Shown: positions 1-42,868 of the stretch, in pieces
How the letters are laid out: each line of letters begins with the position of its first letter
Position numbering within the stretch: position 1 is the first letter of the stretch
DNA from: an uncultured Acidobacteriia bacterium
GTDB lineage: Bacteria; Acidobacteriota; Terriglobia; Bryobacterales; Bryobacteraceae
Direction: 5' to 3'
DNA: 42,868 nucleotides
NCBI GenBank assembly: GCA_903907865.1
Contig: CAIVPR010000069.1
Span: 1 to 42,868, forward strand
Position numbers and translations under genes: made by a program
Notes under the pieces: generated by a model
Seen by the model: the letters and a program-made list of their open reading frames with translations, nothing else
Told to the model about the DNA's origin: nothing
The model's database searches: none

Positions 1-1
1 A

Positions 2-169
2 TCCACCCCCGACCGCCCCCAAACCGAGCCGCGCGCGCAAGCAAGCGTCCCCAACACCCCAACCCAACAACAAATCCAGCCAAACGAACCCAAGCCGCAC
101 CCCGCAGCCCCGCACCGCCCCAACCAGCCCGCCCGCCGCAAACTGAAGAAAAACCGGAGGCACAAGTAA
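2..169 (+). CDS. C-terminal fragment of a proline-rich protein (partial)
   Basis: A frame is open from the left edge to a TAA at 167-169; the start lies outside the window. The visible 55 residues are rich in Pro, Gln and Asn and end in a strongly basic tail (RRKLKKNRRHK). The C-rich bases 1-130 fit coding DNA better than spacer. It lies just upstream of the terminase-like ORFs, with one hairpin repeat between them, so it could be a phage-related partner such as a small terminase subunit, but nothing in the fragment shows that. I do not recognise the family. Confidence 0.5.
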   Translation, partial: STPDRPQTEPRAQASVPNTPTQQQIQPNEPKPHPAAPHRPNQPARRKLKKNRRHK

Positions 170-177
170 TGGACCTC

Positions 178-259
178 CGTTGTGGGGCAGGATGGCATCC
201 TGCGCGGAGGTTGCCAAGCTCCGCACGCGCCCTCAAGGCGCGCATTTGGCTACCCCTGA
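178..259 (+). repeat. Cloverleaf-like hairpin repeat, copy A
   Basis: Three consecutive hairpins lie inside a closing stem. Arm 1 is GCAGGATG/CATCCTGC around one G (187-203). Arm 2 is GCGGAG...CTCCGC with an inner TTG/CAA (204-224). Arm 3 is GCGCC/GGCGC (227-241). GGGG at 184-187 can pair with CCCC at 253-256; the last G overlaps arm 1, so either the outer stem or arm 1 gives up a pair. The same architecture with different stem sequences occurs at 6427-6508 and, with an insertion, at 1804-1951. It sits between the upstream ORF and the terminase ATPase ORF. Confidence 0.75.
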
Positions 260-361
260 GCCCCCAGTCACACGCGATCCAACTTTTTATTGCCTGTCTT
301 TTCTTACACTTGACCCCCAGCCAGGGCACCGGTCTCCACCAGCCCCTGCTAAAGCTGGCTT

Positions 362-1192
362 ATGACAAATCTATGGCATCCATTCCCGGCACACAAGCGG
401 GAGCTACCGCTCGGCCACTGTCTGCCTCCGCCGGAGCCAGCACTCGCCGTCTCCGAAACCGGTTTCGACCCCGTGGCCTTCGCGCGGCTCCGACTCGGTT
501 TCCATCCCGACCCGCGCCAGGAGTCCATCCTCCGTTCCACCGCCAAGCGCGGAATCCTCAACTGCTCCCGGCAATGGGGCAAATCCATGGTCGGCGCGGC
601 CATGGCCGTCATCCGCGCCCACACCCGGCCCTCCTCGCTCGTCCTCGTGGCCGCCCCGACCGAGCGGCAGTCCGGCGAACTCGTCCGCACCGCCGAATCC
701 ATGGTCCACAATATGGGCCTCGATCCCAAGGGCGACGGCACCAACAAGATCTCCATCGCCTTCGACAACGGCTCCCGCATCGTCGGCCTGCCGGGCCACC
801 TCACGGGCAACGCGGGCGGAATCCGCGGTTTCGCCGTCTCCTTGCTCCTGGTCGACGAAGCCGCCTATCTGAACGACGACGTCTACCACGCGCTCACCCC
901 GATGCTGGGAGCCACCGACGGCGACCTATGGCTGATGTCGACACCCAACGGCAAGCGCGGCTTCTTCTACGAAACGTGGGCTTTCGGCACCGGCTGGGAG
1001 AAGGTGAAGGGCCTGGCGAAGGACTGTCCCCGAATCCGCCCTGAGTTTCTCGAGCGGCAGCGCGAAAACATGGGTGCCGTCCGATTCGAGCAGGACTTCC
1101 TCTGCGAATTCACCGAATCCGAAGACGCCACATTCTCCCAGCTCCTGATCGACCGCGCGGCTGACAGCACCATCAAGCCCCTCGACCTCTAA
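362..1192 (+). CDS. Terminase large subunit-like ATPase domain (stand-alone)
   Basis: The 276-residue protein carries the motor half of a phage-type large terminase, which uses ATP to drive DNA into procapsids. A Walker A-like P-loop CSRQWGKS lies at 68-75, Walker B LLLVDEAAY at 161-169 and a coupling motif STPNG at 193-197. A complete TerL is usually 450-600 residues and continues into an RNase H-like nuclease. Here the ORF stops just after the ATPase, and the nuclease is a separate ORF about 180 bp downstream, so this is a divided or broken TerL. No portal, capsid or tail gene is in the window. The ATG at 362 has no clear ribosome-binding site. The motor-domain assignment is firm; activity is unknown. 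Confidence 0.82.
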   Translation: MTNLWHPFPAHKRELPLGHCLPPPEPALAVSETGFDPVAFARLRLGFHPDPRQESILRSTAKRGILNCSRQWGKSMVGAAMAVIRAHTRPSSLVLVAAPTERQSGELVRTAESMVHNMGLDPKGDGTNKISIAFDNGSRIVGLPGHLTGNAGGIRGFAVSLLLVDEAAYLNDDVYHALTPMLGATDGDLWLMSTPNGKRGFFYETWAFGTGWEKVKGLAKDCPRIRPEFLERQRENMGAVRFEQDFLCEFTESEDATFSQLLIDRAADSTIKPLDL

Positions 1193-1202
1193 GATTCGTG
1201 GC

Positions 1203-1320
1203 GCACGCAATCATGCGTGCCGCGTCGACAATCCTGTCGACGCCTGTTCTTCGTTTTCCTGCGGCTCGCCCGTTGTAGGGCAGCCATTCTTGGCTGCGCC
1301 AGGCTTTCAGCTTGGCATAA
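1203..1320 (+). repeat. Tandem hairpin array between the terminase halves
   Basis: Four hairpins follow one another: GCACGCA-ATCA-TGCGTGC (1203-1220), GCGTCGACA-ATCC-TGTCGACGC (1222-1243), GCAGCCA-TTCT-TGGCTGC (1280-1297) and GCCAGGCT-TTC-AGCTTGGC (1298-1316). The last pair forms a unit at 1272-1320 that recurs at 6568-6617 and, inverted, at 39521-39569. Stem sequences differ between arms, whereas the apex of the first three follows CA(A/T)TC(A/C/T)TG. The array fills the gap between the ATPase and nuclease ORFs. Confidence 0.8.
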
Positions 1321-1373
1321 CCGTATCGCTTCTTAAAACAGACTATCTCAAACAACCCAAAAAGGAATCCCAA

Positions 1374-1766
1374 ATGTTCTTCCTAGGCATAGACCTCGGC
1401 CAACGCCGTGACAACACGGCAATCGCAATCGTCGAAAAGATCGAAACCCGCACCCCGTGGGGCACGGAATTCCAGAGCCTCCACTGCCGCCACGCCGAAC
1501 GCGTCCCGCTCGGCACGCCTTACGCCATCGCCGTCGACGCCACCGGAGTCGCCGCCCCTGTAGTCGAAATGATGCGCCGAGCCGGACTCGGCTGCGACAT
1601 CTCCGCCGTAACCATAACCGGAGGCGGCACCGCCAGCAGCGTTGGCGACAAGCACAACGTCCCCAAGCCGGACCTCTGGGCCGGCATCAGCGCCTTCAAC
1701 ATCGGAGTCGGCCCCAAACGCGCCGACACCTACGGCCCCGTCCTCCGCTACCACCACCGCCTCTGA
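1374..1766 (+). CDS. Terminase nuclease-like domain, C-terminally truncated
   Basis: The 130-residue product begins with MFFLGIDLGQ, a typical first strand of the RNase H-like nuclease domain of large terminases, with Asp7 as likely first metal ligand. A second acidic position is Asp55 in AIAVDATG. The ATG at 1374 has AAGGA eight bases upstream, better than an earlier in-frame start inside the hairpin repeat. TerL nuclease domains normally run to about 200 residues and end with further acidic residues. Here the protein ends abruptly after KRADTYGPVLRYHHRL, so the last catalytic part appears lost or rearranged. It probably once continued the ATPase ORF ending at 1192. Activity is doubtful. Confidence 0.7.
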   Translation: MFFLGIDLGQRRDNTAIAIVEKIETRTPWGTEFQSLHCRHAERVPLGTPYAIAVDATGVAAPVVEMMRRAGLGCDISAVTITGGGTASSVGDKHNVPKPDLWAGISAFNIGVGPKRADTYGPVLRYHHRL

Positions 1767-1803
1767 TAGGCATGCCTCGGGTTCCAGCAGGTGCTCGCGT
1801 CCG

Positions 1804-2061
1804 GTGTGGGGCAGGTTGGCATCCTGCGGCGGGGTCTTCAATCGCAGACCTGTGCCGGACTTATCCAGGTGGTCCCTCGTCTGTAAGCCGTCGCCACTGG
1901 TCAACACCGCCACGCGCCCTCAAGGCGCGGATTTGGTTGCCCCTCCGCTGCTGTGCATTTACCCTGTATGGTTACCGCTCCGCTGCTGTGCAGCCTGCTC
2001 CCAAACCCCCGTGGGGCGGCCAATATTGGCCGCGGCGAGCTTCAGCAAGCCGTAACCGCAA
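1804..2061 (+). repeat. Complex hairpin repeat block, copy B plus extra arms
   Basis: This block starts with the GGGGCAG arm seen at 184 (GCAGGTTG/CATCCTGC, one mismatch) and ends its first part with the GCGCC/GGCGC arm followed by GGATTTGG and GCCCC. Between them is extra sequence containing GGTCT/AGACC (1834-1851). GGGGCA and TGCCCC can close the whole element. A second part to about 2061 carries further inverted arms such as GGCCAATATTGGCC. With the hairpin at 2118-2144, this accounts for most of the 460-bp gap between the nuclease ORF and the receptor gene. Confidence 0.65.
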
Positions 2062-2117
2062 ACTCCGGGCCAGAGCAAGCCTTCCTTGCCAGCTGCGCCC
2101 CAACCTCCGCCTTCTCA

Positions 2118-2144
2118 AAAGTAACGTATCGCAACCGTTACTTT
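2118..2144. promoter_or_regulatory. Perfect 9-bp inverted repeat upstream of receptor gene
   Basis: AAAGTAACG and CGTTACTTT flank a 9-base spacer, ending 85 bases before the receptor ATG. It is more AT-rich than its surroundings and differs from the hairpin-array repeats. It could be an operator or a weak terminator for the upstream repeat region; no long T run follows. Confidence 0.4.
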
Positions 2145-2229
2145 CTTGTGGCCCCCCAAAATACGTGATAGCTTCGCAATCAGGGTCCGCAGCAAAAACT
2201 GCGCCGCAGAACATCAGGGAGTACAGAAA

Positions 2230-5200
2230 ATGAGATTCTTCGTCCGAATCGTAATGTGCGCGATGCTCGCGCACGCCGCCTTATGGGCACAGTCCGGAAG
2301 TGCCCAAATATCCGGCACCGTCCATGACTCCAGCGGCGGAGCAATCCCCGGCGCCAACATCAAGGCCACCCAAACCGACACCGGCTTCACCCGCGTGGCC
2401 GTCGCCGGAGCCGACGGGGCCTACGTCCTCGCCAACCTGCCCATCGGCCCCTACAAGCTCGAGGTCACCAAGGAAGGCTTCAGCACCTTCGTAGAACCCG
2501 GCATCATCCTCGAAGTCAACACCAACCCCGCCATCAACCCGACCCTCAAGGTCGGCTCGGTCAGCGAAACCATCACAGTCGAAGCCGAGGGCCTCGCGGT
2601 CGAAACCCGCAGTTCCGGCGTCGGCCAGGTCATCAACCACCAAGAGGTTGTCGACCTGCCCCTGAACGCCCGCGAACCGGCCCAGTTGATCCTCCTCGTC
2701 GGCGGTGCCACCAACCAGGGCGCCAACGCCTCGGACCTCAACACCAACAAGAACTACCCCACCGTTGCCATCTCGGTGGCGGGCGCGAATGCCAACCAAA
2801 TCGCATTCTCGCTCGACGGCGCCACCGCCAACGAGCCCTTCAACGGCCTCAACCAGCCGCTTCCCTTCCCTGACGCACTGCAGGAGTTCAAGGTCGAAAC
2901 CAGTTCCGTCGGCGCGCAGACCGGCCAGCACGCGGCGGCCTCCGTGACCGTCGCCACCCGCTCCGGCACCAACGCCTTCCACGGCAACGTCTTCGAATAC
3001 GTCCGCAACTACAACTTCAACGGCCGCACCGCCACCGCCCTCACCCGCGACAGCTTGAAGCAGAACCAGTTCGGCGGCACCATCGGCGGCCCCATCATGA
3101 GGAACAAGCTGTTCTTCTTCGTCGGCGAGCAATCCACCATCAAGCGTTCCAATCCCGGCGGCAACCAAGGCTTCTCCATGACGCCCGCCATGCTCAAGGG
3201 CGATTTCTCGGTGATCGCCTCCACCCAATGCCAGACCAAGCAGATCACACTCGCGGGACCGTGGGTCGGCAACGTACTCCCCCAGTCCCTCCTGGACCCC
3301 ATTGCCATGAAGATCGCCGCACTGCTGCCGACCTCTGGCCAGCTCAACGCCTGCGGCCTGATTAACTACGCGGCGGGCGGCAACCAGCGCCAGTACCAGA
3401 TTCCGGCCAAGGTCGACTACGTCCTCAACAGCAAACAGACCATGTTCGTGCGCTATATCCTCTCGAACAACTACACGCCGCTGTTCTACGACCCCGCGAA
3501 CCCCCTATTCACCGGCAGCACCACCGGCCAGAGCAACAACATCCAGTCCACCGCCATCGGCCACACCTACACCATCACCCCGACCTTCCTTTCCAGCGCC
3601 CACATCTCGGCCAACCGCAGCTTGAACCCCCGCTTCATCCCCGTCTTCAAGGCACCTGTCGATTTCGGGATCCCGATCACCCCCGTGATCCCGGCCCAGA
3701 TGAACCTCTCCGTGACCAACGGCGTTAGCCTCGCGGGCGGTGCCAGCAATCCCGGTTACTTCAACACCCTGTCCTACTCCGGTGCCGAGGACCTGACCCT
3801 GCTAATCGGAAAGCACAACCTGCAGTTCGGTGCCCAGTACATACGCGCCTATTTGCACGCGCAGAACACCCGTGGCGTCAACGGCAACTTGACCTTCACC
3901 GGACAGTACTCCACAGTCGGCGGCGCGGCAGGAATCGGTTATGCCGACTTCGTCACCGGCCAACTCAACGCCTTCGGCCAAGGCCGCCCCTTCTACGACA
4001 ACGACAAATCCGACTACTACGGCCTCTATGTCCAGGACGCCTTCCGAGTAAGTTCGCGCCTAAGCCTGAACATTGGTCTCCGCTTCGAGCCCTATCTACC
4101 GCAGCGCAACACCGATGGCTACGTGGAAGCGTTCAACATGGACAACTTCCTGTCCAACAAGTTCGGCACGGCTCCCAAGTCCACCCCGGCCCTGACCCCG
4201 CCTCCCGGCCTGATCTTCCCCGGCGACAGCGGTTATCCCCCCAACAACCAGTACAACAACCGCGCCGAGCATTTCCTGCCGCGTCTCGGACTCGTCTGGG
4301 ATCCCTTCGGCGACGGCAAGACCTCCGTCCGTGCATCCTACGGGCTCCTCTACGACTACCCGCACATGTTCTTCTACACCCGCGTCTCCAACAACCCGCC
4401 GTGGGGTGCCACCATCACCCGCGCGGGCGGTCCGTTCCCGCTCTCGAACCCGTGGGCCGGCTACGCGGGCGGCGACCCGTTCGTGCAGCAGTCCGGCACG
4501 GCCAAGTCGCTCGGCTTCTTTCCAACGGGCGGCGTCTACGCGGTCTCGGACCCCAATCTGAAGTCGCCCCAGATGCAGACTTGGAACCTGTCGATCCAGC
4601 GCCAAGTGGGCAAGTGGCTCTTTAGCGGATCCTATCTGGGCAACCACTCGATCCACCTGTGGTCCAGCCGCGAGTTGAATGTGGACAAGTACATCCCCGG
4701 CAACTGCGTGGCGGGCCAATACGGCCTGACCGCCCCCGGCCCCTGCTCCAGCACCAGTTCGACCAACACGGCGGCCCGGAAGCTGCTGACCTTGGCGAAC
4801 CCGACCTGGGGACCGTCGTACAGCACCATCGCCTACCTCGACGCCGGTGCCACCTCCAGCTACAACGCGGCGTTGCTTTCGGCGCAGCACCGGCTGACCG
4901 ACAACTTCAGCGTGCTCGCCAACTGGACCTACTCGCACTGCATCGCGGACCCCAACACGACGGAGCTGACCGGTCCGTCCTACGTCGATCCGACCAATCG
5001 CCATGCCGACCGCTCCAGTTGCAGTTCGGACCACCGCCACCAGATCAACATTTCGGGCATCCTGACCACACCCAAGTTCAAGGACCGGATTCTGGCCCTG
5101 ATCGGCAACGGTTGGCAGGCCTCGCCGATCATCCGGTGGAGCAACGGCAACCTGACCTCCGCCACCTACGGCACCGACGTGGCTCTGACCGCCGCCACCA

Positions 5201-5577
5201 ACCAGCGTGCGCAGCAAATCCTGCCCAACATCTACGGCGATGGCAGCACGACCAACTACCTCAACGTGAACGCGTTCCTCGCTCCGGCAGCCGCGCCCGC
5301 AGGCGTATACGCCGGGACCAAACCATTCACCATCATCGGACCGAACGTCATGAACGTCGACCTCTCGCTCTCCCGCAACTTCCGGTTCCGCGAATGGGGC
5401 AACGTGACGTTCCGCGCCGAGGCCTTCAACATGCCGAACAGCGTGATGTTCGGACCGCCCACTGCGGCGCTCAACAGCTCCAGCTTCGGACGTCTGACGC
5501 CCCAGGCGCAGAGTTCCGCGCCGGGCAACAACACCACGGCGCGCGTGATGCAGTTCTCGCTGAAGTACGCTTTCTAA
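2230..5577 (+). CDS. Oar-like TonB-dependent outer-membrane receptor
   Basis: The 1115-residue protein is predicted to be an outer-membrane beta-barrel transporter that imports a ligand using TonB energy. It opens with a signal peptide (MRFFVRIVMCAMLAHAALWAQ), then a carboxypeptidase-regulatory-like beta domain with ISGTVHDSSGGAIPGANI near residues 28-45. A plug-like region follows (QVINHQEVVDLPLNAREP near 140), then a long barrel rich in aromatic strands ending in Phe (FSLKYAF), as for BamA-dependent barrels. The start at 2230 has GGGAG upstream and restores the signal peptide; an earlier in-frame ATG does not. The large size without a SusD partner is common in Acidobacteriota. The next gene begins 9 bases downstream, so they are probably cotranscribed. 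The ligand cannot be read from sequence. Confidence 0.9.
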   Translation: MRFFVRIVMCAMLAHAALWAQSGSAQISGTVHDSSGGAIPGANIKATQTDTGFTRVAVAGADGAYVLANLPIGPYKLEVTKEGFSTFVEPGIILEVNTNPAINPTLKVGSVSETITVEAEGLAVETRSSGVGQVINHQEVVDLPLNAREPAQLILLVGGATNQGANASDLNTNKNYPTVAISVAGANANQIAFSLDGATANEPFNGLNQPLPFPDALQEFKVETSSVGAQTGQHAAASVTVATRSGTNAFHGNVFEYVRNYNFNGRTATALTRDSLKQNQFGGTIGGPIMRNKLFFFVGEQSTIKRSNPGGNQGFSMTPAMLKGDFSVIASTQCQTKQITLAGPWVGNVLPQSLLDPIAMKIAALLPTSGQLNACGLINYAAGGNQRQYQIPAKVDYVLNSKQTMFVRYILSNNYTPLFYDPANPLFTGSTTGQSNNIQSTAIGHTYTITPTFLSSAHISANRSLNPRFIPVFKAPVDFGIPITPVIPAQMNLSVTNGVSLAGGASNPGYFNTLSYSGAEDLTLLIGKHNLQFGAQYIRAYLHAQNTRGVNGNLTFTGQYSTVGGAAGIGYADFVTGQLNAFGQGRPFYDNDKSDYYGLYVQDAFRVSSRLSLNIGLRFEPYLPQRNTDGYVEAFNMDNFLSNKFGTAPKSTPALTPPPGLIFPGDSGYPPNNQYNNRAEHFLPRLGLVWDPFGDGKTSVRASYGLLYDYPHMFFYTRVSNNPPWGATITRAGGPFPLSNPWAGYAGGDPFVQQSGTAKSLGFFPTGGVYAVSDPNLKSPQMQTWNLSIQRQVGKWLFSGSYLGNHSIHLWSSRELNVDKYIPGNCVAGQYGLTAPGPCSSTSSTNTAARKLLTLANPTWGPSYSTIAYLDAGATSSYNAALLSAQHRLTDNFSVLANWTYSHCIADPNTTELTGPSYVDPTNRHADRSSCSSDHRHQINISGILTTPKFKDRILALIGNGWQASPIIRWSNGNLTSATYGTDVALTAATNQRAQQILPNIYGDGSTTNYLNVNAFLAPAAAPAGVYAGTKPFTIIGPNVMNVDLSLSRNFRFREWGNVTFRAEAFNMPNSVMFGPPTAALNSSSFGRLTPQAQSSAPGNNTTARVMQFSLKYAF

Positions 5578-5586
5578 GGGAGGCAA

Positions 5587-6378
5587 ATGGCTAGCGAACC
5601 GGTAAAGACTTTGGCCCCGTGGCGCACTGCGATTGTCAGCGCACACGAGAATTCCATCCGCATACGGGGCTACGACATCACCGAATTGATGCAGAAGGCG
5701 AGCTTCACCGACACGGTGTTCCTACTGCATCGGAGCCGGTTACCGTCGGCGGCGGAGAGCAGATTGCTCAACGCCATCCTAATTTCGGGCGCGGACCACG
5801 GGGCAAACGCCCCATCCTGCGCCACGGCGAGGCTAGCGGCGTCGGGCAACCGGCAGTCGCTGTCGGCGGCCGTGGCGGCTGGAATCCTGACCATCGGCGA
5901 CGAGCACGGTGGCGCGGGATCGCTCTGCATGGAGATGATCGCCGCCGGACTCGCAAGATGCGGGGCTGAAGGGGTTTCAATCGCCGAAGCAGCCAAGCGC
6001 ACGGTGGACGACGCACGGGCGAACGGCAAACGGCTGCCGGGACTGGGGCATCGGGTCCACTCGACCGACCCCCGCGTGGCCGTCCTATTCGGAATGGCCC
6101 GCGAGGCCGGTCTTCCAACCGCCGGGGCGGAGTTTATGACGGCGCTGGAAGCGGAGGTCGGTGCAAGGGTCAAACCCCTGCCGATCAACGTGGACGGAGC
6201 GCTGGCTGCAGTACTTTACGATATGGGCTTCCCCTCGGAAGCGGGGAAGTTGTTGTTCATAGTGAGCAGGGTAGCGGGCTTGACCGCGGAGGTTTCGGAG
6301 GAGTACGCCAGGGAAAAGCCCATGCGCATCCGAATCCCCGTCGAATACGACGGCCCCCCACCCCGCTCCATGCCCTAA
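5587..6378 (+). CDS. Citryl-CoA-lyase-like / short citrate-synthase-fold enzyme
   Basis: The 263-residue protein resembles the citrate-synthase-like C-terminal module of ATP-citrate lyase and stand-alone citryl-CoA lyases, which cleave or form a C-C bond at an acyl-CoA. Key positions are ADHG (69-72), GDEHGG (104-109), GHR in PGLGHRVH (151-158) and NVDG (201-204), matching the His/His/Asp catalytic pattern of the family. Full citrate synthases are about 370-430 residues, so this is the compact form. A strong Shine-Dalgarno (GGGAGG) precedes the ATG, 9 bases after the receptor stop. Downstream lie an acylating aldehyde dehydrogenase, a ThDP enzyme and an MFS carrier, so it probably acts on a CoA ester made there. 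The actual substrate is unknown. Confidence 0.75.
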   Translation: MASEPVKTLAPWRTAIVSAHENSIRIRGYDITELMQKASFTDTVFLLHRSRLPSAAESRLLNAILISGADHGANAPSCATARLAASGNRQSLSAAVAAGILTIGDEHGGAGSLCMEMIAAGLARCGAEGVSIAEAAKRTVDDARANGKRLPGLGHRVHSTDPRVAVLFGMAREAGLPTAGAEFMTALEAEVGARVKPLPINVDGALAAVLYDMGFPSEAGKLLFIVSRVAGLTAEVSEEYAREKPMRIRIPVEYDGPPPRSMP

Positions 6379-6426
6379 GCTATGCCTTACCTACCCACAA
6401 GATCTTCGCGGCCTGCAACCATTTCC

Positions 6427-6508
6427 GTTGTGGGGCAGGCTGGCAGCCTGCGCGGCGGTCGCCGACCGGCGCACGCGCCATCTAGGCGCGGATTTGGCCG
6501 CCCCTCCG
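6427..6508 (+). repeat. Cloverleaf-like hairpin repeat, copy C
   Basis: This copy has the same order as 178-259: GCAGGCTG/CAGCCTGC arm, then an arm centred on GGTCG-C-CGACC, then GCGCC-ATCTA-GGCGC, enclosed by GGGGC and GCCCC. Relative to copy A, GGATG/CATCC has become GGCTG/CAGCC, and the inner pair of arm 2 has changed from T-A to C-G, so pairing is kept while sequence changes. It lies between the lyase-like gene and the acylating dehydrogenase gene. Confidence 0.75.
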
Positions 6509-6567
6509 CCGCAATGTATTACCTGCCCGCAGAATCTTTGCTTGCAACGATTCGTGCTGACGCAGCC

Positions 6568-6716
6568 GTTGTGGGGCAGCCATTCTTGGCTGCGCCAGGC
6601 TTTCAGCCTGGCATGACCGAGCATTCGGGCGCGCCAGCCAACCGATTGGCCGCCCCTCCGCTTCCTTGTGGGGCAGGCAATCTTGCCTGCAGCCGCCTTT
6701 CCAGGCGGCCATAACC
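6568..6716 (+). repeat. Hairpin array: GCAGCC unit and GCAGGC unit
   Basis: The unit at 6568-6617 is nearly identical to 1272-1320: GCAGCCA-TTCT-TGGCTGC then GCCAGGCT-TTC-AGCCTGGC. A second unit at 6664-6716 has the same two-arm plan with new stems: GCAGGCAA-TC-TTGCCTGC (6673-6690) and GCCGCCT-TTCC-AGGCGGC (6692-6709). Both units end in GGC followed by ATRACC. With 6427-6508 this occupies most of the 390-bp gap before the dehydrogenase gene. Confidence 0.8.
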
Positions 6717-6769
6717 GGACTACCGACAGCGACAGCCAGAACATCTTAAACCAGTACTAAACGAATAAA

Positions 6770-8170
6770 ATGGCAAGAGAAATCACCCCCGAAGAAAAAT
6801 CCACCGCCGCCACGCTCCTGGCCAACGCCCGAGCCGCGATGCAAGCCGTGGACCACTACAACCAGGACCAGGTCGACCGCCTCTGCCGCGCCGTCGCCTG
6901 GGCATCCGGCAACGAAACCGCCGCCGTCCGCCTAGCCAACATGAGCGTCGACGAGAGCGGCATGGGCAGCCGTGAACCAACCCGCCGCGCCAAGATCCTC
7001 GGCATCCTCCGCGACGCCCTGCGCCAAAAAAGCATCGGAATCATCGAGGAAATTCCCGAAAAGCAGATCGTCAAATACGGCAAGCCCGCGGGCGTCATCG
7101 CGTCCCTCATCCCGGTCACCAGCGCCTACGTCACCCCGGCCAGCGTCGCCATCTACGCGGTCAAGTGCAAGGACGCTGTCATCTTCTGCCCCCACCCGGC
7201 CAGCCGGAAAACCACCTTCGAGGTCGTCCGCATGATGCGAGCGGCCCTGAAGAAGTGCGGTGCGCCGGAGGACCTCCTCCAATGCGTGGAAAAGCCCAGC
7301 ATTCCGCTCTCGCAGGAAATCATGGCCATCTGCGACCTCACCAACGCCACCGGCGGCCAGGCCATGGTCCGCGCCGCGTACTCCTCCGGCAAACCTGCCT
7401 ACGGCGTCGGTGCCGGTAACGCCACCATGGTGATCGACGAGACCGCCGACATCGAGGAAGCGGCCCGCAACACCCGCATCTCCAAGACCAACGACTACGG
7501 CTCCGGCTGCTCGGCCGACGGCAACTTGATCGTCGAAGCCACCATATACGACCGATTCCTCGCCCAACTGCAGGCCGAGGGCGGCTACTTGGTCACCCCC
7601 GAGGAGAAACCGCTTCTCCGCAACGCCTTCTGGGACGCCGAAGGCCACCGCACGCCAGACACCATCGCGCGCGCCGCCAGCGTGGTCGCGGCCAAGGCCG
7701 GAATCAACCTGCCCGAAGGCAAGACCTTCCTCATCGTGCCGGAGGACCACATCGGCAAGGAGCACCTCTTCTCCACTGAGAAGCTCGGCATCGTCCTGTC
7801 CATCATCAAATACAGCGGCTTCGACGACGCCCTCGACAAAGTCCGCCAGATCTTCAACACTGCGGGCAAGGGACACTCCTGCGGCATCTATTCGTTCAAC
7901 GACGACCACATCCACCAGCTCGCGCTGGTCGCTCCGGTGAGCCGGATCATGGTTCGCCAACCGCAATCCCGCGCCAATGCCGGCCATTTCACCAACGGCA
8001 TGCCGATGACCTCGAGCATGGGCTGCGGCATCTGGGGCGGCAACATCACCAACGAGAACATCCACCTGAAGCACTATATGAACGTCACGTGGGTCAGCAA
8101 ACCGCTACCCGAAGACCGCCCCTCTGACCAGGAGCTCTTCGGCGAGTTCTACAATTCGGAAATCTTCTAA
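6770..8170 (+). CDS. Acylating (CoA-dependent) aldehyde dehydrogenase, SauS-like
   Basis: The 466-residue enzyme belongs to the acylating aldehyde dehydrogenases, which oxidise an aldehyde to its acyl-CoA with NAD(P)+. The likely catalytic Cys is C247 in GSGCSADGNLIVE; TGGQAMV (194-200) and GVGAGN (212-217) fit the cofactor-binding fold. Length and Cys context resemble sulfoacetaldehyde dehydrogenases (SauS) and the dehydrogenase half of AdhE rather than EutE/PduP. No microcompartment targeting helix or shell gene is visible. Its ATG has a poor ribosome-binding site and lies after a hairpin-repeat block. The ThDP enzyme begins 26 bp downstream. Acylating chemistry is well supported; sulfoacetaldehyde as substrate is only one option, because no sulfoacetate ligase or Xsc is seen. 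Confidence 0.85.
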   Translation: MAREITPEEKSTAATLLANARAAMQAVDHYNQDQVDRLCRAVAWASGNETAAVRLANMSVDESGMGSREPTRRAKILGILRDALRQKSIGIIEEIPEKQIVKYGKPAGVIASLIPVTSAYVTPASVAIYAVKCKDAVIFCPHPASRKTTFEVVRMMRAALKKCGAPEDLLQCVEKPSIPLSQEIMAICDLTNATGGQAMVRAAYSSGKPAYGVGAGNATMVIDETADIEEAARNTRISKTNDYGSGCSADGNLIVEATIYDRFLAQLQAEGGYLVTPEEKPLLRNAFWDAEGHRTPDTIARAASVVAAKAGINLPEGKTFLIVPEDHIGKEHLFSTEKLGIVLSIIKYSGFDDALDKVRQIFNTAGKGHSCGIYSFNDDHIHQLALVAPVSRIMVRQPQSRANAGHFTNGMPMTSSMGCGIWGGNITNENIHLKHYMNVTWVSKPLPEDRPSDQELFGEFYNSEIF

Positions 8171-8196
8171 CGCCCAGCTTTCATCAGAGGACACTC

Positions 8197-9996
8197 ATGG
8201 CAACTCAACTGGAAACCCACACGACCGTCGTCAAGAAGGCGCCCGCACCCGGCACCCGGATCGCCGCGTACCTGCTGACCGAGTATTTGGAACGTCTGGG
8301 CGTGGAAGTGATCTTCGGCCTCTGCGGCCACACCAACATCGCGCTGCTGGACGCGCTCAGCAAGAGCAAGATCCGGTTCATCACCACCCGGCACGAGCAG
8401 ATCGCGTCGCACGCGGCCGACGGCTACGCGCGCGCCTCCGGCAAGGTCGGCGTGATGCTCAGCCACCTGGGACCCGGCCTGACCAACGCCGCCACAGGCG
8501 TCGCCAACGCCGCGCTCGATTCCATTCCGATGGTGGTCATCGCGGGCGACATCCCCTCCTATTACTATGGGCGGCACCCGCACCAAGAGGTCAACCTCCA
8601 CCAGGATGCCGACCAGTCGCAGATCTACCGCCCCTTCTGCAAGCGCGTCTACCGTGTCGACCGCGTCGCCGACCTGCCCCGCGCCGTCGAGCGGGCCTTC
8701 CACCTCGCCGTATCCGGCAGGCCAGGCCCCGTTCTGGTGGATGTCCCGATGGACATCTTCTCCACCGACCTGGCCGAGGACGCCTTCAACCAGATCCCTG
8801 CCGAGATCACCCGCCCGTCGCTCGACGAGGCGACGGCAGCCCGCATCGTCGCCGAACTGGCCGACGCCAAGAATCCGGTTCTCTATGCCGGAGGCGGCGT
8901 CCTCGCGGCGCGGGCCACCGCTGAACTGGCCGAGTTGGCCGAGCTGCTGGAAATCCCGGTTGCCCACTCGCTGATGGGCAAAGGCACCATGCACGAGCAC
9001 CATCCGCTCCTGCTCGGCATGACCGGCTTCTGGGGCACCCCCATCGCCAACGACAAATGCCGCACGGCGGACCTGATCCTCGCCGTCGGCACCCGTCTCG
9101 CCGAGGCCAGTTCCAGCTCCTGGGACCCCCGCTTCACCTTCAACATCACCGGTGACGCACGCGGCAGCCGCCTCTTCCACATCGACACCGACCTCGCCGA
9201 AATCGGTCGTAACTTCCCGACCGAACTGGGCATTCAGGCCGACGCCAAGCTGGCCCTCCGCGCCTTGGTGGACGCCGCCAAGCGCCGTAAGCACGCTGTT
9301 CCCCATGACCGGCCCAACCTGCGCGCCGAAATCGCCGCCGGTCGCAAGGACTTCGCCTCCAATTGGGCAGACCAGTGGACGTCCGACCAATACCCGCTCC
9401 GTCCCGAACGCATCCTGAGCGAGGTGCGCAAGGCTGTCCCGGAGGACGGCTTCATCGTCACCGACGTCGGCTGGAACAAGAACGGCGTCGGGCAGCAGTT
9501 CGCCATCACCGTCCCCGGCACCTTCGTCACCCCCAGCGGCCTGTGCACCATGGGCTTCGGACCCTCCGCAGCGCTCGGCGTCAAGGTCGCCCAGCCCAAC
9601 CGGGCCTCCGTGGCGCTGATCGGCGACGGCGGTTTCGGCAGCAACCCGGCCGTGCTCGCCACCGCCATCGAGGCGGGCTTGGCCGTGGTCTTCGTCATTA
9701 TGGACAACGCCGCGTTCGGCACCATCGCGGGCCTCGAAAACATGCACTACGGGACCACTTTCGGTTGCGTCTTCCACGATCCTTCTGGATGCCACTACCG
9801 CGTCGACTACACCCAGGTCGCAAAGGGCTACGGAGCGCGCGGCGTTATGATCCATTCGGCGGACGAACTGGGCCCGGCTTTGGAGGAAGCACTGAAATCC
9901 AACCTCCCGACGGTCATCCAGGTCCCGATGGAAAACGCGCCCACGCCGACCCCCGGCTACTGGAACATCAACGACATCTATCGCAATGGTGAATGA
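8197..9996 (+). CDS. Thiamine-diphosphate-dependent decarboxylase/carboligase
   Basis: The 599-residue protein has the three-domain acetolactate-synthase-like layout. The N-terminal pyrimidine-binding domain carries the activating Glu67 in RHEQ, a central domain spans about 200-360, and the C-terminal diphosphate-binding domain shows GDGGFGSN (476-483) leading to DN at 503-504. It is not close to classical sulfoacetaldehyde acetyltransferase as I recall that family, and it lacks obvious marks of a particular substrate. GAGG precedes the ATG. It sits between an acylating aldehyde dehydrogenase and an MFS transporter. A natural reading is that it decarboxylates a 2-oxoacid to the aldehyde used by the dehydrogenase. 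Acetolactate synthase is the alternative, but no regulatory subunit or other ilv gene is nearby. Confidence 0.8.
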   Translation: MATQLETHTTVVKKAPAPGTRIAAYLLTEYLERLGVEVIFGLCGHTNIALLDALSKSKIRFITTRHEQIASHAADGYARASGKVGVMLSHLGPGLTNAATGVANAALDSIPMVVIAGDIPSYYYGRHPHQEVNLHQDADQSQIYRPFCKRVYRVDRVADLPRAVERAFHLAVSGRPGPVLVDVPMDIFSTDLAEDAFNQIPAEITRPSLDEATAARIVAELADAKNPVLYAGGGVLAARATAELAELAELLEIPVAHSLMGKGTMHEHHPLLLGMTGFWGTPIANDKCRTADLILAVGTRLAEASSSSWDPRFTFNITGDARGSRLFHIDTDLAEIGRNFPTELGIQADAKLALRALVDAAKRRKHAVPHDRPNLRAEIAAGRKDFASNWADQWTSDQYPLRPERILSEVRKAVPEDGFIVTDVGWNKNGVGQQFAITVPGTFVTPSGLCTMGFGPSAALGVKVAQPNRASVALIGDGGFGSNPAVLATAIEAGLAVVFVIMDNAAFGTIAGLENMHYGTTFGCVFHDPSGCHYRVDYTQVAKGYGARGVMIHSADELGPALEEALKSNLPTVIQVPMENAPTPTPGYWNINDIYRNGE

Positions 9997-10003
9997 AGGC
10001 GCA

Positions 10004-11311
10004 ATGGCCAGTAACGAAAAGGTTCTTGAGATTCCGATGCCCCCGCCGTTGTGGCGCTCGTGGATGGTCTGGTCCATCGCGGCGGTGGTCTATCTCGCGG
10101 CGTTTTACATCCGTGTCGCCCCCGCCGTGATGACCACGGAGCTAATGCGCGATTTCCATATCGCGGGCACCGACCTCGGGCACCTTTCGGCGTTCTATTA
10201 TTACGCCTACGTGCTGATGCAGATCCCTATCGGGATCTTGGTGGATTCCTGGGGCGCGAGACGGTTGCTGGTGGCGGGGTCGATCCTGGCCGCGGCCGGG
10301 ACGTTCCTGTTCTCGTCGACCGATAGTTTCGCCATCGCCTGCACCGGTCGCGCCATCACCGGTGCGGCCACCGCCGTGGGCTGGGTGGTGACCCTGAAGC
10401 TGGCGACGCATTGGTTCCCGTCTAGAATCTTCGCGACGCTGTCGGGGCTCGGCCTGTTGATCGGGAACATCGGGGCACTATTCGCGCAGGTCCCCTTGCG
10501 GATGTTGGTGGAGTCGTTCGGATGGCGGTCGGTCGGCGTGGCCTCGGCGATCTTCATCTTCTCGATGGGGCTCCTGGCGCTGGCCGCTGTGAAGGACGAC
10601 CCGTCGCAGGCAGGCTTCGCCAGCTACGCGCCAGCCGCACTCCAGCAGAAGAGAAAACAAACCCAATCCAGCGGCAGCTTCGTTCGGATCTTCACCTATA
10701 CGAATACATGGCTGATCTTCTTCGCCCAGGGAGGCTTCGTAGGGGCAATCCTGTCGTTCACCGGACTCTGGGGACTGCCGTTCCTGCGCGCCCGTTTCGG
10801 TCTGCCCCCCACGTCGACGGCCTGGGTTTCGTCCCTGATGATCGTCTGCTGGGCCTCGTCGAGCCTGTTCTGCGGCTACATGTCGGACCGGATTGGACGC
10901 CGCAAACCGATCTACGTCGGTGGAGCCGGACTGGCCGCTGTGGGCTGGCTGGTAATGTTCTACCTCCCCGGCCTCCCGCTGGCGGGCTTCATTGCCGTCG
11001 CCGCCCTGACCAGCTTTGCGGCCGGTTCCGTGATCCTGGGCTTCGCGTATGCCAAGGAGTCCGTGCCGATCGCCTTCCTCGGGACCATTGGCGGCCTCAT
11101 CAACGCCGGCAATATGATCGGCCCGACCATCCTGCAACCGTCCATCGGCTGGGTTTTGGACCGTCAGTGGGACGGTCAAGTGGCCAACGGGGCGCACGTC
11201 TACAGTGTTGCCGCCTTCCAAACAGCCTTCGCCCTGATCGCGGGCTGGGCGGTGCTGACCTGCATCCTGGCCTCGCTCACCCGCGAGACCAACTGCAAAC
11301 AATCGGCTTGA
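10004..11311 (+). CDS. MFS transporter, probable organic acid/sulfonate carrier
   Basis: This 435-residue membrane protein has about twelve hydrophobic segments and the MFS loop motif at DSWGARR, with a second at DRIGRRK. The start at 10004 is preceded by GAAGG; an earlier in-frame ATG overlaps the upstream stop but has no ribosome-binding site. The short cytoplasmic N-terminus and early RVAPAVMTTEL segment resemble anion:cation-symporter-type carriers such as SauU or hexuronate transporters. Its position 7 bases after the ThDP gene makes it the likely inner-membrane importer for the pathway substrate, with the receptor at 2230 as the outer-membrane step. Substrate assignment is inference. 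Confidence 0.85.
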   Translation: MASNEKVLEIPMPPPLWRSWMVWSIAAVVYLAAFYIRVAPAVMTTELMRDFHIAGTDLGHLSAFYYYAYVLMQIPIGILVDSWGARRLLVAGSILAAAGTFLFSSTDSFAIACTGRAITGAATAVGWVVTLKLATHWFPSRIFATLSGLGLLIGNIGALFAQVPLRMLVESFGWRSVGVASAIFIFSMGLLALAAVKDDPSQAGFASYAPAALQQKRKQTQSSGSFVRIFTYTNTWLIFFAQGGFVGAILSFTGLWGLPFLRARFGLPPTSTAWVSSLMIVCWASSSLFCGYMSDRIGRRKPIYVGGAGLAAVGWLVMFYLPGLPLAGFIAVAALTSFAAGSVILGFAYAKESVPIAFLGTIGGLINAGNMIGPTILQPSIGWVLDRQWDGQVANGAHVYSVAAFQTAFALIAGWAVLTCILASLTRETNCKQSA

Positions 11312-11317
11312 GATAAG

Positions 11318-11334
11318 ACCCCGGCGGGCGGGGT
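11318..11334 (+). other. GC-rich hairpin between MFS and UvrA-like genes
   Basis: ACCCCG-GCGGG-CGGGGT forms a six-base-pair stem right after the transporter stop. No T run follows, so it is not a standard intrinsic terminator. It could weaken read-through into the UvrA-like gene or stabilise the upstream mRNA 3' end. Confidence 0.4.
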
Positions 11335-11359
11335 TCACTAAGATGGGAACTACCACCCA

Positions 11360-13624
11360 ATGGCCTCCTCCGACTACGGTTCCATCGTCATACGCGGCGC
11401 GCGAGAGAACAACCTGAAGAACGTCTCCTTGGACATCCCCAAGCGCCGCATCACGGTCTTCACCGGCGTGTCTGGTTCGGGCAAGTCGTCACTCGTCTTC
11501 AGCACGATCGCGGCGGAAAGCCAGCGCCTGATCAACGAGACCTACCCGGCCTTCGTGCAGCAATTCATGCCGCGCTACGGCCAGCCCGACGCCGACGCGC
11601 TGGAGAACATCTCGGCGGCCATCATCGTGGACCAGCAGCGGCTGGGCGGCAACATTCGCTCTACTGTGGCCACGGTCACCGACACCGCCCAGATGCTGCG
11701 GGTGCTCTTCGCGCGCCTCGGCGAACCACGCCTGCCCGCGTCCGGCTACTATTCCTACAACGACCCGCGCGGCATGTGCCCCGAGTGCGAGGGCGTCGGC
11801 GAAGTATCGGCGATTGACATGGCGGCAGTCGTCGACGAGAACAAGTCGCTCAACCAAGGCGCGCTCCTGGGCAAAGGCTTCGAGGTCGGTACCTGGTGGT
11901 GGACCATCTATGCCCGGTCCGGCCTGTTCGATTGCGACAAGCCCATCCGCGACTACTCCGAGACCGAGCGCGCCAACCTCTTCCACCTCGACGACGGGCG
12001 CAAGATCAAGGCGGACAAAATCAACCTCACCTACCAGGGTGTCGTGGTGAAGCTGAAGCAATCGCTCGGCAGCAAGGACCCGGAGGCACTGCAGCCCCAC
12101 GTCCGCGTGGAGTACGACCGGATCTTCACGCGCAAGATCTGCCCCGCATGCAACGGTGCCCGCCTAAAGGCGGACGCGCTGGCCAGCCGCATCTCGGGCC
12201 GTAACATTGCCGACCTGTCGTCGATGCAGGTGAGCGACCTCGCGGCCTTTGTCCGCACCATCCACGCTCCCCAGACGGGGCCGATGCTTGCGGCGTTGGC
12301 TGCCAGACTGGACAATCTCGTCACCATCGGCCTCGGCTACCTCAGCCTCGACCGCGAGAGCTCCAGCCTGTCGGGAGGCGAGAGCCAGCGGGTCAAGATG
12401 GTGCGCCATCTCGGCTCGTCCCTGACCGACATCACCTACGTCTTCGACGAGCCCTCCGTCGGGTTGCATCCACACGACGTCGGGCGCATGGCCGGACTCA
12501 TGCTGCAGCTCCGCGACAAGGGCAATACCGTCCTGATCGTGGAGCACAAGCCGGACATGATCGCCATCGCGGACCATGTGGTCGACATGGGCCCCTTCGC
12601 CGGCAGTAAGGGTGGCGAAGTTGTCTACCAAGGCGATTTCGCCGGGCTACTGACATCGGGCACCCTGACCGGCAACCACATGGAAAAGCACCAAGCCATC
12701 AAGCAGAAGGTGCGCAAACGCAGCGGCGAACTCAGGATCGCCAACGCCCGGCTGAACAACCTAAAGGACGTGACGGTCACCATTCCTACCGGAGTCCTGA
12801 CGGTCGTTTCGGGTGTCGCGGGCTCGGGCAAGTCCTCGCTCATCATTGGCTGCCTGCCGCAGGCATACCCGGAAACCATCATCATCGACCAGAACCTCGC
12901 CCGCGGCTCGAGGCGCTCCAACACTGCCACCTACACCGGCATTCTCGACAACGTCCGCAAGGCCTTCGCCAAGGCCAATTCGGTCGACGCCTCGCTGTTC
13001 TCGGCCAATTCCAAGGGAGCCTGCGCGGACTGCAACGGCTTGGGCCTGACCTACACCGACCTCGCCCATATGGACCCCATGGCCACCATCTGCGAGACCT
13101 GCGAGGGCAAGCGATTCCTCCCCGAGGTCCTTGAATACCGGCTCCGAGGCAAGTCCATCAGCGACGTCTACCAAATGAGCATCGCCGAAGCGGTCGAGTT
13201 CTTCATCGAGCCGGCCATCGCGAGGACACTCCGGGGACTCGACGATGTCGGACTCGGCTACCTGACACTGGGCCAGCCACTCTCCACGCTGTCAGGCGGC
13301 GAACGTCAAAGGCTCAAGCTGGCGGCGGAGTTGGGCAAAAAGGGCAACGTCTATGTGCTCGACGAGCCCACGTCAAGCCTCCACATGAATGACGTCGACA
13401 CCCTGATCGGCCTGTTCGACAGGTTGGTCGACACGGGCTCGACGGTCATCGTGATCGAGCACAACCTGGATGTGATCGCCCGCGCGGACTGGGTCATCGA
13501 CCTTGGGCCGGGGGCTGGACATGACGGCGGCACCATACAATTCGAGGGCGTGCCAGCGGATCTGGAAAAGGACGGAATGTCCCTCACGGGAAGGTATTTG
13601 TCCCAAAGAAAGGGGAAGCGCTAG
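11360..13624 (+). CDS. Short UvrA paralogue (UvrA2/DrrC-like ABC ATPase)
   Basis: The 754-residue protein has two ABC ATPase halves. Half 1 has Walker A GVSGSGKSS (36-44), zinc-type pairs CPECEGVG and CPACNGAR, signature SGGESQR and Walker B VFDEPSVGLHP. Half 2 has GVAGSGKSSL, CADCNGLG and CETCEGKR, SGGERQR and VLDEPTSSLH. Canonical UvrA is about 940 residues; the missing length fits loss of the UvrB-binding insertion and the first Cys pair, as in UvrA2 and the daunorubicin-resistance protein DrrC. It therefore probably binds DNA without UvrB and may serve damage tolerance or drug resistance. It starts 48 bp after the MFS stop, so it could be cotranscribed. No uvrB or uvrC is in the window. 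Confidence 0.9.
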   Translation: MASSDYGSIVIRGARENNLKNVSLDIPKRRITVFTGVSGSGKSSLVFSTIAAESQRLINETYPAFVQQFMPRYGQPDADALENISAAIIVDQQRLGGNIRSTVATVTDTAQMLRVLFARLGEPRLPASGYYSYNDPRGMCPECEGVGEVSAIDMAAVVDENKSLNQGALLGKGFEVGTWWWTIYARSGLFDCDKPIRDYSETERANLFHLDDGRKIKADKINLTYQGVVVKLKQSLGSKDPEALQPHVRVEYDRIFTRKICPACNGARLKADALASRISGRNIADLSSMQVSDLAAFVRTIHAPQTGPMLAALAARLDNLVTIGLGYLSLDRESSSLSGGESQRVKMVRHLGSSLTDITYVFDEPSVGLHPHDVGRMAGLMLQLRDKGNTVLIVEHKPDMIAIADHVVDMGPFAGSKGGEVVYQGDFAGLLTSGTLTGNHMEKHQAIKQKVRKRSGELRIANARLNNLKDVTVTIPTGVLTVVSGVAGSGKSSLIIGCLPQAYPETIIIDQNLARGSRRSNTATYTGILDNVRKAFAKANSVDASLFSANSKGACADCNGLGLTYTDLAHMDPMATICETCEGKRFLPEVLEYRLRGKSISDVYQMSIAEAVEFFIEPAIARTLRGLDDVGLGYLTLGQPLSTLSGGERQRLKLAAELGKKGNVYVLDEPTSSLHMNDVDTLIGLFDRLVDTGSTVIVIEHNLDVIARADWVIDLGPGAGHDGGTIQFEGVPADLEKDGMSLTGRYLSQRKGKR

Positions 13625-13651
13625 TAGCCGCCTTACAATGGTCCGTTGGAA

Positions 13652-16333
13652 ATGACACCGGAACGCTGGCAACGGATTGAGGAGCTATTCAACCAGTCCG
13701 CGGAGCTCCCGCTGGATGAACGTACCCTGTTCCTCGATCACGCCTGTGCTGCCGACCCGGACCTGCGGCGCGAGGTGGAAACGCTTCTAGCCGTCGACGC
13801 CAGCCAGACCGCCATACAGTCACTGCAAGAAGTCGTGAATCCAGCCGACTTGGAACGTGCGGCGGCACCCCGACATATCGGTCCATGGCAAATCACCGGA
13901 ATCATCGGTACCGGCGGCATGGGCACGGTCTACGTGGCCCGGCGTGACGACGGGCTGTTCGCAAAGCAAGTCGCAATCAAGGTGCTGCGCCTGGGGTTGG
14001 AATCCGAGTTCGCACTTGCAAGGTTCCGCTATGAACGGCGGATTCTCGGCGGCCTTGAACACCCGCAGATCGCTAGGTTGATCGACGGCGGCGAACTGGA
14101 GGGACGCCCCTACATCGTAATGGAGTTCGTGGAGGGCGTTCCGGTCACCGACTACTGCCGCGAACATGCGCTGACGCTGGATGCCCGGATCGCCTTGTTC
14201 CGCAATATCTGTGCCGCTGTTCAATACGCGCACCAACGTCTCGTCATCCACCGGGACTTAAAGCCGTCGAACATTCTGGTTGCCGCCGATGGCACCGTGA
14301 AACTGCTGGACTTCGGCATCGCCAAGCTCGAAGACCCCGACGTCGAGACGGACCTGGCCGCGCAAACATCTACCGCCATGCGGATGATGACGCCGGAGTA
14401 TGCCAGTCCCGAGCAAGTGCGGGGCGAGGCCGTCACGGCGGCATCCGACGTTTATGCACTTGGGGCGGTCCTGTTCGAACTGCTGACGGCAACCAAGGCT
14501 CACCGCCTGACCCGACAGGACCCGGCGGAACTCCTGCGGGTCATCTGCGAACAGGTAGTCCCTGCGCCAAGCGTCGTCGCCCCGGTCGAGTGGCAACGTC
14601 CTTTGCGGGGAGATCTGGACAACATTGTCGGCAAGGCGCTACAGAAGGAGTCGGAGCGGCGATACCAGTCCGTCGAGCAGTTATCGGACGACCTGCGGGC
14701 GTACTTGGAGGGTCGTCCAGTCTCGGCCCGCGCCGACACAACCGCTTACCGGGTGGGCAAGTTCCTGCGGCGCAACCGATGGACGTCGGCATTGGTCGCG
14801 CTCCTGGTGCTCAGCTTGATGGCGGGCGCGGGCTTCAGCCTATACCAAGCACGCCGGGCTGAACGCCGCTTCGAGCAAGTCCGGGGACTTGCGCGGGCCT
14901 TCCTGTTCGATGTCAACGACGAGATCGAGAACCTGCCCGGAGCCACCCGGGCGAGGCAGATTCTGGTGTCCACCGCGTCGACCTATCTGAACAGCCTGGC
15001 GGCGGAGGCCGGGGGCGACCGCGCACTTTCGTTGGAAGTTGCCGCGGCGTATCAGAAAGTGGGCGATGTGCTGGGCGATTACTACCGCGCCAATCTGGGC
15101 CGGGAAAAGGAGGCGCTGGAAAACTATCGAAAGTCGCTTTTGATCGCCGAGCCCGTGGCGAAGGGCACGCAGGACGCTGCGGCTTGGCGGCTGGTGGCAT
15201 GGGGCGACATTAAATCCGCCAGCATCTCGAAAGACGGCTTGCCACAGTTGAAAGCCGGTCTGGAGATCGCCAAGCGAATTGGATCGTGGACGGGAAAGCC
15301 CGAAACAGCCCTCGTGATGGATGCACACCGCGGCATCGGAGACGTCGTTTTCAGGACCGTCGGCTGGGGGGCGGCACTGCAGGAGTACGAGTCCTGTTTG
15401 GCAGCCGCGGAAGGGGCCGCAGTCCACTTGGAAGGCCGATTGGAGGAGATTCGTACCCGTTGCCTACAACGCGCGGGCAAGGCGCAGGCGGCGACCGGCG
15501 ACCTCGATGGCGCGATGATACGGTTCCGGGAGGCTCGGGCAAAATTACTGGAAAGGGTACGGGCGGAGCCTGGACACTTGGAACATCGGAGGAATCTCCT
15601 GATCGTCCTCATCGAGTGCGCCCGCTGGACGGGAAACCCAAACAACCAGAATCTTGGCGACTTGCCGACGGCAACGGCCTACGCCTTGGAGGCAGTGGAA
15701 GTGGCGCGGAGTCTGCGCACGGTCGACCCGAACGATGCGCTGGGACAGCGGAACGAAGTCGCAGCATTGGTTTCCTTGTCCGAAATAACGTCACAGGGCA
15801 AATTGGGCGCAGCGCAAGAATGGCTGCGGGAGGCGACGGCGAGAACAGCCAACTTGTCCCCCGGTCCAAGAGCCATGTATAACGAGATGCTTGCCGACGT
15901 GCGTGGACGCATCCAGCAGAGGCTCGGACGCTATGTCGAGGCACAGGCAACCTTCGAAGCGAATCTTGGGCTCACATCCCGTCGCACGCCCCACGATTTC
16001 ACGTGGCGGGTGGACATGTCTGTCTCTCGCATGCGGTTGGCCGACCTTCAACTCGCGATGGGGAGCAAGGATGCCGCCGCGAAACTGTACAAAGCGGAGG
16101 TGCCGGAATTGGAGGCCCTACTGCGGGAGAGGCCGGACGAGTTCTACTTGGTGTTCTACGAGGCCAAGTTGTTCCAGATGCTGGCCGAGTGCGAGAACTC
16201 TGCCGAGTGGGCGCGGCGCTCGGCGGGAGTGTGGGCGGCTTGGACAGCGGGGGGTGGCAAAGGAGATTGGGCCGTTCGGCAGCGCACGGCAGCCGAGGAG
16301 TCGGCGCGCCATTTCGCCAAGGTGACGAAATAG
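13652..16333 (+). CDS. Membrane-anchored Ser/Thr protein kinase with TPR-like sensor
   Basis: The 893-residue protein has an N-terminal helical region (MTPERWQRIEELF) typical of acidobacterial kinases. The kinase domain spans about 78-350: glycine loop GTGGMG (86-91), Lys110 in AIK, HRD (200-202), DFG (220-222) and MTPEYASPEQ. One transmembrane helix at about 379-398 precedes a long helical extracytoplasmic region with TPR-like repeats. All catalytic residues are present, so it should be active. The start at 13652 is preferred because it gives the usual family N-terminus; a TTG two codons earlier is possible. It follows the UvrA-like gene by 27 bp and is convergent with the Rpn-like gene, only 12 bp apart. 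Its signal and targets cannot be read from sequence. Confidence 0.92.
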   Translation: MTPERWQRIEELFNQSAELPLDERTLFLDHACAADPDLRREVETLLAVDASQTAIQSLQEVVNPADLERAAAPRHIGPWQITGIIGTGGMGTVYVARRDDGLFAKQVAIKVLRLGLESEFALARFRYERRILGGLEHPQIARLIDGGELEGRPYIVMEFVEGVPVTDYCREHALTLDARIALFRNICAAVQYAHQRLVIHRDLKPSNILVAADGTVKLLDFGIAKLEDPDVETDLAAQTSTAMRMMTPEYASPEQVRGEAVTAASDVYALGAVLFELLTATKAHRLTRQDPAELLRVICEQVVPAPSVVAPVEWQRPLRGDLDNIVGKALQKESERRYQSVEQLSDDLRAYLEGRPVSARADTTAYRVGKFLRRNRWTSALVALLVLSLMAGAGFSLYQARRAERRFEQVRGLARAFLFDVNDEIENLPGATRARQILVSTASTYLNSLAAEAGGDRALSLEVAAAYQKVGDVLGDYYRANLGREKEALENYRKSLLIAEPVAKGTQDAAAWRLVAWGDIKSASISKDGLPQLKAGLEIAKRIGSWTGKPETALVMDAHRGIGDVVFRTVGWGAALQEYESCLAAAEGAAVHLEGRLEEIRTRCLQRAGKAQAATGDLDGAMIRFREARAKLLERVRAEPGHLEHRRNLLIVLIECARWTGNPNNQNLGDLPTATAYALEAVEVARSLRTVDPNDALGQRNEVAALVSLSEITSQGKLGAAQEWLREATARTANLSPGPRAMYNEMLADVRGRIQQRLGRYVEAQATFEANLGLTSRRTPHDFTWRVDMSVSRMRLADLQLAMGSKDAAAKLYKAEVPELEALLRERPDEFYLVFYEAKLFQMLAECENSAEWARRSAGVWAAWTAGGGKGDWAVRQRTAAEESARHFAKVTK

Positions 16334-16345
16334 CGGTCCCGGTCT

Positions 16346-17194
16346 CTATCCCAACAGTTCTGCGAGACTCTGCGCATCCAGCAATCGCAAACCGACCGAC
16401 TCGAGTTCCTCCGGCGTCTTCGCCGCAAGCTGCTCGTCAACCGAGTGCGGAATGGTGCCGAAGCGCTTCCGCATCTGGCGAAGTAGGAGGCTCCGTTCCC
16501 CTTCCACAATTCCCGCCGCTTTCCCTTTGGCTGTCCCTTCGGCTATCCCTTTGGCTTGTGCCTCCCGAATCAGCGGCGCGTAGATCTTGTTCTTCATCAA
16601 ATCGACGACAATCGGCATTCTCTCCACCTCCTCCTGAACGGTCCGTTCCAGCCCTCTGAGTCCGGCAAGAATGCTCAGTTGAGCGAGAGCCTCCTCGCGT
16701 CGGGCGTCCTTCAGCCGCCCGATCCGGGAAACGATCTGCGCAACCGCTCCCTTGCGGTCCCGGAGCTTGGCAAGCACCGCAAGTACATTATCTCCCAGAT
16801 CGGGACTGGCGAGAAGTTCCTCGCCGTCCAAATGACGAAAGTCGACGAGTTCATACCGGAAGATCATTTCGCCTTCCTTGAAGGAAGTGCGCATCCGCAT
16901 CGGACCCCGCCCTACAAAGAGCACGATTTGCCGCGGCATGCGGCGATAGCGGCGGCGGACGCCAAGCGCGTATTCCGCCATCCGCGCCGGCATGTCCGGA
17001 TAGTTGGTGCTTTGGAGTTCGATGTGCAGTATCCCGCCGTCCGCCAACTGGCATAGCAGGTCCATTTGCCGGGTCTCCACTTTCAGAGCTTCAACCGGCA
17101 GCCACCGGACAACCTTCCCGCCACCGAGTGCGCGCAAGAGGGCAGCCGACGGCCCTTGAAGCAACAACTTCAAGGTCACGTCGAAGTGCTGCAT
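16346..17194 (-). CDS. Rpn/YhgA-like nuclease family protein with DUF4351-like tail
   Basis: The 282-residue protein has a PD-(D/E)XK-like core typical of recombination-promoting Rpn nucleases. Candidate ligands are Asp45 in RQMDLL and Glu59 in ILHIELQ, with Gln61 where many nucleases have Lys. The middle holds a helical stretch and a Gly-Lys-rich linker (AKGIAEGTAKGKAAG). The C-terminal 60 residues (LLRQMRKRFG to LAELLG) look like a DUF4351 domain. Members of this family are often numerous and mobile in host genomes. It is convergent with the kinase and 62 bp from the phosphoglycerate mutase gene ahead of it on the same strand. Function in DNA recombination is known for a few homologues only. 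Confidence 0.78.
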   Translation of the reverse strand: MQHFDVTLKLLLQGPSAALLRALGGGKVVRWLPVEALKVETRQMDLLCQLADGGILHIELQSTNYPDMPARMAEYALGVRRRYRRMPRQIVLFVGRGPMRMRTSFKEGEMIFRYELVDFRHLDGEELLASPDLGDNVLAVLAKLRDRKGAVAQIVSRIGRLKDARREEALAQLSILAGLRGLERTVQEEVERMPIVVDLMKNKIYAPLIREAQAKGIAEGTAKGKAAGIVEGERSLLLRQMRKRFGTIPHSVDEQLAAKTPEELESVGLRLLDAQSLAELLG

Positions 17195-17256
17195 CGTGTC
17201 TCCATACCGACTTATCGGCAGAGACCGCGCTAAGTTTTAGAGGGAAATCCGTGCCC

Positions 17257-18795
17257 CTACAGAATCCGCAGATCCCGGCCCTTCATCTCGCTCGGCTGCT
17301 TCTCCCCCAGCACCCCCAAAATCGTCGGGGCGATATCCTGCAGGGATCCACCCGGCCTCAGCTTGGGTGCCCCGTCGTCCACAAGGATGAACGGCACCGG
17401 ATTCGTCGTGTGGTACGTGTGCGGCCCCTTGGTGATCGGGTCGATCATGCATTCCGCGTTGCCGTGGTCCGCTGTAATAATCCAGCGACCGTTCTTTTCC
17501 TTCAGCCGCGCCCAAATCCGGCCAAGGCATTCGTCGATCTTCTCGACCGCCTTGATCGTCGGCTCCAGCTTCCCGGAGTGACCCACCATGTCGGCGTTCG
17601 CGAGGTTCATCACGATGACGTCGAAATCCTTCTTGCCCATGGCGTCCAGAACGATCTCCGTCACCCCGTCCGCCGACATTTCCGGCTTCAGGTCGTAGGT
17701 CGCAACTTTGGGCGACGCCACCATCTCCCGCTCCTCGCCGGTGAACGGCTTTTCGATGCCGCCGTTGAAGAAGTACGTCACGTGGGCGTACTTTTCCGTC
17801 TCGGCGATACGCAGGTTCTTCCAGTTCAATTCCTGGCAGACGTAGCCCATGATGTTGATCAGCGGCTCGCGCGTCAGCACGAACGGCACGCCCAGCTTCG
17901 GGTCGTACTCCGTCATCGTCAGGAACTTGAGCTTCTTCGGTGCCTTCGACCGCGAAGGCACTTCGAGCGACTTGCTCGTCAGCGCCTCGGTCATCTCGCG
18001 TCCGCGGTCTGACCGGTAGTTATAGAAGAAGCAGGCGTCCTCGTCGCGGATCAGCCCTATGGGTTCGTTGTTCGCATCGACAATCGTCACCGGTTCGACG
18101 AATTCGTCGGTGATCCCGGCCTCGTACGACCGCAACATCACGTCGACCGGGTCCTGCGACTTCACGCCCGTTCCCAGCACCATCGCGTCGAACGCGCGGT
18201 CGACACGCTCCCAGCGCTTGTCGCGGTCCATCGCGTAATAGCGGCCCGAAACCGTGGCGATCCGGCCCACGCCGATCTCGCGGAGCTTCTGCTGCAACTC
18301 GCGGACGCGGTCCACGCCGCTCTGGGGCGGGGTGTCGCGACCGTCCATGAACGCGTGTACGCAGACATCTGCCACGCCCTCGCGCTTGGCCATCCGCAGA
18401 ATCGCGTAGAGGTGTTCCTGCAGCGAGTGCACGCCGCCATCGCTCAGCAGGCCCATCAGGTGCAGCCGACGCCCTTCGCGGGCGTACGCCATCAGATCCT
18501 TCAGCATCCCGTGGTCATAGATCTCGCCCGACGCGATCATCATGTCGATCCGCGTCACATCCATCTGCAGCACCCGGCCCGCGCCGATGTTCAAGTGGCC
18601 GACCTCGCTGTTGCCCATCTGCCCTTCCGGCAACCCGACGGACGGGCCGGACGTGTACACCAGGGAGCTCGAGAAATCGCGCAGCAGGGCGTCGTAGTTG
18701 GGCTTGCGGGCGAGCGCGATGGCGTTGCCATCCGTCGCCGGGGAGTAACCCCAGCCGTCGAGAATCGTGAGGATCAGTGGCTTGTTGCGGGACAT
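17257..18795 (-). CDS. gpmI: 2,3-bisphosphoglycerate-independent phosphoglycerate mutase
   Basis: The 512-residue enzyme interconverts 3- and 2-phosphoglycerate in glycolysis and gluconeogenesis, using two metal ions and a phosphoserine intermediate. The N-terminal LTILDGWG (metal-binding Asp13) and MGNSEVGH with catalytic Ser63 are diagnostic. FMDGRDTPP and the C-terminal ADHGNAE complete the set. Length equals the family norm of about 510. It lies 76 bp downstream of enolase on the same strand, and the two catalyse consecutive steps, so they probably form a small glycolytic operon. The ATG follows directly in the enolase-gpmI gap. Confidence 0.96.
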
Positions 18796-18871
18796 GTTAT
18801 TTGGGATGGAATCTCGGACTCAAAAGGAATGTGGCGGCCCGTCTCCGATCCGCCACCGGGAAATCAAACGC

Positions 18872-20509
<1,638 letters not shown>

Positions 20510-20595
20510 TCACCTTCATGCGTGAAACCGCCACCGGTTCCTGTTTACAAGATCGGGGGCAGACGATCCCTCGAATCGAAACCAAAGGTCAACCC

Positions 20596-20805
20596 ATGGC
20601 AGCCACCGGACAAATAGCCCAACTACCCACCTTCGCGCCGTTCTGCGACAAATGCGAGTCGAGCGAAATGCGCAAGCTGAAGCGGTCCGCTTATCACCGG
20701 ATCTTCTCCATCCAGCCGTTCCTCTGCAGCCGCTGCAAGCACCAACAGAACGGATTCCGATTTCATTGGACGTTCGTCCAAACTGCTGTTGGCAGCACTC
20801 GCTGA
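20596..20805 (+). CDS. Small zinc-ribbon protein, unknown function
   Basis: The 69-residue ORF contains two CxxC knuckles, C17-x2-C20 (FCDKC) and C44-x2-C47 (LCSRC), separated by 23 residues with a basic stretch MRKLKRSAYHR. This is the layout of a small zinc ribbon. The ATG at 20596 has AAAGG nearby; the frame extends upstream to 20518, but those residues are not ribbon-like. It is divergent from enolase and upstream of the S21 gene with a 345-bp gap. Such proteins often bind nucleic acid or protein; no function can be assigned. Confidence 0.55.
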   Translation: MAATGQIAQLPTFAPFCDKCESSEMRKLKRSAYHRIFSIQPFLCSRCKHQQNGFRFHWTFVQTAVGSTR

Positions 20806-21150
20806 AACACTATTACTCCGAACTGAGAAACTTCGCCGCCGAATTCGGCCGCATGAACCCGGTCCTGGCACTTTTCACACTGCTGGCACTGGTCGACAAT
20901 ATGCACGCGCACTTGCCGCCTCCAGCTCCGAAACGCCACTCCGGCACCGCTAGAAAGTACAATATTCTGGGAGCGGCGGCCTAGCCCGACCCACCGGTTG
21001 CAGTGCATTATGTTGATCGGACGCTCCCGTGGTATCCTTGGATCTTGTGCGGCTTGCGCGTTAGGCGCAGCTGTGCATCGATATCAGCGCCACCGTCGCC
21101 CATCCGGGTTGGCGGGGGACATTCCAGGATCGGGTTGGGGGTGTATTGAA

Positions 21151-21348
21151 TTGGCTGAAGTCAGACTTCAGGACGGGGAAACGTTGGAAAACGCCCTCCG
21201 TCGCTTCAAACGGAAAGTGCAGACGGAAGACATCATCAAGGAAGTCAAGCGTCACTCGTTCTATCTGAAGCCGGGTGAGAAGAAGCGGGTCAAGGCCGCC
21301 CTCGCCCGCAAACGGAACCGGAAAAAGAGTCGCCGGGATCCCGAATAG
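21151..21348 (+). CDS. rpsU: Small ribosomal subunit protein bS21 (TTG start)
   Basis: The 65-residue product matches bS21: AEVRLQDGETLENALRRF, then KRKVQTEDIIKEVKRHSFY and a basic tail LARKRNRKKSRRD. bS21 sits near the mRNA exit of the 30S subunit and affects initiation. The family N-terminus (AEVRL) aligns with a TTG at 21151, with a G-rich ribosome-binding segment (GGTTGGGGG) upstream; no ATG or GTG in frame is close. It ends 23 bp before a strong hairpin terminator shared with the convergent acetate kinase gene. bS21 copies are often duplicated and may be regulated; here it stands alone. Confidence 0.93.
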   Translation: MAEVRLQDGETLENALRRFKRKVQTEDIIKEVKRHSFYLKPGEKKRVKAALARKRNRKKSRRDPE

Positions 21349-21371
21349 ATTGATACAGACCGCAAGGTCAC

Positions 21372-21413
21372 AGGGCCGAATCGGAGCACATCCGGTTCGG
21401 CCCTTTATTTTTT
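21372..21413 (+). terminator. Intrinsic terminator after rpsU
   Basis: AGGGCCGAATCGG and CCGGTTCGGCCCT form a 13-bp stem (one G-T pair) with a 7-base loop, followed by TTATTTTTT. The T tract lies over the TAA stop codon of the convergent acetate kinase gene (21405-21407). Transcripts from the minus strand would also form the hairpin, but just after their stop and without a long T run. Confidence 0.88.
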
Positions 21414-22535
21414 GCCTGCCAGCAGACTTGCCGTTTCACGCGCAATCACCATCTCCTCGCGCGTCGGCACCACCCAGACAGCCACCGGTCCGAAGCCGAT
21501 CCGGCCCTCGCCTTCAACCGCCAGATTCGCCGCCGGGTTGAGCGAGACCCCGAGCCAGTCCAGTCCCGAACAAATGCGCAACCGCACTTCGGGAGAATGT
21601 TCGCCGATACCGCCGGTGAACACCACCGCGTCGGCCCCGTTCATCGCCGCCAGATACGCCCCGATGTACTTCTTCACCCGGTAACAAAACAATGCCACTC
21701 CCAGTTCCGCCCGCAGGTCGCCGTCGCCAACGGCTTTCAGGACGTCCCGCATGTCGTTGGAAACGCCGGAGACGGCCAGCAGGCCGCTTTCGGAGTTCAG
21801 GATCCGCCGCAAATCGTCCACCTGGGTTTGTTTGGTCGACAGCAGGTGCAGGATCGCGCCGGGGTCGATATCCCCGCAACGCGTGCCCATGACGAGGCCT
21901 TCCATAGGGGTGAAGCCCATCGAGGTATCGACCGACCGCCCCCCTTCGACCGCGCAGACCGAGCAGCCGTTGCCCAGATGGCAGGTGATGACGCGCAAGG
22001 TCTCAGGGGATCGCCCAGCCAACTCCGCGTACCGTTGCGAAACGTACTGGTGTGAAATCCCGTGGAATCCGTAACGGCGGATCCCGAGGCGTTCGGGCAC
22101 CGCGTACGCATATGCCTCGGGCGGAAGCGTGTGGTGGAACGACGTGTCGAACACCGCAACCTGCGGCACCTTGGGCATCCGTGCCCGCACCGCCCGGATG
22201 CCCTCCAGGCTGTGGGGATTGTGTAGGGGCGCGATCACGCCAAGTTCGTCAATCGCCTGTTCCACCGCGGCATCCACCAGCACAGGCCCATCGAATCGGC
22301 CGCCGCCATGGACCACACGATGTCCTACGGCATCGACCGCTTGACTGCCGATGGCAGCGAACGCGGTCTCCAACGCCGCCGACATCGATCCGGGCCGATC
22401 CACGGTCCCCCTGGCGAGTTCCGCTCCGCCCGACCAAAGGTTGTACTTGAGCGACGAACTGCCGGCGTTCAGGACCAGCACCGTCGTCGTATGATGGTGC
22501 CCGACACGGGCGCTCACGCAGGATTCCACCGCCAT
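21405..22535 (-). CDS. ackA: Acetate kinase
   Basis: The 376-residue enzyme converts acetyl phosphate and ADP to acetate and ATP. Motifs include [14 protein letters not shown] near the N-terminus, [38 protein letters not shown] and [13 protein letters not shown]. Two starts are plausible: ATG at 22535 with GGAG eight bases upstream, overlapping the phosphoketolase end by 22 bases, or GTG at 22517 overlapping the stop as GTGA. I annotate the ATG. Coupling to phosphoketolase is obvious: phosphoketolase makes acetyl phosphate and this enzyme recovers ATP. The gene is convergent with rpsU and shares its terminator region. Confidence 0.95.
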
Positions 22536-24889
22536 CCCGAAATCTCCGGCATGTCCTCTCCGTGCTCCCGGATGTACCTGGTATGGTCGGCCAGCTTTTC
22601 CTTCAGTTGCTGCCGGGCGTGCGACGCGATGTTCGCCAACCTGGGTACCCGGTCGATCACGTCCATCGCGAGGTGGAACCGGTCGATCTGGTTCAGGACG
22701 CACATATCGAAGGGCGTTGTCGTCGTCCCTTCCTCCTTGTAGCCCCGCACATGCAACTGTTGGTTGGTCCGTCGATAGGTCAAGCGATGGATCAACCAAG
22801 GATAGCCGTGATAGGTGAAAATGATCGGCTTGTCGGCTGTGAACAAGGAGTCGTACTCGCGGTCCGAAATGCCGTGGGGATGTTCGCTGGGCGGCTGCAG
22901 CGTCATCAGGTCCACCACGTTCACCACCCGGATCTTCAGGTCCGGCAGGGCGCGCTTGAGCCAGTCGACCGCGGCGAGGGTCTCCAAGGTTGGGACGTCG
23001 CCGGCACAGGCCATGACGACATCCGGCTCCAACCCGGCGTCGGTACAGGCGAATTCCCAGATTCCGAGTCCGGCGGCGCAGTGCGTCTGCGCCCGCTCCA
23101 TGTCGAGCCATTGGGGTTCCGACTGCTTCCCCGCCACCACGACGTTGACGTAGTTCCGGCTGCGCAGGCAATGGTCCGTCACCGCGAGCAGCGTATTGGC
23201 GTCGGGAGGCAGGTAAACGCGCACAACCTCCGCCTTTTTGTTCATCACGTGGTCGATGAAACCCGGGTCCTGGTGGCTGAAGCCGTTGTGGTCCTGCCGC
23301 CACACGTGCGACGTGAGCAGGTAGTTCAGGGACGCAATGGGCCTACGCCACGGGATGCCGTTGCAGACCTTCAGCCATTTCGCGTGCTGGTTGAACATGG
23401 AGTCCACGATGTGGACGAAGGCCTCGTAGCATGAAAAGAATCCGTGCCGGCCCGTCAGGAGATAGCCTTCCAGCCAACCTTGGCACGTGTGCTCGCTGAG
23501 GATCTCCATCACCCGCCCGTCATTGGCCACATGGTCGTCCTGCGGCACGATCTCCGCCGCCGACATCCGATTGGTGACCTCGAAGACGGCGTTCCAGCGG
23601 TTGGAGTTGGTCTCGTCGGGCGACACGACCCGGAAATTCGCGGGTGCCCCGTCGATCCCGGTCATGTTGAGCTTCATCACGTCGCGGATGAAGGTGCCCA
23701 TCACGCGGGTTGCCTCGGCATCGAGCGCGCCCGGCTTGGGCACTGCCACGGCATAGTCGCGGAAATCGGGCATCACCAGGTCCCGCAGCAAGAGGCCGCC
23801 GTTGGCGTTGGGATTGGCCCCCATCCGGGCCAGGCCGGTCGGCGCGGTGGAGGCATACAGTTCATGCAGCCTTCCGTTTTCGTCGAAGAGCTCCTCTGGA
23901 CGATAGCTCCGCATCCAGGATTCCAACTGTTCCAGCTGTTCCGGCTTGGTGCGCGGCGAATCGAGCGGCACCTGGTGGGCACGGAATGTCCCTTCGACAG
24001 GTTTGCCGCCCACCACTTTCGGCCCGGTCCAACCCTTCGGCGAGCGCAGCACGATCATCGGCCAGGGACTCCGGACCCCGAACCCGTCCCGCCGGGCGTC
24101 GGCCTGGATTGCCCGGATCTCTTCAATGCAGTCATCCAGCGCGGCCGCCATGGCTTGGTGCATCTGGGCGGGGTCGGACCCCTCCACATACCGGCATTTG
24201 TAGCCGTAGCCGGTGAACAGGGCGTTCAACTCTGAGTGTGGAATGCGGGAGAGCACGGTCGGCCCCGCGATTTTGGCCCCGTTCAGGTGCAGGATCGGCA
24301 GTACCGCGCCATCGCGCGCAGGGTTGATGAACTTGTTGCCGTGCCAACCGGTGGCGCATGGACCGGTCTCGGCCTCCCCGTCGCCGACAACGCAGCAGGC
24401 CAGCAGGTCCGGATTGTCGAAGACGGCTCCGAACGCGTGGGGAAGGACGTAGCCCAGTTCCCCGCCCTCGTGGATCGAGCCCGGCGTTTCCGGGGCGTCG
24501 TGGCTGGGGATCCCGCCGGGAAAGGAAAACTGGCGGAACAGCCGCTTCATGCCAGCCTCGTCCTGCGGGATGTTCGGGTAGAACTCCGAGTACGTGCCCT
24601 CCAGATAGGTGTTGGCGACCATTCCGGGTCCCCCGTGGCCGGGTCCGCAGAAATAGACCGCGTTGAGCCCGTACTTCCGGATCGCCCGGTTCATGTGGAC
24701 GTAGATGAAATTAAGGCCCGGCGTGGTACCCCAGTGGCCCAACAGCCGGGGCTTGATGTGCTCCTTGCGGAGCGGTTCCTTGAGCAGCGCGTTGTCCAAG
24801 AGGTAGATTTGGCCCACCGACAGATAGTTCGCGGCGCGCCAATAGCCGTCAATCCGCGCCAACTCGTCGCCGTTCAGAATCTGTGCCAC
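22514..24889 (-). CDS. xfp: Xylulose-5-phosphate/fructose-6-phosphate phosphoketolase (GTG start)
   Basis: The 791-residue ThDP enzyme cleaves xylulose 5-phosphate (and often fructose 6-phosphate) with phosphate to acetyl phosphate and an aldose phosphate. Diagnostic segments are [11 protein letters not shown] (51-61), GPGHGGPGM (82-90), [17 protein letters not shown] (122-138) and the ThDP motif GDGEAETGP (169-177). The GTG at 24889 is chosen because AAAGGAG lies five bases upstream and the product then has the usual length of about 790; the open frame extends further into the USP gene. Overlap with acetate kinase and a 56-bp gap from the USP gene indicate one operon. Specificity between the two sugar phosphates cannot be read. 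Confidence 0.95.
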
Positions 24890-24945
24890 GAAGTCTCCTT
24901 TAACCTGCACGCCCGATTTGACCTGCACGTCCGATTGCACCGCCA

Positions 24946-25812
24946 CTACCGAATCACTTCCACCGAACATCCCGCATGCATGGCTACGGACTCCGAGACG
25001 CTGCCAATGAGGAAGCGCTCGATGCCGCTGCGCCCGTGCGAGCCGACCACGATCAATCCAGCCCCCCACTCCTGCGCTTCCTCCATGATGAGGCTCTGGG
25101 CGGATTCGACCGGCACCAACACCTTTTCGTCGACGGCAAGTCCCGCATTCCGCAGGGTTTCCGTCGCCCGCTCAACGCCCAGTTCCGCCCGCGACATGGC
25201 ACGGGCGCGCAAATCCGTGGCTTCGGCGCTGTCCATGTAGGCAGGATTGAAGAACTTCAACGACGCCGAGATGGGCTCGACTACGCTGGCCACCAAGAAC
25301 TGCGTGCCTTCACCCCAAGGGCGCGACGCGATTGCGGCGGTGGCCTTTTCGGAATCGGCGGAGCCGTCGGTAGCGACCAAAACGCGGCCGCTGGAGATCG
25401 ACCTGACGATGGCGGTGGAGCAGTGCGCATGCCGAAGCACGCGGCGCGCGGTGGCACCCTTTAGATGGGGCCAGGCCGTACCCTTTCCGGGAGGCCCGAG
25501 CAGGATCAGGTCCACCTTCCACTCGAACGCCCGCGTGACCAGGGTAGAGGCGGGAACGCCCTCGAAGACAAATGGTTTCGCGACCAGTCCGGCACCCCGG
25601 AGTCGCTCCGCAGCCGCTTCCGCCTGCCCCATCCCGTGCGCCAAATGTTTGTCCGCCAAGTCCCGGTCCGCGTCGATGACCCACTCGCTGGGCATTGGCT
25701 CGACCACGGAAACCACGCACACTTCGCTGCCAGCCGGCCACATGCGTCCGGCTGCGTGCGCCAGCAGTTCGTCATTGTTGACGTTGGGGTCCACCGCTAC
25801 CAAAATCTTCAT
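24946..25812 (-). CDS. Tandem universal stress protein (two USP domains)
   Basis: The 288-residue protein has two UspA-type domains. Domain 1 (1-145) starts [11 protein letters not shown] and has a modified nucleotide loop [16 protein letters not shown]. Domain 2 (146-288) starts [13 protein letters not shown] and carries the classical ATP-binding pattern [17 protein letters not shown]. The ATG at 25812 gives the normal domain start; a TTG four codons upstream is possible. USP proteins bind ATP or act in stress and metabolic control. Here it is first in an operon with phosphoketolase and acetate kinase, which suggests a role tied to energy or acetate metabolism. That role is inferred from position only. 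Confidence 0.88.
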
Positions 25813-25917
25813 GCCTGTGTGCAAGCACGCGGAGGGCCATCACAATCGGCCCAATCCCGGTGTTTGCGGCTCCCGAACTGCGCGATTGGGCGCAGTCCCA
25901 GGGTTTATTCCCCAGGC

Positions 25918-27314
25918 CTATTCCAGTCCCAGCTTCCGCAGGACGGCCAGAAAGCGGGGCTCGGAGCGGATGGGCGCGAAGACGGGGTCCACCTTGACGT
26001 AAAGGACAAAATACGGACGGCTGGTTGCGGCTTTTTCCAATTCGGCGAGGGCTCCGTCCCGGTCCCCCAACACCATGCGCCACACGGCCCGTTCATAGTC
26101 GAAACTCGCAGGGAAGCGGTGTCCGCAAGGACAAACTCCAGCGCCGCCTTGGGGGGTAAGCTCGTGTTGCGGTGGACGTGTTCGTCGCGGACTTCCGGGG
26201 TCCAACCCGACCAGATAGCCATCTCCGCTCCGCGGTCTACAAAGTATTGGGGGTATTCGCGGCGCACCAGGTGGGTCCTCGAACGCCAGTGGTAGGTTGC
26301 CTGGGACTGGGGGTCGGTGGCGATGTTGGCATCGGCCAGTCGGAGTGCTTCATCATATCGTCCGAGGAAGTAGAGGATGGAGACCTTGGAGGCGATCGCG
26401 CTGGTCTCCAACGGTGCAAGGCGCATGGCAGCATCGGCACCTTCCAGCGCTTCGGGCAACTTCCCCAAGGCGGCTTGATACTGGGCGAGCCACACCCGGT
26501 ACAGCCACGCGCGAGGTTCCAGCGAGACTGCATGTTCCAGCAGCGGAACCGCCTCGCGAATCCGGAAATCGCGGTTGCCGACTATGAAACCCAGCACGGC
26601 CACGCACCGTCCGCAGTCGGGATCGCGGCGGACGGCTTCACGCGCCAATTGCTGGAACGTCGAAATCTCACTCCCCGAGACCAGCACCTTCGGCACGGGC
26701 CCCCCGAATCGGGCCGAGGCCTCGGCCAATCCCGCCAGAGCCAGTGCCGAACCCGGATCAAGCGCGAGCGCGTCGCGGAACAGTTCGTTGGCTCGTGCCA
26801 ACCGGGACTCGGAGCCCTTGGTCATCAGCGCGAATCCGTCGCGGCACAGTTCCGCCACCTTTTGCCGTAGCTTCCAGCGCTCGAACGCGAAGCTGGCCGC
26901 GACCATCAAAAGGATAAGCGCCACGGCAAGGGCTGTGGACTTCCGGCGGGCCGAAAGCCCTTGGGCCGTTGCTTCCTTGACAGGTGCGGCAGGGCTCGGT
27001 TTGTCGGCCAAGTCCAGCCGGTATCCCTTGCGGGCCACCGTTACCAATGCCGTGGCGTCCAGCCCGGCCTCGGCCATCGCTTTCCTGGATTCGAAGGCGA
27101 CTTGGTGCAGCGACCCGGCGGAGAGATGCTGCTGGTCTGGCCAGACGGCGGTTCTGATCTCGTCGGCAACCACAATTTCCCCCGGACGGCTGCCGAGGAA
27201 TTCCAGAAACGCGGCCTGCCGAGGGGTCAGCGCAACGGTGCCGGACGGCCCGCGGAGCTCCTTCGTCTCCAGATCGATTCCGCCATTCGCGAGTCGGAGT
27301 GTGGTGTCCGGCAT
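25918..27314 (-). CDS. Winged-helix/TM/TPR regulator with a C-terminal frameshift
   Basis: The N-terminal 100 residues form an OmpR/CadC-type winged-helix DNA-binding domain (ALTPRQAAFLEFL, VTVARKGYRLD). A transmembrane helix lies at about 125-147, then TPR-like repeats (LFRDALALDPGSALALAG and similar). In the starting frame the end of the protein becomes Ser/Pro/Trp-rich after ALEFVLADTAS and runs to 25905. In another frame a convincing end is present: DYERAVWRMVLGDRDGALA to FLAVLRKLGLE, stop at 25918. The switch lies at about 26100-26125 and fits a one-base loss. The coordinates give the restored gene. It may be a real mutation or a sequencing error. CadC-like membrane regulators sense through the periplasmic part; the target here is unknown. 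Confidence 0.75.
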
Positions 27315-27425
27315 CAGGTCTCGATCTACTCTTTATCGCCCGTTCGCCACGGGCGTGTCAACTGGGGACGCTCCAGCGGTTTTGCGACCTTGGATGGTAG
27401 TCCGAAGACGCAAGCGAGCGCTGGA

Positions 27426-28853
27426 TTAAGGCTTGGCTTGAATTGGAAGGTCGACAGTCAACTGCTGTTTGGTGGTACTGCGCCATTCCTCGATTGGCGG
27501 GGCACCGGTTTTCTCGAAGAAGGATTTTAGGTCGGCCTTGAGGGCCGCCACTTGTTTGGCGTGTTTGGGATCGTCGATGGCGTTGCGTGTTTCTCCGGGA
27601 TCGGCCTCAAGGTCGAAGAACTCGCTCGGGTAGTTCTTGGTGCGCTCCACGTACTTCAGGTTCTGCGTACGGACGCCCCGGACGTATTCGTACTCGAAAT
27701 ACAGTCGATCACGCCACTGCGGCGGCTTCCCCTTCAGGAATCCGGCGTAGCTGCGACCGACGCGGCGCTTGTCGGGCGGAGCGTTGAGGCCGAGGTAGTC
27801 GAGGATTGTCGGAAAGTAGTCGTACGAGGAAACCATCGGGTCCAGCGTTTGGCCCGGACGGATCACCCCCGGATGGTTCCAAATCAACGGCACCCGCAGC
27901 GACTCTTCGTACATATTGAACGGCACCGTGCCGTTGCCCTTGCCCCAAACGCCGTGGTGCCCGGCGTTCCAACCCTGGTCCGCCGTGAAGATGACCAGCG
28001 TGTTCCCGCGCACGCCCATTTCCTCCAGCTTCTTCAGCACGCGGCCCACATTGCGGTCCATGCCCGTGATGAGCGCCGAATACGCCTGCATGCTCTTGGC
28101 GTTGTTGTGGTTGCCGGCGAGTCCGCGGTTCTGCCACGGGTTCATGGGAGTACGCGGGAAGCAAGAGAACTTGCCGCCATCGTAAGGCTTTCGGTACTCC
28201 TCCGGCTGGTAGTCATAGGGCGTATGGGGCGCGTAGAACGGTACCAGCAGATAGAAGGGCTCCCCGGCTTTTTGTTCGGACAGGAAGTCGAGCGCGAAAT
28301 CCGTGACCAGGTCCGTCTTGTAGCCCTTGGTCGGCCGGGTCTCGCCGTTGACCACGAAAGTGGGGTCCTTGTAGGTACCGCCTCCGCCCGGAATGGTGGC
28401 CCAGTAGTCGAAGCCCGCCTGCGCCTTGTCGTCGTTTCCCATGTGCCATTTTCCGCACATTCCCAATTTGTAGCCATTGCGTTTCAGGATCTCGGAATAC
28501 GGGGTAAACCCGGCGTACCAGTTCCGCGATGTGGGGCCGAAGCTATCCTCTGGAACCAGCCAGTCCTGCACGCCGTGATGCGATGGAATGGTGCCTGTGA
28601 GGTACGTGGTGCGGCTGGGCGAACAGACGGGGGTACAAGCGAAAGCGCGGCTAAACTTGGCCCCGCCGACGGCCAATGCGTCAATATTGGGGGTCAGGAT
28701 TTCCGGGCAACCGTAGGCCCCCGTCGCCCAGGCACCGTGGTCGTCGGTCATGAACATGACGACATTGGGCCGGGTCGCAGCGGGTATCGGGGCCACTGCG
28801 GTGGCGGCAAGGAAGGCTCTGCGGGTGAGTGCATTTCCGGTCATTGGGCTCAT
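27426..28853 (-). CDS. Sulfatase, arylsulfatase A family, with Tat-like signal
   Basis: The 475-residue protein removes sulfate esters; the formylglycine motif CSPSRTTYLTG (77-87) is intact, with Cys77 as the residue to be matured. Metal ligands are likely in VVMFMTDDHG (31-40) and TADQGWNAG. An N-terminal LTRRAFLAATAVAPIPAA suggests export by the Tat pathway, so maturation would occur in the cytoplasm before export. Related enzymes act on sulfated polysaccharides, and Acidobacteriota and Planctomycetota carry many. It is divergent from the PAS/GGDEF gene across 109 bp. No second sulfatase or maturase is in the window. Substrate is unknown. Confidence 0.92.
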   Translation of the reverse strand: MSPMTGNALTRRAFLAATAVAPIPAATRPNVVMFMTDDHGAWATGAYGCPEILTPNIDALAVGGAKFSRAFACTPVCSPSRTTYLTGTIPSHHGVQDWLVPEDSFGPTSRNWYAGFTPYSEILKRNGYKLGMCGKWHMGNDDKAQAGFDYWATIPGGGGTYKDPTFVVNGETRPTKGYKTDLVTDFALDFLSEQKAGEPFYLLVPFYAPHTPYDYQPEEYRKPYDGGKFSCFPRTPMNPWQNRGLAGNHNNAKSMQAYSALITGMDRNVGRVLKKLEEMGVRGNTLVIFTADQGWNAGHHGVWGKGNGTVPFNMYEESLRVPLIWNHPGVIRPGQTLDPMVSSYDYFPTILDYLGLNAPPDKRRVGRSYAGFLKGKPPQWRDRLYFEYEYVRGVRTQNLKYVERTKNYPSEFFDLEADPGETRNAIDDPKHAKQVAALKADLKSFFEKTGAPPIEEWRSTTKQQLTVDLPIQAKP

Positions 28854-28962
28854 TATCCGTCAGGCTCCAGCCTGGACCACGTCAACATGCATGGGCCGTA
28901 TTTGCCCTGCACGCGACGCACTCTTGGAACCCCGGCTCGTGCCAGGACTTGTAGTACTATGG

Positions 28963-31038
28963 ATGTTCAACTTGGAGTACCATCTCTTGCAAACGCCACT
29001 GCCACAACTCGTAACCAGCCGTGGCCAGGCGGGCGAGCGGGCAATCCTCAACCAACTGCCCTGCCCTGTGGTGACGACGGACAGCGGCGGTCGGATCATG
29101 TCCTGGAACGTGGCGATGGAGCGGCTGTTCGGCTTCACCGAGCTGGAGGCGATCGGTGATCGGATCACCCGTCTGCTGGGCGAACGGGCGGATTCGCAAA
29201 ACGACGTTTGGTCTCGAATTGCCAGCAGCCCGCGGGATACGGAGCTCCCGATTCGCTGGATGCGACGGAACGGAAGCCCGGTGGACGTTCTGGTTTCGGC
29301 GAACCGGCTCTCCGACGAAGGAGATGGCGACGTCGGCTATGCGTTGGCGGTCCGGCAGTTGCCATTTAAAGAAGGGCCGTTGGCGGCGACGGCAAGTGCC
29401 GATGTCTTCGGCCAGCCCTTGCTCGAGGCCCAGAGCCTTGCAGGGATCGGAAGTTGGGCCTTCGACGCCCGTTCGGGCAGAATCTACTGGTCGGAGGCGA
29501 CCTTCGAGCTTTACGGGATCGACCCTCGGCAGGGCGCACCGAGCTTCGACGAATTGGTGCGGCGCAAGCATCCGGACGACCAAGCCGCATTTCGGGAACT
29601 GGTTTTCGGTGCCATCGAGAATGAGAGGGCGTACAACCTCGACAACCGGGTTGTGCGTCCCGACGGGTCCGTACGCTATGTCCACACGGTCGGCCGCCCG
29701 ATGCGGGACGCCATGGGAAACGTCATAGGCCTTGTGGGCACGGCGCTCGACATCACCGAGCGGAAAATGGCGGAGCTGGCGCTGCGCGAGAGCGAGGAGC
29801 GCTTCCGAACGGCCTTCGAGCGGGCGGCGATCGGGATGGCCTGGATCAATTACCATACGGGTCGTTACCTGCAAGTCAACAAGACATTCTCGGACATCAC
29901 CGGCTATTCGGAGTCCGAGTTGCGGAACCGCACTTTCATGGAAATCTCGCATCCGCCGGATTTGGCCAACTGCCTGGCATTCTCCGACGACGCGGTCCGC
30001 GAAGGCAAGGACGGCTACGCCGCGGAAAAGCGCTACATCCGCAAGGACGGGCGACTGATTTGGACGCGGACGAGCGTCGGACTGGTTCGCGACCAGCACG
30101 GTGCGGTCCAGCACTACATCGCGCTCATCGAGGACATCTCCAACCGCAAGGTATTGGAGGAACGATGGCAACTGGCGCTGGAGGGATCGAACGACGGCTT
30201 GTTCGACTGGGATCTGCGCGACGGCACTGTCTTTTACTCCCCCCGGTGGAAGGAAATGCTCGGATTCGGCCATGACGAGCTCCCGGGCGTCATCAGCACA
30301 TGGGAATCACTGGTCCATCCGGTCGACTTGCCGGGCGCTTGGGCCGGGGTGCAGGCCCATCTCGACGGCAAGACCGCTTATTACTTCTCCGAATACCGCA
30401 TCCGCACCAAGAGCGGGAGCTACAAGTGGATCCTGGCGCGGGGCAAGGCACAGCGCGACGAAAGCGGGAAACCCATCCGCGTGATCGGAGCCCACTCCGA
30501 CATCACGGCGCGCAAGCTGGCGGAAGAGCAACTTCGCTTCAAGGCGGCCCATGACCAATTGACCGGGCTGGCCAACCGCGGCCACTTCCTGGAGAGATTC
30601 GAAAGCATCGTGGATGCGGCACAGACGGACAACACTCCATGCTGCCTGTGCATTTGCGACATTGATCGGTTCAAGGTCGTCAACGACCGCTACGGCCACC
30701 ACGCGGGCGACACGGTCCTGGTCTATTTCGCCAGCCTCCTCCAAGCAGGCAAGGGCGACGGCCAGCTGGTGGGGCGGCTGGGCGGCGACGAATTCCACGT
30801 GATCATGCCGGGAGCGACCCGGACCGAGGCGACGGCAATCATGGAGCGGGTCCGCCAGCGTTTGACGGAGAAGCGGTTCTCGTCTCGAAAGGGCAGCTTT
30901 GCGGTCACCGCAAGCTTCGGCGTGGCGGAACTGGGGCCGGATATGGACGCGGCCGCACTCTCTGAAGCGACCGACCAGGCGCTGTACCATGCCAAGGAGT
31001 TGGGCCGGAATTGCGTTTACGCCAATTCCATCGGGTGA
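28963..31038 (+). CDS. Four-PAS sensor diguanylate cyclase
   Basis: The 691-residue protein has four PAS domains at about 26-130, 152-266, 278-395 and 402-518, each later one ending in a PAC-like DIT/DIS-x-RK segment. A GGDEF domain follows (525-690) with an intact GGDEF at 607-611 and DxLTGLANR at 531-539. It should make cyclic di-GMP from two GTP. The RxxD inhibitory site is absent before GGDEF, so product feedback by that site is unlikely. No transmembrane helix or signal peptide is visible, so it is probably a cytoplasmic sensor. I start at ATG 28963; the open frame runs into the divergent sulfatase gene upstream, which is not credible. Ligands of the PAS domains are unknown. Confidence 0.9.
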   Translation: MFNLEYHLLQTPLPQLVTSRGQAGERAILNQLPCPVVTTDSGGRIMSWNVAMERLFGFTELEAIGDRITRLLGERADSQNDVWSRIASSPRDTELPIRWMRRNGSPVDVLVSANRLSDEGDGDVGYALAVRQLPFKEGPLAATASADVFGQPLLEAQSLAGIGSWAFDARSGRIYWSEATFELYGIDPRQGAPSFDELVRRKHPDDQAAFRELVFGAIENERAYNLDNRVVRPDGSVRYVHTVGRPMRDAMGNVIGLVGTALDITERKMAELALRESEERFRTAFERAAIGMAWINYHTGRYLQVNKTFSDITGYSESELRNRTFMEISHPPDLANCLAFSDDAVREGKDGYAAEKRYIRKDGRLIWTRTSVGLVRDQHGAVQHYIALIEDISNRKVLEERWQLALEGSNDGLFDWDLRDGTVFYSPRWKEMLGFGHDELPGVISTWESLVHPVDLPGAWAGVQAHLDGKTAYYFSEYRIRTKSGSYKWILARGKAQRDESGKPIRVIGAHSDITARKLAEEQLRFKAAHDQLTGLANRGHFLERFESIVDAAQTDNTPCCLCICDIDRFKVVNDRYGHHAGDTVLVYFASLLQAGKGDGQLVGRLGGDEFHVIMPGATRTEATAIMERVRQRLTEKRFSSRKGSFAVTASFGVAELGPDMDAAALSEATDQALYHAKELGRNCVYANSIG

Positions 31039-31070
31039 ACCACCGTCCGACAGCATGGCAGAATTGGGTA

Positions 31071-31751
31071 TTGACCCTACCGCCCGTCTACCCTATCCTT
31101 GACACCGCGACTCTCGAACGGCTCCAAATGCCGGTCCTTTACGCCGTCGAGGCGCTGCTGGAAGGGGGCGCCGAGATCCTCCAATTCCGCCACAAGGGAT
31201 TCTGGGGCCGGGATATCTTCACGTTGGCGCGGGACGTCGCCAGCCTCTGCGGTCAAGCGGGCGTCCCGTATGTGGTCAACGACCGGGCGGACTACGCGGC
31301 GATCCTCGGCGCAGGGCTGCACGTGGGACAGGACGACCTTGCCCCGGCTGACGCCCGGCGTGTGATCGGCGCTGACGCGAGTCTGGGCTTCTCGACCCAC
31401 AACGCGGCACAGATGCGCGCAGCGGCCTCGGAGCCGGTCGACTACGTCGCGTTCGGCCCTGTATTTCCAACAGTTTCCAAAGAGAACCCGGACCCGGTGG
31501 AGGGCGTGGAAGCCTTACGGGAAGTCCGCCAGCTCACTTCGCGGCCCCTTGTGGCCATCGGCGGCATCACCCGCGAGAACGCGTCGTTGTGCTGGTCGGC
31601 GGGGGCCGATTCGGTCGCAATCATCTCCGACCTACTCGCTGCTGTATCCTTTCCTTTATCAGTACCTTTGCAGGACCCCGCCAGGAAGCGGAGTCTTCGG
31701 GATCGAATGGCCGAATGGAAAAAGCTCCAGCCGCAAGGCAAACGGCAGTAA
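31071..31751 (+). CDS. thiE: Thiamine-phosphate synthase-like protein (probable TTG start)
   Basis: The 226-residue TIM-barrel protein matches thiamine-phosphate synthase, which joins the thiazole and pyrimidine halves. Visible are LPPVYPILD, ILQFRHKG, VVNDRADYAAILGAGLHVGQDDL split across two motifs (NDRAD; LHVGQDD), GFSTHN, DYVAFGPVFPT and VAIGGI. The TTG at 31071 gives the usual N-terminus; an ATG at 31011 lies inside the preceding gene. No other thi gene is nearby, and TenI, a ThiE-like protein without synthase activity, remains possible. The 3' end overlaps the first permease by 37 bp, suggesting translational coupling. Confidence 0.78.
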   Translation: MTLPPVYPILDTATLERLQMPVLYAVEALLEGGAEILQFRHKGFWGRDIFTLARDVASLCGQAGVPYVVNDRADYAAILGAGLHVGQDDLAPADARRVIGADASLGFSTHNAAQMRAAASEPVDYVAFGPVFPTVSKENPDPVEGVEALREVRQLTSRPLVAIGGITRENASLCWSAGADSVAIISDLLAAVSFPLSVPLQDPARKRSLRDRMAEWKKLQPQGKRQ

Positions 31752-33133
31752 AGTCTGAGTTCGTCAAAGCCCTCGGCCTGACCGACGCCACCACTCTCGT
31801 GATGGGGTCGATGATCGGCTCGGGCATTTATATCGTCAGCGCGGACGTGGCGCGGCAGGTGAAATCCCCGGCGCTGCTGCTCGCGTGCTGGATCCTCGGG
31901 TCGCTGCTGACCATCATCGCGGCGCTCAGCTACGGCGAACTCGCGGCGGCCATGCCGCACGCGGGCGGCCAGTATGTCTACCTGCGGGAGGCCTTCGGGC
32001 GCCTCTGGGCCTTCCTGTTCGGCTGGACCATGTTCGTGGTCATCCAGACGGGCACCATCGCGGCGGTGGCTGTGGCCTTCGCCAAGTACACCGGCGTCTT
32101 CTTCCCTCAAATCTCGGCCAAGAACTACATCGTCGGGTCGGGCACGGTCGGGCTGACAACCCAACAGCTGCTGGCCATCGCTGTGATCGTGCTGCTGACC
32201 GCCGTCAACACCCGCGGCGTCCGCACCGGGGCGATAGTCCAGAACGTCTTCACCTTCGCCAAGGTGGCGTCGCTGCTATGCCTTGCGGTCCTCGGATTCG
32301 CGCTGGGACGGAATCCGGTCGCCATCGCAGCCAACTTCTCGTCCACCGGCTTCTGGGCTGGCGCGGACTGGAGCTGGGCTGCGGTCGCCGTAGTCGGGAC
32401 CGCCATGGTCGGCCCGCTGTTCTCGTCCGACTCTTGGAACAACGTGACCTTCGCCGCCGCCGAAGTGCGCAACCCGCGGCGGAACCTGCCCCTCGCGCTC
32501 GGCTTGGGCGTCGGCGTCGTTTCGCTCCTCTACCTCGCCTGCAACATGGTGTACCTGTCGGTGCTGACCCTGCCGCAGATCCAGGCAGCCCCCGAGGACC
32601 GGGTCGCCACCGCCGTCGTCTCGGTGATGTTCGGCCCCGCCGCGACTGGCATCATGGCCGCTGCGATCATGGTATCCACCTTCGGCTGCCTGAACGGCAT
32701 CATTCTGTCCGGGGCGCGTGTCTACTTCACGATGGCGCACGACAAGCTGTTCTTCAAGCGCGCGGGCGAGTTGGACCCGAAAACGCATGCGCCGGTCGCG
32801 GCGCTTTCGATGCAATGCGCCTGGTCGGTCCTGTTGACCCTGAGCGGCCAGTACAACGACCTGCTCGATTACGTCATCTTTGCGGTACTCTTGTTCTACA
32901 TCCTCACGATCTGCGGCCTCTTCCGGCTGCGGTCCACGCGTCCGGACCTCGAACGGCCATACCGTGCCGTGGGATATCCTGTCCTGCCTGCCCTCTACGT
33001 CCTGATGGCCGGTCTCATCGAATTCTTTTTGCTGAAGAACAAGCCGGAATTCACAGTCCGGGGCTTGATTCTAGTGCTGCTGGGGGTGCCGGTCTACTTC
33101 CTCTGGCAGCGGAAAGAGGGAAACCAATCTTGA
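31715..33133 (+). CDS. APC-family amino-acid permease 1
   Basis: The 472-residue protein is an inner-membrane transporter of the amino acid-polyamine-organocation family with about twelve hydrophobic segments. TM1 carries the family's unwound substrate-binding stretch GSMIGSGIYIV, and the loop EVRNPRRNLPLAL is typical. The ATG at 31715 is inside the 3' end of the ThiE-like gene. Similarity in style is to LAT/serine-threonine exchangers. Substrate is not determinable. The stop overlaps the start of a second, clearly different permease as TTGA, so both are probably made from one mRNA. Confidence 0.88.
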   Translation: MEKAPAARQTAVKSEFVKALGLTDATTLVMGSMIGSGIYIVSADVARQVKSPALLLACWILGSLLTIIAALSYGELAAAMPHAGGQYVYLREAFGRLWAFLFGWTMFVVIQTGTIAAVAVAFAKYTGVFFPQISAKNYIVGSGTVGLTTQQLLAIAVIVLLTAVNTRGVRTGAIVQNVFTFAKVASLLCLAVLGFALGRNPVAIAANFSSTGFWAGADWSWAAVAVVGTAMVGPLFSSDSWNNVTFAAAEVRNPRRNLPLALGLGVGVVSLLYLACNMVYLSVLTLPQIQAAPEDRVATAVVSVMFGPAATGIMAAAIMVSTFGCLNGIILSGARVYFTMAHDKLFFKRAGELDPKTHAPVAALSMQCAWSVLLTLSGQYNDLLDYVIFAVLLFYILTICGLFRLRSTRPDLERPYRAVGYPVLPALYVLMAGLIEFFLLKNKPEFTVRGLILVLLGVPVYFLWQRKEGNQS

Positions 33134-34551
33134 GTCTATTCGCAACCAAACCCATAGCCCGCATCATGCGGGAGAGCGAGGCTGGCGAGCACCAGTTGAA
33201 ACGGACGCTCGGCCCGGTCCAACTGATCGCGCTCGGCATCGGAGCCATCATCGGAGCGGGCCTGTTCGCGCTCACCCCGAAGGCGGCGCACGACAACGCG
33301 GGTCCCGCCGTAGTATTCTCCTTCATCGTGGCGGCGTTCGGCTGCTGCTTTGCCGGAATGTGCTACAGCGAGTTCGCCACCATGATCCCCATTGCGGGCA
33401 GCGCGTACACTTACGCCTACGCCACCATGGGCGAGCTTTTGGCGTGGATCATCGGCTGGGACCTCGTGCTCGAATACGCCACCGGCGCGGCCACGGTCTC
33501 GGTCAGCTGGTCGAAATACCTTGTCCGACTGTTGCAGCACTTCCAGATCACGCTGCCGCCGGAGTTGACCAAATCCTACTTCGAGGGCGGGTTGGTCAAT
33601 CTGCCCGCCATCTTCATCATCATCGTGGTGTCGCTGGTGCTGATAGTCGGCATACAGGAATCGGCACGGCTCAATGGAATCATCGTGGCCCTGAAGGTGG
33701 CCATCGTGGTCCTGGTCATCGGACTGGGCTTCGGCTACATCAACCAGGCCAACTACGTGCCGTTCATTCCGCCGAACACGGGCGAGTTCGGCCACTACGG
33801 CTGGAGCGGCATCATGCGCGCGGCGGGGGTGATCTTCTTCGCGTACATCGGCTTCGACGCGGTGTCGACGGCGGCGCAGGAGGCGAAGAACCCCAAGCGC
33901 GACATGCCCATCGGCATCATCGGGTCGCTGGCGATCTGTACGCTGCTGTATGTCGGTTTCGCGTACGTGCTGTCGGGCATCGTGAACTACAAAGACATGA
34001 CCGACACCGCGATCTACGAGGCGCTGCACAATATCGGTTATGACTGGCTGGGCACGGGCGTGGTGGTCGGCATCCTCGCCGGCTACACCTCGGTGATCCT
34101 GGTCATGCTGCTGGGCCAGAGCCGCGTGTTCTACTCGATGTCGCGCGACGGGCTGCTGCCGAAGCTCTTCTCCGACGTGCACCCCAAGTTCAAGACTCCG
34201 TGGCGCTGCAACCTTGTGTTCATGGTGTTTGTGAGCGTGTTCTCGGGCTTCGTGCCGCTTTCGAGCCTGGGCGACATGACGAGCATCGGAACACTGCTGG
34301 CGTTCGTGATCGTCTGCGCCGGGGTGATGGTGATGCGGCGGACGCATCCGAATCTCCCGCGGCCCTACAAGACCCCGCTGGTACCGCTGGTTCCGATCCT
34401 CGGAATCGTGGTCTGTTTCGCCATGATGGCGGCTCTGGATATTCTGACTTGGATCCGGCTGGTGGTGTGGTTGGCCATTGGCTTGGCGATCTACTTCTTG
34501 TATAGCCGGAGCCACAGCCATCTTGTGACCGATCCGGAACGCAACCACTAG
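33130..34551 (+). CDS. APC-family amino-acid permease 2 (CAT/YfnA-like, TTG start)
   Basis: The 473-residue transporter has about twelve to thirteen hydrophobic segments. The N-terminal region LKRTLGPVQLIALGIGAIIG is characteristic of cationic-amino-acid-transporter-like permeases, as are FFAYIGFDAVST, AQEAKNPKRDMP and GQSRVFYSMSRDGLLP. The start is a TTG at 33130 whose last bases form the stop of permease 1 (TTGA), giving a product that begins LSLFATKPIARIM. No upstream in-frame ATG is credible, since the frame there is a shadow of permease 1. It ends before a strong hairpin. The two permeases are not close copies, so they probably move different substrates. Confidence 0.9.
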   Translation: MSLFATKPIARIMRESEAGEHQLKRTLGPVQLIALGIGAIIGAGLFALTPKAAHDNAGPAVVFSFIVAAFGCCFAGMCYSEFATMIPIAGSAYTYAYATMGELLAWIIGWDLVLEYATGAATVSVSWSKYLVRLLQHFQITLPPELTKSYFEGGLVNLPAIFIIIVVSLVLIVGIQESARLNGIIVALKVAIVVLVIGLGFGYINQANYVPFIPPNTGEFGHYGWSGIMRAAGVIFFAYIGFDAVSTAAQEAKNPKRDMPIGIIGSLAICTLLYVGFAYVLSGIVNYKDMTDTAIYEALHNIGYDWLGTGVVVGILAGYTSVILVMLLGQSRVFYSMSRDGLLPKLFSDVHPKFKTPWRCNLVFMVFVSVFSGFVPLSSLGDMTSIGTLLAFVIVCAGVMVMRRTHPNLPRPYKTPLVPLVPILGIVVCFAMMAALDILTWIRLVVWLAIGLAIYFLYSRSHSHLVTDPERNH

Positions 34552-34565
34552 CCAGATCCGGGAAA

Positions 34566-34598
34566 GGGGCCTGTGGAGGGATTCATCCCACAGGCCCC
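34566..34598 (+). terminator. Hairpin after permease operon
   Basis: GGGGCCTGTGG and CCACAGGCCCC form an 11-bp stem starting 15 bases after the permease 2 stop. The T tract is poor (ACTCGTTTGGTTT), so it may be a weak terminator or an mRNA-stabilising hairpin between the permeases and the esterase gene. Confidence 0.65.
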
Positions 34599-34640
34599 CA
34601 CTCGTTTGGTTTCCGCGATATAGTGGTGAGGCAAGTTCCG

Positions 34641-36020
34641 ATGCCCTACCAGATCCAGTTTCCCCGAACCCTGCCCGCGCTCTTTCTAACGGCTGCCTTA
34701 GCATTCGGCCAGCGCCCCCAGATTCCTCAACAACTCGCCTTCACGCCGTATCATGCCAGCGGGATCTACGATGTTGGCGAGACGGTCGGCTGGACCGTCG
34801 CTCCAGGGCCTGTGTCGCCCACCTACGCCTACAAGTGGACGATCCGCCGCAATAATGCGGTTGTGCTGAAGGAAGGCAAGCTGGACCTGTCGTCCGGCAA
34901 GGACAAGATTGAGATCACGGGCGACCAGCCGGAAATGCTGTACGTCGCTGTCGAGGCGTATGCGAACCTCGAAGGCACCGCTCCCGTTTCCGCCGCTCCC
35001 GTTTCTGCCGCTCCCGTTTCTGCAGCCCCCACGCCGCCGTACACCGGGGGCAATACAGGTCGCAATAACGGGCTTTACGCGGTCGGGGCAGCCGTGGCAC
35101 CCGCCAAGATCGGCCTCGCGACGCCCCGTCCCGAGGACTTCGATACCTTTTGGGAGGCCAAGCTCGCCGCCCAGTCCAAGATTCCGGTCCACGCGGAACT
35201 CACCCCGGTTTCGACCGACGTGCCCGGCGTCGAACTGAGCATCTTCGTCCTGGACGCGCTTGGATCCAAGACGCATGGCTACGTCGCCAAGCCGGCCAAA
35301 GAGGGCAAGTTCCCCGCCCTGATCCAGTTGCAGTACGCCGGGGTGTACGCCCTCAATGCCAGGGGCAACGCCCAGCGGGCCGCCGAGGGATGGCTGGTGG
35401 TCAACGTCGACTCGCACGACAAACTGCCCTCCGAGCCGTTGGGCGACGTGCCGCGCAACTACGCGACCGTCGGAAACACGGACCGCGACAAGTCCTACTT
35501 CCTTTCGATGTACCTGCGCGACTCGCGCGCGCTCGACTACCTGCTGACCCGCCCGGATTGGGACGGCAAGACCATAGTGCTCACCGGCGGCAGCATGGGC
35601 GGGCAACAGAGCCTGGTGCTGGCCGGACTCCGACCGGAAAAGATCACTGCTGTACTGGTCTGCGTGCCCGCCGGGTCCGACACCAACGGCGACCTCCACG
35701 GGCGCAAGGCCGGCTATCCCAACTGGCCGTCCGACAATCCCGCTGCCATGAACGCGTCGCGCTATTTCGACCCGATCAACTTCGCGTCGCGCATCCAAGC
35801 CCCGGTGATGGCGGGGATGGGGTTCATCGACACGATTTCGCCACCTGCTGGAGTCTGGACGATGCTGAACCAGTTGCGTTCGGCCAAGGAGCCGCTGCCG
35901 ATGATCGAATCCGAGCACGACAACCTGACTCCGGACAAGGGCCGGGGGTGTCCGGCGCGGACGAAGGAAATCCGGGATCTGATTGTGCAGGGCGGCGAGT
36001 ACAAGCCCGGCAGCCGCTAG
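34641..36020 (+). CDS. Secreted alpha/beta-hydrolase, acetyl xylan esterase-like
   Basis: The 459-residue protein has a signal peptide (LPALFLTAALAFG), an N-terminal beta domain (about 30-115), a short repeat linker and an alpha/beta-hydrolase domain of the acetyl xylan esterase/cephalosporin-C deacetylase type. The nucleophile elbow is GGSMGGQ with Ser318; Asp397 in GFIDTISPP and His426 in ESEHDN complete a plausible triad. The linker holds three tandem APVSA units encoded by 15-bp DNA repeats. It should deacetylate polysaccharides or similar esters outside the cytoplasm. The ATG at 34641 is chosen over a GTG at 34623. A minus-strand ORF overlaps it entirely. Confidence 0.85.
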   Translation: MPYQIQFPRTLPALFLTAALAFGQRPQIPQQLAFTPYHASGIYDVGETVGWTVAPGPVSPTYAYKWTIRRNNAVVLKEGKLDLSSGKDKIEITGDQPEMLYVAVEAYANLEGTAPVSAAPVSAAPVSAAPTPPYTGGNTGRNNGLYAVGAAVAPAKIGLATPRPEDFDTFWEAKLAAQSKIPVHAELTPVSTDVPGVELSIFVLDALGSKTHGYVAKPAKEGKFPALIQLQYAGVYALNARGNAQRAAEGWLVVNVDSHDKLPSEPLGDVPRNYATVGNTDRDKSYFLSMYLRDSRALDYLLTRPDWDGKTIVLTGGSMGGQQSLVLAGLRPEKITAVLVCVPAGSDTNGDLHGRKAGYPNWPSDNPAAMNASRYFDPINFASRIQAPVMAGMGFIDTISPPAGVWTMLNQLRSAKEPLPMIESEHDNLTPDKGRGCPARTKEIRDLIVQGGEYKPGSR

Positions 36021-36974
36021 GCTCGGTAGATTCTTCCAAGTTGGCCGCATGTTGCTACCGAAGAGCGACATGCACCAGTCGGTGAACTTGCTGGACGGGT
36101 CGCGTGCCGGATGGCGATGAAAAGATGCGGTCACTCCTGGCTGTGCGGTTACTGCTTGCTCAGGCAGAGACACAGCCCCTCGGCGACTGTACGTGTGGCT
36201 AAGTCCGGCACCTGACTGCGTCGGAAAGCTCGCCGCGGCCACATCCGCCCCGCATTCGGTGGAAGTTGTTGATTCTGTTTGGGTAGACGGGGCTGGAACG
36301 GGAGATTTCGGGGTCGAAACAGAGCCAAACAGACCCAATAAATCTTCAGGCACGGTGCCGTCGGGGTCGGCGGGCGGAGGGATGACGGGGCGGTCGTACT
36401 TGCCTTGGTAGTAGGGGTCCTCGGGGTTTTTGGTGGGGGCGGGGCCTGGCTGGGCCTGCTGTTGTGTGGCCCGGAGGCGGAGCAGGGTGGCGAGGGCCTT
36501 GTGGAAATCGCGGTTGTGGCGGGCGGCGTCGCGGGAAAGTTGGGGAAGCACCTTGGAGGTATCGACCAGTTCGCGGTAACCGAGGGCGTTGCGGAAGGCT
36601 ACGGGGCTGTGGTCAGGGTGGGGCATCTCCGCGTCGGGGGCGGGTTGGGGGAGCAGGGGCTCGGGAATGGTGTTGTAGGAGTGGTCGATCAGGCGGGCCT
36701 CGAGGACGCCGAGGCGGTCGCGTCGCCAGGAGGCGGCGACCATGTCGTTGACTAGGGATTTTTCGAGGTGTCCGACCGGTTGGAACTCGCGGTGGTAGCG
36801 GCGGGAGTAGCGGATGAACTGCTTGCGGTCCTCGCAGGCGAGGAGGACTTCGTCGGCGAGCTTGGCGTGGCGGGACGCGTTTTGGGCGCAGACCGCCTTT
36901 CCCTCGGCGGTGCGGGGGCCGGTGGATTTTTGTGCGTTTTGCCGGTTGGCCTCGAGTTGTCGTTCCGTGGACAT
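34698..36974 (-). CDS. STGPRT-motif protein with antisense 3' extension
   Basis: The ATG at 36974 has GGAGG seven bases upstream. The N-terminus, STERQLEANRQNAQKSTGP followed by RTAEGKA, is a pattern I associate with a group of hypothetical proteins frequent in Acidobacteriota; no function is known to me. The first 318 codons or so are in DNA with no other gene and include a Pro-rich middle (PAPTKNPEDPYYQGKYDRP). The frame then continues without a stop through the whole esterase gene on the opposite strand to 34698. The last 440 codons look like a shadow frame, not protein. The likely cause is loss of the original stop near 36,020-36,200. I am confident in the first part and not in the tail. 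Confidence 0.55.
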   Translation of the reverse strand: MSTERQLEANRQNAQKSTGPRTAEGKAVCAQNASRHAKLADEVLLACEDRKQFIRYSRRYHREFQPVGHLEKSLVNDMVAASWRRDRLGVLEARLIDHSYNTIPEPLLPQPAPDAEMPHPDHSPVAFRNALGYRELVDTSKVLPQLSRDAARHNRDFHKALATLLRLRATQQQAQPGPAPTKNPEDPYYQGKYDRPVIPPPADPDGTVPEDLLGLFGSVSTPKSPVPAPSTQTESTTSTECGADVAAASFPTQSGAGLSHTYSRRGAVSLPEQAVTAQPGVTASFHRHPARDPSSKFTDWCMSLFGSNMRPTWKNLPSLAAAGLVLAALHNQIPDFLRPRRTPPALVRSQVVVLGFDHRQRLLGRTQLVQHRPDSSRWRNRVDEPHPRHHRGLDARREVDRVEIARRVHGSGIVGRPVGIAGLAPVEVAVGVGPGGHADQYSSDLFRSESGQHQALLPAHAAAGEHYGLAVPIRAGQQVVERARVAQVHRKEVGLVAVRVSDGRVVARHVAQRLGGQFVVRVDVDHQPSLGGPLGVAPGIEGVHPGVLQLDQGGELALFGRLGDVAMRLGSKRVQDEDAQFDAGHVGRNRGEFRVDRNLGLGGELGLPKGIEVLGTGRREADLGGCHGCPDRVKPVIATCIAPGVRRRGGCRNGSGRNGSGGNGSGAFEVRIRLDSDVQHFRLVARDLNLVLAGRQVQLAFLQHNRIIAADRPLVGVGGRHRPWSDGPADRLANIVDPAGMIRREGELLRNLGALAEC
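34980..35024 (+). repeat. Three 15-bp tandem repeats inside the esterase gene
   Basis: Three units of GCTCCCGTTTCYGCC (third slightly changed at its end) encode APVSA repeats in the linker between the two domains. Being a multiple of three, gain or loss of units would change linker length without a frameshift. Confidence 0.8.
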
Positions 36975-37272
36975 AGGGGTTCCTCCGACGTGGAGTATGG
37001 CATGGGGAGCCGGAAAAACGTTCTCGGTTTCCTGCAAGTTGTTGAGAGTGTTGGAAATATAGTTTGTGACCGAGTGCCGAGGATGGTGGCAGTATTGGAA
37101 GTCGGCGGTGCAACGGGCATTGCGATGGGCCTACGGACGATCCTGCGGTCGCGACTCCATAAACGAACTACCGCGCCTGCTTCCGAAAATACCCGTCCGA
37201 AGTGCCGGATTCCCGCGCGACAATCTGTCCCATGGCCCAGCCTAGCAATGCCTTGCTTCCCTGACCTGCATG

Positions 37273-37296
37273 AAAAAAAACCGAAAGGGCTTTCGG
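37273..37296 (-). terminator. Orphan intrinsic terminator
   Basis: On the minus strand CCGAAAG-CC-CTTTCGG is followed directly by eight T. This is a textbook rho-independent terminator, but no gene is recognised just upstream on that strand (37297-37738). It could end an unrecognised small RNA or be the remnant of a deleted gene. Confidence 0.75.
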
Positions 37297-37548
37297 CTAG
37301 CCTGCTTGCGATGGCACTCCTGACAACTGGCAGGTCGAATCCTGGTATGGGTGTCGCCTCGAAGCCGCCGAGTCTCCCCAAGTGCACCTCGAATGTTTTC
37401 GTGATTCCAGCCGATTGTCGCTCGTTTCTAAAAGCTGGCATCTGGCCCGATGGCACCACCCTCGTACTCGATATTCGCTCCTTAGCGAGCAAGCTGTCTA
37501 TAACGGCGGGTGACCGTTGTCGCGGTGCATATTCGGTTCCGCGAAATA

Positions 37549-37574
37549 AACGCTCCCTCGCGGTCGCGGCTCTG
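37549..37574 (+). repeat. Dispersed repeat with CGGTCGCGGCTCTGCC core, copy 1
   Basis: CGCTCCCTCGCGGTCGCGGCTCTGCC here matches the segment at 39597-39624 (TTCTCTTGCGGTCGCGGC then TCTGCC) with few changes. The two copies flank the AbiE-type locus in the same orientation. Confidence 0.55.
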
Positions 37575-37738
37575 CCAAATTGACCTATTAGCGAGCCAAG
37601 TGTCAATGTAGGCTGTTCACCCAAACGCGACAAAGTCCGGTGCCGCCAGCAGCAGGGGGATGTGGTCCGGCATGCGCGGCCCGGCTGATTCCCGTCACGT
37701 TCTCTACGCCCCAACACGACCCAGCGTCCTGTTTTCTC

Positions 37739-37763
37739 CCATGTCCATTAGTAATGGACATGG
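37739..37763. promoter_or_regulatory. Perfect 25-bp palindrome, likely AbiE-type operator
   Basis: CCATGTCCATTA and TAATGGACATGG flank a single central G, a perfect 12-bp inverted repeat ending 22 bases before the antitoxin start. A further half-site TGGACA occurs at 37772-37777. AbiEi-type antitoxins with a winged-helix domain are known to bind inverted repeats and repress their own operon, so this is the natural operator candidate. The motif is unlike the GC-rich hairpin repeats elsewhere in the window. Confidence 0.75.
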
Positions 37764-37785
37764 CATATTTGTGGACAGGTGACGG

Positions 37786-38833
37786 TTGAACCGACAAACG
37801 CTGAACCCTTGGCTCGACCAGATTCGGGCTGTGCCCTTCGTGCGGCAACTCCGTCGTGTTCGTGCGGAGTCCAGTGATCGGAACGCCAGCGACGTTCTGG
37901 AAATTACGACTCCTCGGGGGCAAGCACCGCCTTCCCCTCATTTTGAAGAGATCTTATCTCGACCGCAGCATGGTGAATGCCTTGATCGGCCAGATTCAGG
38001 GTGAAAGGAAGGCCGCAAAGGACGGTGGCCAGACTGTCACGAACGGCGAAACGCTCGTGCTGGCTCCGTACCTGGCCACGCCGACCGCGAAGAGTTTCAT
38101 TGACGCGGGCATTTCGTTCGCGGACAAGGTCGGCAATATACATCTGGCTTTGGGTGAAGAATACAACTGGACTGCGATCGGCGAGCGCAAGCCGCCGAAA
38201 CCACCGGAGTCGGAGCGCATAACCCCGGCGACGGTCCAGCTCTTGCTTCAATTCGCCACCAACCCGGAATCCGTAAGCTGGACTGTCCGCGACCTTGCTG
38301 CGGCCGTTGGACTTAGCAAGAGCAAGGTCGCCGAGCTTCGCCTCCAGTTTGCTCAGGAGCGAATATTCACGGCGCAGGGAGCTAAGAGATCTCCTGACGC
38401 CACCCGCGAATTCAGGGATAGGCTCGTCTCCGGCTACAACCAGATTCTGCGGCCAAAGCTGGTGCTTGGCCGGTTCCGGTACCAGGAGCCATCCGTGGAG
38501 CAGTTCGTGGCAAGACTGACGCACGACGCGGCAGCACAGAAAATACCGTACGCGCTGACCGGTGGTCCCGCCGCCGACGCGATGCAACACTTCTATCGCA
38601 GTTCCGAGGTTCCCGTTTTTCTGAACGCAGAACACCACCGCACGTTGCGGCTGCTTCCTGATCGGACTGGCCCTGTAGTACTGCTCAAACCCTTTGGTGA
38701 CCTGGTCTATTGGCGCGAATTCGAGGGCACAATGGTCGCTCCTCCGTGGCTGGTCTATGCGGAGTTGTTAAACGGCAGCGATCCGAGAGCGCGAGAGGCG
38801 GCGGAGGCGCTTCGCCAGGAATTCCTGAAATGA
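37786..38833 (+). pseudogene. AbiEi-like antitoxin, one-base frameshift near N-terminus
   Basis: The first 45 residues (NPWLDQIRAVPFVRQLRR, DVLEITTPRG) read in one frame from 37786. The rest (KHRLPLILKRSYLDRSMVNA onward) reads in the next frame to 38833. Removing one G from the run at 37916-37920 joins them smoothly. The joined protein has an N-terminal nuclease-like beta region (TLVLAPYLATPTAKSFIDAG), a winged-helix segment (WTVRDLAAAVGLSKSKVAEL) and a C-terminal AbiEi-like domain ending EAAEALRQEFLK. The stop overlaps the toxin ATG (ATGA). A palindrome lies just upstream. Either the antitoxin is broken or the extra G is an assembly error; an internal start could still give a DNA-binding fragment. 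Confidence 0.7.
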
Positions 38834-39288
38834 ACAACATTCTCACGCCTGACCAAATCGCGGATTTAGCGGGGATCAGCCAAATCTGCAAGGAGCTGGG
38901 AGCCGACGTGGTCGTGATCGGGGCCACCTCCCTGTTAATCCTCATGGGCGATCTGGGGCGCTTCACGCGCGATGTCGATCTCACCGTTGCGCTCGACTTC
39001 GATGAGTTCGAGCGTTTGACAATGCGGCTGATGGCCATCGGATGGACACCGGCAACGAAGCTGGAGCACCGCTGGATCGCTCCGCGCCGGAATATCATAG
39101 ACCTCTTGCCAGCTGGCGCTGAACTCCGTCGCAGCGGGTCCTTAACATGGCCAGCGAGTCAGTTTCAGATGAGCCTGGCCGGTTTCGATCACGCGTTCAC
39201 CAGCGCGGTCGAAGTCAACCTACCCGGAGGAATGACGATCCGCGTAGCGCCGCCGATCATCACCACCCTGCTGAAGATCATTGAGTGA
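38830..39288 (+). CDS. AbiEii-like nucleotidyltransferase toxin, C-terminally truncated
   Basis: The 152-residue product carries a minimal nucleotidyltransferase core, GATSLL at 31-36 and RFTRDVDLTV at 44-53, as in AbiEii/MenA-type toxins. Such toxins act by adding nucleotides to target RNA. The family is normally about 250-300 residues; here the ORF stops right after APPIITTLLKIIE, where homologues continue with the catalytic Lys/Asp half. The ATG overlaps the antitoxin stop by four bases (ATGA), so I use 38830 and not an earlier in-frame start. With the frameshifted antitoxin and repeats just downstream, this looks like a decaying toxin-antitoxin locus. A small active variant is possible but less likely. 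Confidence 0.7.
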   Translation: MNNILTPDQIADLAGISQICKELGADVVVIGATSLLILMGDLGRFTRDVDLTVALDFDEFERLTMRLMAIGWTPATKLEHRWIAPRRNIIDLLPAGAELRRSGSLTWPASQFQMSLAGFDHAFTSAVEVNLPGGMTIRVAPPIITTLLKIIE

Positions 39289-39520
39289 CTCGTGGGACTC
39301 GCGCTGAACAAGCTGACAGGATGGGTGTGGCAGGTCGGACATGCGCACCAAAACTGGAGCACCGCGGGGGAGATGCCGCATAGGTGTTGTCACCTAAGCG
39401 TCCCCGGGGAAACGGCGAGGGGGTGCCGGTTGTAGAGCGGGCATTCCTGTCGACCGGGACCTTTTAGGTCGTGATAGCCGAAGGCCGACCGAGCAAGATC
39501 ACCCGTCCCCGGGGAATCCG

Positions 39521-39569
39521 GTTATGCCAGGCTGAAAGCCTGGCGCAGCCAAGAATGGCTGCCCTACAC
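39521..39569 (-). repeat. Hairpin unit, inverted copy of 1272-1320
   Basis: On the minus strand this reads GTAGGGCAGCCATTCTTGGC and continues into GCCAGGCT-TTC-AGCCTGGC, nearly identical to 6568-6617 and 1272-1320. It lies between the truncated toxin and the end of the second receptor gene. Confidence 0.8.
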
Positions 39570-39596
39570 ACGCGTGGTGGGCTGAAGGCCAATGGA

Positions 39597-39624
39597 CGTT
39601 CTCTTGCGGTCGCGGCTCTGCCGA
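39597..39624 (+). repeat. Dispersed repeat with CGGTCGCGGCTCTGCC core, copy 2
   Basis: This matches the segment at 37549-37574, same orientation, and with it brackets the AbiE-type locus. The core GCGGTCGCGGCTCTGCC is identical in both. Confidence 0.55.
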
Positions 39625-39661
39625 ATCGGGTGGAAGAGGCTAACTGAAGTTGCGCCCGATC

Positions 39662-42496
39662 TTAGAACCGCAGGCGCAAGCCGAACTGTGCCGTGCGTGG
39701 ATCGCTCACTGCCGTAATCTGCCGGAATGTGGACACGGGAGACGTGGGATAGGTTCCCGAGCCAAACGACCCATTCACGGAAACCACGTTGGTATGGTTC
39801 AGCGCATTGAATAGCTCCGCCAGTAACTGCAGATGGTAGCGCTCACGGATCGCGAATGTACGGCTCAGGCGGAGATTGCCGTTCAGCGTGGTGAAGCTTT
39901 CGCCCGCGTTGCGGGTGATGAAGACCCCGTTGACAAGCGGTCGTCCGCCGGTACCCTGGACTGTATTGACTCCGGAGGTGATATTGAACGGAAGAGGAGA
40001 ATAAGCCGTCAGCGAGGCCGTCAGTTGGAACCCGTGAGTCAGCTGTTCCCAACCTGTCTTGGCGTTGCGAAGGGAGGAATGGACGGTGCCGTCGAACGCG
40101 AACCGGTGCCGCTGATCGTCGTCCGACCGACCGTAATCCTGCCAGATGTTGAAGTTGTTCAACGGCGCGCTGAAGAAGTTCTCACCCACATTGTCCAACG
40201 CCTTGGAATAGGTATACGACACCCGGTAACTCCCCCACTTCAAAGGACGCTGAACAAACGAGATGTGCGCGCCGTCGTAGTGTGAATCCGCCAGCGCGGA
40301 GTACTGGCTGTTGTTGGCATACGCGGGGTTCGGCCTGCAACCGTTGTTGGTGCCCGCCGCCGTGCAGCCCGGCACATTCTGATTTACCGATATGATGAGG
40401 TGCAGCCCACGCACGTGCTGATAGCCGACGCTCAGCGTCGCGTTGCTGCCGATCTGTTGCTCAATCTCAACGCTGCCCTGTTCGGAGTAGGCATTCTTCA
40501 TGTTGGGGTCCATGGTTGAGAGATTGAAGAGTACGCCGGCCGGAATCGTCAATGTAGTCAGCGTGGCGGGAAATAGCGGCGCGCCGGCCTGTCCAGGCGT
40601 GAGGCTGATGCTCAGCTGCTTCAGATTGCCAACCGAAGTGGTATTGCCGGCCGAGAGCACGGCATTCGCAAGCGGCCGCAGCGGGATGCGGTCGTAAAAC
40701 AACCCGTAACTCCCGCGCACCACAGCGCGGCGCGAAGCAAATGGCGACCATGCGAAACCGGCCCGGGGCGAGATGTTTCCCGACTGCGTCGTGATGGTCC
40801 GGAGGAACTCAAGATCATACCGGATGCCGAGATTGAGGGTCAGACTCCGGGTCACTTTGTATTCATCCTGCGCGTAGAACCCGACATTGGGATTATTCTG
40901 CTGGACGCTGGTAACTCCGAAGGTCTGCGCGTAACCAGAGCTGTTGTAGGTTCCGCTGAGAAAATTGGCCAGTGAGGAGAAGCTGTAGCTGCCGCGAATG
41001 GAGCGCGGATATGTGATGGTGTCGTCGTTGTAGAGGAAGTCGACGCCGAACCGGATGGCGTGCGCCCCCTGCCGGATCGACAGGCTGTCGGTGGCTTCGA
41101 AGAGCCGGTTGGCCCGGCCCGTGGGCGAGCCCGTGAGGGTCCCGAAGGAAGCAACGCCCGAGATGCTCACCGTAGGCCCGATCGGGTCTGACGGTGGAGC
41201 GGCAAGGTTGCTGTTGGTGAACTGGAACCGGGTTTCGTTGACGATCCGCGAAGAGAGGGTGAGGACGTTGCTGGCGGCGATGGTCTGGTCGGTGTCGAAC
41301 AAGTTGGCCGATGCCGTGGGCGCACTGAGCGCTCCCGCGCCGCGCGAATTGTAACTGTCGACGTTATAGAGGCTGTAACGGGCGCTGAACTGGTCCTTGT
41401 CACTGAAGTGGTGGTCCACCTTGGCCAGGAAAGTCTGGCTGTGGATGGGATTGCGGTAGATCCCCGTTGAGATCGGCGGTCCCGGGTATCCGATGGCGGC
41501 AAGCCTCGCATTGATGGTGTTGACGTTCGCCGGGGCAATACTGACAAAACCCGACTGATTGAGTTCCCTGCCCTCAAAGTTCGAGAAATAGAAAGTCCGG
41601 TCTTGCGCGATCGGCCCCGAAAGACTCGCCCCGTGCTGTGCCTGCGTCAGCGGAAGCACGGTGTTGGAAAGGGAATTCGCAGCGTTGAACCTGCTGTTCT
41701 TCAGATATCCGTACACGTCGCCGTGCAGCGCGTTGCCTCCGCTCTTGGTCACAAGGTTGATATAGCCGCCCAGTGCGCGTCCGAACTCGGCCTGACCGCC
41801 TGAAGTTACCACCTGGAATTCCTGGACTACATCCACGCCGACAAAGGTACCCGCGAGCCCCGCAGCGTCGTCGTTGGCGCTGACGCCGTCAATGATGAAA
41901 CTGTTCGAAAAGTTCCGCTGGCTGCCGACGGAAATACCTTGCCCCGGTATTGCGGAAGTCTCCGCGAAAAGCTGGTTGGATGCCGTGTTGGTGGGCGAGA
42001 CACCTGGCACAAAGAGTGCGAGGTCAAGATAGCTGCGGCCGTTGAGGGGCAGATCCTGCACTTCCTGCTGCGTGATCGTGCTGGCGATCTGCGTGCGCGC
42101 ACTCTCAAGAACAGGCGGGTCCCCGCTGACTTCGACCCTGGTCTCGGCCTGGCCGACGGTGAGCCTGAAAGGCACGTCGAAGGCGGCACCGACTGTAAGC
42201 GTCACCGGCCGCCGGGATTCCTGGAATCCGGCATGGCGAACGGAAATTTCGTAGTCACCGACCTTGAGGTATGGAAACAGGAAGTGCCCGGAGTGGTCCG
42301 ACTTGTCGCTGGAAGAGATGTTGGTGTTGGTCTGTCGAACTACGACGTCAGCCTGTTCCACCACTGCGCCGGATGAATCCGTGACCAAACCGCTGATGGT
42401 GGCGTAGTTGACGGTCTGTTGGGCAGGGGCGGGAGCGGCGGCCAGAAACGCAGTCAGCATTGAAAATGACAATAAATGCGTGGACGACCAGGACAT
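39662..42496 (-). CDS. Oar-like TonB-dependent outer-membrane receptor 2
   Basis: The 944-residue protein has a signal peptide (LLSFSMLTAFLAAAPAPAQQ), a carboxypeptidase-regulatory-like domain (YATISGLVTDSSGAVVEQAD), a plug region (TQQEVQDLPLNGRSYLDL) and a barrel ending RTAQFGLRLRF. It shares layout with the receptor at 2230 but is divergent in sequence and about 170 residues shorter. The start at 42496 (MSWSSTHLL) gives a proper signal peptide; the frame extends about 100 codons further upstream without coding character. No TonB, ExbB or SusD-like gene is close. Ligand unknown. Its neighbours are repeats on the 3' side and a group II intron end on the 5' side, so it stands alone. Confidence 0.9.
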   Translation of the reverse strand: MSWSSTHLLSFSMLTAFLAAAPAPAQQTVNYATISGLVTDSSGAVVEQADVVVRQTNTNISSSDKSDHSGHFLFPYLKVGDYEISVRHAGFQESRRPVTLTVGAAFDVPFRLTVGQAETRVEVSGDPPVLESARTQIASTITQQEVQDLPLNGRSYLDLALFVPGVSPTNTASNQLFAETSAIPGQGISVGSQRNFSNSFIIDGVSANDDAAGLAGTFVGVDVVQEFQVVTSGGQAEFGRALGGYINLVTKSGGNALHGDVYGYLKNSRFNAANSLSNTVLPLTQAQHGASLSGPIAQDRTFYFSNFEGRELNQSGFVSIAPANVNTINARLAAIGYPGPPISTGIYRNPIHSQTFLAKVDHHFSDKDQFSARYSLYNVDSYNSRGAGALSAPTASANLFDTDQTIAASNVLTLSSRIVNETRFQFTNSNLAAPPSDPIGPTVSISGVASFGTLTGSPTGRANRLFEATDSLSIRQGAHAIRFGVDFLYNDDTITYPRSIRGSYSFSSLANFLSGTYNSSGYAQTFGVTSVQQNNPNVGFYAQDEYKVTRSLTLNLGIRYDLEFLRTITTQSGNISPRAGFAWSPFASRRAVVRGSYGLFYDRIPLRPLANAVLSAGNTTSVGNLKQLSISLTPGQAGAPLFPATLTTLTIPAGVLFNLSTMDPNMKNAYSEQGSVEIEQQIGSNATLSVGYQHVRGLHLIISVNQNVPGCTAAGTNNGCRPNPAYANNSQYSALADSHYDGAHISFVQRPLKWGSYRVSYTYSKALDNVGENFFSAPLNNFNIWQDYGRSDDDQRHRFAFDGTVHSSLRNAKTGWEQLTHGFQLTASLTAYSPLPFNITSGVNTVQGTGGRPLVNGVFITRNAGESFTTLNGNLRLSRTFAIRERYHLQLLAELFNALNHTNVVSVNGSFGSGTYPTSPVSTFRQITAVSDPRTAQFGLRLRF

Positions 42497-42731
42497 ACTT
42501 CCAGTGTCCCAAAGCTCGCGGAACTTGGGAATGCGGCGAATTGACGCACCTGGCTTGGCTCGCACCGCCTTTGGAGCAACCAATTTTGTGACAATCAGAT
42601 GGTTCAAGGTCCCCAAGGAGATAGGCACGCATGCCGACGTGCTGGCGGGTGCGGGCGCGACCGACCTTCTCCGCCACCTCGATCCGCACAGCCTCCTCGC
42701 TATTTCGTGTGGGTGTGAGGGGTTGAAGGGG

Positions 42732-42749
42732 GGCGGCTTGGGAGCCGCC
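42732..42749. other. GC hairpin upstream of receptor 2
   Basis: GGCGGCT-TGGG-AGCCGCC is a perfect seven-base-pair hairpin between the intron end and the receptor gene. No T run follows on either strand. It lies about 30 bases into the 3' exon side of the intron. The rest of 42497-42778 shows no gene. Confidence 0.5.
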
Positions 42750-42778
42750 GTCCACTCCGGCCCCGGTCGGCGCTCGGG

Positions 42779-42868
42779 GTTGCGGTAGGGATGAGCATCA
42801 CTGCCCACCCCCCGCGCAGATCCGTACGGGCGGAATTACCGCATACGGCTCCTCCCTTGGATACGAGC
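42779..42868 (-). mobile_element. Group II intron 3' end (domains V and VI), partial
   Basis: Read on the minus strand, 42851-42819 is a group II domain V: GAGCCGTATGCGG, an internal loop/apex TAATTC, then CGCCCGTACGGATC, with the catalytic AGC triad at its 5' side and stems closing correctly. It is followed by a G-rich stem, GGGTGGGCA pairing with TGCTCATCCC, that fits domain VI, and the intron probably ends near CTACCGCAAC at about 42779. The rest, including any reverse transcriptase, lies beyond the right edge. The call rests on the strong match of domain V to the family consensus as I know it. Confidence 0.82.

Follow-up and report, generated by a model that had tools for sequence, protein, structure and literature searches.

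The window, by which we mean the whole 42,868-nt stretch of DNA analysed, holds three copies of a three-hairpin repeat, several two-hairpin repeats of a second kind (family B) and a terminase-large-subunit-like gene (Table 1). The unit common to the three-hairpin copies is 67 nt long and has clear ends, consisting of a single GTGG foot and three tandem hairpins (arms 1, 2 and 3), with one extra G between the foot and the arm-1 stem. The first-pass annotation had described copies 1 and 2, which are genuine, with an identical order of GTGG foot, arm 1, arm 2 and arm 3. The two changes it had reported between them, GGATG/CATCC to GGCTG/CAGCC in arm 1 and T-A to C-G at an inner arm-2 pair, are both present; a G-G mismatch in arm 2 of each copy went unmentioned. 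In the third copy, arm 2 exceeds the short form by approximately 63 nt. All three copies lie outside the open reading frames that have a family match, although mechanically called frames do overlap them.

Table 1 Features of the window.
Feature	Position	Strand	Remark
Copy 1, three-hairpin element, core	176..242	+	Missing from the syntenic site in G018
Terminase-large-subunit-like gene (Terminase_6N)	362..1192	+	Adjoins copy 1; multicopy gene
Two-hairpin repeat (family B), foot GTAG	1270..1323	+	Between two ORFs of the terminase-like gene; not in the aligned G018 stretch
Third copy, three-hairpin element, core	1800..1929	+	Missed by the first-pass annotation; foot and arm 3 as in copies 1 and 2, arm 1 likewise but with a T-T mismatch at its variable pair
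Two-hairpin repeat (family B, GGCCAATATTGGCC form)	2010..2058	+	
Copy 2, three-hairpin element, core	6424..6490	+	Missing from G018 and G015 together with its neighbours
Two-hairpin repeat (family B)	6566..6619	+	Clustered with copy 2
Two-hairpin repeat (family B)	6663..6716	+	Clustered with copy 2
Two-hairpin repeat (family B)	39516..39568	-	

The element is dispersed through the 7.5-Mb, presumably acidobacterial genome (assembly 98% complete, in 186 contigs) in about 90-95 copies. The arm-1 pattern, searched with up to three mismatches, returns 91 genome matches and none in the reversed control, far beyond chance, and a covariance model returns 101 matches, five of which are opposite-strand partials. 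All column and pair statistics below rest on the 70 full-length matches to this model. The GTGG foot occupies columns 7-10, each 97-99% conserved, compared with 26-64% in the flanks; conservation downstream of the element is 30-64%, consistent with one foot only and not with an inverted REP pair as the unit. At the syntenic site of copy 1 in the congeneric genome G018, the missing stretch reaches to approximately position 251 and thus includes the tail CATTTGGCT, and copy 2 is missing from at least two congeners, G018 and G015 among them. The terminase-like gene beside copy 1 was considered as a carrier of the element and rejected. Among 27 congener loci of this gene, of which nine short ones were skipped and 18 used, 4/36 of the 600-bp windows next to the gene contain a footed hairpin of the element's kind (0/36 in windows 900-1500 bp away), so that the gene often occurs without the element.

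The first-pass annotation had enclosed the three arms in a GGGG(C)/(G)CCCC stem, closing the element into a cloverleaf or four-way junction. GGGG and CCCC do occur in both of the copies that it cited and in the third, and the predicted lowest-energy fold of copy 2 contains the outer stem, albeit with an arm 1 other than that described. A downstream CCCC at a distance of up to 30 nt occurs in 27/70 copies, against a shuffled mean of 21.8 (s.d. 3.1), and one near the offset cited in 10/70; the CCCC of copy 1 aligns with host sequence of a relative that lacks the element, and the predicted lowest-energy fold of copy 1 has no four-way junction. Folding energies are no better than those of shuffled sequences (z -0.87 for copy 1 and -0.41 for copy 2). 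The enclosing stem is accordingly not supported as part of the element, and we reject the closed junction as a family feature, a reading that now appears scarcely credible.

Pairing within the arms, by contrast with the outer stem, is retained throughout the genome. The covariance model and covariation test proposed in the first-pass annotation yield covariation well above shuffles (66 two-sided cells versus 21.6), which collapses once the 3′ partners are slid. A single variable pair in arm 1 reads T-A in 35, A-T in 25, C-G in five and G-C in three of the 70 copies, and never G-T/G-U; the two mismatched copies, set against 68 Watson-Crick ones, both belong to the other family. The long third copy, which lies outside the set of 68 family matches, does show a T-T mismatch at this pair. 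Seven of the 17 arm-2 types contain switches at this pair, which shared ancestry is not sufficient to explain by itself, and at least ten switches are counted provided that each arm-2 type is one clade. The GC-rich palindrome is thus kept despite sequence change, as had been claimed from two copies, on the evidence of covariation, variable-pair counts and switches. Arm 2 also carries recurrent mismatches, G-A in 33/70 copies and, at another pair, G-G in 10/70.

Strong covariation and the position of all window copies outside reading frames with family matches would both suit a structured RNA, either a 3′ UTR element or a small RNA, whose fold is under selection. Against this stand the complete lack of G-U at the variable pair (0/70), the rarity of G-U among the mismatches of 1,120 arm-1 and arm-2 cells (three, against 84 of other kinds), folding energies at shuffle level, a lineage-specific presence and the company that such hairpins keep with a DNA transposase. 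Rfam at its gathering score finds no match at the element copies in the window, its sole match there being a group II intron elsewhere. We consider a structured RNA improbable.

The transposase in question is a RAYT. In congener G015, a RAYT gene lies between two copies of the element, one of which has the long arm 2; their order is direct rather than inverted. Across 31 RAYT-like loci, a set that includes one locus (L114) fetched because of its element, a hairpin with a GT(A/G)G foot lies within 200 bp upstream of the gene in 17, downstream in 19 and on both sides in 14, compared with 5/211 control windows; eight loci have such a hairpin on one side only and nine on neither. Footed hairpins of any kind are found inverted on both sides at 13/31 loci. 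One clade of the RAYT tree (support 83/87) has GCAGGNTG-type hairpins in every row; related genomes thus contain RAYT genes of one clade next to a foot and first hairpin matching those of the element. Tree and hairpin type do not agree throughout: L238, outside that clade, has a GCAGGTTTCAACCTGC hairpin, and L212, within the family-B clade, has another hairpin. Carriage of at least ten model matches is associated with RAYT presence (8/10 genomes versus 17/51; Fisher P 0.011), an association that ignores phylogeny and lends weak support.

Six aligned RAYT proteins share invariant NHVH, WQ and YIExNP motifs, and all six carry the motifs of class 2 RAYTs, or TnpAREP (HuH, W, YI..NP). The best match among solved structures is TnpArep (4er8, E 0.0074), and Pfam Y1_Tnp scores above its cut-off in all three proteins tested; scores against NCBIfam NF047646 (REP-associated tyrosine transposase), 72.5 and 75.7 bits, are below the curated cut-off of 80. 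Two IS200-like tnpA genes in the genome raise the alternative of a MITE derived from an ordinary IS200/IS605 insertion sequence. These genes are rejected as a source, since no element head pattern adjoins them: loci L031, L032 and L034 have neither head nor arm pattern, and the only trace is two bare GTRGGGC heptamers lying over 1.2 kb away from the gene. We regard this origin as very improbable.

The first-pass annotation could name no feature class for the repeats, yet they fit the REP/RAYT (TnpAREP, REPtron) class. The element shares with such systems, as described in PMC2817692, a GC-rich palindrome with GT(A/G)G at its foot, a high copy number (REPs usually exceed 100 per genome), a RAYT neighbour and palindromicity that survives sequence change. 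The element differs from them in its three adjoining hairpins with one foot, in the direct order beside the G015 RAYT and in the cognate RAYT not being found in its genome. REPINs and BIMEs likewise show compensatory changes, described as common in PMC3116915, which also proposes a 'clover' configuration; inverted head pairs occur in 6/80 listed loci of other genomes (Bryobacterales), but the element copies themselves have a single foot at one end and no inverted pair. With compensatory changes and a clover fold already in print, what sets the element apart from known REPINs is its asymmetry, three hairpins with a single foot. Solibacter usitatus, as portrayed in PMC6006769, offers another acidobacterial host with high-copy hairpins beside a Y1 transposase. 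Its class 3 TnpA is associated with structures having a CnGA foot, not GTGG/GTAG, and has W[TA] and YV..EQ, whereas the WQ and YIExNP of the RAYTs here form a class-2 pattern, nearest to subclass 2.1, which the table of PMC6006769 lists without REPs.

Taken together, the repeats are very likely REP-type mobile DNA that is not autonomous and is moved as a single strand by a RAYT; no gene for this RAYT turned up in the genome. They have probably spread in Acidobacteria by means of a hairpin-recognising transposase. The RAYT, a HuH/tyrosine transposase, would recognise hairpin 1 together with the foot, folded in single-stranded form, and would move the unit; pairing of the arms would persist because binding and copying are limited to copies with a strand that can still fold, and paired variants may also swap between copies through recombination or hairpin-templated copying. 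The data analysed contain no target-site or excision evidence for the element. A cognate clade-A RAYT was found neither in this genome nor in G018, despite 12 model matches for the element in the latter. The sole RAYT found here has family-B hairpins on its flanks and belongs to family B, so the element is probably orphaned in this genome.

How the arms stay paired still comes down to the two options given in the first-pass annotation, a copying process or selection acting on structure. Paired changes could arise in a single step, through gene conversion from copy to copy or through the use of one arm of a hairpin as template for rewriting the other, selection on structure then playing little part. 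Consistent with this, one-sided intermediates at the variable pair are lacking from all 68 family matches, and five sets of copies are identical over columns 7-56 except at that pair. At an orthologous site with flanks approximately 94% identical, arm 1 has C-G here and T-A in G015, and the loop (GGC/GCC) and arm 2 differ too; a second, weaker orthologous case shows C-G versus G-C. TTGGCAA and TTGCCAA are mutually reverse complementary, as expected of a flipped hairpin tip, and the arm-1 tip is imperfectly duplicated within at least four copies. A further orthologous pair, C143 versus G015, is not counted as firm, its flanks being only 75 and 73% identical and all three arms different. One-step copying alone sits poorly with the C98 site, where the stems are identical to those of G018 between flanks 92 and 86% identical, and with hairpins beside RAYT genes that are palindromic across clades, suggesting that selection acts too. 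We consider one-step copying with little selection a serious but doubtful possibility. Somewhat less likely, and offered tentatively, is the idea that the mobile entity in this clade is the asymmetric three-hairpin, single-foot REP unit, with both arms rewritten together by hairpin-templated copying or tip inversion and stems persisting without slow compensatory selection.

The literature searched contains no GT(A/G)G REP/RAYT system of this kind in this group of Acidobacteria, an absence that is no proof; the element adds a clear three-hairpin family to such systems. Because the 67-nt unit is almost invariant apart from one pair that switches freely, and because congeners carry it at orthologous sites, one-step copying can be distinguished from two-step compensation, which makes the family a natural test of how palindromes are maintained.

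The two repeat copies described in the first-pass annotation do exist, and they share a 67-nt core (hereinafter designated the three-hairpin element). It runs in the order TCCGTTGTGGGG, hairpin 1 (GCAGGNTGGCANCCTGC), hairpin 2 (GCC enclosed by nine pairs) and hairpin 3 (CGCGCC...GGCGCG), with a GTGG foot. Within the 7.5-Mb, 186-contig genome, the arm-1 pattern gives 91 matches at up to three mismatches and none with the reversed control, while a covariance model trained on 30 copies returns 101 matches (E ≤0.01), five being opposite-strand partials of copies already listed. The core spans 65-69 nt in 72 of the 96 extracted matches; removing one contig-end duplicate and one copy whose head fails the pattern leaves 70 copies, among them two matches to a second repeat family (family B), one copy with a long arm 2 and some decayed copies. 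Columns 6-16 are conserved at 97-99% and columns 1-5 at 64-83%, compared with 26-55% upstream and 30-64% downstream of the core, indicating that the element has clear ends. An ATTTGGYTGC-like tail follows the core in 28 of the 70 copies (1.4 in shuffles).

Features located in the window
Feature	Position	Strand	Remarks
Three-hairpin element, copy 1, common core	176-242
Three-hairpin element, copy 2, common core	6424-6490
Three-hairpin element, third copy, core	1800-1929		arm 2 ~63 nt longer
Terminase-large-subunit-like gene	362-1192 and 1374-1766		18 matches in genome
Family-B two-hairpin repeats	1270-1323, 2010-2058, 6566-6619, 6663-6716, 39516-39568		GTAG/GTGG feet
Rfam group II intron match	42779-42853	-	42.2 bits, cut-off 40

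The arm-1 hairpin tip is imperfectly duplicated inside at least four copies (L066 around 7524 and 5944, L091 and L095), a pattern that might fit slippage on the hairpin. The element lies within 1 kb of 11 of the 18 terminase-large-subunit-like matches (chance ~0.035 each under a crude model, P ~2e-12), and two such gene copies on contig C106 have elements on both sides. The first-hairpin pattern of family B, at up to one mismatch, has 135 genome matches and none in the control.

The first-pass annotation further proposed a four-way junction closed by a GGGG/CCCC outer stem. CCCC occurs within 30 nt downstream in 27 of the 70 copies (shuffled 21.8, sd 3.1), close to the originally proposed offset in 10; the CCCC of copy 1 aligns with host sequence of a relative without the insertion, and the predicted folds of copies 1 and 2 are no better than shuffles. 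We therefore reject the closed junction as a family feature.

The paired changes in the arms are real. Across 29 distinct training copies, 66 cells are changed on both sides (21.6 when shuffled), and the covariation score of 0.287 (0.076 shuffled) is abolished once partners are slid by 1-3 columns; further pair types are no commoner than in shuffles (11 versus 11.7). The variable arm-1 pair is complementary in all 42 exact pattern matches, and among the 70 copies it is T-A in 35, A-T in 25, C-G in 5, G-C in 3 and C-T in 2 (both family-B matches), and G-T in none. More than one arm-1 state occurs within 7 of 17 arm-2 types, amounting to at least 10 switches if every arm-2 type is a single clade; in addition, five sets of copies otherwise identical across columns 7-56 differ at this pair. 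Shared ancestry of fixed pairs is thus insufficient on its own, whereas recombination between element copies could account for the switching. Arm 2 carries a G-A mismatch in 33 of the 70 copies and, at a different pair, G-G in 10, both of which count against strict pairing. Pairing may be maintained either by selection on a single-stranded hairpin or by one-step copying.

At matching sites in two congeners, G018 and G015, copies are both absent and altered. G018 has a syntenic stretch whose identity is 83% from window position 253 onward, and it lacks copy 1; base-by-base alignment shows that a cluster of ~390 bp containing copy 2 is missing between the same two genes in both congeners. Judged from match coordinates, the two genes are separated by 18 bases in G018, 15 in G015, 27 in G016 and 50 in G006. 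Where the element is present in both genomes, C184 and G015 (flanks ~94%) carry C-G and T-A in arm 1 and also differ in loop and arm 2; C158 and G015 (flanks 80 and 68%) carry C-G and G-C, in a decayed copy; and C98 and G018 have identical stems and a changed arm-3 loop. A fourth pair, at C143, is of doubtful orthology.

The covariance model matches 17 of 61 genomes, including that of the window. Scanning named genome contigs with the pattern gives at least 105 stretches, 102 of 105 titled Acidobacteria (mostly Bryobacterales) and three titled otherwise; the matches listed include heads on contigs titled Verrucomicrobia, Deltaproteobacteria and Burkholderiales (L155, L123, L177). The L155 flanks are 84-100% identical to G015, suggesting that this contig may be misbinned. 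L155 also carries two heads in the same direction, 193 nt apart (2739-2955), where its G015 counterpart has one. Two heads stand in inverted order in 6 of 80 rows among the matches listed, which we read as pairs resembling REPINs (paired inverted REPs).

Genes for REP-associated tyrosine transposases (RAYTs) occur beside such hairpins. RAYT-like genes are present in 25 of the 61 genomes, again counting the window's own, in which the only RAYT found, on C88, has family-B hairpins in inverted order on its two sides; a second RAYT, in G015, sits between two three-hairpin elements in the same direction, one with a long arm 2. At 31 RAYT loci, after removal of three duplicates, a GT(A/G)G-footed hairpin lies within 200 bp upstream in 17, downstream in 19 and on both sides in 14, compared with 5 of 211 control windows; hairpins are inverted on both sides at 13 loci, 8 loci have a hairpin on one side only, and 9 have one on neither side. 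In a 28-row RAYT tree, the G015 gene clusters with G006, G008, G019, G033 and one Bryobacteraceae MAG (modest support, 83/87), and GCAGGNTG-type hairpins accompany all RAYTs of this clade; in the clade of the C88 gene (96/93), 3 of the 4 rows are accompanied by family-B hairpins, and L238, outside both clades, has a similar GCAGG hairpin. The proteins conserve NHVH, WQ and YIExNP motifs, match Pfam Y1_Tnp above cut-off and score below the cut-off of the NCBIfam REP transposase model; the closest solved structure is TnpArep (4er8, E 0.0074).

The published accounts, in the portions covered, describe inverted REPs with GT(A/G)G heads flanking RAYTs and a retained palindromicity suggesting selection for complementary mutations (PMC2817692); common compensatory changes in REPINs, with singlets regarded as remnants, and a supplementary legend mentioning a 'clover' configuration (PMC3116915); and single-stranded, strand-specific recognition with roles for foot, bulge and loop (PMC8266576). 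GTAG repeats are recorded in Proteobacteria, Cyanobacteria, Chloroflexi and the PVC group (PMC3733652), RAYT-like proteins are sorted into classes, with a different one in Solibacter (PMC6006769), and many short repeats are reported in Solibacter, the text covered containing no RAYT link (PMC3174227). The literature searched yielded no match to a three-hairpin, single-foot unit. The elements, initially considered outside any nameable class, are very probably REP-type mobile DNA, a kind already in print, and their compensatory changes are likewise known from REPs and REPINs; we infer that they would be bound, cleaved and copied. The switching arm-1 pair makes the choice between selection and one-step copying testable.
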